Shown one piece after another: positions 1-64,000 of a stretch of 64,000 nucleotides of DNA. The position numbers and the translations under genes were made by a program. The notes under the pieces were generated by a model, which did not search any database, was not told the DNA's origin, and saw only the letters and a program-made list of their open reading frames with translations. Source of the stretch: Blepharisma japonicum (lineage: Eukaryota; Ciliophora; Heterotrichea; Heterotrichida; Blepharismidae); NCBI GenBank assembly GCA_949751835.1, contig CATKHK010000009.1, positions 186,001 through 250,000 on the forward strand, read 5' to 3'. The stretch's first letter is position 1, and every line of letters begins with the position of its first letter.

Positions 1-217
1 TGAATCAATTGATAATGATTTTTAAAATCTTCTTAAATAAATTTATTTATATGATTTATCAACAAAAATATTAGATGTATCCATCTTTTACCTTATGTTA
101 AATCTATTATTCCAAGCCATTTTTAAACACATCAAGTTACCATTTTTATATGGTATCTTAATCCCACATGTATAAATTCAAATAAAATTGGGGGCATAAT
201 TTTCTTATAATTAATAA

Positions 218-631
218 ATGGCAAGAACTAAGCAAACAGCTCGTAAAACTCCAGCTGGGAAAACCCCAAAGAAGCATTTAGCCACCAAAGCAGCCAAAAA
301 GGTGTCAGCAGTCACCACTTCAGGCGTTAAAAAGCCTCACAGATTCAGACCAGGAACTGTAGCCTTAAGAGAAATCAGAAAATATCAAAAAAGCACTGAA
401 CTTTTAGTCAGAAAGCTCCCATTCCAAAGACTTGTAAGAGAAATCGCCCAAGAATTCAAAACTGACCTCAGATTCCAGTCTTCTGCAGTTTTAGCACTCC
501 AAGAAGCAGCTGAAGCTTACCTCGTTGGACTTTTTGAAGATACCAATCTTTGTGCGATTCATGGGAAGAGAGTGACGATTATGCCAAGAGATATGCAGCT
601 TGCTCGCAGAATTAGAGGAGAAAGAACTTAA
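218..631 (+). CDS. Histone H3 (divergent N-terminal tail)
   Basis: Core nucleosome histone, 137 codons with no in-frame TGA and no intron. From about residue 38 the protein is a near-perfect H3 ([20 protein letters not shown], then the [12 protein letters not shown] and [20 protein letters not shown] segments). The S-A-V-L segment at the H3.1/H3.3 discriminating site is of the replication type, not the H3.3 AAIG type. The tail begins ARTKQTARK as usual, then diverges: Ser10 is Thr, Thr11 is Pro, Arg17 and Arg26 are Lys, Ser28 is Val, and one residue is inserted before the GVKKPHR segment. Lysines 4, 9, 14, 18, 23 and 27 are kept. No histone 3' stem-loop is evident after the TAA. Identity as H3 is certain; whether it is the main H3 or a variant cannot be decided from one copy. 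Confidence 0.97.
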
Positions 632-914
632 TTTAGGTTAATTCATATATTGTAGAAATTTTTGTAATTTAATGTCATAAATAGAAACGAGCTAAAGTAA
701 AGGGCTAAATAAAGATTGAGTGTTTTTAATCGGAGAGATTTTAGAAAGGGTTGATTTAAGCAGAAATAGATTGAAAGTTGAGTGTAAGAGTACTAAATGA
801 TTTCTTTTTATAGGGTATTCAATATAATAATAACAAAAACTCAGAATTAAATATTAGATATTAGCTACTATCACTAGTTCTTATAATTTAATAAATTATT
901 TATAGCTTGCTTAA

Positions 915-1670
915 TTAAATATTTGTTAAAGAATTTAATTTGCCACACGTCTCTTCAAGGAGCCCTAACAAAGTTTCTTCAGAGTTTTCCCTTTCATTTC
1001 TTTCTTGTTCAATCTCGCTTTTAATTTTTGCAATCAAGTCTTGGAGCATTACAAGCATAGCTTCTTCGGTCTCCTCCCTTGCTTTACTCTCATTTTCCAT
1101 CAATTCTTGCATTTCCCCCACTTTTTCACTAATTTTTTCATTTAAATCCTTCTCTGTTTTTCCTAGATCAATTTTTTCATTTTCCATCATTTCTTCAATT
1201 CCGCTAATTTTTTCTTCAAGAAAATTTTTTATATTTTTTATTGAATCTCCCCTTAATTGGCTTTCCCTTGCTAAATCTGCTTGAACTGAACTTATCCTAT
1301 CATCAAATATTTTCTGAAACTTTGTATCTGAATCTCTTTTTTCTTGATCAGATTCATTGAGCAGACGTTTAAGGGCTAACTCAAGATTAGTTAATTCATT
1401 GACTTTAGAATCAAAATAAGTTTCTCTACTTTCTTTTAAGCGGGATAAGGAATCTGAAATATTATCTAACTGAGCTTTGTGTGCAGAAAATTTTTTCGAA
1501 TTTTGTTCTTCAGATTCCCAAAGATGATGCTCGAGATCTTTACATTTTTGCTCAAGTTGATCAACTCGTGCTCCATTGTCAGTGTCGAGACCGGTTTGAA
1601 TCGTTGCAAGACGGCTTGATATTTGAAGAATTCGATCTTGATGAAGACTTGAGAAGCTACTAAAACTCAT
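915..1670 (-). CDS. SF-assemblin / beta-giardin family protein
   Basis: Protein of 251 residues with a short Ser-rich head (MSFSSFSSLHQDRI) followed by an almost unbroken coiled-coil rod to the C-terminus. Size, short non-helical head and heptad rod with regularly spaced acidic/basic residues match SF-assemblins, which build the striated fibres attached to basal bodies (system I fibres in algae, kinetodesmal-type fibres in ciliates). The start is the first Met of the frame and there are no in-frame TGAs. The H3 gene lies convergently downstream with about 280 bp between the two stops. Assignment rests on overall pattern rather than a catalytic motif, so another coiled-coil family is possible but less likely. 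Confidence 0.8.
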   Translation of the reverse strand: MSFSSFSSLHQDRILQISSRLATIQTGLDTDNGARVDQLEQKCKDLEHHLWESEEQNSKKFSAHKAQLDNISDSLSRLKESRETYFDSKVNELTNLELALKRLLNESDQEKRDSDTKFQKIFDDRISSVQADLARESQLRGDSIKNIKNFLEEKISGIEEMMENEKIDLGKTEKDLNEKISEKVGEMQELMENESKAREETEEAMLVMLQDLIAKIKSEIEQERNERENSEETLLGLLEETCGKLNSLTNI

Positions 1671-1889
1671 ATAAATATGGGATTGGGAAATATTTACATC
1701 TTTAAATCTTTGAGATAAGGTAATCTATGTTTTTATAAATAGTAATTCATTATTAAGCTTTTAAATATAACCATTAAAAATATTAAGCACGAATTTATAA
1801 TCTTTGAACTATGAATTAAAACATCACAATTTTTATCTCATTTCTATTTATATTATAATTAATTAATTCAGAAAAATATTCCAATTATA

Positions 1890-2471
1890 TTAATACTTAG
1901 GAACAAATCTTGCAAAATAGCTTTCTAAAAATTTCCCATGATCAAATTGGTCTGCTTTATCATTAAAAGTAATGATATATTTTTCATAGAGCTCATCTTC
2001 TAGATAATGAGCCAAATAAGCACTCATTATCACATCAGCCTCAGTTTTACTAATAAGTCTATCATTGATATCTCCTCTGACCAAAATTATTTCTTTACTG
2101 ATTTTAAGCTCGTCATAAAAAGAAAGTCCAAATGAAGCAGTAGCATTCTCATGCTGAGCTTCATAATCAGGGAGGTAATAAAATAAGCCTAGTTTGTCTG
2201 TGTATCTGGCTGTGAGGAAGAAAATATCTCCTCTTCTTCTGATTGGGAAGATGAAGAATGGATGCTTTATTGCTCTGGTGGCAAAATGTGTGTAATAACT
2301 ATTCGAGAGGACCATTGAAGTGCTGGAGGGACGGACTGCATGATATTCGTTTCAGATTGAGGCAATTGCTTTAGGATCTTGATTTTGGAGGAGGTTAACC
2401 TTAGCGACTTCTTCGAGGGTTGCAGGAAAAGGTGAAATGAATGCGAAGAATCGCTTGACTATCATTTTCAT
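1890..2471 (-). CDS. ATPAF1: Mitochondrial F1-ATPase assembly factor ATP11/ATPAF1
   Basis: Chaperone that binds free F1 beta subunits during assembly of mitochondrial ATP synthase. With TGA at 2352-2354 read as Trp, the frame runs 193 residues. That Trp lies in IASIWNEYHAV, matching the family's I.EIW.EYH segment. Further matches are the IKHPFFIFPIRR stretch, the IILVRGDIND segment (family VLMRGE-like) and the C-terminal ITFNDKADQFDHGKFLESYF. I chose the upstream ATG (2469-2471) because the conserved N-terminal LEEVAKVNLL helix lies between it and the next Met. The first residues, MKMIVKRFFAF, are basic/hydrophobic and fit a short mitochondrial presequence. It faces the large PHD gene divergently. 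Confidence 0.88.
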
Positions 2472-2939
2472 AATAAAATTTGATAGCAAATGAAAATAAA
2501 TAGGAAAGTTTATAATTAATAAATGTTACAAAAGCATTGAGACTTGGTTAGAAAGCAAGCTAAATTTATTGCTCTTTAAGCTTGTTTTTCTTTTATGTAA
2601 AAGATTGTTTAGAGCTTTTAGATATTGAAGTCAAAATGCAACAATTCTTTCGGGGACATGATTTTATCCACAAAAAACGAAAGAAAGGAATAATTAAGGC
2701 TTTATCAAATTACCTGATCATTATAAAAAGCATTGCCATTATTTCTTACTATTTTAATCAGATTTTAGAGAAATATCAACCTTATTTAAGATTATTGAAA
2801 AATTTATCATCTAAATTTGCAAATTTTTTAATATTTAATAAAAATGCCACACATCAGTAAAGCTATAAAATAGTCTCCCACACACTTCTTTCAATCTCTT
2901 CATAATAGCTAAACCCCCAGACTAATTTATATTATATAA
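2472..2939. promoter_or_regulatory. Shared upstream region of divergent ATPAF1 and PHD/SPOC genes
   Basis: This 468 bp AT-rich stretch separates two divergent start codons and must hold both promoters. A 92-codon open frame at 2582-2860 has no recognisable protein character. I see no clear individual promoter motif. Confidence 0.4.
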
Positions 2940-5900
2940 ATGGCTGCAGTCTATCCTCCGGGTAGCAGTTTAACAAAATTGACGTCTAATCAAGATAATT
3001 CTCTCTCTAATCCCAGCTCTTCTGATGCAATTTGCCAAGTCTGCTATGGGAAAAATCCAAACAACCTAAAAAAGGTCGAATTTGCCATGCCAATCCACAC
3101 TTGTAAAACATGCGATCTCACTGTTCACAAGGCTTGTTACGGGATATCCCCGTCTGCAGAAGCAATGTTTTTCTGTGACCGCTGCATCGAAGTTGGCCCA
3201 CACGTGACCGTCAGCTGTGAAATCTGTCATCAAGTAAATGGCGCTCTAAAGAAATCTGGTGAAAAGTGGGTTCATGTCACCTGTGCTCTTTTTTCGCGAT
3301 TCACACACATTGCAGACTGGCTTGAAATGAAGCCTGACACCATACGTTCATCAGACGCTGACCAGTTCTGCAATGAGTGCAATCAGATAGGCCATGACAC
3401 TTTCAAATGTGACGAGTGCGAAAAAAGGAGCCATGCCCTGTGCATGCTTCAGAAAGGCACTTGGAATATGTCTGGACTATTACAGAAACGAACTGAGGTG
3501 TATTGTGAAGAACATATAGAAGGTCATGATGAGTACTGCTTCTGTGGAAAAGGCTATGTGGAAGGGGTTCAGTATATGATTTGCTGCGATAATTGCGATA
3601 TTTGGTACCATGGAGAATGCATTGGGATCACTTCACAGGTAGGAGACACTATTGAGCAATTTGTGTGCAAATTTTGTGAGCAGTGAAATAGCACAGCTAA
3701 AAAGCTGCTTAAAGAAGATGCGACTGATAAAAAGTCAAATGCCAAAGTTTCTAAGCAGTTTGTGAACTTTAAGCTGAAGGACTGGCTACTGCTGGCTAGA
3801 ATTGTGTTTAAAAGGGCTAATAAAGCTTTAGAGGAGAGATCAAAAATTGAGGATATGGAAGAAGTCATGGAATTTGCTGCAAAATTGCCGTTTGAAGTAG
3901 CGATTTTGAACAACTTGAATGCGAAGCTCCACAATGCGAAGACTCTGATCGGAAGGGCTAATAGTCTTTTAGACAAAATTCATGAAGACTTAGAAGAGAA
4001 TGAAATCAAGGACATCCAAGAAGTGATAACTGAAGCCAGAACGATTGGAGTTCATATTCCTCATGCTACCAGGCTTACACATCAAATTGAAAATTTCGAA
4101 AGAGTCAAAGAAATCAAGACTATGATTTCTAATTCTAAAAATTATTCATTTGCCGAGGCAAGGTCTTATTATGATAATCTTGTAAAACAAATGGAAAAGC
4201 CACCTAAACAGTTAGGAGAACTTAAAAATATGATTGATTCTTGCCAGAGTAGGATTTCTCTGCTGAAAAATGAGTTAAAAGAAAGCAAAGAAAATGGCTT
4301 GGAAAATAAAAAAAATACTGATTTTTTTATAGGGAAGTTGGAAGAAATTAAGGAAATACCATTTTTGATGGAAAATGAAATTAAAGCAATAGAAGATGAG
4401 TTAAAATTGGCAGAAGACTGGGATGCTAAATTTTTGAGTATTATGAAGCCTATATCGCCAGCTGATTTACAAGTTCACTTACATGAAGCTGGTGCGCTTA
4501 GTATGAAAACTCCTGCTATGAAAAATGCTCTTGAAAAATGGAAAGAGTATTCCCGATGGTTCAGCCAATCTCAAAATTTTTTAAACCCTGCTGAAAAATC
4601 GGTATTGCCGAAAATAGAGGAAATAAATGAGCATATAAACAATGGAGATCAAAATATTAGCTCATATGTTGATATAGCAGATGTCAAACAATCGTTACAT
4701 GCAAAAATTTCTCAGGCAGAAAATTGGCATTCGCAAGCAGTGGCGGCTGTTTCTACGAAAATCTCACAACAATTGATAAATCAGCTAATAAATGATGCAC
4801 AATCTTTAATCTGCAAATTCCCTGAACTTGATTTACTAGAAAAACGAGCCCACATCAACCAAAAAATCAACGAAACTCTGAATAAAAAGCATAAAGAAGA
4901 AGACCTTGAAATTCTTTTAAAAGATGCTTACGAATTTGACACAGATGATGAGCTAATCCAATTAGTGGCATCTAAAATTCAAAGCGTCAAAGAATTAAAA
5001 GAAAAAGTTCTTGAAGCTTTACAAGAAGAAAACAATCCTTCAGACTTATATTTGAAGCTATTAGAAGAGTTAAAAGCTGAAAAAACTGAACTTTTAGAGG
5101 AGAAACAGCAAGTTGAAGATAAAATAAAATCTCTGCAATGAATTGAACAAGTTAATGAGATTTTTAATGAACTTGATAAATCTGCTGAGGATGTATCAGC
5201 GAAAAAGAAAAAAGGAAACGAAATTGATGCTCTGAAAAGCTTGATAGTAAAGGCTGAAAAAATTAAATATAAAGATGCAAAAACTGATGGCTATTTAGAA
5301 GAATTAGCTTTTAGGTTATGGGAATTGGAATTTCAAAGGTTTGATATGTGTGATGAAATTTCACTAGAACAGCTTCAAGATCTTAAAATCAGAGCTTCTT
5401 ATTTGAAAACACGCCAGCCTGAATCTCTAATCCAATTTCAGTCAATTTCTAAAGAAGTCGATGAGAGTATTGCATTTTTTGAAAATCTAGCACAAACTGA
5501 TATACCAACAATTTTTAGTGGAAATGTTATAGAATTGAAGCAAAACCTCGAATTTTATAAAAATAAGCTTGAAAATCAAGGAATTATCTTCCCGGAAAAA
5601 TACAACAAATTTTTAGCATGGGATAAGTGAATTAACTGAAGTTTAGCCGCAGAATCTTTATTTAACTCCTCAGAAAAACCATCAATTGACAAACTCTACG
5701 ATTTAAACCTAGAAGTAATTCCCCTAGGTATTTCCAATGAATTACCATCAGTCAAAAAACTCACTGAAGAAATCGCAAATTATGAAAAGTGGCTGTATCG
5801 CTACACTTCTTATTCATCAACCCGTCGTGCTTTTTCTAAGCCAGGCCTAGAAGTGAAAAATTACTTAAAATTAATGAAAGAAAAGCCTAAATTAACAACT

Positions 5901-8900
5901 CTTCAACTTCAAGACCTGCTTCAAAGCGCAAAATCTCTTCGAACTTGTTGCGATCAAGAAATCCTTATAATGGAGCAAGATCTAAAAAAGCTTGAATTAT
6001 GGACTAACAAAGAATTAATATTTGCTGGAAGACCATATGAAGATCTATTAATTGACTGCAAAAAAAGCTATGATGAATTCTTAGAAAGTGAAAGCTGCAA
6101 AGAATTTTATGCTACCATAAAAGAATATTTTTTCGAAAATTTCATAGAGCACGAAAATTTTGGCATAAAATTAAGTAGCTTAGAATGAAATTTTAGAGCT
6201 CAAGGAATTTTACAACAAAAAGGAAGAATATTAGAAGAAGTATGGGAAGAAGTTTATGGAGCCACAGAACAATTAGATAAAAAGATTTTAGATGAGTCAA
6301 CTTTAGATAAGATAAAAAGGCTTCAACAATTGAAACAGCAAATAGAAGAAGATGTAAGAAAAATTAAACATTTTGTTCCACAAGGCGAAATGAAAGCAAT
6401 TACTTTTGAAGAGCTGGATATTTTATATGATAAAATATCTACAAGCAAAATAATACTCAAGGATGAAAATTTTGTTAAAAACCTGTTAGAAAAAACCAGG
6501 AATTTTTCACAGAGATTCAATGATATGATAACTAATAAAGCTTCTATTGAAGAGTTTAAAGCATTTCAAGATGACATTGAAAAGCACCCTATTTCAATAT
6601 CAGAGTTTTCAAACAAGCTTAAAGAAATTTTGGAAAAAGCGAACAATATCAGCCTTCGTATGAGAATACTTAAAGAAAATGCAGGAAAAAATAAGATGGA
6701 AAAAGCCAAAGTTGAGCAGTTTTTGCTTGAATATAACAATACTGAGGTAAAGCTAGAAGATGCTGATATATTAATTGAAGAATTAGAAAGGGGAAATCAA
6801 ATTCTTGCAGAGGGTTTTGAAGTAGTTGAAAAACTAGATGCGACTATGGAGGAGCTGAATTCAATAAGTGGAAGATTAAATAATCTTCATATTCATATGG
6901 GACAAGAAGAAAAAAATCTGAAAATTAAAATATGGAAACTTCGAGTCACTCTTTCACAGGGAATCAAAGTTAGCTTCCCTATACTTCAAGGCTGGCTAAA
7001 TGAAGGCTTGCAAATGAAAGACCCAAGCTTAGCTGAAAGTATTGAAAAGCTTGAAGGGTTTGTCAAAAAAGGGGATAGCTACAAAGAAAGACTCGCAGCT
7101 TGCAGCAGCTTGGAAGAAATCCAAGAAATCGAAAAAGAAGCTGAATCCTTGCCATTTGATTTAGCCCATTCTTTTATTGAGCATAAAACCCGCATCAATC
7201 TTGGCGGTGGGAAAAAAGAGCCTAGACCGTCAGAAACAGTTCCTTCTAAACACCCAGCTCAAACAGATGATCCACTTCCTTATAATGACCCAGCCCGTAT
7301 GTCTCAAATTACAGCACTTGAAAAAACGATCACTCATGATATTAATTATGATTGGCACAAACATATGGGGAAAGCTAAAAGATATGCTGTAAGGTTGGAA
7401 GATATTATTTTTAAAAATCATCATGGGAGCAAATATAGAAAAAGTGTTGACAGGATGATAAGAATTATCAAAAGATATCAAGAGTTTGAAGGATTTTCTA
7501 AGAAATTAAGCAAAGGAGATATCACTGCTGACGAACTTTCAGTGTTAAACCCTAAAGAAGCTAAAGAAGTTAAAGTAATCAAAAGATTGTTTGATGGAGA
7601 GCCAAAGATATGCCTAACTATTAATAAAAGTAAACTTACAGAAAATGATAACCCAGAGTCAGGCCAACCAGTTAAAAAACTAAAACTTGCAACTACGAAG
7701 ACAGAAGCCCCACAAATTTCACCTCAACCAGCTCAAATTCCAAAAATATCTCCAAAGCCTGTTTCTAAGGAACCACCTAAGCCAATTTCTACCCCAACTC
7801 CATTAATAAAAGCAACACCTAAGCCTCCACCCCCAAAGCCCACACCAAAGCCTGTGAGTGATTTCAAAGTCACAAATCTTATAAGCGAAATAGAAGCTAA
7901 TAAGAAAAATCAGTCAAAAAGTTTGCTTGTAAAGAATGAAATCAGCCAGCCGCAATTGGCAAGCGAAAAATACAGAACCCCTCAGCATCTATCTGATTCT
8001 TCAGCTGTGTCCAGATCAACTGCAGCAGATGAAGAATGAAGGGAACTTAGCAAATTTCGACTGGAGCATAGTGGATTTACTACTACATCTGGAGATAAGC
8101 AAATACCCCAAAAGCGTGGGCCTGAGGCTATTGATCAGCTTCCACCCAAAAGATCAAAATATGAAAGAAACCAAGAAGGAAGATTTAGTAGCGAAGAAGA
8201 AGAGGAAGAAGAAGACAAGGGACCATCTAAAAAGGAAATAGAAAAGAATAAAGAAAAATCAGAAGAATACAGTGTATTAGAGCTTGCCCAAAAAAATGAT
8301 TATGCAAAAAAGCATAAGAAAAAAGGTAAATTATACGACCCATTTTCAGTGCCTGCTCCTAAAAATAAAGCTCCAGTTGGAAGTTTATTAAAAGTGTGGT
8401 CTGGAAAGCTTGAGTATGGAAAACACTTTATTAATGTAGTGATGCACTCTGTCGACAACATTGAGTCATTTCAAAAAATGCCTCAACTTGGTAGCAAAAT
8501 TTCAGTTCAAGGGAGAACTAAACAAGACGAGCTAGAAGTTTATATTTCACAAAATGCATCTGGCTCAGTCAGCAAGCTAATAGCAACAGCTTGGATAGAG
8601 CCAACTGAAAGTAATGAAAGAGACTTTAGTGACCTCGCTCGTGATTTAACTGGCAAAGGTAGATCAGCTGTCATAAGAATTGATAACTCCCTCACTATTT
8701 ATTTAACCTCCCTAAATGAAAGTTTCCAATCCTTTTTATCCTCAGTTCGTATTAACATCAATAGAAAAATTGATGAAACCGTAATCCCACACATATCCAC
8801 TAAAGAAAAGCTCGGCTGTATTTTATTCTTTAAGAAAACAGCCATGAGCTCTTCCTCATATATAAACCCTGACGTCATTGTAAAAATTGAGCCAACATCA

Positions 8901-9422
8901 ATGCCAGAAATCGATGATTTGCCTGAAAAAGAGCAAGAAATGTCACCTATTACTGACGAAGAAGAAAATCCATCTTCTTCTAATGATCAGCTTCCTAAAG
9001 CTATACAAGAAATTTTGTCAGAGCTTAAAAGAAACCCTGGGGACCAGTCACAAATTTTAAATACTTTGCAACAAGCGATTTCAACAATAAACCCACAAGA
9101 ATTAGCACCAAATAATTCAGAAATTAATGATTTGATTTCAGCCATCAAAGAGCAGGTTAAGCAAGAGTCACAGCAAAAACAGCAGCCTGCTGTGCAAAAT
9201 GTTAACCAATTTTTGTCACAGAATTTCCCATTACCACCACAAAGACAGCAGCCTGGGTATATGTATATGCCACAGCAGAATTATATGTATCCTCCACAGC
9301 CTATATATCCTCCTGGACAATATTATCAAGGACAACCTCCACCACAACCACCTGCACAATATTACAGACCACCTTCTCCTGAGAGAAAGCATGATGATCC
9401 AAGAAGACAAAACAGGTATTAA
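2940..9422 (+). CDS. Giant PHD / PLU-1-like / TFIIS-central / SPOC chromatin protein
   Basis: One 2160-residue protein, continuous when six TGAs (3684, 5139, 5628, 5637, 6186, 8037) are read as Trp; all segments share the same frame. Domains in order: PHD finger from C32-x2-C35 (about 32-82); an extended PHD/HC5HC2H finger (about 90-192); a third PHD (about 199-247, CFCGKG...CCDNCDIWYHGEC); a long helical region (about 265-1330) with repeated W-x2-A and LP spacing like the PLU-1 region of KDM5 demethylases; a TFIIS central-type domain (about 1460-1553, with KYRKSVDRMIRIIK and GDITADELSVLNPKEAKE); Pro/Lys-rich linkers; a SPOC domain (about 1812-1967, VWSGKLEYGK to LGCILFFKK); and a Gln/Pro-rich tail. 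TFIIM plus SPOC is the DIDO/PHF3/Bye1 pattern, whose members bind RNA polymerase II and its phosphorylated CTD. No JmjC domain is present. Likely role: nuclear histone reader coupled to elongation (inference). Confidence 0.88.
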
Positions 9423-9968
9423 ATAAAATAACAATATAAGACCATAATTTTAAAATTTTATCTAAAATTATTAAATTGCTTAATTATTTAATTAAAATTT
9501 TTATTATGCTCTTTTAAACTATTTTGTATACTAACTTTTTGAATATTTCTTCTTATCTTGCTAATCAAAGAGGCATTATTGATAATTGAAAGGCTACTTT
9601 ATTATATAGAGAATTAAAAAGGGTAATCTGAAAATGGGTAAATACATTAGGGAAACTTTTTAGAATTTCAGAGCAAGAAAGTCTTTTTTATCCAACATAA
9701 TAAGAATTTTGTATTTAATTTTAAAATATTGATATTTTATAACTTTAAATTCCATTTTATCTATAGCTATATAATATCAACTCTCAAAATATTTCTAATA
9801 CCTTTTCGATTGGACAAAAATATTTGCCCGATTTTTTAAAAAATTTATAAATAATCCTCTCACATCTCTATTATTTGAATGCATACCGAAGGAATCAAAT
9901 CCATTTCTTCAGATTTAACTTGATAATTTTATAGTTTTTTATAAAAATAAGCTAAATTATTCTTCAAG
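9423..9968. other. Intergenic, no gene seen
   Basis: 546 bp of very AT-rich sequence between two plus-strand genes. I see no open frame with protein character, tRNA-like structure or repeat. Confidence 0.6.
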
Positions 9969-10376
9969 ATGAAAACTTCACGGTCCTCATCAAAGCCAAG
10001 TCCATTAACAACGATCCCTGACTTTCTTCAAAAATTGTCTCAAGCCCGTCTTAGTCTATCAACAATTAAAGTGCCTCCAGAGCATACTTTTCGTGAAAAT
10101 CAGAATAAAAGCACTTCACATCAATCTTTAAAAAAATACGAATCAAAACTACCTTATATCAGCATTCATAGAAATCCTATGAGCTTATTTACTGAACGTG
10201 AACTGAGAAACGATATAAGAAAAAGACCCAAAAGGCTCACACAAACAAAAGCGCATCATTGAGCAGTTAATAAATACATCACTTATGGTATTCCAGACTG
10301 AGATAAAGAGTATAGGTATTTAAAAGATGCAGAAAAAAGGTTCATCTTTCGAGATCCACATAGAAGTATTTTATAA
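9969..10376 (+). CDS. Small basic hypothetical protein
   Basis: Open frame of 135 residues if TGA at 10260-10262 and 10299-10301 is read as Trp; it ends at TAA 10374-10376. The N-terminal half is Ser/Lys/Pro-rich and looks disordered. The C-terminal half has a compact, more ordered segment (YITYGIPDWDKEYRYLKDAE, then KRFIFRDPHRSIL). Two sense TGAs followed by coherent sequence and a TAA argue for a real gene. I do not recognise a family. It is convergent with the ABCC transporter, 225 bp away. Confidence 0.6.
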
Positions 10377-10601
10377 TTAATTGATAACTATTAGGAATTT
10401 ATTCGGCTGATGATTTTGAATGTAAGCTCAGCCACCTATTGATTTTAATAAACAGATCAATTTTACAAATTATTTAAATTAATTACTAAAAATGAATTTT
10501 CTATTTATATCTTATAATTCTTTTAGATTAATCTAAAAAAATCAGATTTACTTACTTATAATTTTTTTTAATTTATCATAACAAATAAAGCAAAATGTTT
10601 T

Positions 10602-13600
10602 TTATTTAATTGTGTCCCTTATACTTGTGAATAACGAATTTGTCAATACGAGGTTTTGAGGAGAGTCAATTTCTTGTACTTTTCCATCACTCATTACAAT
10701 AATTAAGTTATTGTTCATAATTGTGCCAATCCTATGTGCAATCGTCAAAATTGTGCACCCAATAAATTTATTTTTAATTAAATCTTGAATTTTGGCATCA
10801 GATTCATTATCAATCCCAGCTGTCGCTTCATCAAATAAAATAATTTTGGTATGGCTCAGCATAGCTCTTCCTAAGCTTATTAATTGTCTTTCCCCAGACG
10901 ATAGATTTGACCCATCTTGCTTTACTTCGAAATTAATAGGAAATCGAGACAGCCCAACTTCTTCTAATGCTCTATAAATTTCTATTTCACTTTTCACATC
11001 TGTAGGGTCTAAATTATTTTGAAGAGTTCCAGAAAACACAAGTGGATCTTGAGGAACTAACGTTAATGCTGATCGTAATTTTTTTAGGCCAATTTGAGCA
11101 ATATTGACCCCATCTATTAATATTGAGCCAGAAAATAGCTCAACAAGTCTTAGAAGACATAAAAATATAGAAGATTTGCCGCTTCCAGTTCTACCAACGA
11201 AGCCAATTCGATGTCCTGCATCTATATAAAATGAAGTCTCTTTGAGGACTATAGGTGTGTTTGGGCGATATTTCATTTGGACATCGCGAAATTCTATTGT
11301 CGGCCTTACTGGCCACTCTTTGATTTTTTCATCTATGGGTTTTATGTAGGCATTTTCTTTAGGCAGATTCATATATTCTGTAGCTCTTTCTACAGAAATC
11401 GAGTTATTTTCAGTATCTGCTAAGACTTGAACTAAATAAGTCACTCCGCCTGGGAGAGATAGAGCATATGTCAATATCAATCCTACAATTCCAGGAGAAA
11501 TATTGTTTCTGAAAATAATGATAAGTAAAGTTACTGTGCAAGTTATAAATGCGCTTAAAAATCCTAAATTAGTCTGAAGCCAGCATCTGCAAGCTCCAAG
11601 TGAATATTGAACTCTTGTGCTGTTATCTAATAGCTGATAGTTCTTTTGCAGAAAATGTTGTTTTCTGTTAAAAACTCTTATAATTTTAACACCTGAACTA
11701 GTTTCTTCGAAATGGTTTAACACAGGAGATATAGAAGTCGCTTCAAGCCTTACTAAATCAGTCGCAACATTTAAAAACTTATTTTTTATTTTATTTGCAA
11801 AATAAAGTAAAGGAGGCATAATCAAAATAGTCAAGGGAAAATAAATAATAGTCAGTATAACTTTTGATAATTGCAAGCATGTTTCTGTCACAACAGTACA
11901 AATAAGTCGAGAAATACTTTCATCAATAGTATTTAAATCTTTACTAATCCTATTGAGAATCCTTCCTAGAGGAGTTACATCATAAAAAAGATTAACAGGT
12001 GCTTTTGAAAAAGAATTGATTATTACTTTGTGTATATTTCTGGACGCTCTTATGCCCTGTATAACTAGCAAAAAGATAGTTCTAATATAAATGAATAAGC
12101 TTCCACCAAATCTCAGCCCCAAAAATAAAAAAAGATAAGTATGATCAATATCATCAGGATGCATTGCTCATTCTTTCAGCATAACATCTCCTAAAACCCT
12201 TGTAGATGCTCACAACACAATACAAATACTTGCCAATCCGAGCATAGAATATCCACCTGAATATTTTAAATAATCATTATAAACTGCTAAATTTACTCTT
12301 CCCATTTCTCTTTCTTCTTCTGCTACCAGTTTACTTTGAGCATTAGCAATCTCGTCTAATTTCGATTCAAAATTCTGTCCAATATAATCAGTTATTATCA
12401 GCTTTTCTGGGGTAGTTATTTCTTTGATTGTTCCATTTTCCAGTATAACGACACGATCAACTTTATTGAGAATATCTAACCGATGGGTTGCTAAAATTTT
12501 AGTTTTATTAGAGAGTACTCCTAATAAGCATCTTTCTATGATATGGTTAGCTACATCTGTATCTACTGAGCTTAAAGGGTCATCTAATAAATAAACATCT
12601 TTATCAGCATAAACAGCTCTAGCAAGGCAAATCCTAGCTTTTTGTCCACCACTGAGATTTATACCTTTTCCACCAATCTCAGTTAGATCTTTATCTGGAA
12701 GAGAATTTATATCTTGGACTAAGGAGCAAGCTTCAATTACAATTTTATATCATTCCTCTTTATAAGGCAGCCCAAATAAAATATTATTTCTAATTGACTC
12801 ATTCTGAAGTCAGGAATCTAAAGAAGACACAAATGCAAGACTTTTAAAAGTTGTGGCAGAACCAGATGATAATGACATTTCGCCCATTAAGCTATTTAAA
12901 AGTGCAGATTTTCCACACCCTACAGGCCCAATTAATGCAATAAATTCTTTTTTATTTATTTGCAAACTAATATTTTTCAAAATTTTTGCATCTCCAATTG
13001 AAAATGAGCAATTATTCATTGTCGCTGAATTTGAGTAAGTCAATTCTTCTATATCAGGCTGGTCAAGGAAGGTTTGCATTCTTTTAATACTCACAAAGCA
13101 AATAAGCAGATCTGAAACGAAATATGGTAGCCATTGAAGGGAATCTTGAAGTATGTTAAGCGTTATTAATGTTACGAAAGCTTCTCCTGCAGTTATGGTT
13201 TTACCCATAATAAAAGTGTAATAAAGAAAAACAGAGCCAGATGTCAAACTTGGAATAGAAAAATAAAAGAAGTCAACTGTAGATGATAGTATATTTAAAA
13301 ACCTCAAAAATGAGAGCTCATTATTTCTAATTTTCTTTATTGCTCCTTTGAAATAATCTTCCCAACAATAGGCTTTAATCATTTTAATATTACTGAGCAT
13401 TTGTGTAGATGCTTCTATTCTTTTATCTCTAATTGTCATCAAATTTTCTGAATATTTTTTTATTTTTAAAGCCACAATATAATTCAATGAAATACACAAA
13501 AATAATGTAATAATTGCTGCATAGACAGCATCCCCAACTTGTTTTGAAACAAGAATTATTGCATAAGTGGCATTTAATGGGCACAGTAGTATTATGCTAA

Positions 13601-14207
13601 TTTTTGGGATACAATCATAAATTTTCCTAATATCAACTTGCAGAAGATTTATTCCGAGTCCTTCTGATATTGACGACACTTTAAGAATTTTGTTATAAAC
13701 TACGCTGGATATTGCATTTTTAACTCTTAATTCTAATAATTTGCACTGCCAATGAAATTGCCCAATTAAAATTTGCGTTAAAAGTACAATTATCGTAAAA
13801 CAAAGTGCCAATAAAATTCCATATAAAAGAGATTGTGCGCCTGATTCTATATATGATATTAAAAGTTTGATAAAAATAGGATATCCGAACTCAAACGACG
13901 TAATTGACAGATAAAGCAAAATTGTTTTAAATATTAGTCCCTTATGTGCAAGAAAAATTGCCTTAGAGAGTTTATATCTTTCTAAAGTTTTCGTCAGATT
14001 TTCTTTAATTGAAGATTCTTCCTCAGGAAGAGGTAAAGCATCTTCAATATTTATTACAGGTTTAGATCCTAAAGCAAGAATAGGCTTTATTCATAAAAAA
14101 AAGATTTTTGATATGAAGCTCTTTTCATTTGTCGATAAAGAAAAATACGGCAGGCTAGATGATGAACTATTTTCACTTTTTGAGCTGAGATTCTGAAGCT
14201 CCATCAT
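10602..14207 (-). CDS. ABC transporter, ABCC/MRP subfamily (short type)
   Basis: Full ABC exporter of 1201 residues, TMD1-NBD1-TMD2-NBD2, without the extra TMD0 of long MRPs. The frame is continuous when at least five TGAs (lower coordinates 12168, 12210, 12750, 12810, 14091) are Trp. TGA 12810 sits in SWLQNESIRNNILFG, matching the conserved MRP W-x-QN-x-x-R-x-NILFG segment. NBD1 has GPVGCGKS (about 420), NLSGGQKAR (about 519) and VYLLDDPLSSVD. NBD2 has GRTGSGKSS (about 1000), NLSSGERQLISLGRA (about 1100) and ILFDEATAGID. NBD1 Walker B is followed by SVD rather than a catalytic Glu, as usual in ABCC. Start ATG 14205-14207 precedes the family's L-W-x-KP-x-L-x-LG segment. Substrates cannot be told; ABCC proteins commonly export organic anions and conjugates. 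The upstream Rpn7 stop is only 43 bp away. Confidence 0.93.
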
Positions 14208-14250
14208 TTATTAAATAACTAGAAATAAAATATCTAAATGAATCTGTTAG

Positions 14251-15270
14251 TTAGACGTCCATTATTCTTGCTAGTTTTTGAAGCCTATTCAGAATGTAAT
14301 CCCCGCTCTTCACGATGGATCCATATACAGCAGATCTCGAATCAGGCCTATTCGATTCAATCACTCCATTAACTCTGTCAATTTTGCAAGGCAAGCGTCC
14401 TGATGAAATAAATTCACAAAGCTCTTTATCAAGAAAATCAATACTGACTCCGAAGCTTTTGGCCATGCTTTCCAGTGTTACACTTCTATAGCTTTCTAAA
14501 AACTGAGAATAAGCCACAACTCTCATTTCTCTTGCCCAATATCTTTTATGCTGGCTTATATAGTTATCGTTCGTAACCAAATCAATTACTTCAACAAAAC
14601 TCTTGATAAATTGCTTATAATTGCATTTATACAGCGAGTCTAAAAATTGCTGAATAGTTGGCATCTCACGGATCACAGACAAGATTTCAGGAGCATGGAT
14701 TACCTTAGTTCTAATAGTTGCACGATCAAGAGAAACTAAGGACATCAAAATTGTATATTTAATGAAATCTTGGAAAGAAATTAGTTCAGTTGATGTAAAT
14801 GTTGCCAAAATGTCTAAGAAATTATGAGCGGCTTGTTTAAAATTTCTGATCATCATGAAATAGACAGCTTCATAAGCCTTAAACCTGTTTTTCCTTTCCC
14901 AATCTCCTCCTTCTTCAAATAACGCGGTTGCTTGTTCTATTTCTTTCTTCAGCATGTCAAGATTTTTTGTTTTGAAGCCAATGAGCGCAATCTTGAGTGT
15001 AATATCGATTTTTATGTCTGATGCGCCAGCTTTATCATAAGCAATAAGATAGATATTGATCGCTCTATCAAAATTCCCTTCAGCTTGGAAATAGTCTCCG
15101 ATTTCAATCAGTGTATCTCTGATATCAATATCAGAAAAATTTTGTTCAGCTTCTGAAAGACGTGTATAGAGTGCTGAAAGAGCTGAAGGCAAATCTCCTT
15201 TCTCGACTTCAGCTTTACGAAGTTCTTCTTCCTGAGTAGGGTTGGCTTGAATAGATCTTATCTTGCTCAT
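14251..15270 (-). CDS. RPN7: 26S proteasome regulatory subunit Rpn7/PSMD6
   Basis: Lid subunit of the 19S proteasome. The 339 residues align end to end with PSMD6 from its TPR-like helical part to the PCI domain. Diagnostic segments are LFEEGGDWERKNRFKAYEAV, IRNFKQAAHNFLDILATFTS, YSQFLESYRSVTLESMA and the C-terminal GRLPCKIDRVNGVIESNRPD, which the human protein shares almost word for word. The PCI domain covers roughly residues 180-310. It is about 50 residues shorter at the N-terminus than human PSMD6. The first Met fits a compact gene and no clear upstream extension was found. There are no in-frame TGAs. It runs in tandem with the ABCC gene and diverges from the epimerase gene. Confidence 0.96.
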   Translation of the reverse strand: MSKIRSIQANPTQEEELRKAEVEKGDLPSALSALYTRLSEAEQNFSDIDIRDTLIEIGDYFQAEGNFDRAINIYLIAYDKAGASDIKIDITLKIALIGFKTKNLDMLKKEIEQATALFEEGGDWERKNRFKAYEAVYFMMIRNFKQAAHNFLDILATFTSTELISFQDFIKYTILMSLVSLDRATIRTKVIHAPEILSVIREMPTIQQFLDSLYKCNYKQFIKSFVEVIDLVTNDNYISQHKRYWAREMRVVAYSQFLESYRSVTLESMAKSFGVSIDFLDKELCEFISSGRLPCKIDRVNGVIESNRPDSRSAVYGSIVKSGDYILNRLQKLARIMDV

Positions 15271-15516
15271 AATATGGATTATAATTAGAGGAAATGCACA
15301 ATTTTATATGATAATTGCTATAAAGAGATTTTAATATTGTTACCAATATCAAAATGTTTAATCCAGACTTATCTTAAATATTAAGAGAGTAATTAAGTGT
15401 AAAGGCTTTTAATAGCGTAAGTTTTTTCGAATCTTTAATATTTAATAAATGTTCAGAAGAAGGGATATAAGCACAATATATGATGAAACTCTTACAGAAA
15501 AACTTATAATTTAATT

Positions 15517-16431
15517 ATGCATAAATTTGCATTGATTTCAGAAGATGGGAAATTTGTGGTATTGGCCTATCACTCTTACTTAGCAAAAATCTCTGTAGAG
15601 TTTGGTGCAGCTTTGGAATTCTTATCGTTTAATGGGCAAGCTATAGTTGATTTTATTGCTGACTCTGAAGAATTGGTGAATAATTATAGGAATTATTATA
15701 GTGGAGCAATTTTGGCGCCTTTTGCTGGGAGAATCCCTAATGGGACCTTTACTTTTCAAGGAAGCACTTATTCATTTCCTCTAAATAATGGGGAAAACGC
15801 GATTCATGGCTGCGTGGCTGATAAACCATTTGAAGTGAAAAACATCGGCACAACAGAAACTAGCTCACATGCTATACTTGAATGCAAAATAGAGCCCATC
15901 AGTGGGTTTCCATTTACTTACAGATGTCAAGCATCCTATGAAGTAAATGAATTAGGCCTCCACATGGAAATTAAAATAATTAATGAAAGTGAAAACCCGA
16001 TGCCTTGCTTTTTGGGCTTCCATCCATATTTTTGCCATTCGGAAAAAACTAATGCTTGCGTGCTTGATTTTTGGCCAAGTGAAAAATATATAATGGAGAA
16101 TGTGATACCTACAGGTGAAAAGGTTCCTTATCATCATGAAAAAGCTGAGATTGGAAGCAATCAATATGATGATTGCTTTATTGTTGAAAAACAAGAAGAA
16201 AATTTGACAGCGATATTGGAGAATCCAGTAACGAATTTGTCGACGTTTATATATTCTTCTCCTTCAATGAGCCATTTGCAGATTTATACTCCACCCCATA
16301 GAGCTTCAATTGCTATTGAACCACAGATGGCTCCCGCAAATGCTTTTAATTTATATCCGGATGTTTATTCTATTCTACCTGGACAAGAAATGAACTTTTG
16401 GTGTAAAATCAAAGCGAAGGTAACTAATTAA
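15517..16431 (+). CDS. Aldose 1-epimerase-like (galactose mutarotase family) enzyme
   Basis: 304 residues with the beta-sandwich aldose epimerase pattern. It has LAPFAGRIPNGTF (family NR-x-x-NG substrate-binding loop), ENAIHG with the first catalytic-site His, GFHPYF with the second conserved His, and AIEPQMAPANAF containing the catalytic-base Glu. These enzymes interconvert alpha and beta anomers of hexoses; some relatives act on hexose 6-phosphates, which I cannot separate here. There is no signal peptide, so it is probably cytosolic. The start is the first ATG after an AT-rich leader, and no in-frame TGA is needed. It diverges from Rpn7. Confidence 0.9.
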   Translation: MHKFALISEDGKFVVLAYHSYLAKISVEFGAALEFLSFNGQAIVDFIADSEELVNNYRNYYSGAILAPFAGRIPNGTFTFQGSTYSFPLNNGENAIHGCVADKPFEVKNIGTTETSSHAILECKIEPISGFPFTYRCQASYEVNELGLHMEIKIINESENPMPCFLGFHPYFCHSEKTNACVLDFWPSEKYIMENVIPTGEKVPYHHEKAEIGSNQYDDCFIVEKQEENLTAILENPVTNLSTFIYSSPSMSHLQIYTPPHRASIAIEPQMAPANAFNLYPDVYSILPGQEMNFWCKIKAKVTN

Positions 16432-16584
16432 TTAAAGTAGCAACATATTCAATTGATATAATTTATTAATATGAAGGTATTTATTATACAATTCAGATTT
16501 TCGAAAGTCGAAATAAAATGATCACACATTTTAAATACCTAAAATTGTAAACAGAATACTCTAAAAAGGTAAAATATGTAATAA

Positions 16585-17648
16585 TTAATGGAATTTAAGA
16601 TATGGCTTAGAAAAAATGTGATCTTTATAAATTTTTGATAAACCTCCGGAATCAGTTATGATTCTATAAGGTTCAGGAGTTACAATATTTGACTTAGTTG
16701 ATATTTCGAAGCCTGATTTTAATTGGGGTTGAGGAGTAAATATTGGCATTGATTGTAGCTCTTCTCCAACTGTGGTCAAAAATGTATTTTCATTAGTGTC
16801 CACATTATTTATTGCTATCATCTTTTTGTTATTTAAGTCATTTTGTATTTGCTTTAGTGTATTTTTCAATTCCTTTATTTTAATTTTTTTCAATTTAATT
16901 TCTTTTTCTTTTTCACTTAATTTATTTTTCAAATTTTCATCTTCAATTTTAAGATTTTGTAATCTTACTTCTTCTTCCATTATTACTCTCTTATTTCTAA
17001 TTTCATCTTGCATTATTGCTTTATTTACAATTTTTTGTTTTTTATTCAGTTCATCCAAAGCATTTTCTTCAACTTTTATTAATTTTTCTTTTTTATCACA
17101 TATATCAAAATCTTTTTTTTTTCATTTAAAGTTACTCATTTCTCATGAAGTTCTTTTCATCTGTGCTCATCCTCTATAGCTTTATTTCTAATTTCTCTAT
17201 ATTCGATTTTATTCGCTTTTATTTCTTCTTTGATATTTTTAGTATGAAGAGATAAAGCTTCAGGGAGTGCAAGTTCCTCTAACCTTTCTTCTTGTTTCCT
17301 TTTGAGTTCTTTAAGTAGTTCCATTTCATCATCAGAAATTTTAAGTTGATTTTTTAAATACTTTATTTTATTTTCAAGGTTGGGAATTTCAGCAGAATAG
17401 TTTGCTGATATTTCTGTCCTTAAAACTGAAGCTGATCTTTTTAAATGGTTTATTTTGCTGGAAATTGTTGTGAGTTGAGTATCCTTTATATCTGCTTTTA
17501 TGACTTTTCTCTCAGACTCTTTAAGAGCTAATGAGGCTTTGTGAAGTGTGGATTTGGTTTCGATAAGCTCTTTTTTAAGGTGCTCATTAAGTTCTTTGTA
17601 TTTTTTTATTGCAGTAGCTAAGTCTACTTGCTGTGAAACTTCTTCCAT
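16585..17648 (-). CDS. Coiled-coil protein with a frame break
   Basis: Two overlapping halves of a Lys/Glu-rich coiled-coil protein, about 354 residues together. The 5' half runs from ATG 17646-17648 through TGA (Trp) at 17157-17159 and 17136-17138. The 3' half (to TAA at 16585) is in another frame. The switch falls at a run of ten A's on the minus strand (plus 17113-17122), after WVTLNEKKK; one extra A would restore a single frame into DFDICDKKEK. No 15-16 nt GT-AG intron fits the required offset. An indel in the assembly is the simplest explanation; real frameshifting or a recent mutation are alternatives. No known domain is visible; neighbouring genes also encode coiled coils. Confidence 0.6.
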
Positions 17649-17783
17649 TTGTGAAAAGATTTAAAAGTAAATCATAAATTAATAAAATTGAATAAGAACT
17701 GTTTCAGTATTTATAAAGATATTTATTAAACACTCAAGGATAATTAATATTATTAGCATTATTTTTAATTATTTATACTTATC

Positions 17784-19337
17784 TTACTTTGACAAATTCA
17801 GTCGTAGGTTTTCTTTTGAATGAAATTTAAACGTTTTCGTATTTTGGACGCTACTAATTATATCTCTTTGTTCTTTCATTACCAAAACCATATATTTATC
17901 TACGCATTCAATTCCAATTATGGCTGACAGCAATTCTTTCAAAGTTGTCCTATATCGAGATTCGTAGTTATTTACGCTGCATTCATGGGTCAACCTTTTT
18001 ATTTCCACTTCTTGCACTTTCTGATACTCTTCTTTTAATTTTGAAATTCTCTGTTGAAGGATGAGCACTTCACCAAAATTTGAGGTCGAGTTAAAGCTTT
18101 TCGTCGATACCATGCCAGAATCGTAATTTTCTCAAATGATATTAACTTGTCTAGTTTTCCGATCAACTTTATATTCAGGTTTTTTTACTCGGATATTTTG
18201 TGTAATTTTTGCCAGACGATTTTTTACATTATTTCATCTATCAGTCGAAGAAGCCCGCTGAAGGGTTATTCTTTTTCCTGTATAATTAATCAGTGAATCT
18301 AATAAATCATCAATTTCTTGGCTCTTTTCAGCTTGATGGATGACAAATTTAACGGCTGCTTCGTCTAGGAATGAAGGAAAATTTTCAATAGATATTTTAT
18401 ATTGCAGTTTTCAAAGAATTTTGACTATTCATTGCAGCCCTTCACTTCTGGTATCTTTTCCTTCTCTCAAAAGATCAGAGTAATGTTTTATCTGTTCATT
18501 TTTTATTTGTAACAATTTTCTTCTTAGATCAGTCGATTTTTCATCTAATTCAGTCAGCCATTTCATTCTTTTCGAAATTTCTGCAGTTATTGATTCTATA
18601 ATAATAGTGGTTTCTGATTCTTTTCTAATTGAGTCTTCTCTTAAATTTTGCTTTTTTGACAAAAACTGTGCCATTTCCATCTGTCTTCTTCTCATTTTCA
18701 TTTTTTCTTTTTTCTCAGCATCAGACATTTCTTTCTTCCAATTTTTCAAGTCTTCCATAGCTGTTTTCATTTCTTCTCGCATTTCTGAGCATTCCTTTCT
18801 ATAAGTTTCTCTGTGATCATTGCATTCTTTAAGTTGATTATCAAGATCATTGCAAAGGGTATCAAGCTCTTCCTCATAACTTCTGTAATATTTGCATCTT
18901 TCTTTAAACTGCTCATCTTCTACTCTTTTGCTCTGTCTAAATTCATGCAGATTTGAGGTTTGCTGTGTATTTGGTCTGCTTTGCACTGGATCTTTTCCCC
19001 GTCTTGCCGATAATTGTAGCTCAACAACGTCACTATGATCTAGCTTTCTCTTTAGACTTTCTTGTGCCTCTACTAGAGACAGTAAATAATTATCGCCTTT
19101 TCTTGTATACTCTCATTGGTCTAGGCCAACTACAGCCTTTTTTTCAAGCTGGTCTGCTTTAGCGAACCCTAAATTTCTTCGTGATGGGGAAAAAAGTGCG
19201 AGTCTTGCAGAGATTTTTTCGACATTAAATTTTGAGTTAAAGCTTGTAAAGTTGGCGTCGAAGCAGTTTTCTGATTTTCAGTTCACAGTAGATTTAGGGG
19301 AGCTTACTGTTTGAGCACGAGGTGACAATTTGTCCAT
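17784..19337 (-). CDS. Coiled-coil protein, function unknown
   Basis: 517-residue protein, in frame throughout with several TGAs read as Trp (for example 18429-18431 in SEGLQW). The N-terminal 110 residues are Ser/Arg-rich and look disordered (MDKLSPRAQTVSSPKST start). The middle (about 140-300) is a strong coiled coil with Met/Lys/Arg-rich stretches (KKEKMKMRRRQMEMAQFL), and the C-terminal part has another helical segment. Start ATG 19335-19337 was chosen because the frame is coherent up to it and non-coding AT-rich DNA follows upstream. The general look resembles ciliate basal-body/cortical coiled-coil proteins, but I do not recognise a named family. It diverges from CPSF73, with 193 bp between starts. 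Confidence 0.75.
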
Positions 19338-19530
19338 TTTTTATTAAAATTATAAATAGTAAAAAACAGATTTTGGATAATTCGAGATTTTTAATCCAAA
19401 AAGAGACCTTTCTAGGCTTATTCACAAAATAGTAATTTATTTGGTAAATTATTATATAAAAATCAGAAAATAATTTATTATTCAAGAATTTTTCCTAGCA
19501 TTAATTAGCAAAGAAATATAAATATATTAA

Positions 19531-21507
19531 ATGGAGAGAATCATCAATGGTGAGAGGCTTGAAATAATCCCATTGGGATCAGGAAATGAAGTGGGCCGCT
19601 CCTGCATTGTTCTCAAATTCAGAGGCAAAACGGTGATGTTTGATTGTGGAATTCACCCAGGTCTTTCAGGATTGAATGCATTGCCAGGATTTGATGATAT
19701 TGATTTAGAGACTGTAGACATTCTCTTAGTTACTCATTTTCACCTCGATCATTCAGGAGCTCTTCCTTATTTTTTGACCAAAACAATCTTCAAAGGGACC
19801 ACATATATGACACATCCTACCAAAGCAATCCTAAAATTACTATTTTCTGACTATGTAAAAGTCAGTAATATAGGGACAGATGCAGAAAAACTGTATACAC
19901 CTCAAGATCTAAATGCAGCCCTTGAAAAAGTAAAACTTATTGATTATCATCAAGAGCTTGATATAGGTGGTATCAATTTTTGGTGCTATAATGCTGGGCA
20001 TGTCCTAGGGGCTGCTATGTTTATGGTTGAAATAGCTGGAGTCAGAGTTCTTTATACAGGAGATTATAGCTGTGAAGAAGATCGGCATTTACAGCCAGCA
20101 AAAGTCCCTGACATGTCAGTCGATATTTTAATCGTCGAAAGCACATATGGTGTACAAGTTCATGAGCCACGGCCGGATAGAGAAAGACTTTTCACAACTA
20201 CAGTTCATAATATTGTAGCTGGCGGTGGCAGATGTCTTTTACCAGTTTTTGCATTAGGTAGAGCACAAGAACTACTATTAATCTTAGATGAATATTGGTC
20301 TAATCACGAAGATATACAAAACATTCCAATTTACTATGCAAGCTCCTTAGCCAAAAAATGTATGTCAGTTTTTCAAACCTATATCAACATGATGGGAGAA
20401 AGTGTCAGAAGAGAATTCGAGCAAGGACATAACCCTTTCATTTTCAAACACATTTCAAACCTGAAAAGCATGGATTATTTCGATGATGATACCCCTAGCG
20501 TTGTTATGGCTTCACCTGGGATGCTTCAAAACGGCCAGAGTCGAGACCTCTTTGAAAGATGGTGCACATATCCTCAAAATGGGCTTGTTTTAACTGGATA
20601 TTGTGTAGAAAACACCTTAGCAAAAGAATTATTGAGCAACCCAAGAGATATCATTTCTACAGATGGCTCTATAAAGCAGCTTAATATGAGCGTAAATTAT
20701 ATAAGTTTTTCAGCACATGCAGATTTCGCACAAACTTCAAATTTCATTGAAAATTTGAAGCCTTCATATGTGGTACTTGTTCACGGCGACTCAAATGAAA
20801 TGTCAAGGCTAAAAAACGCGTTAGAAAGGAGATTCACTATGAAGATTGTGGCCCCTGTAAATCACCAAACTGTTGAGTTTACTTTTCCTGTAAAAATCAA
20901 TGCAAAAATCCTTAAACAGGACGATTTCCCAGAAGAAGGAATTATTGTTAGAAAAGAGCCAGAACATATGATTATGCCTGTGGATTCTTTAACAAATTAT
21001 ACTTCAATCACAATGAATAAATTTTACCAAAAAATGCATGTCCCTTATAAGCATTCTTTAAGAATCCTCCAATACCTTATAAAATGCTTATTTCCCCAAG
21101 TTCTTTCAATACAAGAAGAAAATATTTGCAAATTAAGTGTAGGTGAAGTAAAAGTTACACCTGAAACAACAGGCCAGATTTTACTTGAATGAATAGCTGG
21201 ACCAATAAATGATATGATTGCTGATACAATTGCATTAATGATTTTGCAGGTAACTTCAAACCCAAACACAGCACTTTTACAAGCTATGAACGAAATGGAA
21301 CTTGATGATAAAAAATTCAAATTTTTAATAGGGCTATTACAGAAAAGGTTTAGCCATGTAGACGTAGACACAGAACAAAGGATTGTTGAAGTGAAAAAAG
21401 GAGAAAATAAAGTATGGGTCCATTTTGATAATCAAACTGTTGATGGAGATAGCGAAATCTTGAAAGGGTGTGTAGAGGAGATTATGAGGAATGTAATCAA
21501 TATATAA
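19531..21507 (+). CDS. CPSF3: Pre-mRNA 3'-end endonuclease CPSF73 (CPSF3/Ysh1)
   Basis: Zinc-dependent metallo-beta-lactamase/beta-CASP nuclease that cuts pre-mRNA before polyadenylation. It has 658 residues with TGA 21190-21192 as Trp. The metal-binding motif is H69-F-H71-L-D73-H74, preceded by EVGRSCIVLKFRGK. Later motifs include YTGDYSCEEDRHL, the beta-CASP MASPGMLQNGQSR segment and FSAHADFAQT. The TGA codon falls in LLEWIAGPINDMIADTI, matching the conserved L-E-W...P-x-NDM-x-AD segment of the CPSF73 C-terminal domain, so it also supports TGA = Trp. If TGA were a stop, about 105 residues of the C-terminal domain would be lost. It sits in tandem, 82 bp upstream of NAD synthetase. Confidence 0.97.
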
Positions 21508-21589
21508 CCAAAATTTATTTTAATATAGATGTGGAATTAATTATGATTTATATAGAAAACTAAATACTTACATCTATTTAAATATAATT

Positions 21590-23692
21590 ATGGAGCCAAC
21601 CATTGTGACTGTCACAACACTGAATAACTGGGTCCTGGATTTTGCAGGCAACCAAAGACGCATCATTGAGTCAATCAAAATATCCAAAGACGTCCACAAG
21701 GCAAAAGTACGCATTGGTAGTGAGCTGGAAATTCCAGGCTACAGCTGTGAAGACCATTTCTTAGAACCTGACACCTTTTTCCACTCTTGGGAAGTCCTAG
21801 CAGAAGTATTAAAGCTCACCAAGATTGAGCCTTACAACGATATTTTATGCTTGGTAGGAATGTGTATAAACCATCACGGCGTTCTTTATAACTGCGGAGT
21901 TTTCGTCTATAATGGAACAGTCATTCTGATCAAGCCTAAGCTTATATTGGCTGATGATGGTAATTATAGAGAAAGCAGATGGTTTACACCATGGTCTGGC
22001 GGCACCATGGTTATGGATTTCACACTCCCTCGGTGTATTTCTGAACTTTACGGGCAAAGAAAATCAAAATTCGGAAATGCTATGCTAAGGACTGAAGAAG
22101 GCTATATAATTGGCACTGAATGCTGTGAAGAATTATGGGCTCCAATCCCTTCATCAACTTCTTTATTTTTACAAGGTGCACATGTCGTTTTTAATCAATC
22201 AGGCTCGCATTTCAGCTTAAGAAAGCTAGAGAAAAGAATCGATCTTATAAAATCAGCCACAAATAAAACAGGTGGAATTTACTTGTATGCTAATAATAGA
22301 GGCTGTGATGGAAATCGCATGTATTTTGATGGATCCTCTATGATTTGTGTTAATGGAAGAATTGTGGCAAGCTCAAACCAATTTAATTTGAAAGATATTG
22401 ATGTTTTAAGTGCAGCTGTTGACTTGTCAAGCATTGAGACGTTTAGAAGCCCTGCAAATGCAAGAGCGATGCAAGCAACTGAGTCAGTAAAATTAAGCTA
22501 CCCAATTATTGATATTAATGGATTTTATTTGCTTTGCCCGTCAGTTCCTTGCATAACTCAGCCAATACAAGAGCCTGGAATTGGCATTGAGGAACAAATA
22601 GCAGGCGCTCCAGCTTGTTGGCTATGGGATTATTTGCGTAGATCAGGAGCTAAAGGATTTTTTTTGCCTCTTTCAGGAGGCGCTGATTCTGCTTCTACAC
22701 TAGCTCTTATTGGGTGCATGTGTAAGCTTGTATATGAAAGCTTAAAATCAGAAACAGGATATAATAGAGAAGTAATAGAAAGTGATTTAAGGAAAATTAT
22801 AGGAAGGCTGCCTGAAAGTCCTAAAGATTTAGCAAGCGAAATAATGCATACTGCTTATCTTGGCACAGTTAATAGCTCAGAAGAAACAAAAGGTAGGTCA
22901 AGGAGAGCTGCTGAAGAAATAGGATCAAGACATTATGAAGTCGTCATTGACAAAATTGTAGAAAGCTTTATAGGACTGTTTACAAGGCTTTCTAAAAGTA
23001 AGAGGCCTCAATTTAAAGCAAATGGAGGGACTTGGATTGAAGATTTGGCTCTACAAAACATCCAAGCTAGAAGTAGAATGATCGCTGCTTATTTAATGGG
23101 GCAATTGCTACCATGGCATCAGAATAAGCCTGGATTTTATTTGATACTAGGCAGTGGAAATCTGGAAGAAGGGCTTACAGGCTATATGACAAAATATGAT
23201 AACTCAAGCGCAGATCTGAATCCAATTGGAGGGATTTCAAAAGTTGACCTAAAAAGATTTCTGATTTGGGCTAGTGATAAATTAAATGCCCCAACTCTTA
23301 GCGAAATAGCTTTTGCAGTGCCAACTGCTGAGCTAACACCTTTAAAAGAAGGTCAAGTCTGTCAGACTGATGAAGCTGAGCTTGGATTGACCTATCCTGA
23401 GATGTCAGCTTTGGCTAGACTTAGAAAGGTTGACCATCTTGGACCACTTTATACTTATAAAAAATTATTATCTGAGTGGAGACATTTAAGTAAGCTTGAA
23501 ATCGCTACTAAAGTGAAAAGGTTTTACACTTTATATGGTAAAAATAGACATAAGATGGCAACAATTACACCTTCTTTGCATATTGAATCTTATTCAGCAG
23601 ATGATAATAGATATGATATTAGACCATTATTTTATAACCTCCAATGGGAGATGCAGTTCCAGCAAATAGATGAAGATAGCCAGAGTAATTAA
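21590..23692 (+). CDS. NADSYN1: Glutamine-dependent NAD+ synthetase
   Basis: Converts nicotinic acid adenine dinucleotide to NAD+ using glutamine and ATP. The 700 residues form an N-terminal nitrilase-type glutaminase and a C-terminal synthetase. The glutaminase triad is visible as Glu in ELEIPGY, Lys in ILIKPKLIL and Cys179 in TECCEELWAP. The synthetase ATP-binding P-loop is LSGGADSAS, with Ser362. Other segments are ILGSGNLEEGLTGYMTKYDNSS and PIGGISKVDLKRF. Length fits eukaryotic Qns1/NADSYN1 (about 700). All twelve or so Trp codons are TGG, with no in-frame TGA and no intron. It is tandem with CPSF73 and eS27. Confidence 0.97.
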   Translation: MEPTIVTVTTLNNWVLDFAGNQRRIIESIKISKDVHKAKVRIGSELEIPGYSCEDHFLEPDTFFHSWEVLAEVLKLTKIEPYNDILCLVGMCINHHGVLYNCGVFVYNGTVILIKPKLILADDGNYRESRWFTPWSGGTMVMDFTLPRCISELYGQRKSKFGNAMLRTEEGYIIGTECCEELWAPIPSSTSLFLQGAHVVFNQSGSHFSLRKLEKRIDLIKSATNKTGGIYLYANNRGCDGNRMYFDGSSMICVNGRIVASSNQFNLKDIDVLSAAVDLSSIETFRSPANARAMQATESVKLSYPIIDINGFYLLCPSVPCITQPIQEPGIGIEEQIAGAPACWLWDYLRRSGAKGFFLPLSGGADSASTLALIGCMCKLVYESLKSETGYNREVIESDLRKIIGRLPESPKDLASEIMHTAYLGTVNSSEETKGRSRRAAEEIGSRHYEVVIDKIVESFIGLFTRLSKSKRPQFKANGGTWIEDLALQNIQARSRMIAAYLMGQLLPWHQNKPGFYLILGSGNLEEGLTGYMTKYDNSSADLNPIGGISKVDLKRFLIWASDKLNAPTLSEIAFAVPTAELTPLKEGQVCQTDEAELGLTYPEMSALARLRKVDHLGPLYTYKKLLSEWRHLSKLEIATKVKRFYTLYGKNRHKMATITPSLHIESYSADDNRYDIRPLFYNLQWEMQFQQIDEDSQSN

Positions 23693-23936
23693 AAAGTTAG
23701 ATTTAGATTTAATCATAATAGATCATAAAATTATATAAAATGATCCAATTTTATTAAAACCTATTTCTGTTCTTATCTATTTTAAATATATTTATATTAT
23801 ATCAACAAAATAATCTTTAAATTTAATCAACTAAACAATAAAATAAAGTTATTTAACTCTAAAAGTATATTGTTTTTAAAAATTGGTTTATTACAGTCAT
23901 AAGCTGAACTACCATTTAGATTATATAATTTTCATA

Positions 23937-24185
23937 ATGGAGATTGATCTTCTGCATCCTTCAGCATCAGATCAAAAGATTTGTCATAAGAAAAAGAGAC
24001 TCGTTCAGAGCCCAGACAGCTACTTTATGGACATAAAGTGCCCGACTTGCAAAAATGTTACTACTGGGTTCAGTCACAGCCAGAGTGTTATTTCATGCCA
24101 AGGATGTCAGTTTGTACTTGCCCGACCTGCTGGTGGAAAATGCCAGCTAACTATAGGCTGCTCGTTTAGAGTTAAAGCTGATTAA
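23937..24185 (+). CDS. RPS27: 40S ribosomal protein eS27
   Basis: Small-subunit ribosomal protein of 82 residues with a C4 zinc finger (C-P-T-C near residue 36 and C-Q-G-C near residue 55), within [20 protein letters not shown]. The [19 protein letters not shown] segment is nearly identical to human eS27, and the end ([13 protein letters not shown]) also matches. I chose ATG 23937, not the upstream Met at 23883, because MEIDLLHPS matches the conserved DLLHPS N-terminus and gives the family length (84 in human). No intron or in-frame TGA. Confidence 0.97.
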
Positions 24186-24727
24186 AATAATTAATTCTTT
24201 GGTATTCAAATCATTCCTATAATGTTTTAACGATAATATTGAATCTTACCTATTTTTCAGAAATCGTCAGAAATATAGATCAATAATTTTACTTGGCAAA
24301 ACTCTTAAATTGTATGATTTATTTAAGATGTAAATTTATCAATTTAATATAAGATAATCTTTAAAAAATGCACAAAAAAGGCAAATATCAGTTTCATAAA
24401 GTGATGCTTAAGATGTTTTAAAAAAAATAAGCACATGATTAATCAAATAATTTAAAATTTATTACATGCAAAAATTCTATATCATTATATACACTTTTTA
24501 TTTTATGCTGCAACTAAACAAATAATAAGGATAATTTTTTTGCTACTTCTTAAACACTCCTTTTTGTAAGAATTTCCTTACAAAAGAAGTTTTATATTAT
24601 GCATTAAAATGCATATTTTTTCTATTTTTAAGTCAGAAAAATTGTTTTTAATATAAGTTTAATCCTACTTGCTTTAAAAGCTAGAATTAGCAAGATTAAT
24701 AATTTAATTTTTTATTTACATATCTTT
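24186..24727. other. Intergenic between convergent genes; one short hairpin
   Basis: 542 bp of AT-rich DNA between eS27 and the DYRK kinase stop. No coding frame is credible. It contains the 9-bp hairpin listed separately and a small ATGCAT-TAAA-ATGCAT palindromic motif at 24599-24614. Confidence 0.5.
24562..24585. repeat. Short inverted repeat / hairpin
   Basis: Perfect 9-bp arms TTTTGTAAG and CTTACAAAA separated by six bases (AATTTC). It lies in the convergent intergenic region and could fold as RNA from either strand. Function unknown. Confidence 0.5.
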
Positions 24728-26326
24728 TTATTTCACCGTTACAGCTCTTCTATATAGCGGAACTCTAGATAGTTTTCTAACCCCTGCTCCCTTTATTCAT
24801 TCATGTTGCAACCCTGATTCTGCTGTCATCCTTTCATCTGGATCCCATTCAAGGCATTTTTGCACAAAATCAACAAACTTTGGGTCGAGTCCTCCGAGTT
24901 GTTCAGATAATGATTTTGTGCTTGGGAAATTAAAACGCTTTTCTGTGTAAATTGGCTCATCATTGCTATCAAAGTAAGAAAGTCTTTTTCTAGATTTTGA
25001 CAATAAGTTTTCAGATGGTTTTCCTTTAGCTGTAACCATTCGCAATATTAATTCGTGCTGGCTTTCAGCTGGAAATAGAGGCCTTCCTAACGCGAGCTCA
25101 GCTAAAATGCAGCCGAGTGACCACATGTCGATTTGGGTGTTATACCCAGCCCCTAAAACGACTTCTGGAGCTCTATAAAATCTGCTTTGCAAATAAGTAT
25201 ATAATCGTTCTCCTATTTTACAAATTGAGCCGAAATCAATGATTTTAATACTTGATTTGTTTTCTTGCCTTAGAAGAATGTTTTCTGGTTTTAAGTCGCC
25301 ATGGATTATTCCTTTGGAGTGGATATACTTTAAACCGATTAAAATTTGTGTTGCAAAGCGTTTAATTAATGACATTTCTATGCCTTTTGATTCTTTTTTG
25401 CTTAATAATTCATATAAATTCAAACTTAATAACTCAAAAACTAGGCATAAATGCCCTCTAAAATAAAATTTTTTCTTTTTTCTAACAATACACATAGAGT
25501 CATCTGGGTCTTCATTTTCAAGTGCAGTTAGTACACTGTCTTCGATTTCCCCTGATTCTTTATACTCTTTTGAATTTTTAATTATTTTTATTGCTACTTT
25601 TTCATTTTTTTTATGGTCTGCGCACTTAAGCACTACCCCAAAAGTTCCTTTTCCAAGCTCGTTTAGGATTTCATATCTATAAGCTAAATGATCTCCAATA
25701 AGAGGAATAAACATTCCCTCACGATCCTCAAATTTTATATTTTCTTTATCGAATATAGCACTTAAGAAATAGACTTGGTTATAGTTTAAAATTTCTTCTT
25801 TTTCAAGGGTTGATAAAACTGCGCTGTATGACTCTAAAGCTTGCTGTGAGGAAATAGGAAATACTTTTGAGTTGTATGAATGGTCAGTTGTAAAAGATAA
25901 GCATCTTGTAGGAGAAGCACTTGACGTTCTTGATGGTGGTAAACCAAGCTGGACATTTCTTGACAACCCACGAGTAATTCGCTTAGGCGCGGTTGGGGTA
26001 TTTGGATCTGTGTATTTTTGGTTTAATTTTGGTGTTTCAAGAAGGTGATGCTTTAATGCTGCACTTAGTTGATTGTGAATTGAAATGTTTTGAATAGTAG
26101 GAACGGGAGATATCGTTGATGAGGTACTGCCAGAAACTGCCTGGTCATTATTTAAGTTATCTGATTCCTCTTGGTCAATTATAGGTTCTAAGATGGTTTC
26201 TTTGATAGGAGACAGGATAACTGGTAAATCAGCATAGTGTCTTGAAAAGGAATGGTGCGATAACGGTGAATCTTTAGGGCTCAAGGGAACTCTGATTTTC
26301 CCAGGGAAAGTTTTTTGAGGTCTCAT
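24728..26326 (-). CDS. DYRK-family dual-specificity protein kinase
   Basis: 532-residue kinase; TGA 24797-24799 is Trp and the true end is TAA at 24728-24730. A disordered Ser/Pro-rich N-terminus (about 1-190) precedes the kinase domain (about 215-510). Kinase landmarks: GKGTFGVVLKC glycine loop, VAIKIIKN with the ATP-binding Lys, HGDLKPENILL catalytic loop (HCD in most DYRKs), DFGSIC, and YTYLQSRFYRAPEV. The last contains the YxY activation-loop tyrosines that DYRKs autophosphorylate. The N-terminal LSAIFDKENIKFEDREGMFI region resembles the DYRK homology box area. The tail after the TGA is short and basic (KLSRVPLYRR). DYRKs phosphorylate Ser/Thr on cell-cycle and cytoskeletal targets; the specific role here is unknown. 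Confidence 0.93.
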
Positions 26327-26996
26327 GGTAATAATTTAATTATTATTGTAATTTAATAGATGAATAATTAAGAATGCATATTATGAAGTTGGCGGAAAAT
26401 ATTGTAAAACTCTTTGGTTTGGATATTATTGACTTGCATTAAATTGATGAATTGTATTATTTTGCATCTTTTTGGGCTGGCATTTTTAAAGGTTATGGAC
26501 CAGTGTAGCAATTTAATTTAAAATTTAATAATTTTTATTATGTGTAATTGCTTTAATTGTTTGATTTATTAATTATAATTATTAAAATTCGTTGAAATAT
26601 TTTCCCTTAATAAGCTTTAATGCATAAGTTTATTGATATCTTTAAATATTGCTTAAATCAAATAATTGCAAAGTGCTTATATATTGTGGCTATAAATTAT
26701 ATGCATCAATTGTTTTCTAAATTCTCCTTTTCATTGACTGAGTTTAGTGCTAGCTAAGAAAATTTGTTTAATTAAAATAAAATGTTCACAATTATTTGTA
26801 AAGGCTGATTAATTCCAAATTTCAGAAAAAAAAATCACATCTAAATAAATTTTTATATAAATTTAGATATACGGTAAAATTTTAGTTTACTCATTGTATG
26901 TTTAATAGCCAAGCTATGGAATAAATTTCAACAAATAATTAATACTTATATTTATGATTTATAAAATTTTAAATTTAATATTTAATATTTATCGCC
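26327..26996. other. Intergenic, no gene seen
   Basis: 670 bp, the longest gap in the window, upstream of the DYRK gene on the minus strand. It is extremely AT-rich with no convincing frame, RNA or repeat. It should contain the DYRK promoter. Confidence 0.6.
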
Positions 26997-28091
26997 TTAA
27001 CTCATTCTTTTACTCACAAACTCCTCAATTTCGTCGTTGTTTTCAAGTAAAATACTTTTTACTGCATTTGTCATATCAAGCTTTTCTTGCCTTTTTTGTG
27101 TTTCTTCCAGATACTTTTTCTTTTGGAATTCGCACCAATCATGGAGTTTTGCCAATTCGTTTTTAACTTCCTCTTGCTTTTTATTTAAGTTTTCAATTTC
27201 ATTATTCAAGCCACGTATTTTTCCTTCTAAAGAAATAATTTTTGGAGTCGAATTGTCATACTCATTTTTGTATTGCTGATAAACTGCTTCCAAACTTCCT
27301 AAATAATTTAATAAATTTTCTTGGTTTTTGCTGACGCTATCTCCCATTCTAGTTTTTGATGCTTCAAGATCAGATTTTATTTGTGAAATCATATTTGCTA
27401 GCACTCTATTGTTACTTTTGCTTTGCTTAGAGTTTCCTAGCTCTAATAAAGATTCAAATGCAGGTGCAGCCTCATGGTCTATTTCTTCTAGTTGACTTTT
27501 TAATTCTACTAGAGTTGTAGATGTGAGATCTTTTTGTAAAAATGAATTTTGATTAAAAATTCTATACAGTTCTTCACAATTGCTTATAGCATTTTCAATA
27601 ATGCTTTTCTTTTCGCTCCATTTTTCGTTTTCTTGCTCTTTTTCTTCAAGAATTTTTTTCCTTTGCAATTTATTTAAATCCATCTCTTTCTCTAATCTCA
27701 TTTTTCTTTGTCTTTTACTATCTAGCTCAGGCTGAATTTCATATTTAATCTTATAGTTGTTTGAAACAATAGTGAGTTCTGCTTCTCTAGAAATGTCAAA
27801 AAGTCTTTTATTTTCGTCATCACAGTAGACTTGGTTATATTGACTTTTAGAAATCTCTGACTTTTGAGAGTCCTGAATTTGTTGGGAAATTTGAGTAAAA
27901 AGACTAGGATTTGAGTCAGAGGTATCACTTTGGAGCTGGATTAAGTCAAGTAGCATACTTCCGTATGAAGAATTGTCTATATCTTTAAGAGTATTTTTTA
28001 CGTTGCTGTTGGTTATCTCGTGGGGATGAGGAATTGATGCTGAAAGGTGGATTGAAATAAGATAGAAAAGAGCTGTTAAAATTGTTCTCAT
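26997..28091 (-). CDS. Secretory coiled-coil protein (candidate extrusome matrix protein)
   Basis: 364 residues. The N-terminus is a clear signal peptide (MRTILTALFYLISIHLSA), with likely cleavage near residue 18-20. The rest is acidic/basic coiled coil with only three cysteines (CDDEN, NCEEL, DWCEF). Secreted, soluble, low-Cys coiled coils of this size are typical of ciliate secretory-granule content proteins (Paramecium Tmp, Tetrahymena Grl), and Blepharisma carries pigment extrusomes. That link is inference from signal peptide plus coiled coil, not from a diagnostic motif. No transmembrane segment follows the signal and no in-frame TGA is needed. Confidence 0.75.
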   Translation of the reverse strand: MRTILTALFYLISIHLSASIPHPHEITNSNVKNTLKDIDNSSYGSMLLDLIQLQSDTSDSNPSLFTQISQQIQDSQKSEISKSQYNQVYCDDENKRLFDISREAELTIVSNNYKIKYEIQPELDSKRQRKMRLEKEMDLNKLQRKKILEEKEQENEKWSEKKSIIENAISNCEELYRIFNQNSFLQKDLTSTTLVELKSQLEEIDHEAAPAFESLLELGNSKQSKSNNRVLANMISQIKSDLEASKTRMGDSVSKNQENLLNYLGSLEAVYQQYKNEYDNSTPKIISLEGKIRGLNNEIENLNKKQEEVKNELAKLHDWCEFQKKKYLEETQKRQEKLDMTNAVKSILLENNDEIEEFVSKRMS

Positions 28092-28572
28092 AATTTAAAT
28101 ATATATTTGTTAAATATCTTCCGTTAATATGGATTTTAAAATGGCACATTAAGGGTATTTTTAGTTTCTTAAAGATAGTTTCATACTTTTTTAATTTTAA
28201 CTGATATGATTTATAAGCTTTATATAAATTTATTAAATTTTGAAAATTCAAGCATTGTCCTTTATTTAGAATTTTTCCTAGTTTTGCCATAAAAGAATAG
28301 CTAGGCAAGTCCATTTAATTGTCACCTCAAAACAGAAGATATAAACCAAAAAAATATTGTTTTTGCTGAACATATAACCCATATTATAGTATTTCTTTAA
28401 ACCTCTATAATTATCTATAATTTCATAAAAATATCTTAATAGGGATTATTTATCTCCTTTATCTCAATCAATATATTTATATTTTCTTAATTTAAAATAA
28501 TTTTTATACAATCTCTATCTATACTCATTGCCTCATGGCTTCATAAAAAAATAATTAAAAATTTGAATAAAT
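28092..28572. promoter_or_regulatory. Upstream region of divergent genes
   Basis: 481 bp AT-rich gap between the starts of the secretory coiled-coil gene and the LRR/coiled-coil gene. A short open frame extending across 27985-28314 looks like a shadow with no protein character. No defined motif recognised. Confidence 0.4.
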
Positions 28573-30342
28573 ATGAGAAAATCAGAGGCAAGCTTCAATG
28601 AAATGCAAGAAAATGAGAAACCTTCATCTCTCGTATCTCTCCAAATCTCAAATCGAAAATTTTCAGACTTAAAAGGCATTGAAAAATACAAGAATTTGGT
28701 AAGTTTTATTTAGGCCGAGCTCGATCTTTCAGGAAACAGCTTAATTTTTGCAGTTCCTCAGCTCTTTTCATTGAAATTCCTTAAGAAGCTCATTCTTTCC
28801 AGCAACCAAATGGAAAATCTTTGGCCACTCCCAACAACTCTTGAGCATCTCGATATTTCAGATAACTTTCTAATATCCATAAATGCTGTGCTCCCTGAGC
28901 TGACTAAACTTCAATCCTTAGATATTTCAAATAACTACATTGAAACTCTTTCTCCTTTAAGCACGCTTACTCACTTGAAGTCCCTTTCTGCAAGCTCAAA
29001 TAAAATAAAAGATTTACAAGGTATCGAAAATCTCAATATGCTGCTTGAAGTCGAAGTTGACAATAATTTGATTTCGCTTTATACAGATCTAGAAGCCTTG
29101 AAATTAAATTCAAGCATTTCTGTTATAAATTTGAAAAATAACCCAATTTTGAAGTAAATCCTAATTAGTGAAAACCGAGATGAAAAATTCAGAATTGAAT
29201 TTCCTTCATGCTTTACTGAGCTAAAAGAAGGAATCTTCTATAGAAACCCTGAAAAACTAAAAGAATTGAAGACAAGCAAATATAGGACTTTAATCAGAAA
29301 ACATAAAAAATCAGAACAGTTTTTCAGCCCTGACTGAGGAAGTTCAAGAAGATCAAGCAAACATGGAAGTTCTTGTGCAAGTTTTCGAGAAGTTTACGAC
29401 CAAATTATATGCGAAGACCCAAGTGAAGAAAAAATTGTCAATGAAAGCATGATTTCTATAGAAAGTGCTGAAAATGATAAAAGTCCTGAAATAATTATTA
29501 GTATTTTAGATCTTGATAAAGAAGAAGTAGAGTTTGTTGGAAAGAAAAACAATGTAATTATATCAAAACTCCCACTAGATAAAATCGGTGATAAGCCCAG
29601 CTACGAAAAGTGAAGCACAAAGCCAGACAGTAGCTTAGAAGCTTTGTTTGAAGAATTAATTTCTTATTATGGGCTTGAGGAGCCTGATGTTCACGAATTC
29701 AGTTTTTCCAATGAAAAATATGAACATGTTGTATCAATACTAAAAGAAAGGGAAGATGAAAGAAAGTCACTATTAAGCCAAACAGAGACCCTAAAATCTA
29801 AAATAAATGAATTAGAACGAAGCCAAGAAGAAGTCTTCCAAGAAAAGCTTGAAAAAGAAAAAGAAATAAAAGCACTGAAAAAACAGTTGAAAGAACTGAA
29901 AAAAAACTCAGAAAAAAATATTCAAGATTTATATGAAGAAACCGCCAAGCTTAAATTGGAAAAAAATACAATTTCTACTGAAATGTTTGAAAGTCAAAAT
30001 TTATTGATGAAGAAAATAAGGGAAATTGAAGTAGAACATGAAATTTCTAAGCGAAATAATAATTTTAATTCTTCAATGGAAGAATTACATATTGATGGGT
30101 CTAAAGCTTTATTGTCTCATAGATGTGATAGCTCTTTTATGGTGACAAAGGAGATGAGCTTTTGCCAATATCAAAATTCTGATAGATCAGAAGCTCTTGT
30201 AAATAAAGAAGTAGGTGATTATATACAAAGACTTCTGAAGAAAATTTCAAATTACATTGAAAAATTGAAAAAAATGAGGGCTCAGAGAGATAAATTGAAG
30301 CAATTTTACGATAAATATAAAAATGTAACAAATTTTCCTTAA
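28573..30342 (+). CDS. LRR plus coiled-coil protein (LRRCC1-like layout)
   Basis: Spliced gene of 579 residues: exons 28573-28698, 28714-29153 and 29169-30342, with two 15-nt introns. TGA 29335-29337 and 29611-29613 encode Trp. SDS22-type leucine-rich repeats occupy about residues 20-190 (AELDLSGNSL, LEHLDISDNFL, LQSLDISNNYI, LKSLSASSNKI, the last ending NNPIL at the second intron). A Ser/Arg-rich linker follows, then a long coiled coil (about 390-570). The same order, LRR then coiled coil, is seen in centrosomal/basal-body LRRCC1, so a basal-body role is plausible but not shown. Without splicing both introns give an immediate stop. It converges on VPS35L with only 25 bp between the stop codons. 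Confidence 0.85.
28699..28713 (+). other. 15-nt intron 1 of LRR gene
   Basis: GTAAGTTTTATTTAG, phase 0. Reading through gives an in-frame TAG at its last triplet; removal joins KNL to AELDLSGN, restoring the first leucine-rich repeat. A lies at position 10. Confidence 0.93.
29154..29168 (+). other. 15-nt intron 2 of LRR gene
   Basis: GTAAATCCTAATTAG, phase 2. Retention gives TAA directly after NNPILK; removal restores NPILNENRDEKF and the downstream frame. A lies at position 10. Confidence 0.92.
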
Positions 30343-30367
30343 TTTTAATTCAAGTATGATTAATTTA

Positions 30368-32977
30368 TTAGTTGGAGACCAATGCCAAATACTTTTGACT
30401 AACCTTTTTATCTTTCAACAAGTTTCCAATTCTTATCAAAAGAATAGCCACTTGCGATCCCTCAGGAGATTCAAATATCTTCGAAAGAGCCAAATAAAAT
30501 TTGACTAAAATATCAATAGTTTCTTCATCAGGTGAGCTAATTTCTCCAAACTCAGCCACAAAGTTCAAGAGTTCTTCCAAAATCAATCCCAGCAAAGTTA
30601 TCATATCTTCTTTGAATTTCTTATTCCCAGACATCAATTTATCATTAGAATCTACTCTAAACAGTCTAAATGGCAATCTGCTTTGAGCTTGCGAGGATAA
30701 ATACCACAGCATATTAATAAAAGCTCTGTATTTTATTTTTTCAAATCTTTTATTCAAAGCCGTAAGAGTATTAAGAAGACCATGTGCAGGCAAGAAAAAT
30801 CCTGATGTGGAGGCCGGATTATCAGGCAAAATTACCATTTGTCCTATCAAAGCATGCAAACTAGACTCGATTTCAGCTAAACTTTCTTCAGTCGCGAGTT
30901 CTCCTATTAATGATATTGCTGCTTTTATTTGCGATTCAGCTTCTCCTAATAGTCCATTCATTAAGGCTACTTGGCTGCCTAATACAAAAAGCTTGAATTG
31001 GGTCACAGGACTTTCCAAAGAAGGTGTTGTGATGTGTGCATAAGAGATACAAGCTTTAAGAAATGCATGGGTTTTCAGGTTATGTTTTCCTCCTACAAGT
31101 CTATATGCTCTCATTGCAATATCTAGTACAGCATAGACAAGAGTTTCTGTGACAACGTCTAGATTAATAAATGAAGCTCTTGCATCTGTTAAAACTGATA
31201 GATGTTGTTCTAAATTCCTGCCGAAATTTAACTAAATAAAAATTACATTTTTCAAGAATCTGCAAATTAATCTTGAAACTCTATCAACAAATTCAGGACT
31301 ATGCTCAGAAATATCGATACTATCATGAACTACTCTTGTTACTTGGAAAAGTGCATGAATCATCAGAGGATTTGAAACAGTGAATTTTATTTCTTCTCTA
31401 GCATAATGCTCAACTATTTTATTACAAATTTCAGATTTTTTTTGAATTGAAAATTCATCGAGAAATGATAAAAAGCTTTCTAAAGATAATAGTGCGGAAA
31501 GGTCTTTTGAATGCATTATTAAAACGTTCATTATATTTGCTAAGGAGCCTGACCAATCCCTTCCAGTACCATTTTTTTTAAGGAGAGCTAAAACACTATC
31601 AAGTAACCCATTGACTTCTTTAGGACCAAATTGTTTTAGATAAATTTGGAAGAAAACATCTGCTGCTTTTAAATATAAATTAATATCAGTATGTCCATTT
31701 CTTTCTATAGCACCCCAAAGAGTACTCAATAAAGGCAAAGAATCCTGGTCTTGAGGGCTGTCATAAACTGCTCTTGCTAACGCAACTGCAACTTTTAATG
31801 ATTCTGCAGGGATTCTAATTGAATTCATTTTGTCTATAAATAAACTCATTTGAGAAGTTATGTGTCTGCCTGGAAATTCTTCAATTAAAGCTCTTAATAT
31901 ATCTGGCTGCTTTTCTATAGCAGAAGTAAGCTTTTCTAAAATTTGAAACAATAAATCTCTAGAACTCCCATATGCCACACAATAAAATACCCACTCAAGT
32001 GCTGGAGTGCTCACTTCATACTGCTCCGGAGGAGCCAAAACCAAATTTTCACACACATCTTCAATTAAATCATTAAGATATTGCCTACTATTCATACTCA
32101 AATTAATTGCTTGCTTCGCCAAAAACATACTTGCATAAGCAGCCATCATAGGATTTCCAATTCCCCTTATCTGTGATACTAATCTCCCCAACACCTCTGG
32201 GTACTTATCAATCCATAAAAACCTATAGCACTTTAGCAGTGCCATTTCTATAAAAATTCTCGGCTGAAGCTCTCTTATACAAGAAATTTTCAAAAACCAA
32301 TTCGTAGCTGTATCTCTAGCCAGCTCATTTACTTGGGTCGGCAAAAAGATTTCATCAGTTTTTCCATCAAATGCAATATTCATCAATCTCTGATAAACTA
32401 AATCTCCAAAGTGCTCCAACATATTCGTTATAGTAATAAAAACAGATGGGTAATATGCTGGGTCAGTCACATCTTTTAGCATTTTGGTTGCTTGAATTGC
32501 AAGCTTTAATGTTTTGACTCTATCATTAATTCCCCAAGCTTGGTCTAGTTCTCGTGTGAGGGTTTCTATGTGAGTGATAAACTCTTTGTGTGAGACATAA
32601 GAAATTTCATTGGATTTATGCTTTGATGAGGCTTCTAAGAGCTCCATGCGAGAGAAAGCGTGCTGGACAACTTTCACCTCTTCACTTTCTTGGCTATCGG
32701 TAGTGATTTTAAAGCCAGTTGTGCTTTGGTACTTTTCTGAAGTCATTTTGCTAAGAACAGCCCAATACTCTAATGGATCTTCTTTAGGACTGAGGAGAAT
32801 GTCTTCTCGAGTTTGTGTTCTTTTTGAATTAAGACCTAATGGATCTATAAACTCGGCAGTCTGCTTTTTTGAGGTTCCAGATAGTGGATGCTCGGCGCTT
32901 GGCTTAGTTGCAATTGTAGCTTTGACAGTCTCAAGATGGTAATTTCTCTTTCTAATTGTCCAAGTGTTGATATCCAT
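30368..32977 (-). CDS. VPS35L: Retriever complex subunit VPS35L
   Basis: 864 residues from two exons (32977-31247 and 31231-30368) with a 15-nt intron. It is the VPS35-like scaffold of Retriever, which with the CCC complex recycles membrane cargo from endosomes. It matches VPS35L rather than retromer VPS35: ELDQAWGINDRVKTLKLAIQ, NWFLKISCIRELQPRIFIE, RLVSQIRGIGNPMMAAYA, the VNGLLDSVLALLKK region and, in exon 2, KTHAFLKACISYAHITTPSL followed by FRVDSNDKLMSGNKKF. The N-terminal 130 residues are variable and carry the short PLG/DPL-type motif region expected for this subunit. No in-frame TGA is used. Length compares with about 960 in human. Confidence 0.94.
31232..31246 (-). other. 15-nt intron of VPS35L
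   Basis: On the minus strand GTAATTTTTATTTAG, phase 0. Retention ends the protein at TAG; removal joins CRFLKN to LNFGRNLEQH and the conserved C-terminal third. A lies at position 10. Confidence 0.94.
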
Positions 32978-33149
32978 TTATCAACAAGTTAAAGAGTTCA
33001 TGCAATATATCACTTAATAGACAATGTTGAAAAATGTTTTAAATCTCTTATGTTAACAATGCTATTAGCTTTTTAATATTTAGTAAAGATATATTTGCAT
33101 TTTGTTAAAAATACAAAGTCTAATAATTCTTCAAATATATAATTGTTGC

Positions 33150-33926
33150 ATGAGCGCATTCAAAACTTCTCGTAACAAAGAATTTACAATAAGCCCAAAC
33201 TTTAAAGACGTGGGTACAAGAAGACCAGCATCCAAGAGAGAAAACGGAATTTTCCCAACAAAAAAATCAAATTCAATTAGTAACAACCAAAACAAATTGC
33301 CAAAGCCAGCAGAAGATAATTCTAATCCATCAAAACATCACAGGCAGCACTCTCCAGGATCTGTTTATCACCATGCATCAAGACTAAGCCCTTGCAATGT
33401 TTCTTCAAACTTTTCTAGCTCGTTTTCAGGTAGTGTTGAAATTATAATGAGTGAGCTTGACAACCCAAAAGAAGAGGATGGAACTGAAAATGTCGAGAAG
33501 AAAAATGAAAAAAATGAAGATCACAAATTGAATTTCGACGAAATTTCTGAAGTAGAGCAAGATACTGTCAGAAAAATAACGAAACAACAAGGGAAAAAAG
33601 ATGTATTAAAACATCCTTGGAATGAAGATTTGCCTACTAGAAAAGAAATCCAAAAAGCAGAAAATTCAAGTTTTGTGATTTTAAATCAAGGGATGACACA
33701 AATTCTTAATAACTTTGAGATGAAAAAACAAGAAGTTGAAGCTACAAAAAGACTCGTGAAGCAACAGCTTTTAGGACTTTTTACAAAAGATGAAACGAAT
33801 AATAAAAATGAGGTCAGGGAACACAAAAGTAAGTCAAAAAATCTATCTGCGGATTTAATAGAAAATAATTCGAAAATAAAACAAGATATCAGTCCGCATC
33901 TTTATCATTCCCGAGGTAAAAAATAG
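33150..33926 (+). CDS. Hypothetical disordered, charged protein
   Basis: 258 residues, ending in TAG at 33924-33926. I start at MSAFKTSRN (33150) because the preceding 16 codons are AT-biased and hydrophobic, unlike the rest. The N-terminal half is Ser/Pro/Asn/Lys-rich, with HRQHSPGSVYHHASRLSP. The C-terminal half has short charged helices. No domain is recognised and no TGA occurs in frame. It diverges from VPS35L (172 bp) and converges on ATAD3 (101 bp). Confidence 0.7.
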   Translation: MSAFKTSRNKEFTISPNFKDVGTRRPASKRENGIFPTKKSNSISNNQNKLPKPAEDNSNPSKHHRQHSPGSVYHHASRLSPCNVSSNFSSSFSGSVEIIMSELDNPKEEDGTENVEKKNEKNEDHKLNFDEISEVEQDTVRKITKQQGKKDVLKHPWNEDLPTRKEIQKAENSSFVILNQGMTQILNNFEMKKQEVEATKRLVKQQLLGLFTKDETNNKNEVREHKSKSKNLSADLIENNSKIKQDISPHLYHSRGKK

Positions 33927-34027
33927 TTGTTTTATAAATTCTTTATTTTGGTTTATTCATAATAAAATTTTGTATCAGAAAAAGAGAAATTATTAGCAAA
34001 TTAAAAAATAAATGTGGTAGCATTATC

Positions 34028-35704
34028 TTATTCAAGTTTTTCCCATTCCAATCTTTGTTTATGCTGCTCAATGCTTCCTTCTAAAACTTTCGCCATCAAT
34101 TCAGGTGTTAAAATTGCATTTTCTTGGTTAAAGGCTGCATCATGCCATGCAATAACTAGCTTATATATTTCTCTTCCAGAAAATCCTTCAGTTTTTTGTG
34201 CCATTTCTTCTATAAAAGTATCATCAACTCCTAACATTCCGATATCAGTTTTTTTGTATATCAGAGTCCTTGGGTGCATAACATATTGATGCAGCTTTTT
34301 CCTAATTGTTTTTGGTGGAGAACAATATTGTAGCAAATAGTGGTAAAGCATTTGCAGTCTTTGTTTTTGGCCTGGCTTTTCAAAGTGAACAATTTCATCA
34401 ACTCTATCAAGAATGGCTCTGTCTAGCTGCTCTGGTGTATTTGAGGCAAGAACAAGCATAAAATTATGTGATGCAGATCCAGTTCTATATAAAAGTGCAT
34501 TTAAAGCATTCCTCATTTCTTCACTGATATGGGTTGTATCTCTTCTTCTCAAAAATGCATCAGCTTCATCCATAAAAAGGAGCACACCTCTTTTGCTTGT
34601 GCTTGCCCAATCAAAAAGTTTATGAAGCTCTGTAACACCTTCTTTCCCAAGTGGTCCAATATCACCACCAGTGAAAATCGCATAGTCCATGCCTGAATGG
34701 TCAGCCAAACTTTTAGCAAAAAGTGTTTTTCCTGTCCCTGGTGGGCCATATAACAGTAAATTTCTAAATGGAGCATAATGCTTTTTTCTGTTAACTATAC
34801 TATGAGCAAGCGTTTTTAAGCCTCTTTCTAAGTTTTCATTAATGAAAATCCCTTCCAAAATATCTTTTTCACGCTGAACTGTAGATGTGGGTAAAAATCG
34901 TCCTTTAACAATCCACTGCTTATAAAGTTTATTAACTGGGGTTGTAATGACTTCTTTTACTGATGTTTTTCTTGATGTCTGCCTTACCAAAGAAGGTTTT
35001 CCTAGACGAGCTTCTATAAAAGTCGATGTAATTTTTCCTGCTGCTTTTGCAAACTGGAAACCAAAAAATGCAATTGTAAGGGCTCCTGACAAATAAAGCA
35101 AATTTTTGAAGTCTCCTAAATAAGTTTTTAAGCCTCCTCCGACTGCTTCCAAATTTTGTGACCAGACTTCTTTAAGTGTGTTTCTCCTCTCATCTTCTTT
35201 AATTTTAATCTCTTCAAAACGTAAATCTCTTGTTTCTTTCATGAATTCAATTTTGGCCAGCTGCTTTTCCCTAATTCTATCTTGATCGCCTTGCCTTTTA
35301 AGCTGATGCTCATATTCGAGGGTTTCTCTTCTCAATGCTTCTTGTTTGGCCACACTTTCTTCATCTTTTCTCCTGTTCATTTCTTGCTGACGAGCATGTT
35401 GGTCTAGCTGATCTTGGTACCTCTGCCTTGCAAGCTGATCATCAAATTGGCTTTTTTGCTTTGATATTTCCAATTCTTTTTCAAGAGTCTTTCGTTTTTC
35501 TTGCTGCTCAATTTGAGCACGTTGGACTTCTAATTGCTTCATTGTTGCCTCAGCTTCAGCTTTTTTGGTTTCTTCTTGTTTAATTGTGATTTCAAAAGCT
35601 TGTTTAGCGTTCGAGGATTTATCAAGTTCTTTGGCAGCCTTTGCAGCTCTTTCGAGTCCAGATGAATCAAAGCCATAAGCACCTTTTGTATCACGACTGA
35701 CCAT
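34028..35704 (-). CDS. ATAD3: Mitochondrial AAA+ ATPase ATAD3
   Basis: 558 residues in ATAD3 order. The N-terminal GAYGFDSSGLERAAKAAKEL matches the family's conserved opening, followed by a long charged coiled coil (about 45-190). Next comes a hydrophobic segment near 205-230 that spans the mitochondrial inner membrane in relatives. The AAA+ domain has Walker A GPPGTGKT (about 318-325), Walker B LLFMDEADAF, sensor-1 LVLASNTPEQLD and a DRVDEIVHFEKPG arginine-finger region. ATAD3 helps organise cristae and mtDNA nucleoids. It has been described from animals, plants and protists and absent from fungi. All Trp codons are TGG. Confidence 0.95.
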   Translation of the reverse strand: MVSRDTKGAYGFDSSGLERAAKAAKELDKSSNAKQAFEITIKQEETKKAEAEATMKQLEVQRAQIEQQEKRKTLEKELEISKQKSQFDDQLARQRYQDQLDQHARQQEMNRRKDEESVAKQEALRRETLEYEHQLKRQGDQDRIREKQLAKIEFMKETRDLRFEEIKIKEDERRNTLKEVWSQNLEAVGGGLKTYLGDFKNLLYLSGALTIAFFGFQFAKAAGKITSTFIEARLGKPSLVRQTSRKTSVKEVITTPVNKLYKQWIVKGRFLPTSTVQREKDILEGIFINENLERGLKTLAHSIVNRKKHYAPFRNLLLYGPPGTGKTLFAKSLADHSGMDYAIFTGGDIGPLGKEGVTELHKLFDWASTSKRGVLLFMDEADAFLRRRDTTHISEEMRNALNALLYRTGSASHNFMLVLASNTPEQLDRAILDRVDEIVHFEKPGQKQRLQMLYHYLLQYCSPPKTIRKKLHQYVMHPRTLIYKKTDIGMLGVDDTFIEEMAQKTEGFSGREIYKLVIAWHDAAFNQENAILTPELMAKVLEGSIEQHKQRLEWEKLE

Positions 35705-35793
35705 CTTTATTAGCCGTGAATTATGTAATTAAAAAATTAATACCAAAGAAATTAATTGAATTATTTTGTGTTAAATTTGATAATATCCCATAT

Positions 35794-36951
35794 CTATACA
35801 TCTTTTATTTCAGATAAAGCATTAAATACTGAGTCTTCGTTTGATTCTTTGTAAGTGAGAATCTCTCCAATATCGCTGCAAACAGCGCTTGGGGAGTAGA
35901 TAAAGTCAATTGTGCTTAAATGGTCAAGATCTTGGTTTGACATTTGGTTCAAATATGAATTGGAAGAACCAAATGAAATTTTAGAATCAACCGAATTAAT
36001 TATAGCTGGCCTTGCTTTACTTTTTAGCATCTGGTTATAAATATCTTCAACTGGGATTCCATTAGACTTAACTGCGTTTACTAGATCTCTAAATATTTTT
36101 AATCTCTGCTTTAACTCTTTTGAATAATCTTTTGACTGCTTAAGCAGTTCTTTTAGTGTTTCATTGTCATTTTTTGAATCCTTTATCATTTCTTTATTAT
36201 TTTTCTTTTCATTTTTCAATAGCACTTTCAAAGAATCAATTTTTTCTTGTAATAAATCATTTTCTTTGTTTTTATCACTTAAATTTGAATTTAATTCCAT
36301 ATTTTCAATAGCGAGCTTTTTAAACCGTTTTCTGAATAATTTTAATGTGTGGGCTTCTTCTTTTAGTTTGCTATTTAATGTAGCAATTTCGTCGGTTTTC
36401 GTTTTTAAATCTTTTTCTAAAAAATTTATCCACTCATCATATCCATTTTTTATCTGCCTCATGACTTTTGAATATGGGTTTTCTATTGAAATAAGCTCAT
36501 CCCACATTTGATTATAAATTTTGAACTTGTCAAAGCTAGTGGCGCTCTCTTCGCCAAATCTTTGTAAATGGTAATTAATTTTTGATTCAATTGCATAGAT
36601 ATCTCGGGGTTTTTCTATGGTAGACTTTGTTGATGGAGTTGCGTAATCAGAATTAGTTTGCTCTATATCGGCAAAACTTGTTGTGAATAGACTTTCTGGG
36701 CTTTTTGCTTTTAATGAGGAATTTAATTTTAATCTGGACTGCGATCGTGACTTAGATAGATTTTCATGTGTAAGAGTTCGCACTACATCTTTGGAATAGA
36801 GCTGTATATCAATTTTTGATTTTAAATTGATAGCTTGCAAAGAGGTTTGTTCTATTAAGGGAGATCTTGATCTTTGAAGGCAGGATCTGCCTTGTGGGGT
36901 ACCTGATCGAATTCTTAATACTTTATCCTTAGGCTTTTCATTGTGTGACAT
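35794..36951 (-). CDS. Coiled-coil protein, TSNAXIP1-N-like
   Basis: 385 residues. The N-terminal 110 are Ser/Arg-rich and disordered. About residues 118-175 (INYHLQRFGEE..., then IYNQMWDELIS, then IKNGYDEWINFLEKDL) resemble the N-terminal domain of TSNAXIP1 (translin-associated factor X interacting protein 1), found in ciliary/sperm proteins of ciliated organisms. A continuous coiled coil runs from about 175 to 300, ahead of an acidic tail. The domain call is from pattern memory and only moderately sure; a generic coiled-coil protein is the alternative. No TGA in frame. It lies 89 bp upstream of ATAD3 on the same strand. Confidence 0.65.
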   Translation of the reverse strand: MSHNEKPKDKVLRIRSGTPQGRSCLQRSRSPLIEQTSLQAINLKSKIDIQLYSKDVVRTLTHENLSKSRSQSRLKLNSSLKAKSPESLFTTSFADIEQTNSDYATPSTKSTIEKPRDIYAIESKINYHLQRFGEESATSFDKFKIYNQMWDELISIENPYSKVMRQIKNGYDEWINFLEKDLKTKTDEIATLNSKLKEEAHTLKLFRKRFKKLAIENMELNSNLSDKNKENDLLQEKIDSLKVLLKNEKKNNKEMIKDSKNDNETLKELLKQSKDYSKELKQRLKIFRDLVNAVKSNGIPVEDIYNQMLKSKARPAIINSVDSKISFGSSNSYLNQMSNQDLDHLSTIDFIYSPSAVCSDIGEILTYKESNEDSVFNALSEIKDV

Positions 36952-37227
36952 TTTAGAAAATATTGGAATAACAGTAATCTAAGTAGTAATGCACTGAATA
37001 TTAAGCGCAAAAACTATTATATATAAATGATAATTAACTGTGTGCAAGTCTATGCTAAAAATTACGTAAAATAAATTCTATTGTTTCAGAAAAAATTATT
37101 TGTGACAGCTATCATGGTAAGGACATATTTTATGATTTATTTTTAATAATAATCCTTAGATAGAAGCCGCCCTAATAAAACTTACCACATTTTTGCATTT
37201 GCCAAAATCTAAAATTTCATAATAAGT

Positions 37228-38754
37228 ATGTCAGGATTCCCAGATCAAAGAAAAGTGAAAAAAACTTATACGTCTCCTCCTGATGTTTTTGAGCCAGATC
37301 TCAAAGAATATCCACAAAAGCTTTCTAGTATGAAAAATTCTCTTTCATCATTTTCAAGTCAGCTGAGCATTAATCCCAAAGATTTTAAGGATTTTCTTCC
37401 CATCTCTAATTCTGACATATCTTCAAACTCCTCAAGTTCGTCCCCTACAGCTATTCAAAAAGACACTTCCCTTCAACCAGACTCAGGAGATATATCTCCA
37501 AGCCTTGAGGTTACTGACCCAAAAACCTGGAAAAATGAAACAACTAATGCAGAAGAAATAAAATCACCCTCAGAAACCGCGAAAATTATTTCTCCAATCC
37601 AAGTCCCAGAGCAAGAAGTTCCAACACCTAAGGATACCCCATTTGCGTCAACAGAGCATTCCCCAAAAGAAATCAGAGAATTCAATATTCCTGATTCTTC
37701 ACATTTCCATAAAATCACCTACAGTTGTGAAGAAATTCAAATAGCTAAATACGATGACGAATCATATGTGAAACCAATTGAATTAGTTAGGATTTGAAGG
37801 AGAAAAAAGACTGAAAATAATTGAAATTCAGCAAGTAAACTACCAGTCCCAAAGCCCATGATTAGAGCAAATGCACCTGATTCTCCAGGTATGTGAAGAG
37901 CAGAAATGTCAGAAACTCAGCTCAAAATAAGAAGCAGAGCTGAAAAACTCAGAAAAAGATTAGCATCCAAAACACCTATTGATGAAATTTCTGCGAGGAG
38001 AATAAAAACTACCCTAAACAAGCTAACACCTACAAATCTTGACAAATTAAAGCTGCAGCTTTTCGAAATCTCAAGAGAAAAGCAAGAAAACCTAGAAATC
38101 TTAGTTTCAGGAATTTTCCAAAAAGCCTGCACAGAAACAAAATATACCCAGCTTTATGCTGAGCTTTGCCAATACTTATCACACCAATATCATACTTTAA
38201 AGCCTGAAGAGGAGCGCAAAAAGAAAAATAACCCCTTTCGTGATGCCTTTTTAAGCCTCTGTGAAGCTTTATTCTTTTATAACCCAGGTGAAGAAAATTT
38301 TGAAGGTCTTTCAAAAGAGGATATTGATATAAAGAAATATAAACTAAAGCAAAAAGTGCTGGGAAATGTCAGGCTAATAGGTGAATTATTTAGATTTGAG
38401 TTTATACCAGCAAAGGTGGTACTTCAGTGTATTTGGGATTTAACGACAAGTGGGATTGAAAAAGATGGCGAGGAATATAAGGTTAATCAAGAGTTAATTA
38501 GTGAAGATAAATTGGAAGGAGCAGCAATTTTATTGAACACTGGAGGAAGCATGTTTGAAATTCAAAAATTGATAAAACAAACAGAAGAACTGCTAGAAAT
38601 AGTGCAATACATTATTGACAAAGAACTGGTTTCGTCAAGACTCAGATTTTTATTGATGGTAAATTCTACATAGAACGTGCTTGATGCAAGAAAACAAGGA
38701 TGGCCAAGACCAAAAGATCAGCCAAGCTTTATTAGTCAAGGAAAAAGGGAATAA
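37228..38754 (+). CDS. eIF4G-like MIF4G domain protein
   Basis: 503 residues from exons 37228-38658 and 38674-38754. Three TGAs (37795, 37822, 37894) encode Trp. The N-terminal 220 residues are Ser/Pro/Thr-rich and disordered. A MIF4G domain follows (about 230-490): ARRIKTTLNKLTPTNLDKLK, IFQKACTETKYTQLYAELC, KQKVLGNVRLIGELFRFEFI, and, across the intron, RFLLM joined to NVLDARKQGWPRP, which matches the end of eIF4G MIF4G domains. This domain binds eIF4A in translation initiation. No C-terminal MA3 domain is present, and I see no clean YxxxxL-phi eIF4E-binding motif, so it may be a minimal eIF4G or eIFiso4G-like factor. Confidence 0.88.
38659..38673 (+). other. 15-nt intron of eIF4G-like gene
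   Basis: GTAAATTCTACATAG, phase 0. Retention gives TAG at the last triplet; removal completes the conserved RFLLMNVLDARKQGW end of the MIF4G domain. A lies at position 10. Confidence 0.94.
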
Positions 38755-38875
38755 TTGCGATATTGATAAAACATGGCTATTTTATAATATTTAAACTAAG
38801 CATAAAATAGCATGATTCTCCTTTACCTTATAATCTCTCTTTAACACCTAAATTATATCAAATTCATTACTAAGC

Positions 38876-39469
38876 TTAAAATGGTCTTGGTGGCAGATTA
38901 GGTGGGCGGCGTGGCTCTCCAGTAACGACATTAAACTCAGAATTCATTTTTGAGTCCAAATTAAACATCCTCATCCCCGCCCTATATCTAATCTGATCAT
39001 CTTGCTGCTTTAATCTTGATCCTTGCTCTGTGGTATCATATTCCAGCGTAATTGGGTTATATGCTGCGCTTAAATTATTTTTCTGTCCAGCCTGCCATTT
39101 TGACTGTTTCTGATTCAACATATCTTGGTATTTTTTATCTTCGTTTTCCATTATTTCCCATCTTCCGACTTCTCTATTAATCACTTGTTCTCTTCTTTGA
39201 TTTAGATTTTGCTGACGTGCCTGATATTCCATTTCTCTTCTTCGCTTGTCTTCAGCTGCAAAATCTGTGTCAAATCTTTCAGATTCAGGCAGATATAAGC
39301 TGGAACTTGCAGCTGGTTTACTAATTCCTGGGTATTCTTCATAGTGGTGGAAGCCACCACTTCTTTCTTTTAGACGCATTCTTTCGATGGCTTCGCGGTC
39401 TCTCATGCCTTCTCGCTCTGCTCGAGTTCTGGGCTTGATGTTGTGGTATTCTCGAAATCCAGCTGACAT
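38876..39469 (-). CDS. Conserved-looking protein of unknown function
   Basis: 197 residues, highly charged, with many Arg/Gln and no low-complexity tail. It has helical, coiled-coil-prone middle sequence (RRREMEYQARQQNLNQRRE). The C-terminal part, with YNPITLEYDTTEQGSRLKQQ, then RYRAGMRMFNLDSKMN and VVTGEPRRPPNLPP, looks like a conserved folded module. I have the impression of similar NPIT...VTGE proteins in other alveolates but cannot name a family. No TGA is in frame and the ends are well defined by ATG 39467-39469 and TAA. It is 62 bp downstream of the next minus-strand gene. Confidence 0.7.
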   Translation of the reverse strand: MSAGFREYHNIKPRTRAEREGMRDREAIERMRLKERSGGFHHYEEYPGISKPAASSSLYLPESERFDTDFAAEDKRRREMEYQARQQNLNQRREQVINREVGRWEIMENEDKKYQDMLNQKQSKWQAGQKNNLSAAYNPITLEYDTTEQGSRLKQQDDQIRYRAGMRMFNLDSKMNSEFNVVTGEPRRPPNLPPRPF

Positions 39470-39531
39470 TTAATAACTGATTTTAAATTATGGAATTGGA
39501 ATATGAAATCAAAATTAAAAATATAAAATTA

Positions 39532-41097
39532 TCACCCTGCATTATGGTAAGGGGTCAGATGGCTAAAATTGATGCTCTTTTTTCCTATGGGAGTTTTGGT
39601 TTTTCGCCTTGGCGTTACTGTTTTTTCTTTTGGCTTATTTATGGGGGTTATTGACCTTACCCTAATTTCTTTTCTTTCTTTTTTCAATTTATATGCAGGC
39701 TCTTTTGGAGGAGCGGGTCTTCGTGAAAGATATTTATTATTCGGTAAAGAATTTCGAGATTGATAAACTCTTGGGACTGGTGAAGCTCTGTGCACTTCAA
39801 TTTCACTTTGAAGTAAATCGGTGGTTACAGCAGGAGTGTTGTGGACCATTTCCAGCCTTTCATCAATCGTTTTTTCAAGTCCTTCTTGCTCTTTTTCTAT
39901 TTTGTGAGGAAATGGACGGCTTTTAGCTTTAGGCTCTCTTGGGGGTTCTGGCTTTATTTCTTGGCTGTTTTTTGATTTTTCTTCTTCATCTTCTCTGAGA
40001 AGGTCAGAAAGTGACACATCTTGCTGAGGAATTTTGCAAGAATTTACTAAAGAGAACGCAATGTTTTCTCTGAAAGAAATAGGGATATCGATATCTTTGA
40101 ATATTTCTTGTAAATCAATTTGGATTTCATTGTCACCAACCTTATCAATTCTTTTTAAAATTTTTTTGTATACTCATTCTTCCATTCCTCCTTGTTCATA
40201 TAAATTTTTAAGTCTTTTTTTCCATTTAATTTTTGATTTTTTGGTATCAACTAAATTTATTTTTTCTTCAGCTATATTATCAATATTTTCAAAAGTAAAA
40301 TACTCAGGCAAGGGAGCAGCCAGTGGTGTAGGAGGCCTCGAATAAACTTCAATTTTATTGAGCAAATCATAATACTGTCTATCAGCCTCTGCTACAACTT
40401 GGATCAAATCTTTTGCCAAGTTTTCTAATGTCCCTACCAACATTTGAATGTGAGCATTTAATTTTTCATTTGTAACTTCTGAAGGCTCTGGATGAGAATC
40501 CACTTCATTTTCTAATTCTTGAGGAGGCTGAGATGTTTCAATTACTCCTGTCCCTTCATGTGAAGGAGCTACTGAACTTCTAAGACTTGGGTTGTTATTT
40601 ATCATTGGAAATTTGACTTGATCATTCAACACATTAGATGGAACCAGCGGTTTTAGTATTTTTCTTAAATCCAAATCAAGCCCTTTCAGGTAATCTAAAA
40701 AGTTTCCTCTGCATCTGTCTCTGTATTCTTTCAAAATGCTTCCTATTTGCTTTATTTGAGATTTTATAAGTTTTGATTCTTGGTTCAATGTGTGCTTGAT
40801 AGAAATTGCTTCTTTTCTTATTAAGGCAGCATTTTTTCAGACATTTGTGCAGTTTTTTTCTATTTTTTCAAAGTCTTCTAGAATTGCGAAATAATCAGGA
40901 TCTTGCTGAGAGAGGTTGCTTGCAATTGTTGCAATTTCTTCAAAAGTTGATAAATCAATAGCGATTTTACTTGGGAAGCCTGGAAGTGATTCAGGTTCTA
41001 AATTGTTTATTAAATTGAAAAGAGAAGTATGAGTGTTTGAGGTTTGAGTATGGATAAGCCGAAGCTTGATAGTAAGATTTACAATACTTCTTGTCAT
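39532..41097 (-). CDS. Hypothetical protein with helical N-half and basic tail
   Basis: 521 residues, continuous with TGA at 40837-40839 and 40174-40176 read as Trp; all three segments share one frame. The N-terminal part (1-290) is helical with several short coiled coils and a Pro/Glu-rich linker (SQPPQELENEVDSHPEP). The C-terminal 160 residues are rich in Lys, Arg, Pro and Ser/Thr (RRKTKTPIGKKSINFSHL), typical of a disordered microtubule- or nucleic-acid-binding tail (inference). No known family recognised. It is tandem with the 197-residue gene and the formin. Confidence 0.75.
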
Positions 41098-41275
41098 TTA
41101 ACTAATAATATGGAATTTTCAATTAAGGTGAAGTGATTTCAGTTAGCATGACTTTTTATATAAGTTTAAAAAAGAATGACATAAATATTCGGTAGTCAAA
41201 CTGCTTTAGGTTTTTGAAATTAATTTCATTATGAATGATATTATTCATTCCATTATTCAGAATAAACATTATTTC

Positions 41276-44200
41276 TTAATTTCTTTTTGGCATAATTGAC
41301 ATTCGTCTTGCTTCTATATCTTGCATCATTTTATCGACTGAAGAATTTTGATTGGTATTTCTGATAGACACTCTTCTCCCATTGTTTTCTTCTTTTTGCT
41401 GCCGCTTATTTTTAATTTCATCCGCCAGTGCTTTCGAATTAGCAGCTTTTGACGAGTTTTCTTGTTTTTGCTGTAATGCAGCTTGTCTTCTTGCTTCAAT
41501 TCTTGCTTTCTTTTCTTGATCTTCTTTGGCTTTAAAGTATTTATTTTTATTGGTCTCAAATGATGTTATAAAATAATTAAATTTGTCAGTAAACTCTTCA
41601 GGCTTCAAATCTTTTGCATTTATAACATAAAGCTCACAAAGTTCAAGGAACTTTGTGTCTAACGCTTGAATTCTTGATTTTAATTGATTTACAGTTTCAC
41701 TTACTTCTTGGTAGAATTTCGATAATTTTTCGCTTATTTTATCAGCAGCCCTCACGCTTTGAGAGTCTATTGCTTTTTTAACCAAATTTACCTTTGCAGT
41801 TACTTCGTTTAGATCAATAGCAAGCTGTGATAGTGGGAATTTTGATACAAAGTCAATATCAGAGAAATCCTGTACCAGCCCTAGCAGCTCAGGCTTACTT
41901 TTTTCACAGAAAGTTATAATATAATCCAAAAGTGTCGTTTTCCCATCTTGTCCTCTCATATCAACAACTTTAGCTAATGAATCAATAGAAAATCCAAAAG
42001 CTCCACCTCTTGCACTTGTGCCATTTAAATAATTTCCACAAGCCAAAACAATTTCCAGTACCGCCTTTAATTTTTCACTACTTTTAAGTGCTGAATAAGT
42101 CCTCTCAATTTTTTCAACTTTTTTGGTTAATTCTCCAATCAGCTCAGCGTTCGTAAAAGTAAATATAATAGCCTCTACCCTAAATTTGAATCCAGGCACA
42201 TCTTTAAGTGCATAGAAAAATCTATCAGAAGGTGCCAGTAAATCTAAATCTCCTTCATAGCTGGTAACCAGCTGTATTTCACTATCATCTGGCAAAGCAC
42301 CTTTTAATGACGACCATGCGCCTTCGCTGACAGTCTGAGTATCAGCTGAAAGAAAAGCTTCAACTAATGCAGAATGTGACAATCTCAATTTCCCTAAAAT
42401 GAGCTCTACAGTTTGTCGTCTCTCTTTAGATAAATGGCTAATTTTTTCGACTTTTTTGACTTCTTCTTTTTTCTCTTCTTTTTGTTCACCGTTGGCTTCT
42501 TTTTTCTCAGGTGCTTTTTTCTGGGCAAATAGATCAATGAGTAAAGTTACGTCTAAATTGACTTTCGAATCGTCTGCGGTTTTTCAGATTGATTTTTCGA
42601 GCTTTTGGACAGGCACAGGGGTCCAAAATAGAGATTTCATAGGGACTGCAGGATTTATTTTCACTTTTTGACGGAGAACTGTCATCATAGATGGCCCTGG
42701 GGGTGGCATAGATCCGGGAGGTGGCGGAGGAGCTCTTTGACCTGGGATTGGAGGAGGGGGAGGGGCTTGCCCTGGGATTGGAGGAGGTGGAGGAGCTCTT
42801 TGACCTGGGATTGGAGGAGGCGGAGGAGCTTGCCCTGGGATTGGAGGAGGTGGAGGACCTCTGCCAGGAATTGGAGGAGGTGGAGGTGCTGTATTTGGCA
42901 TTGGAGGAGGTGGTGGGCCTCTTCCTGGCATTGGAGGGGGTGGAGGCGCTGTATTTGGCATTGGAGGAGGCGGAGGAGCTCTACCTGGAATTGGAGGAGG
43001 CGGGGGTGGAGCCGAGCCAGTAGGCATTGGAGGTGGTGGAGGAGCTCTATTAGGCATTGGAGGAGGCGGAGGGGTATTATTAGGCATTGGAGGCGGTGGA
43101 GGAGCTTTATTTGGCATTGGAGGCGGTGGGGGTGGAGGAGCTTTATTTGGCATTGGAGGTGGCGGAGGGGCATTATTTGGCATTGGTGGAGGTGGAGGTG
43201 GAGGAGTTCTATTTGGCATAGGAGGCGGTGGAGGAGCATTATTTGGCATTGGAGGAGGTGGAGGTGGAGGAGCTCTATTTGGCATAGGAGGTGGTGGAGG
43301 AGCATTATTAGGTATTGGAGGTGGGGGTGGCGGAGGAGCTTTATTAGGCATTGGAGGAGGCGGAGGGGCATTATTAGGCATTGGAGGCGGTGGGGGTGGA
43401 GGAGCTTTATTTGGCATTGGAGGTGGTGGAGGAGCTTTATTTGGCATTGGAGGCGGTGGGGGTGGAGGAGCTTTATTTGGCATTGGAGGTGGTGGAGGGG
43501 CATTATTTGGCATTGGTGGAGGTGGAGGTGGAGGAGTTCTATTTGGCATAGGAGGTGGTGGAGGAGCATTATTTGGCATTGGTGGAGGTGGAGGTGGAGG
43601 AGCTCTATTTGGCATAGGAGGTGGTGGAGGAGCATTATTAGGCATTGGAGGTGGGGGTGGCGGAGGAGCTTTATTCGGCATTGGAGGAGGTGGAGGGGCA
43701 TTATTAGGCATTGGAGGCGGTGGTGGAGCATTACTCCGCATTGGAGGAGGGACAGGCACACTATTTTGAGAATTTTGTCTCTGCTCTATATTTTGTAGCT
43801 GCCCATGCAATTCAGCAACTTTTATCTCTAGCTGCTCTTTGTTTCTATTTTCAATTTCATTTAATTGTTCCAGCTTGAGTATCATTTCTCTTGACATCTC
43901 CAATTCTTCATTTAATTTTGCTTTTTCAGTCTCCATTTTCACCAGTACCTGCTTAATGTCAGTGAATTCCTTTACCTCTTCCCTATGTTTTCCTACATCA
44001 AGTGCCTGCAGCTGCTCTTCTAACTCATATTTCTCTTTCCTTACCTTCTCAATTTCTTTATCCCTTGCTTCTAAATTCTGTTCAAGGCTTTCTAATTTTT
44101 TTAATTTTTCAACAATTTCTTTTTGATTTTCTTTTATTTCGTCAAGCCTAAAGTCATTTGACAGCTCAAGATTTTCTCTAGAAGTTTCAGTAAGCTGGGT

Positions 44201-45673
44201 GACAATTTGTGATATTTTTTCCCATATTTTGTTACCTAAAAGAGGTTCTGGGGGTATAAAAGTTAATTTTTGAATCATTGAAAGAAATGCTGAGTATGAT
44301 TGGGCTGATGCTGCATTTTTTTCAAGGATTTTTATTAGGGCTTTTACATCCACTTCTGGTTGGGTTCCCTCACTGCAGTTGTCTAGGAATAAGGCAATTT
44401 GTACAAGAAGTTCTTGGATTAATTCATTGTCTTCTTCATTTTCATCTGATGAGCTTTCATCGCTACTTTGAATAGCAGGAAGCTGCGAATCTCTGTTGTT
44501 CTGGACAAAAACTTTTAATGCCTCATCTGCTTCTCTAATTATAGGTAAACCTGCGATTTCCATTGTATTTTTTTTCCTGGTGTCTTGTAGAATGCTGCCT
44601 CTTGTTCTAGCTTCAACAATATCATCAGGATCAAAAGTGTTAAGGACTGAAGGTCTTTTAGCATCATTGTTCTTTTTTCTGTGCTCATCTTTTTTTTCTT
44701 CTTTTTTACTTGCTTGTTTACGTTTCTTATCCAAATTATGCTTAACTGCAGAAATTTCAGATGTCATGATTTCAGTCCCTATTTCACTTTGAAACTTTGT
44801 TAGTATATCTTTTATACCTAGCATTAATAGCTCAGATCTTATAGCTTGTCGTGTTGAGATTTCCAAAGGACTTTCTACAAGTGTATTTATAAAATTCATT
44901 AAAGTAAGTTTTGATTTTGTGCTAGACTTACCCAGCTCACTGATTAAAAATTGGAATCTATTTGGCATTTTTCTTTCCACTGCATGAATTTCTAATGCTT
45001 TCAGCACCATTTCATAGCCATGATTGCTTGCCCAACAAACTTCAGTCAGGACTTCGATAGTCAACGCGTTAAGTTTTTCGTCCTCACTTTGCATATTCAG
45101 AGCCAATATTCCTACAGTGCTTTCTTCATAAATCAAATCATCAATACCATATGGATTTTTTGCTATGATTTTCAGACATTTTAATATTTCATGCTGCCTT
45201 CTATAATCCTTTGTTCTTTGGGATATTTCTTCTGACACAATTAAGATGTTTATAAGCTCTTCATTTCCATCACAATCTACAAATCGCTCTATATCTTTTT
45301 TAGATGCATCCTTAAGCCAAATTTTTGCTTTTTTAATTCCTGCAGTCGTTGGATTTCTTTTAATTTCTTCTATTATTTCTTCAGCTGGAAGGCTTGAATC
45401 AGACTGAGCACGAAAGGATTCCATATATTTGCAAAGGAGCTGCCATTTGATTTCGATTGGCTGATTCATTAGGAGAGCTTTTTGGTCAGATGGCAGCTTT
45501 AGCTCATTCAGGCGTTGCTCGAACTCTTTTAGGATAAATGAGTTCTCTGGTGGAGGCTGTGCAGGTTTTGGCTGTGAAAGCATCCTTGTCATCTTACGAT
45601 GGACGTCAACTATTTGATTTCTGGGATCTTCTTGGGTTTGGCCTTGCTTATTCCCCATTTTATCACTGGACAT
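41276..45673 (-). CDS. Diaphanous-type formin (GBD/FH3-FH1-FH2)
   Basis: Actin nucleator/elongator of 1465 residues. N-terminal helical armadillo GBD/FH3 region (about 40-310, LMNQPIEIKWQLLCKYM onward), a charged coiled coil (about 500-630), an exceptionally long FH1 of repeated PPPPPMPN units (about 638-988), and FH2 (about 1010-1420). FH2 opens with MKSLFWTPVPVQKLEKSIW, whose last Trp (residue 1030, the family's conserved ...T-V-W) is encoded by TGA 42584-42586. Later FH2 features include CGNYLNG and GGAFGFSIDSLAKV. FH1 binds profilin-actin and FH2 dimers cap the barbed end. A second Met at residue 6 gives MGNKQGQ, a possible N-myristoylation start. The basic C-terminal tail may act as DAD; no clear core motif seen. 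Confidence 0.95.
42715..43755 (-). repeat. FH1 polyproline repeat array with a 330-bp tandem duplication
   Basis: Coding repeat of (M/I)P-x-x-(A/T)-PPPPP(PP) units. Within it a 330-bp (110-residue) block is duplicated in tandem. Landmarks at 43121, 43206 and 43301 recur at 43451, 43536 and 43631 with only scattered base changes. Long open frames on the other strand and frame here are by-products of the repeat. Confidence 0.9.
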
Positions 45674-46174
45674 TAGTAAGATTAGTAGAATTCTAAAGAA
45701 TGAATCTTAATAAACTGGAGCATAAATAAAACTTATTTTTATAGTTAAGCTTTCCATTTTGTCCTTATATCTAAATATAATTATTATGGCGACATAAACA
45801 TAATATAATTCTTTATTTCATTTTAATTAAAAACGAATTCAGCTATAAGAATTTCTATCGATTAATTTTTCATAAATGGCATTATTTTTACTTTTTTATA
45901 ATTTTTTCAACAAGCATTCTCATTAAAATTTTTCAAGATTTTATATCAGAAAAATTATAAATTTGGGACTTAGTGGATTGTGTTTCATTTTTGACATTAT
46001 GAATCGTTTGATCAAAGATGATTTAATTTCATTATTTTATTAATTTACAGTTAAATCATCTGCTCATTGATGGGAAGTTAGGAATTTTTTTCATATGTTT
46101 CCGCAGTAATTATTTTAAAAACACCATATTTTAAAAGCTGTTCACATATTTGCAAGAATCATGAGCTTTCAATA
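45674..46174. promoter_or_regulatory. Intergenic between divergent formin and ANP32-like genes
   Basis: 501 bp AT-rich region that must carry both promoters. It contains a 10-bp inverted repeat, GATGATTTAA (46017-46026) and TTAAATCATC (46051-46060), with a 24-base spacer. No gene seen. Confidence 0.45.
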
Positions 46175-46888
46175 ATGGAAACCATAATAAGTAGACAAAC
46201 GAGTGGATCCGATCCTATCGACGTAGTTGAGCTGATTCTTGACGATTGAAAAGGCAACTCTATATCAGAGCGTGACAAAATTTTAATCGAAGGTTTTGTT
46301 CATTTGGAATTTGTGTCATTTAATAATTGTGGGATTGAGAATATTGACAATTTTCCTGACTTACCAAATCTTATCAAATTAGATCTTAGCAACAATAAAA
46401 TTTCAAGCGGCCTAATGAATCTCACCCATTTGAATGAGCTAATGCAAATATCATTGTCCGGTAACAAAATCAAAAGTTTAGAAGAAATAAGCAACTTGTC
46501 GAACCTGGAAAATTTAATATGTATGGATATTGAAAGATGCCCAATTGCTGATACTCAAGATTATGCTCAAAAAATTTTTGAGGCAATTCCTCAGCTACAA
46601 ATTTTGAATGAGAGGGATAGGTTGGGGAATAAGGTCAATATTTATTCGGATGAAGAGGAAGAAGAAAAACAAGAAAACGGAGGAGGTGGAGAAAAGGGAA
46701 AAAGTGAGGAGGATGAAGGATCTGAAGAAGATGAAGAGGAAGATCAGGGTGACGTGGGCTATCTAGATGAAATAAATATTTTAGGGGAATATAGTGATAG
46801 TGAGTTTACGGACATTACGGGATTTGAAAGTTTTCCGAAAAAAAGAAACAGAGAAGGAGAAGCTCTTGATGAAGTGAAGAAAAGATAG
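46175..46888 (+). CDS. ANP32-like acidic nuclear LRR protein
   Basis: 237 residues starting at ATG 46175, with TGA 46247-46249 as Trp (LILDDWKGN); it ends in TAG. Four to five leucine-rich repeats (NIDNFPDLPNLIKLDLSNN, LMQISLSGNKI) end in an LRR cap with CPIADTQDYAQKIFEAIPQL. A long Glu/Asp tail with Gly-rich interruptions follows, then a basic KKRNRE segment that could be a nuclear signal. This is the ANP32/pp32 plan, histone chaperones and PP2A inhibitors in animals and plants. The LxxxDGxx family start is represented by LILDDWKGNSI. SET-like or U2A'-like proteins are less likely given the acidic tail. Confidence 0.88.
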
Positions 46889-47074
46889 AAATAACTGGTT
46901 AATATTTTTTCCTAACAAATTATGTGAATATAAGAGATATGAGCTACTTTATGTTAGAAATAAAATTTCTAATAATTTTATTGCATCAGAACGAAATTAA
47001 GTTTATGCCTAATTATCATTCAAAAATTTCAATGAAGAAACACAATGACGTTCTCCTTAATCCTCATATAAATA

Positions 47075-47614
47075 ATGCAAGATTATAAGATAATTAATGG
47101 AATTAGAGGGAGAAATTTCAAGAGATATCTACTTCAACCATTAAAAACAAGATCAATCTCAAATTCACACTTATTAGTCCGTAGCTCATCTAAACATATT
47201 ATGTGCGACAATCCAGGATTTGAAGAATTCAATAATAACGATAATGAATCTCACTGTATAAAGGTATTTATTCGAACACCTACAGACTACACTGTAAACT
47301 CTAGTTACAATGACTGGGGTTCTCAAGAAAATTCAATTAGCAGGAAAAATACAAGTAAAAGTTTCGATAAAGCTTGCCATAGCATTGCAAGTGTTAGAAA
47401 AAATAAGATTATTTCTGCATACAGTCAAAAATTCTTGCTGAGGAAGAATGAAATAAAGTTGCCTCCAATTGAGCATGCATTTAGTGTGCATGGCAAAAGA
47501 AATAGCAAAAATCCACTAAAAGCAAATGTAGTTGATATGCAAGAGTTGTTTACAGCAACAGTTTTGCATAATCAGAAAAAGAAAGTGCCTCGATTTAATG
47601 AACTGCTATATTAA
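47075..47614 (+). CDS. Hypothetical protein
   Basis: 179 residues with no in-frame TGA, ATG to TAA. Composition is Asn/Ser/Lys-rich with a basic N-terminus (RGRNFKRYLLQPLKTR) and no coiled coil, signal peptide or membrane segment. No family recognised. Its coherent codon use and position between two real genes support it, but only weakly. Confidence 0.55.
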   Translation: MQDYKIINGIRGRNFKRYLLQPLKTRSISNSHLLVRSSSKHIMCDNPGFEEFNNNDNESHCIKVFIRTPTDYTVNSSYNDWGSQENSISRKNTSKSFDKACHSIASVRKNKIISAYSQKFLLRKNEIKLPPIEHAFSVHGKRNSKNPLKANVVDMQELFTATVLHNQKKKVPRFNELLY

Positions 47615-48134
47615 TTTAACATTTAAACAATTTTCCTTAAAATCTTGAAAAATTGAATGACATTGTAATAAAATAATTTTTAGTATGAACTTCCTTGTGG
47701 TGTTTGAATAGATTATTTTCTAAGTAATTAATCATTGGAAAATGGTAATATATCATTATAAAGAGATTTTCTCCTAAACTTTAAAATCAAATTATTGAAA
47801 TTAAGATATTTTCCATTTCACATTTTCAAAGTTGTTAGTTGATAGAAGGAAGAAAAACTCCCAATTCATTATCCTGCTTATTTATCATATTGATCCTTTA
47901 TAGAGTCAGTATAAAATGGTTTTTACTATCTCTTTATATTTTTTTCTGCTCTAATGCTAATCATTTTCAGTAATAATTAATGGCATTTGTCTATTTCCTC
48001 CTCAAAGCAGAGCATTTGTCTTCAAAACATCTTAACTTAAAGCCATATCCAGCTTAAGTATACTAGCATTATTTCTAAATCCATTCTCATCTTAAAAATT
48101 CAGCATTTAGTATTTTAAACTTTATTAACAAAAG
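47615..48134. other. Intergenic, no gene seen
   Basis: 520 bp AT-rich sequence upstream of the AGC kinase. No coding frame, RNA gene or repeat recognised; presumed to hold the kinase promoter. Confidence 0.5.
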
Positions 48135-49283
48135 ATGGGAGGTTGCCTTAAATGTTTTGGCAGTGATAGCAAAGAAGATCCCAAAAAAGAGCCCATCATT
48201 GACAAAGAAGACTCTAAAACTAACACCACAAGTGATTCAATATCCCAAAGAAAATCATCTGCAGCAGCTCCAGTTCAAATTACCCTTGAAGATTTTCAGA
48301 TCGAAAAAGTCCTCGGAAAAGGTGCATTTGGAAAGGTGTTTTTAGTCACAAAAAAGGATAATGGACAAGTTTATGCAATGAAAGCACTAAGAAAAGAAAT
48401 GATTGAAAAGAGAAATCAAGTAGTTCATACAAAAACTGAAAGAGAAATTTTAGGCTCTATAGATTGTCCTTTTATCGTTCAGCTTCGGTTTGCGTTTCAG
48501 ACACCAGACAAGCTATATATGATCATGGACTTTATTAATGGTGGAGAACTATTTTTCCATTTAAGAAGGTCTACAAGTTTCACTGAAGAAAGAGCCAAGT
48601 TTTATGCTGCAGAAATTCTGCTTGCTTTAGATTATTTGCACACCCAAGGAATTATATATAGAGACTTGAAGCCTGAAAATATCCTTTTAGACGCTGAAGG
48701 ACATGTAAAATTAACTGATTTCGGGCTCAGCAAACAATTTTTTGGAGCAGAAAATCAAAAAGCTTTCTCATTTTGTGGGACACCAGAATATCTTGCCCCA
48801 GAAATATTAAAAGGAACTGGCCACGACAAAGCAGTCGATTTCTGGAGTTTAGGAGCTTTAATTTATGAAATGCTTGCAGGTGCTCCTCCTTTTTACTCAA
48901 GAAATAGAGAACAAATGTTTAGAAATATGCTCTCCAAGCCTGTTGAAATGAAGCCTCATTTTTCACCAGCAGCTTGTGACATATTAAAATCACTTTTGCA
49001 AGTTGATGTAATTTTTATATAGCCAAGAAGAAGACTTTCAAATGCTAATGAAGTCAAAACTCACCAATTTTTTGATGGGATTGATTGGGGGAAACTGTGG
49101 AAAAAAATCACAGAGGCACCTTTTATTCCAAAAGTGAAAGGACCTAGAGATTTGCAGAATTTCGATAAAATGTTTACTGAAGAAAAAGCTGAGGAGTCAT
49201 TAGTTGTTACTCATTTGAATGCTGAGCAAAAAGCTGCAAATCGATATGATGGGTTTACTTATAAGGATCCTTCTCATTTATAA
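48135..49283 (+). CDS. AGC-family protein kinase (Akt/SGK/S6K-like) with acylation-type N-terminus
   Basis: 377 residues from exons 48135-49007 and 49023-49283. The kinase core starts with LGKGAFGKVFLV and YAMKALRK, followed by YRDLKPENILL, DFGLSKQF, the T-loop SFCGTPEYLAPEIL (PDK1-type site) and, across the intron, LLQVD joined to PRRRLSNANEVKTHQFF. The C-tail ends with YDGFTY, a hydrophobic motif close to Akt FPQFSY and SGK FLGFSY. There is no PH domain. The first residues MGGCLKCFG offer Gly2 for N-myristoylation and Cys4/Cys7 for palmitoylation, so membrane anchoring by lipid may replace a PH domain (inference). No TGA in frame. Confidence 0.95.
49008..49022 (+). other. 15-nt intron of AGC kinase gene
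   Basis: GTAATTTTTATATAG, phase 0, in the kinase C-lobe. Retention gives an in-frame TAG; removal restores QVDPRRRLSNA, an AGC-kinase consensus. A lies at position 10. Confidence 0.95.
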
Positions 49284-49389
49284 AATAAACAATAATTGTC
49301 TAGCTATATTTTCTTATCACAAATAGACTGTAGGGTGATATATTAAATTAATGAAATGCACTTTGTATGCGAGAATAGAAATAATTGTA

Positions 49390-49815
49390 TTAATGCTTAT
49401 TTTTTGGGCGGAATTTTGTTTTTTTGTTACCAAATTGATTGTTCTTTTTCATAAAGTTTGGCTTCTTTATATAGAGTGTTCCGGATTTATATTTTCCAAT
49501 CTCCGGACCAGTTGGCATTGGGTTTCTCTTTTCTTTTTTCTTTTGTTTCTTTTCTACAGGATTAAACCAATTGCTTTCTTTACTTAGCAGTGCATCATTT
49601 CTTGCATTTTCTTTCAATTCTTTTTCTTTTCTCAAAATTCCTTTATAAATGTTATAAGGAATTTTTGGGTTTTTCTTTTGTTTTGCTCCCAGTTTTTGAG
49701 CTTCTTTATCAAGAAATCTTTTTCTGAATTTAGAATCCATTCTTTCTGTGGCTAATTTTCTTATATCATGGACTGCTTCTACGAAGTCATTCTTTTCCTT
49801 TTTCCTTTTAACCAT
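49390..49815 (-). CDS. Small basic, probably nucleolar protein (C1orf131/DUF4602-like?)
   Basis: 141 residues, strongly Lys-rich at both ends. The middle holds KIPYNIYKGILRKEKELKEN and the end GPEIGKYKSGTLYIKKPNF. The G-x-x-x-x-G-x-L-x-x-x-K ending in a small basic protein recalls the DUF4602/C1orf131 family, an SSU-processome component, but I would not insist on it. Its start codon lies only 26 bp from the stop codon of the DHHC gene upstream on the same strand. No TGA in frame. Confidence 0.7.
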   Translation of the reverse strand: MVKRKKEKNDFVEAVHDIRKLATERMDSKFRKRFLDKEAQKLGAKQKKNPKIPYNIYKGILRKEKELKENARNDALLSKESNWFNPVEKKQKKKEKRNPMPTGPEIGKYKSGTLYIKKPNFMKKNNQFGNKKTKFRPKNKH

Positions 49816-49841
49816 TAAGAAAATTATTAATTGACTAATTA

Positions 49842-50414
49842 TTATTTATGATTTTGAATTGATACCTGAAATCTGGCGACTGCAAAAATCCACACCACAA
49901 AATATATAAAAAATGCAAATACAGTAGTAAGGAATAAGTAAAAATATAAAATATTTCCTTTCGCAATGCATTTTCCAGATACAGGACAATGGTGATCGAG
50001 CCCTTCTACACATAAATCGCAGTCTTCGCAGTGCTCTGAATTTTCTGTTTTTATGACTTGGCATCTCTTGCAAAATGCTGTATCTTTTGATATTTTTCCT
50101 TGCTCTAGGGCTTCTTGATAATCTTGCAAAATGAGCCCAGGGTTTTTTAAAGCTGTGCAAGCATATGAAAATAGTCCTGTCATGATGATAAAGAAGCCTG
50201 AATACTGCAGAGATGGGCCGACTTTTGGAGCCATAACAGTGAGGAATCCAATTAAAATCGCTAGTAATAAAATATACATGCAAACGTTGAAAGGCCAATC
50301 AGGTCCAATAGTAATTCAAATTTCATCGTCCCAATAATAAATATAGCACTTCCCAAGCTTATACAGCCCATTTTTCTTCATTACAGCTATTTCACTTGTC
50401 TCTATTTCCTCCAT
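49842..50414 (-). CDS. DHHC-type protein S-acyltransferase
   Basis: 190 residues, with TGA 50316-50318 as Trp (DDEIWITIG). Start ATG 50412-50414. Two transmembrane segments (about 46-65 and 72-92) precede the zinc-binding DHHC cysteine-rich domain. This is FCKRC, then HCEDCDLC and DHHCPVSGKCI, with the catalytic Cys in DHHC. One long hydrophobic stretch follows (about 155-182), where four-TM relatives have two, and the protein ends 10 residues later. It is therefore short for the family and lacks the usual TTxE and PaCCT tail. These enzymes palmitoylate membrane-associated proteins on Golgi or other membranes. It is packed 39 bp from the cyclin Y stop. Confidence 0.93.
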
Positions 50415-50453
50415 TTGGAATTATATATGAATAGATAATTTAATACATATTTA

Positions 50454-51800
50454 TTATAAAGTTTTATACAGTGCTTCATATCTCTCTTTAACTTGTTGCT
50501 CAGCTTTATTAGCATTTCTCTGGAGATTTAGCACCTTTTCTACATCTAGCGCTTTTAATGGAAAAGATCTGTCTTTTTCATTCGCATAAGTTCTCAACAT
50601 AAAATACGCTTTTGCATAGTCAGCTCCTGAAATTTTCATCTCAAAATCCAGCAAAGTCAAAAATCTTGACTCCATGATATTTATTTCTTGTACATCATAT
50701 TTTGTTATTGCTACTGCGAAGCTATTATTTTCAAAAGATTCGTCATCCCACACCTTAGAAGCTTCCACAAACGAAATAAACATAATCCTCCTCCATGTAT
50801 TTTGGTTCATTCTAATTCCAGTTTTGCCTATAAATCTATCTAAATATACCAAGCTGACGATAGGGATTTCATTTTCCAGCTGTGCTCTTGCCATCAAATT
50901 TTTCGCAAAATTATAAATAGAGCTTTCATCAGCTTCTTCAGGCTCATCATTAAAAATCTCTAATAGCCTAGATCTCATGGAATTTGGTATTGTATTGTTT
51001 ATAACAGGCGAGTTTTGCTTAATATGATTTTCTAGCACACGAGCATAGCATTTGCAGACTTCTTCTATATCTAAATTCACTATTGTTGACCTCATTTTCA
51101 TAGAATCCATTGATTTTCCTACTTCATTTGTGTCAAGTTTTGAAGGGTTTTTGCATTCTTCAAAGGACGGAGATGGCTGAAAAAAGCTGTCTCTGCTGAT
51201 TTCTACAGGCATTTTGTTAGTGAGCTGTATTGGTGGTTGTGTTTTTCTTAAGTCAAACTCTAATTTCGCCATAAGCGATAAGGCTTCTTCTAGTTCTTCA
51301 TGGAGTCTTCTAATTTCATCTCTTTTTGAATCGGTAGTTGGGATATGAAGATTATGCCCAGGAGATTTAGTGTCAAAAAGTGGACTTTCTCCAAGGGAAA
51401 TAAGCCGATATGTAGTCACAGGAGCACTAATAGAGGCAGCTCTTGTTGATTCTTGTGAATAAATGCTTTCAAGCGTTGACAGCATTTCTCGAAACTTACT
51501 TTGATGGCCTGGAAGAGTTTTTATTTGTATTAAAAGTTCTTGCAGCTCTCTATCAGTCAAATTAAGCAAATCTGTTAAGTTATCTTCATACCCTAGCTCT
51601 TGTAATTTCTATATATAACTTACCCTATAATACTGCTGTAATGAATGCTGCTTTAATAATGGAAATAGCGACGTCTCATAGCATGAAGCCGTTTTCTTAA
51701 AATTCTTCTGCGATTTTGCATGAGAATTAACTACAGGTCTGGCTGACTGAATCCTTTTCTGATGAATTTTATTCAATTGCCTCTCCTCCCACCTTTTCAT
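50454..51800 (-). CDS. Cyclin Y-like cyclin
   Basis: 443 residues from exons 51800-51624 and 51608-50454. The N-terminal 230 residues hold a short basic head and a helical segment (KLQELGYEDNLTDLLNLTD). The cyclin box (about 245-370) has IVSLVYLDRFI, TWRRIMFISFVEASKVWDDES, MESRFLTLLDFEMKISGADYAKAYF and a trailing LRTYANEKDRSFPLKALD. Together this matches CCNY/PHO80-type cyclins, which activate CDK14/16-like or PCTAIRE kinases. The TWRR...ASKVWDD segment is diagnostic for cyclin Y. The N-terminal myristoylation of animal CCNY is not apparent (MKRWEER). No in-frame TGA. UBA1 starts the same minus-strand run and its stop is 37 bp from this gene's ATG. Confidence 0.92.
51609..51623 (-). other. 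15-nt intron of cyclin Y gene
   Basis: Minus strand GTAAGTTATATATAG, phase 0. Retention ends at TAG after only 62 codons; removal joins QQYYR to KLQELGYED. A lies at position 10. Confidence 0.92.
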
Positions 51801-51837
51801 TTATATCACAAATTTAACTTAAAGAATGCTTAGCTTA

Positions 51838-54800
51838 TTAAAAGGTGTATTTGATTACTGGGATTGCCATGTCAACACCATCTTCCAAGCTTTCACATGA
51901 TGCCTCAATAGCCAAATATCTTCTTCCTTCAATCACTCTAACTCCGCTTATTTCTTGGTACAAGTCTTGCAAAATCTTAGGCAGTCTGTCGCCATGCTTG
52001 TTTCCTGGCAAATATCCGTTGTAAATGCAAGTTTTTCCGCATGAGACTATATTTACTTTTAGCTTGTGCTCAGTTTTAAGCTTGTTAATAAACTCTCCCA
52101 ATGTGCAAGGTCCATTAACAGTCATTTTGTCCCATGTTGAGAAGGCTTCTGGATAAGCCCTGACTGGGCCCATAAGAATTGGATCATAAGCCTTGCTTCT
52201 GGTTCTTACAGGTGGTGATGGTTCGCTCAGTACAAATAATGGCAATGCAAGATTCACAAAAGCGTTTCTATAAGCTTCCAAATTTTCATGGATAAATAGC
52301 TTATAAAGCTCAACACCTACAAGTCCTGCAATCATTGCAGTTGTTGTAGCAATTGCTGGGATGATTTTTCCAGCGATCATTTTAGTCTTGTTTCTGTCAG
52401 CTTCAGCAATCTTGTAGTTTCTGGCTCTCAAATTGGAAGCAGCGTTGATAAAATCAATATGGAAATTAGTGTCATCGTCTTTTTCAAATTGAGCAGGATG
52501 GAGTCTATGGCTTTTGATGGCTTCGTCAACAATTTTCATTTCATTTAGAAGGCTAGCTAATACAGCTTCTTCATCTCCAGCACCTCCTGCTTGCTGCTGT
52601 TCGTTTTCTTCAAGCTGAATATGGACTTGTTTAGGCACGAAAGGCTTGACTTGGACTTTTTGAGCAATTTCTCTGACTTCATTGGTATTCTTGTTTTGAG
52701 GAATTCCGAGGTTTGCAGCAATTAAGTTGGCCATGCATAACACAAAGGTAATTTGAGTTTCGTCTGAAGCGTCAAAAATAAGAGGAGTTGGAGCTCTCTT
52801 AGGGCCTGACCAGAAAGGTTGGCCGTCTTTGGTTTTATAGTCAACTGGGAAGTTGTGGATTAGTTGAGCAATAATATCGTGGAAAAGCTCTTGGAGTTTT
52901 TCTCTGGCAAGTCTTACACATTCTTCATAGCTAGGGTTTCTCATGATTTGTAAGAAGTTTTTGATTTTTTCGAGTTTTTCTCTTTGGACTGTTGTATTAC
53001 CAGCTGATGGCAAAGTTGCAAGGTATTTAATTGGGTCTTCAAGGTATTTATTGAGTTCTTGAGGACCATCAGAAAATGTCCCTTCAAACTCATCTCTAGC
53101 CCATTCAATGCAATGCTCAATCGAATGTGGGAAATTTTTTAGTGTGCACATAGGAATGCTTTCTTCTGGAGGATCTTGAGAATCTCCATAGCTTTGAGTC
53201 TTGTGTGGGAGACAGATCTGAACATTAGCTTTGGTTCCCAATGTTCCACTTTCCAGTAAAGGCTTCTCATACCACACACATCTTCCATCAACATACAATC
53301 TTGCATTAACGTTATCAACAGCATTAGTCACAAAATCTAAGCTGCCCCAAAACGCGTCATTGAAGATTACTTCATTTTCAGGATTAACTCTGTTTTGCAG
53401 GGCCCTTACATTTAGATCTGTGTTCATTTTCTGGGCTTCTCTAGCTGCACTTTCACTTTTACTGTGTCCTACATCGTCCTTTCTGAATAAAAATTGTCTG
53501 TTCAAGTTTGAAACTTCAATTGAGTCATCGTCAGTCACAATGACGCTGCCAGTAGTAGAGGCAACGCCCATCAATGCAAATAGTTTCAAATATTCGCAGC
53601 CTAAAGCACCTGCGCCGACCAAGAAAGTTTTGATTGCTCCAATTCGGTTTTGGAGATCTCTGCCAATAATAGCAATTTGGTCATCATAACGAGTATTTGT
53701 AGGTGTTCTGTCCACAGCACCTTCAGGGATTATTTCAAAGAAGTCAATGTGAAGCCACTGGTGCATTGGGGAGTATTTTCCTGTGAATTTGATGATTTCT
53801 TGAGCCATTACACCACCCCAGAAAGCAGCGATTGGTGAAATCTGTGCTCTAGCATAAAGAGCTACTTTTTCTACCACTTTTGCGTCAACTTCGTCAACAA
53901 ACAGCTTTTCTTGGTCTTTGGCAGCTTGGTTGATTTCTCTAGCAAGAGCTACAACTTCATCAGCATGAGCTTGGTTGTGGAGCTCTGGTAAACTTCCATG
54001 GCGTCTTTGGAATTCTCTAACAGCTCTAAAAGCAATATGCAAATGTTCGCTTCTTCCGAATTTCCCGAGATCTGGGACTGGAAGTGGGTCTTTTACAATT
54101 GGGTTTAAGTTTGACTCTTCCCAAGACTTAAAGTGGAATTTTTCAGGGATTTTGACTTGCTCCACGATACCTTCTCTTTGGTAAGCTTGATAACCAGTTG
54201 TATCTTCAATTGAAAAAGTGTATGGGCCAAGGACTTTGATAGGCCTTGGTGGGGAATTGTTCAGCTCTTCCATTCCTTGGACTTCTTTGAAGACGACGAA
54301 ATCTCCGTCTTGGTAAGTGTGTCTTTTTTCATCATGAACTGTCACAACACCAGGGTTTTCTTGGCTGATATCGCTGATAAGGAATGATCTGTTATCTTCT
54401 CCTGTCTTATCAAAACACACGAATTCTGGGCCGAAATCGACAAATCCGTAGCCAGAAGCACCCCAAGCTTCGCAGGAAATGAAGCCAATAGCAGGGGAAT
54501 GGGTTCTACAGAAATTATTGACTCTTGCAATGGTTACTGGGTCGGATTCTGATAGGAAAACTACGTTGAATTTTGATAGAAATTCTTCATCAAGAGCTCC
54601 TTCTTTTAAGTCAACTTTTACATATGGGTTGAGTTCCTGGACTTTAGGGAAAGTAGCCTGACCTCTTGTACGTGTTCCTACATCTTCTGGGGAAAGGTAA
54701 AAGTTAGTTCCAAGGTCATTTATTGAGACTAAAGCATCATCGTGGAGGGTTACTGCACCTGGGCCAGCTAAGACGAGATTTTTTGCTGTTTCAACTCCAA

Positions 54801-54909
54801 CACCTCTGAGGCCTGAAACTAAAACTTTCATTTGAATGAGTTTACCCATCATTTCCATGCCGAATGTTCCGATCTGACGAGAGTATAAGTTAGTATCAAT
54901 GCCTGCCAT
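51838..54909 (-). CDS. UBA1: Ubiquitin-activating enzyme E1
   Basis: Activates ubiquitin by adenylation and thioester formation for all downstream conjugation. 1023 residues, colinear with UBA1: inactive adenylation half (YSRQIGTFGMEMMGKL, GLRGVGVETAKNLVLAGP), active adenylation half (VGAGALGCEYLKLFALMG, DDDSIEVSNLNRQFLFR), then the catalytic-cysteine domain with Cys588 in SIPMCTLKNFPH. It ends with a ubiquitin-fold domain that recruits E2s. At least nine Trp codons are all TGG and no intron is present, which fits a strongly expressed gene. Full length for the family. Confidence 0.98.
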   Translation of the reverse strand: MAGIDTNLYSRQIGTFGMEMMGKLIQMKVLVSGLRGVGVETAKNLVLAGPGAVTLHDDALVSINDLGTNFYLSPEDVGTRTRGQATFPKVQELNPYVKVDLKEGALDEEFLSKFNVVFLSESDPVTIARVNNFCRTHSPAIGFISCEAWGASGYGFVDFGPEFVCFDKTGEDNRSFLISDISQENPGVVTVHDEKRHTYQDGDFVVFKEVQGMEELNNSPPRPIKVLGPYTFSIEDTTGYQAYQREGIVEQVKIPEKFHFKSWEESNLNPIVKDPLPVPDLGKFGRSEHLHIAFRAVREFQRRHGSLPELHNQAHADEVVALAREINQAAKDQEKLFVDEVDAKVVEKVALYARAQISPIAAFWGGVMAQEIIKFTGKYSPMHQWLHIDFFEIIPEGAVDRTPTNTRYDDQIAIIGRDLQNRIGAIKTFLVGAGALGCEYLKLFALMGVASTTGSVIVTDDDSIEVSNLNRQFLFRKDDVGHSKSESAAREAQKMNTDLNVRALQNRVNPENEVIFNDAFWGSLDFVTNAVDNVNARLYVDGRCVWYEKPLLESGTLGTKANVQICLPHKTQSYGDSQDPPEESIPMCTLKNFPHSIEHCIEWARDEFEGTFSDGPQELNKYLEDPIKYLATLPSAGNTTVQREKLEKIKNFLQIMRNPSYEECVRLAREKLQELFHDIIAQLIHNFPVDYKTKDGQPFWSGPKRAPTPLIFDASDETQITFVLCMANLIAANLGIPQNKNTNEVREIAQKVQVKPFVPKQVHIQLEENEQQQAGGAGDEEAVLASLLNEMKIVDEAIKSHRLHPAQFEKDDDTNFHIDFINAASNLRARNYKIAEADRNKTKMIAGKIIPAIATTTAMIAGLVGVELYKLFIHENLEAYRNAFVNLALPLFVLSEPSPPVRTRSKAYDPILMGPVRAYPEAFSTWDKMTVNGPCTLGEFINKLKTEHKLKVNIVSCGKTCIYNGYLPGNKHGDRLPKILQDLYQEISGVRVIEGRRYLAIEASCESLEDGVDMAIPVIKYTF

Positions 54910-55182
54910 TAATTATTTACAAGTTTTAATACGTGTATTAGATATAGTCAAAATATGGCCAGATATGGTAAGGTTAGCAGATTTTGATAACACCTGAGAG
55001 AATAGAAATCGAGAAATGGAAAAATTTATAGTTTTTAAGAAATATGGAAATTTAAAGGAATGAAGAATTTATCATACTTTAAAAGCAGTGATGATTTTGC
55101 TGTTATTTTCGAGTATTTATTTAAAATAAAATTGATTTTAATTAAATTTTAGTGTGATGAATTAATTTTGGTAAAATTCATT

Positions 55183-57715
55183 ATGCAAGCCAACTTCCCA
55201 GCACCTTTAGCTGAAATGGTCCATTTTAGGCTAGATACATCAAAGCTGCAGTCGAATTTGGATTTTCTATGAAATTTAGCTATGAGTTCCAAAACTGATT
55301 TGGAATCCACAAAATCAATTTTTCAATCAGAACTTATTCAATTTAACACAGAAATCGCCGATCTGAAGAAGCTTGAGCCAAAAATAGCAATATGCCAGGC
55401 TAAAATGATCGAATTTCAAAGCTTAAAAGGAAAAATTGACTCGTGGGATGACAGATTCAGAAGTCTTGAAGAAAAGATATATAATATCCAACATGAAACG
55501 AATGTAAATTTAAAAGAATTATCGAATACTATAGAAACTAAAGGTTCAAGTGCTAAAAGTGAATTCGAAACTACTCTAAATATTGTTCAGAGAAATTTAA
55601 ACCAAAAATATTCAAAGCAATTTGAAGAATTTGACAACACTTCTTTTGAAAATTTTACACGATTAGAAAATATCATAAATAATGAACTTGCCAAGCGATG
55701 CACTGCGAAAATGGTTAAAAAGCTTATAAAAACCGAACTGCTTAAAAGTTTATCAAAAAATACTGAATTAGCACAAAAACCAGCAGGAAATGAAAATGAA
55801 ATTAATGAAAAAAGAAACAAAGAAAAAATTGATGAAAATGAAGAGGATAACGAAGAAGATATTGAAAATTATAATATTAGTGAAATTTATTTAAGGCTGG
55901 GGAATTTAGAAAAAAAATTGAATTTAGACTTTGATCCTAAACATAAAACAGATTTTCCTTTAAGGCATGGAAGAATTTTAGAAAATACAAGTGAAAGCGG
56001 TAAAGTTGAGAACTTGAGTGATTTTCAATTGAAGTTTATCAGAATTATAAATGAAATCAATGATTTAAGAGAAGCAATAAATTCACTTTCAAGCCAAACA
56101 ACAAATTCTCACAATGGGATGCCAATGTCTACAGAAGATTTGAATGCACTTGAAGATATGAAAAATAAAATTTCACATATGGAGTCCCTCAATGCGAAAA
56201 ACTTTGAAGATCTAAATAATCAAATTTATTATTTAAAAAATGAAATGTCCTCGTCAGGAAGCCCAACTTCTAAAAGAAGACAAAAGTCATCACACACCCT
56301 CTCAGCTAGAAGTGTTCATTCCTTAACAAATTTAGAACAAAATTTATCAGCACAAGTGGAATCTATTAATGAAAAAATTAATTCGGATATTGAATCCATC
56401 AAAAAAGAAATTTCGACAATACAAAATAACTTAACCTTAAAGGTTTTCCGAGCTGAGCTTGAAGAAATTTTAGCAAAATTAAATAAACAAAACCGTACAA
56501 CTCAAAAAGCAGAAACCCCAAAAAGTGATGGGGCATCTGGGCACGATTTAAAATCTCTTGAAGGACGAGTCAATTCAATGTGAATGAGTCTTGAAAAAAT
56601 CCATAAAATGGAAGAAGCTTTCCAAAAGGTGATAAATGAAAACATTGAAACCAAAATTCATAAGTTCGATGATAAATTAGACAATCAGTATAAGGAATTA
56701 CTGGAAAAAATTCAAGAAATGCAGAGGTTTTTTGTAGCTGAAGTAGGGGATAAAGGAGACCAAATTGATTATTATGCAGAAAAAATACAGAATGTGGAGG
56801 AAGAGATAAAAGATATGAAGGAGCATCAGAAGCCGATTGTGAAATATCAAGTTATTGAAAACAAAAATGAAGAAGAAGGGCAGTTAGAAGAAAATGCGTT
56901 AGAAATTTCTGCTGATGGAAGCTTTGATATAAAAACCCTCATAAAGCAGCTTAGACTTCAAGACTCTCATATAAAGCAAGCTAACAGCAGCATACAAAAG
57001 CTGAGCTTTGACGTTGAAAAAATCAAAGAAATTATCAACAAAAACCAAGAAGACGGTTTAAACGCATATTTAAACCAACTTGAAGATCTTCAAAAAAATG
57101 TCTCAGAAGTCATGACAAAAGTCCAAGAAGGTTCAAGGCTTAGTCAAAGAGACTTCAGCATGCTGACTGAACTTTATCAAATAATTGAAGGAAAAGGAAA
57201 CAAAGATGAAATTTTAGAAAAAGTTGATAGAAAAGAGCTTAAACAAGCCTACCGAAATCTCTCCAAAAAAGTAAATTTTATTTAGATTGATACTGTTCAA
57301 GATGAACTTAAAAAAATTGAAGAGTTAAAAAATAAAACCGAAGTAAAAATAGAAAAGCCAGCCTTTTTTAAACAAAAAAGAAATGAATGCTTAGCATGCG
57401 GACAAGATATTCCAACTCCCGCCTATACAACTAGAGAATGAACGTATTCAGGGAGTTTTCCTGCCCTTACTCATTCAAGAGTATTTTTTTATTTAGTTTG
57501 GGCCTGGCTTCTCAAGGGTTCTGCCTATGGTTCACACTTCAAACGAAGCAACTAATAAATCTCACAAAAAATCAAAATCAGAGCTTCCCCTACCGTTAAT
57601 GAGAACAGTTGAAACTGCCGATCCTGACCCAAAACTTATATCAGTCACTCTATCAAGAAAAGCTTCTGTAAAAAGCAATCGATTAGCAACAACAATGCAC
57701 AAAGAGAGATTTTAA
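55183..57715 (+). CDS. Large coiled-coil protein with C-terminal Cys motif (DUF4795-like?)
   Basis: 833 residues from exons 55183-57270, 57286-57480 and 57497-57715, separated by 15- and 16-nt introns. TGA 55270, 56581 and 57439 encode Trp. Nearly all of it is coiled coil, divided by an acidic linker near residue 215 and Ser-rich stretches. The C-terminal module has NECLACGQDIPTP, TTREWTYSGSF and, across the 16-nt intron, HSRFGPGFSRVLPMV. The coiled coil followed by a single CxxC and a PG-rich tail recalls DUF4795 proteins (QRICH2/C16orf96, sperm-flagellum linked), weak evidence for an axonemal or basal-body role. It converges on the glutaredoxin gene, 40 bp away. Confidence 0.82.
57271..57285 (+). 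other. 15-nt intron 1 of coiled-coil gene
   Basis: GTAAATTTTATTTAG, phase 0, with in-frame TAG if retained. Removal joins NLSKK to IDTVQDELKK and continues the heptad pattern. A lies at position 10. Confidence 0.92.
57481..57496 (+). other. 16-nt intron 2 of coiled-coil gene
   Basis: GTATTTTTTTATTTAG, the only 16-nt intron in the window. Its removal shifts into the downstream frame and gives THSRFGPGFSRVLP; A lies at position 11, again six from the 3' end. Unlike the 15-nt introns, it has no in-frame stop inside. Confidence 0.88.
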
Positions 57716-57755
57716 ATCTTTATAAATATTTTCTATCAATTAATCACGGCTTATC

Positions 57756-58112
57756 CTAAATCTCGTTAATTACATCTTTATATTCTACCCCAGCCCTGGT
57801 GCAATGCTGCTGAACAGTGCCCTTTTTGATTCCAGCTATCAAATCTGAGCATCCACCTATATGAGCTTCTCCTATAAAAATATTAGGCACGGTGGTCTGA
57901 TTAGTTATTTCTTTTAAAGCTTGCTTATAGTCCTTCCCTTTAGGATGATGATCTAGCTCAATTACATATGGAGAAACTTTCATTTTCTCAAACACTGTTT
58001 TTGCTCTAGCACAGTAAGGACAATAGGTTGCGCTAAATATAACGCATTTATTGCTACGAATAATTTCCTCAACTTCTGGCCTAGATTTTGAAGGTGACTG
58101 TGAACTTCCCAT
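57756..58112 (-). CDS. Dithiol glutaredoxin
   Basis: 118 residues from the second in-frame Met (58110-58112). Glutathione-dependent thiol-disulfide oxidoreductase: FSATYCPYCARAKTVFEKM has the CPYC active site, TVPNIFIGEAHIGGCSDL the cis-Pro and GSH-binding loop. I prefer MGSSQSPSK as the start over the upstream Met at 58155-58157, which would lie only 16 bp from the Rab stop. The chosen start gives an MGSSxS-type N-myristoylation sequence. It ends in TAG. Class-I dithiol type, probably cytosolic or membrane-tethered. Confidence 0.93.
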   Translation of the reverse strand: MGSSQSPSKSRPEVEEIIRSNKCVIFSATYCPYCARAKTVFEKMKVSPYVIELDHHPKGKDYKQALKEITNQTTVPNIFIGEAHIGGCSDLIAGIKKGTVQQHCTRAGVEYKDVINEI

Positions 58113-58173
58113 TTTATTTCTCTTACTAATATTACTATTGGCAATAAATATATTCAAAAAATTAAGTTAACAC

Positions 58174-58785
58174 TTAACCTTTGTTACAGCAGCCTTTCTT
58201 TTTTTTCTGTTTATTATTTTGAACTCTTACATTAGCAACGTTTCCTATGATTTCATATAATTTTTTATCAAGGATTTCTTTTGCAAGGTGGTCGAAAACT
58301 TCTGTAATGTTATGGCCTGATTTGGCACTTGTGGGGAAAAAAGACATTCCAAGCTCTCTAGCAAGTCTTTCACCTTCTTCAGGTGGAACAACGATGTCTT
58401 CCATATCGGATTTGTTACCTATGAGCACCAAGGCGACATGCTGATTAGCATGCTGATAGATCTGGTCAACCCAGTTTTTTACATTATTGAACGATTCTTG
58501 ACTAGTACAGTCATAGCAGAGAACTATCCCCATAGCTCCTGCATAATATGTCTTTGTTATTGTTCTAAACCTGTCTTGTCCTGCTGTGTCTCATATTTGC
58601 AGCTTTACCCTGCTCCCATTAACGTTTATGACTTTGATTTTGTAGTCGATTCCTATTGTAGCGATGTGATTTGGAGCGAAACTTACATCAACGAATCGCA
58701 GCAAAATACAGCTTTTACCTACACCTGAGTCTCCGAGAATAAGGAGCTTAAACATATAGTCGAAGTCGTTGCTTGATCTTTCCAT
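58174..58785 (-). CDS. Rab-family small GTPase
   Basis: 203 residues. G-motifs are GDSGVGKSC, the switch-[22 protein letters not shown] and TSAKS. The Trp of WDTAGQ, essentially invariant in Rabs, is encoded by TGA 58591-58593. The C-terminus [10 protein letters not shown] has the two-Cys prenylation site of Rabs, though not at the exact end. Overall closest in look to the Rab1/Rab8/Rab10/Rab3 group of secretory Rabs ([26 protein letters not shown]); the exact subfamily is not decided. It works in vesicle targeting on internal membranes. Confidence 0.96.
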
Positions 58786-59253
58786 TTATAATTTATATAT
58801 AAGAAGGCTGAATATCTTGAAAGGAAAATTTAAAAATAAACCTTCATTAGCATTCAAATATTGAATTGTTTTTAGAGAGTCTTTATTACTATAAAAAATT
58901 GTAGTTTAATAAAATAGAAGCTGAGAAAATTAATAAATTAATAAAGCTAATGAATATATGAATAAGTAAATATGAGTGAATGTTTAATAAAGATTTTCAC
59001 TTGCATTTTTTTGTTTCTGCTTATGGTTTGCAAATAAATAATAGCTATTAGGCTATTCTCATTAAGATAAAGGGTGCTTGGCACGCCCAATTTTATCCTA
59101 AATAATAAATCATGAAAATATTTTCAATCAGCATATCATTGCTATATCCTTAATTTTATCCCCAGTTTTATGATTCTTAATTAAATCATTTTTCTCTTAT
59201 TATTATACTTCTTTCTAGTATATCATCATTGTTTAAAATTTTAAAGAATTTCT
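58786..59253. promoter_or_regulatory. Intergenic between divergent Rab and cystathionine lyase genes
   Basis: 468 bp AT-rich region carrying both promoters. The only GC-rich patch, GGGTGCTTGGCACGCCC at 59072-59088, could form a small imperfect hairpin. No gene seen. Confidence 0.45.
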
Positions 59254-60435
59254 ATGGACATTACTAAGCAAGACTTAAGTAATGATTATCAGATAGAAAC
59301 TCAATTTATTCATGCTGGGCAAAGTCCTGAGTGAAATACAGGAGCTCTTGCAATTCCAATTTCTTTATCTACAACATTTGCTCAAGAATCTCCAGGAGTT
59401 AACCTCGGCTTTGAATATTCACGATCAGATAATCCTGTGAGGCAATCTTTAGAAGAAAATATTGCCATCTCTGAAGGAATTAAATACGGACTAGTTTTTT
59501 CTAGCGGAGTTTCTGCAATCGCAGCTGTTTTATCAATGGTAGATCCTGGAATGCATGCTATCATTGGAATTGATGTATATTTAGGCGCAAGGCCTCTTTT
59601 TACTCAACTTGGGCAATTAATGCATAACATAGAAGTTAGTTATATTGATTTTTCAAACAATGAAGAGGTCGAAAATTCAATGAGAGAAAATACAAAAATC
59701 CTTTGGATAGAAACTTTTTCTAATCCAATGCTAAATGTGCCTGATTTAAAAATGATAATAGATATTGCGCATCAAAGGAATATATTGGTTGCTGTAGATA
59801 GCACTTTAACAAGTCCATATTTAATAAGGCCTGCTTTGTATGGAGCTGATATGGTAGTCCACTCATCTACAAAGTTTATTGGCGGGCATTGTGACTTGCT
59901 GCAAGGAATAGTTTGCACAAGTAGTGATGAAATATATGAACGTTTGAAGTTTTATCAAAATAGTGTTGGGGCTGTTCCTTCACCATTTGAATGTTATTTA
60001 GCACTTAGAGGAATGAAAACTTTGCATTTAAGGATGAAAGCTTCATCAAAAAATGCAATGAAAGTGGCTAATTTTCTTTCAAAGCATAACAAAATAGAAT
60101 TTGTAGTTTATCCAGGGCTAAAATCGCATCCTCGCTATGAGTATGTGAAGCGAGAAATGAGGTATCCAGGAGGTATCCTAACATTTAAGCTCAAAGGGGG
60201 AGAAAATGAAATGAGCATTTTTGTGCGAAATTTAAAATTTATTACTTTTGGGACGTTCAGCTTAGGTTGTGTAAAAAGTCTCATCGTTAAGGCATTAAGC
60301 CACTCAGAATATAGAGCAAGGTACCCATTGCCTTATAATATTCTTAGGTTTTCAGTTGGAATTGAGCATATAGATGATATTATTAAGGATTTATCAGATG
60401 CTTTAGATAAAGTTGACCATATTGAGAATAATTAA
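59254..60435 (+). CDS. Cystathionine gamma-lyase-type PLP enzyme
   Basis: 393 residues with TGA 59332-59334 as Trp (GQSPEWNTGA); start ATG 59254. Cys/Met-metabolism PLP family: TQFIHAGQ opening, ISLSTTFAQ, YSRSDNP (PLP-phosphate contact), a VDSTLTSPYL segment and VVHSSTKFIGGH with the PLP lysine at residue 207. Length and order fit cystathionine gamma-lyase, the last step of transsulfuration (cystathionine to cysteine, 2-oxobutyrate and ammonia). Several usually fixed positions differ (FSSGVSA for FASGLAA, LGCVKSL for LGGxESL), so gamma-synthase or methionine gamma-lyase activity is not excluded. Cytosolic. It converges on the SDR gene, 44 bp away. Confidence 0.9.
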
Positions 60436-60479
60436 TATTATCCTAAAGATAATGGAGAATAATTATTAATAGTTTATTG

Positions 60480-61385
60480 TTACTTTGACCTTGGAAATAT
60501 TTTCCTGTGAACTGATTCATAAATAAAAAAATAAAAAATTGCTTTTGTTAATCATGACGGCAATCCATAAAGTAAAAAATAGTAAAAAATGTGTTTTCAG
60601 CTACCATAGCATATATCAATTCTTCCTAAGCATTTCAAGCTTGGCTCCACTAAGTCTCTAGGATCATCTAAAACAATATTAGGCTTATAATTCTCAGTCA
60701 TATTCGAACTAACAGCTAACGGTCTCACACAAAGAATATCTGCATCTGTCTCGTTATATAATGCCAGCATAAATCTATCCCCAAAACATTTAGTTCCACT
60801 ATATAACGAAATCATTGGCATTGTAAAAACAGTGCTTGCAGAACTCAATGCAATTATTCCTCTTTTTCCTTTTCTGTGTAATGAATTATCTAAAAATATT
60901 TTTGACAAAAATAATAATGGATAAGTATTTAAGGAGTGCATATAATTAATTTCATTAAGTTTCATATCTGAAAAATGAATTCTTGAAAGGGAAGCAACAT
61001 TATTGATAAGAATTGAAAAATCATAGGATTGGAATAAATCAATAAATTTTTGCTGCAAGGATTCAGAAGTTTGCAATTCAGAAAAGTCGCATTTCATATA
61101 GAGAACTTGGACTTGGTATTTTAATGATAATTCTTTAGAAAGATCTATTAGAAGAGATTCAGTTCTTGCTATTAGATAAAGATTGAAGCCTTTTGCCGCC
61201 AAGGAAACTGCATAGGCTTTTCCTATTCCATAAGTAGCACCGGTAACAAGGGCTCAGGATTTCCCATAAGTAGAGAGCTTTGTTGGCAAAATATGATAAA
61301 TTAAGAGAATTCGTAAAAAATTAGCTGATAAATAAAGAAAAACTATGAGTCCAAGCCATCAAAAGATACTACTAAGTTCCTCCAT
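60480..61385 (-). CDS. HSD17B12/3-ketoacyl-CoA reductase-like short-chain dehydrogenase
   Basis: 301 residues once TGAs are read as Trp (for example 61359-61361, 60597-60599 and 60552-60554). An N-terminal hydrophobic anchor (WLGLIVFLYLSA) is followed by WALVTGATYGIGKAYA with the Rossmann TGxxxGxG, INNVAS (NNxA-like), and the active site SSAS...YSGTK with Ser, Tyr and Lys. After the TGA at 60597 the protein runs on for 38 more residues (YYFLLYGLPSWLTKAIFYF, then HRKIFPRSK), giving the length and C-terminal membrane region of HSD17B12/KAR. These reductases act in very-long-chain fatty acid elongation at the ER or in steroid reduction. Start ATG 61383-61385. Confidence 0.9.
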
Positions 61386-61822
61386 TATCAATTAATTACA
61401 TACAAATTGTCTCCAAGGAAAATTATTAGTAATGCATAATAAGTATAATCAGAAATAATGTGAGGTAATTGCTGATTAGGAGCTTAAATCTATTCCATTT
61501 TAAAATTCATTAAAATTTTAATATTCAGCTTTCTCATGTTTATAAATTTTAACATGAAAAATATGCACATATATTTAATTCATAGAGAGATGACTTTTAA
61601 ATCTATCTTTAAAATTTAGAGATAGGCAGGCTCATAAAAAAAGGCGCTATTGCATATCAAAATATCTATTTAAATACTAAACAAGAATAAATTATAATGT
61701 AAATGGTTTATCCTCAAATATAAAATTTTTAAAATAAACACTAAAAATAACAAATCAAATCTCTCTTTGCTTATCGACTCTTCTTTAAACACTATTTTTA
61801 TTCATATATTTTCTCGATAAAA
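61386..61822. promoter_or_regulatory. Intergenic between divergent SDR and Miro genes
   Basis: 437 bp AT-rich DNA between two start codons. No gene, RNA or repeat recognised; it should carry both promoters. Confidence 0.45.
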
Positions 61823-63652
61823 ATGAAAGATGATATAAGAGTCCTTGTGCTTGGAGATGGTAAATTCTAATTAGAGAAGGTCGGGAAAACCTCCATAATA
61901 AAAGCTCTTATAAGTGATCAACTTCCTCTTGAAGTTCCTGCAGTTCATCCTCCAGTTAAATTCCCAAAAGAGTATTGTCTTGATAATTGTTCAGTCACAG
62001 TCGTAGACAGCCTCTATAGACGAGATCAGGAAACAGATGATACTCTCATAGAAGAAATTTCCAAAGCCAATTCAGTCCTCCTTGTATATGATGTTACAAT
62101 GACTGATACTATAGATCGATTAGGCTCTTTTTGGATGGATTTCATATCAAATCATAGCGATGCCCCAATTATCTTAGTAGGAAATAAAGCAGACTTAAAA
62201 ACTGACCAAAGCACAGCTGAGCAATTTGAAGACATTATGAGACCTCTCGCCAAAGATTATAAACAATGCACTATAAGTTTAGAAGTATCAGCAAAAACTC
62301 TATGCAACTTGCAAGATTTATTTTTATGTGCTCAAAGAGTGGTCCTATATCCTACATCTCCTTTGTACGAATCAGTGTCAAGACAACTGACTCCAGAGTT
62401 TGAAAGAGCACTTGCATTGATTTTTAGAAGATGCGACAAGGACCAAGATTTTTATCTGAACGATTATGAGCTTGCCAATATGCACTCAGAAGTATTTCAA
62501 AATCATCTCATACAGAATGACATGGACCGTATTAAAGAAGTTGTTAGAGAGCAATGCGAAGATGGAGTTACTGATAAAGGAATGAATTTCCATGGTTTTC
62601 TTCATCTTCAGAAAATGATGATCCAAAGGCTGAAGCTTAATGTTTGTTGAACACTTTTAAGGTACTTTGGGTTTAACGACAAATTAGAGCTAGAAATCAA
62701 CTTTAATATCGCGAAAAAGCCAATAGAATCCATAGAACTCAGCAGAAATTCAATAAACTTTTTAATAGCAGTTTTCAAACAATATGCAAGAAATGAGTTA
62801 TTAACTTATGAAGATTTGCTATCAATTTTCTCTACAATGGATAGTCCACCATGGGCTCCAACAAGAATAGATGAGCAAGCTTGGCTTAGCATTGAAAAAT
62901 TTGTGGCAATGACTCCTGATTTTTGTGTCACTTTATCGTCCTGACTGGCATTATGGCACATGCTTACCCTTCTTGACTATGAAAATTCATTGAAATATCT
63001 AGTTCATATTGGCTTTTCTTATAACTATGAAGATGCTTTTATTATTACTAAAGAAAGAGACGTCACTGATTTTTCTCAAAGAAGAGTTTTCTGTGGATTT
63101 GTATTAGGTGAAACTGGGGTTGGAAAAACTTCACTATTGAACTCATTATTAGAAAAAGAGTTTAACCCAAATCAAATGCCTAGCACTCTTCCCAATATGG
63201 TTTCCAGAATTATTGAAGACACATCAAGCCAATTATTAGAAAGTAAATGTTTAGTACTCATTGAATATCCTACTGTTGCGTTAGAAGAAATGAAAAATAA
63301 CCTCGATCTATGTGACGTTGCTATAATTCTGCAAGATGGCACCAGAGAAAGCCAAGAATTCATAGCAAATGAGCTTTTCTTGCCACCACTTTTACCAAGA
63401 ATTAGAGTAAATACTAAATCTGATTATCCAATGAAATTGACGATTGATTTATCAAAAGAAAGACCTGTAGGGCTATTTACTGAGATTGTAAATATTGCAA
63501 TAAGACCTATGAATGGGCTAGAAGAGCATGTGAGACGAGAAATTAAGAAAAGCATGCAGGAAAAAAGAGTATCAGTAGCATTGAAAATTGGAATCGTTGT
63601 AGCTGTGTTTGTGAGTGGAATCGCAATTATGAGGAAATATTTCCCTAGATAA
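61823..63652 (+). CDS. Mitochondrial Rho GTPase Miro
   Basis: 604 residues from exons 61823-61859 and 61875-63652; TGA 62648-62650 and 62942-62944 are Trp. The first GTPase P-loop GDEKVGKTS is split by the intron. It is followed by GNKAD and SAK, EF-hand 1 (DKDQDFYLNDYEL), a degenerate second EF-hand region, the second GTPase (GETGVGKTSLLNS) and a C-terminal membrane anchor (IGIVVAVFVSGIAIM, then RKYFPR). Both TGA-Trp match conserved residues: VCWTLLRYFGF against the family's TTWTVLRKFGY, and SSWLALWHMLTLLD against GWLAQWTL-type. GTPase 2 lacks an obvious NKxD (NTKSD). Miro tethers mitochondria to motors at the outer membrane. The stop abuts the next gene's stop. Confidence 0.95.
61860..61874 (+). 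other. 15-nt intron of Miro gene
   Basis: GTAAATTCTAATTAG, phase 1, inside the first P-loop. Retention gives GGT AAA TTC TAA; removal restores LGDEKVGKTS. A lies at position 10. Confidence 0.94.
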
Positions 63653-64000
63653 TTATTTTTTAAAATTAGCATTAAGCTTTATTAACAGTTGAGCCAAATC
63701 GGTTCGGTTATCTTTGATAGCATGAGATAAAGCTGTGTGGCCTGAACTGTCTGTTTCGTCCATGTCAATTCCTTTGGATATTAAGAATTTCAATAAGTCT
63801 TCTCTCTTTGAATATGACCTGAACACTTTTGAAAAATTTAAAAGTTGGATTTCTGCCCCTAATTCAACCATTTTTTCTATCATAGGTATTGAAGGTAATG
63901 CAAACCATAAAGGTGGATATCCATTGATATTATAATTAATGGCTTCAATAAATTCATTTTCTTCAGTGTTCTCATGAAGAAACTCAAGAACTTCACTATT
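63653..64000 (-). CDS. Ankyrin-repeat protein, 3' part (runs off the window)
   Basis: C-terminal 115 residues of a gene whose 5' part lies beyond the right edge. Ankyrin-type repeats are visible: NINGYPPLWFALPSIPMIEK, then LLKFLISKGIDMDETDSSGH followed by TALSHAIKDNRTDLAQLLIK. These show the TPLxxA/xxxxLLxxGA pattern. The stop TAA at 63653-63655 is immediately adjacent to the Miro stop. No further domain can be judged. Confidence 0.8.
   Translation of the reverse strand, partial: NSEVLEFLHENTEENEFIEAINYNINGYPPLWFALPSIPMIEKMVELGAEIQLLNFSKVFRSYSKREDLLKFLISKGIDMDETDSSGHTALSHAIKDNRTDLAQLLIKLNANFKK

Follow-up and report, generated by a model that had tools for sequence, protein, structure and literature searches.

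The window, the whole 64,000-nucleotide stretch that was analysed, carries on its forward strand one long open reading frame in which three zinc-finger modules, a PLU-1-like helical region, a TFIIS-like domain and a SPOC domain follow one another:

2940..9422, + strand, single open reading frame of 2160 codons with TGA read as Trp, from ATG to TAA
3021..3194, + strand, PHD finger 1 (residues ~28-85; PHD_2, PF13831, match at 54-83, 30.1 bits, cut-off 28)
3213..3515, + strand, extended PHD (ePHD; residues 92-192; zf-HC5HC2H_2, PF13832, 38 bits, cut-off 27)
3537..3677, + strand, PHD finger 2 (residues 200-246; PF00628, 31.1 bits, cut-off 24)
3663..5465, + strand, PLU-1-like helical region (residues ~242-842; Pfam PF08429)
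5466..7259, + strand, continuation of the helical region (residues 843-1440), not confidently assigned to any family
7284..7559, + strand, putative TFIIM or TFIIS-like domain (residues ~1449-1540; TFIIS_M, PF07500)
7560..8381, + strand, linker rich in Lys, Pro, Ser and Glu, read from the sequence
8394..8750, + strand, SPOC domain (residues 1819-1937; Pfam and residue mapping)

The frame contains six in-frame TGA codons and no TAA or TAG ahead of the terminal TAA, and its 2160 residues are open only if TGA specifies a residue; given the base composition of the region, 2160 codons would lack TAA and TAG by chance with a probability of ~9e-56. A full-length paralog of 2165 codons lies on contig C33 of the same 45.2 Mb genome, is 48% identical to the window copy from end to end (1015 of 2121 aligned residues) and carries all modules in order. 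A TAA immediately precedes the ATG in both copies. The alignment of the copies has 13 columns where at least one of them uses TGA, and in 12 of these both have tryptophan, supporting the reading of TGA as Trp; this code is reported for Blepharisma (PMC9942806), and a ciliate host fits it. Under the standard code the six TGA codons would break the frame, as expected if two neighbouring genes, or misassembled pieces, had been fused by TGA read-through. We consider such an artefact extremely improbable, given the shared tryptophans and the lack of any 15-base GTA-N9-TAG intron-like stretch in frame (the only intron form looked for) and, above all, because a full-length paralog with the same module order on another contig is hard to reconcile with modules joined by accident or in assembly. 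The fusion in one frame is real, and the architecture, single frame and module order described in the earlier note are supported. Its predicted profile similarities were also recovered with Pfam, namely PLU-1 and SPOC, and TFIIM weakly but better in the paralog, while NCBIfam profiles returned nothing useful. Over the whole pair, pS was 0.735 and pN 0.335, with a pN of 0.166 in SPOC; by these values both copies are under purifying selection. When viral_contigs and genome_contigs were each scanned once with two short peptide patterns, no relative appeared, and among the matches listed from the open-access literature we found no published description of a PHD–PLU-1–TFIIM–SPOC architecture.

All three zinc-finger modules proposed previously (PHD, extended PHD and second PHD) exceeded their Pfam cut-offs. 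The N-terminal PHD-ePHD double reader resembles those of JADE, BRPF and AF10, and its best PDB match was JADE1, with an E-value of 4.6e-14 for an H3-JADE1 fusion chain and 5.5e-12 for JADE1 alone (PHD-ePHD chain 8gdx, residues 28-196). To our knowledge, the JADE, BRPF and AF10 readers lack PLU-1, TFIIM and SPOC. PHD finger 2 matched CFP1 (E 3.9e-11), BPTF (E 4.4e-10) and DIDO1 (E 1.2e-8) in the PDB. The alignment shows a cage-type tryptophan at residue 222 of this finger (codon 3603-3605) in the window copy, replaced by leucine in the paralog; the finger may differ between the copies, with a putative H3K4me3-type cage in the first that appears degraded in the second.

PF08429 scored 62.4 bits on the whole window-copy protein (cut-off 28.5), with its best stretch at residues 242-599, and 95.7 bits on the paralog. 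When the protein was divided into tiles, residues 251-550 reached 38.9 bits and residues 551-850 reached 28.4 bits, just under the cut-off, while PLU-1 was not matched in tile 851-1150 and reached no more than a weak 18.2 bits in tile 1151-1460 (residues 1177-1286). The similarity is thus convincing over residues ~242-842 and does not span the entire helical region of ~1200 residues; the extent of roughly 1000 residues given originally was too generous. As controls, reversed residues 251-850 gave no match at E 0.1 and PLU-1 was not listed for three other proteins; an exocyst-like protein reached 23.5 bits with the PLU-1 profile, under the cut-off. Searched by sequence against the PDB, the helical pair matched nothing at E 1, and an AlphaFold prediction of the region from a two-row alignment had a mean pLDDT of 47.0; given this very low confidence, we use the model only for the term "helical".

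PLU-1 homology next to PHD fingers recalls KDM5 (JARID1). Unlike KDM5, neither copy (P0001 and P0002) has a JmjN, ARID or JmjC domain listed by Pfam, and KDM5 membership was rejected because the JmjC half is missing; we also know of no KDM5 protein with TFIIM or SPOC. JmjC matches were located on C4, C42 and C5, and below cut-off on C2 and C25, with none on C9, C33 or C11, and among the PLU-1 matches found in the genome no contig combined PLU-1 with JmjC. Like the fusion, a third protein, P0003 (C11, L031:4652-8353, minus strand), joins PLU-1 (194.7 bits) to a PHD, in this case a single one, with no JmjC listed; it differs from the fusion in having no listed ePHD, TFIIM or SPOC. These genes show that PLU-1, usually treated as part of the KDM5 demethylases, also occurs in genes that encode no demethylase. 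By BLAST, the helical regions matched P0003 marginally (best E 2e-4), and the pair profile matched P0003 weakly, at E 2.7e-6 against E 2 for reversed P0003 in a two-sequence database (12.3 bits, bias 46.9). A repeat unit common to the fusion and P0003 could not be demonstrated: with a 43-residue repeat model derived from P0003, no unit in either copy scored 3 bits or more (best 0.1-2.3), and reversed controls reached 3.0.

For the TFIIM domain, TFIIS_M was unlisted in the whole-protein scan of the window copy, and the cut-out piece scored 20.5 bits (E 6.8e-4), under the cut-off of 29.2. In the paralog it scored 26.5 bits on the whole protein (under the cut-off), 33.4 bits as a piece (over it) and 33.7 bits in the genome scan. 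Of the seven PDB matches that the profile of the pair gave at E-values up to 10, the PHF3 TFIIM (2dme, E 1.7e-5) was the sole significant one. The paralog piece and the pair profile speak for the earlier assignment of TFIIM; the window copy taken alone matches weakly, and the domain in it is a putative one. Pfam listed neither the TFIIS zinc ribbon (Zn_ribbon_TFIIS, PF01096; up to E 10) nor an N-terminal Med26-type bundle for either copy. The ordinary TFIIS of this genome (C111) possesses Zn_ribbon_TFIIS, and classification of the fusion as a standalone TFIIS was rejected since this ribbon is missing. Genome scans up to E 10 placed SPOC at nine loci and TFIIM at five, the TFIIM of the window copy coming from the piece scan only, and C9 and C33 were the only contigs with both.

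The SPOC domain proposed in the same note was borne out in both copies, with 25.1 bits on the whole window-copy protein (barely over the cut-off of 25), 30.2 bits as a piece and 28.5 bits in the paralog. It is the best conserved part between the copies, with 71.2% identity (residues 1790-1945) compared with 44.1% in TFIIM and 41.6% in the linker (residues 1591-1780). R1859 and R1908 align with the phosphoserine-binding R1248 and R1297 of PHF3, and both positions are arginine in both copies in all three alignments. The position of PHF3 Y1291 is aspartate in both copies, whereas tyrosine is kept in all seven other SPOC stretches of the genome; among the patch-1 lysines, K1309 corresponds to leucine in both copies and K1267 was matched in one of three alignments. 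We take Y1291, K1267 and K1309 to belong to the way in which PHF3 binds, and not to the order of domains by which the family is defined, and accordingly class the fusion as a variant that would work like PHF3, with family membership unproven. Against the PDB, the SPOC pair profile retrieved no SPOC structure; its six matches were antibody-type chains without exception, the best at E 0.081, and were rejected as chance. A profile of nine SPOC stretches (the pair and the seven others) did match the SPOC domains of FPA and PHF3. These matches may rest mainly on the seven others, since the pair alone finds no SPOC structure and its profile comparison with the seven was non-significant (E 0.057, probability about 1%). 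AlphaFold modelling of TFIIM-SPOC from a two-row alignment gave a mean pLDDT of 34.4, of very low confidence.

The loss of the SPOC tyrosine and K1309, together with the weak TFIIM match in the window copy, would suit a chromatin scaffold or corepressor, in which PLU-1 and the PHD fingers bind partners and histones, TFIIM and SPOC have diverged from Pol II binding, and SPOC recognizes another phosphoprotein, as the SPOC of SHARP is reported to bind SMRT/NCoR. Both arginines are nevertheless retained in a SPOC that is the most conserved part of the pair, and the TFIIM piece of the paralog exceeds its cut-off; we regard this role as rather unlikely.

Like Bye1, PHF3 and DIDO, the fusion has a PHD (residues 200-246) N-terminal to a putative TFIIS-like domain without a zinc ribbon, followed by SPOC. 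It differs from them by an added front PHD-ePHD and by ~1200 residues of PLU-1/helical region between PHD and TFIIM; we know of no Bye1, PHF3 or DIDO protein with PLU-1. We therefore consider it probable that the two copies make up a family of Pol II elongation regulators, of an enlarged Bye1/PHF3/DIDO type, in a heterotrich-like ciliate, which suggests that this plan is present in a ciliate in strongly enlarged form. In the literature, the DIDO/PHF3 family and Bye1 share a plan of PHD, TFIIS-like domain (TLD) and SPOC; in Bye1, H3K4me3 is bound by the PHD and Pol II by the TLD; and in PHF3, SPOC docks the protein on Pol II and the TLD competes with TFIIS, with SPOC alone required for Pol II binding in the human protein and TLD and PHD dispensable. 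This last finding weighs against our reading, as do the sub-threshold TFIIM of the window copy, the replaced SPOC residues, the lack of a SPOC structure among the matches of the SPOC pair and the leucine in the second PHD of the paralog. By analogy, PHD-ePHD and the second PHD would tether the protein to nucleosomes near promoters or marked in another way, and SPOC would use its two arginines to anchor on the phosphorylated CTD of Pol II. The RPB1 of the host carries seven tandem YSPTSPx-like heptads. TFIIM would touch Pol II at the binding place of TFIIS and, because the missing zinc ribbon makes cleavage stimulation impossible, would compete with TFIIS. Lying between the end that would read chromatin and the one that would bind polymerase, the ~1200-residue PLU-1/helical array may serve as a spacer or as a scaffold for partners. 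Coupling of histone reading to Pol II is our best inference from these relatives; if the modules act as they do there, a single chain physically ties histone reading to Pol II elongation.

A possible specialization is indicated by Paramecium DevPF1 and DevPF2, which carry PF13831 and PF13832 and are reported to act in genome editing; for the role in genome rearrangement raised in the earlier note, this support is indirect. The fusion has the same pair in the same order (residues 54-192) and is likewise one of a paralog pair in a ciliate, whereas DevPF1 and DevPF2 are predicted in their published description to have these two domains only. The fusion could thus serve specifically in development, in the non-coding transcription that accompanies rearrangement of the macronuclear genome, uniting in one chain two parts that are separate proteins in Paramecium, a reader like DevPF and a Pol II module like TFIIS4. 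The knock-downs of DevPF2 and TFIIS4 are reported to correlate in some DevPF2 replicates, and the authors propose that Paramecium may split Bye1-like functions over two proteins, but TFIIS4 was absent from the DevPF pull-downs. The PHD-ePHD pair also occurs in JADE, BRPF and AF10, both Pfam families are matched elsewhere in this genome as well (L003 and L005), and Bye1 and PHF3 are reported to work in ordinary transcription, so that we give this role a small chance. A wider proposal, which we hold to be quite doubtful, is a heterotrich single-chain chromatin-to-polymerase adaptor composed of a DevPF-type reader, a demethylase-free PLU-1 array and a PHF3-type Pol II clamp, whose paralogs split roles, one reading H3K4me3 and the other not, with one or both guiding Pol II in the non-coding transcription that takes place in the developing macronucleus. 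Should its modules act as in their relatives, the fusion would allow a direct test of whether DevPF and TFIIS4 share out Bye1-like functions, as suggested for Paramecium.

The window's fusion protein (P0001) joins a PHD, an ePHD, a second PHD, a PLU-1/helical region, a probable TFIIM (a TFIIS-like domain, termed TLD in the literature), a linker and SPOC, in that order. As the earlier note had proposed, these modules occupy one open frame, whose seven standard-code stops are six TGA, read as Trp, and the terminal TAA; shifting the frame by 1 or 2 bases raises the number of such stops to 154 or 252, respectively. The chance of 2160 codons without TAA or TAG is ~9e-56, calculated from base composition alone. 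The window spans C9:186001-250000 in a genome of 45,185,585 bases and 224 contigs. A search of this genome with P0001 returned nine matches, comprising itself, one full-length paralog (P0002) and seven partial matches, all within query residues 19–279 at the zinc-finger end.

The two full-length copies
Window 2940-9422, + strand: P0001, 2160 residues with TGA read as Trp
C33:249760-256245, - strand: P0002, 2165 codons, 10 TGA

A TAA directly precedes the ATG in both copies. TGA occurs in either copy at 13 alignment columns, 12 of which are Trp in both and one Tyr/Trp. Reading TGA as Trp fits Blepharisma code usage: the description of Blepharisma stoltei reports UGA as Trp in a gene-dense genome with 15–16-base introns (PMC9942806). 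Two intron forms were sought within the P0001 frame; the 15-base GTA-N9-TAG form was absent and the 16-base GTA-N10-TAG form occurred three times. Splicing of any of the latter would be expected to break a frame kept in the paralog. The pair is identical at 1015 of 2121 aligned positions (47.9%), with pS 0.735 and pN 0.335 by a simple Nei-Gojobori count in which dS is near saturation; the same count gave a pN of 0.166 for SPOC.

Identity between P0001 and P0002 by region
SPOC region: 71.2%
C-terminus: 58.3%
Second PHD: 53.7%
First PHD: 50.9%
ePHD: 45.0%
Helical region: 44.9%
TFIIM: 44.1%
Linker: 41.6%

Pfam analysis of whole P0001 recovered all three expected zinc-finger modules, each above its own cut-off (zf-HC5HC2H_2, 38 bits; PHD, 31.1 bits; PHD_2, 30.1 bits). 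Searched against the PDB, the N-terminus matched JADE1 most strongly (E 4.6e-14, H3-JADE1 fusion chain), and the chain of JADE1 alone matched residues 28–196 at E 5.5e-12. The second PHD matched CFP1 (3.9e-11), BPTF (4.4e-10) and DIDO1 (1.2e-8). Aligned with CFP1 and BPTF, P0001 retains Trp (W222) at a position where P0002 has Leu; we take this Trp to be part of the H3K4me3 cage.

The proposed TFIIM fell short in P0001 and scored higher in its paralog. TFIIS_M was absent from the whole-P0001 scan up to E 10, where HMMER filters drop most matches above 0.1, and the cut-out piece scored 20.5 bits (E 6.8e-4), below the cut-off of 29.2; P0002 reached 26.5 bits as a whole protein, 33.4 as a piece and 33.7 in the genome scan. 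Among seven PDB matches up to E 10 for the pair's TFIIM profile, the only significant one was PHF3 2dme (E 1.7e-5; next, 0.15).

PLU-1 scored 62.4 bits in whole P0001, above the Pfam cut-off of 28.5, and was distributed unevenly.

PLU-1 score by P0001 tile
Residues 251-550: 38.9 bits
Residues 551-850: 28.4 bits (cut-off 28.5)
Residues 851-1150: none
Residues 1151-1460: 18.2 bits

P0002 scored 95.7 bits as a whole and 90.5 in its first helical piece; its second piece gave no PLU-1 at E 0.1, yet the genome scan assigned 28.8 bits to a stretch there. Neither reversed P0001 residues 251–850 nor three other genome proteins, chosen by eye as coiled-coil-like, gave PLU-1 at E 0.1. Scoring best candidates only, the genome scan found at least 15 matches (C11, 6; C33, 5; C9, 3; C57, 1). 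The C57 protein is exocyst-like, and its 23.5 bits mark a level attainable by an unrelated helical protein. By tile scores and controls, ~600 residues of P0001 are thus convincingly PLU-1-like, against the roughly 1000 first proposed; the remainder is predicted to be helical, with no family name.

The anticipated SPOC similarity was likewise present, at 25.1 bits barely above the Pfam cut-off. A profile of all nine SPOC loci in the genome matched FPA (7.9e-9) and PHF3 (2.3e-5) in the PDB; since seven of its nine rows are other SPOC genes, 16–20% identical to the window SPOC, these matches support the alignment rather than the pair alone, whose own profile found no SPOC structure in the PDB. 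Two of the other SPOC genes (L041:2341-3126 and L042:2991-3743) encode small proteins with a C-terminal SPOC and no RRM by eye, and the remaining five carry RRM-like sequence by eye.

According to the PHF3 study (PMC8526623), R1248 and R1297 grip one phosphoserine and K1267 and K1309 the other; several SPOC domains are reported to be phosphoserine readers (PMC9834408). To number PHF3 we used chain 6ic8; its offset of 1194 was deduced from construct 1199–1356 plus a four-residue tag. With this numbering, each of the six residues that the study mentions carried the expected letter. All three alignments place Arg of both copies at R1248 and at R1297. The equivalent of R1295 is Lys and that of K1309 is Leu; Lys stands at K1267 in one of three alignments. 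Y1291 is replaced by Asp in the pair; its Tyr is kept in all seven other SPOCs. With the Arg pair kept and K1309 lost, binding through one strong patch is likely. A candidate CTD target exists in the YSPTSPx-like heptads of RPB1 (C65; YSPTSPA YSPTSPH YSPTSPA YSPTSPA YSPTSPA YSPTSHT YSPTSPA, plus looser repeats), which form a compact run of seven inside a longer S/P/Y-rich tail (L057).

Within these genome scans, TFIIM and SPOC were joined only at C9 and C33. TFIIM also matched on C73, C18, C49 and C111, the last an ordinary TFIIS; none of these contigs had a SPOC match, and Pfam listed no SPOC in the C73, C18 and C49 proteins. Three similar ~480-residue proteins (L032:1796-3241, +; L033:2630-4090, -; L034:2275-3729, +) carry TFIIM at 75.6–82.7 bits and N-termini that look BAH- and PHD-like by eye, neither found by Pfam at E 0.1.

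Among the titles and abstract openings listed from one open-access library, we found no description of this architecture, in agreement with the earlier note, and consider the fusion a variant of the PHD-TLD-SPOC plan, new in form. Two short peptide patterns each against viral_contigs and genome_contigs (prokaryotes) found no relative, a result uninformative on other ciliates. The source papers describe the PHF3 SPOC as the dock on Pol II, with a TLD that competes with TFIIS and a TLD and PHD dispensable for Pol II binding (PMC8526623), and, in Bye1, a PHD directed to H3K4me3 promoters and a TLD that recruits to Pol II (PMC4100922). Our best reading, drawn from domain homology at every binding step, is that the fusion would follow this logic: SPOC would dock it on Pol II and TFIIM would compete with TFIIS, as in PHF3, while the PHD would recruit it to H3K4me3 promoters and TFIIM to Pol II, as in Bye1. 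A developmental role of the genome-editing type is a fair rival, because Paramecium DevPF1/2, which carry PF13831 and PF13832, act in genome editing and certain replicates of the DevPF2 knock-down correlate with that of TFIIS4; the authors cite Bye1 and suggest that such functions may be on two proteins in Paramecium, although TFIIS4 was undetected in the DevPF pull-downs (all from PMC11385659).

Genome scans gave five JmjC matches (C4, C42 and C5 above cut-off; C2 and C25 below) and four JmjN matches (C4 and C42 above), none on C9, C33 or C11. The C5 frame (L055:1579-4842, 1088 aa) combines JmjC with a weak ARID below cut-off, and PLU-1 was not listed there at E 0.01. P0003, on C11 (L031:4652-8353, -; 1234 residues), has PLU-1 at 194.7 bits in five stretches plus a PHD, without JmjC. 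Speculatively, these two might represent a KDM5 split over two genes. The repeat-unit model built on P0003 could not be carried over to the fusion, which gives no support to a shared unit. On C4 (L053) and C42 (L054), each JmjN-JmjC gene adjoins a similar coiled-coil gene, with DUF4200 in the C42 copy; this side-by-side arrangement suggests segmental or whole-genome duplication. Elsewhere in the window, positions 42001–44000 lie within a 1465-residue frame on the - strand and have a GC of 0.476 and a GC skew of 0.335, compared to a GC of 0.28–0.40 in the rest.
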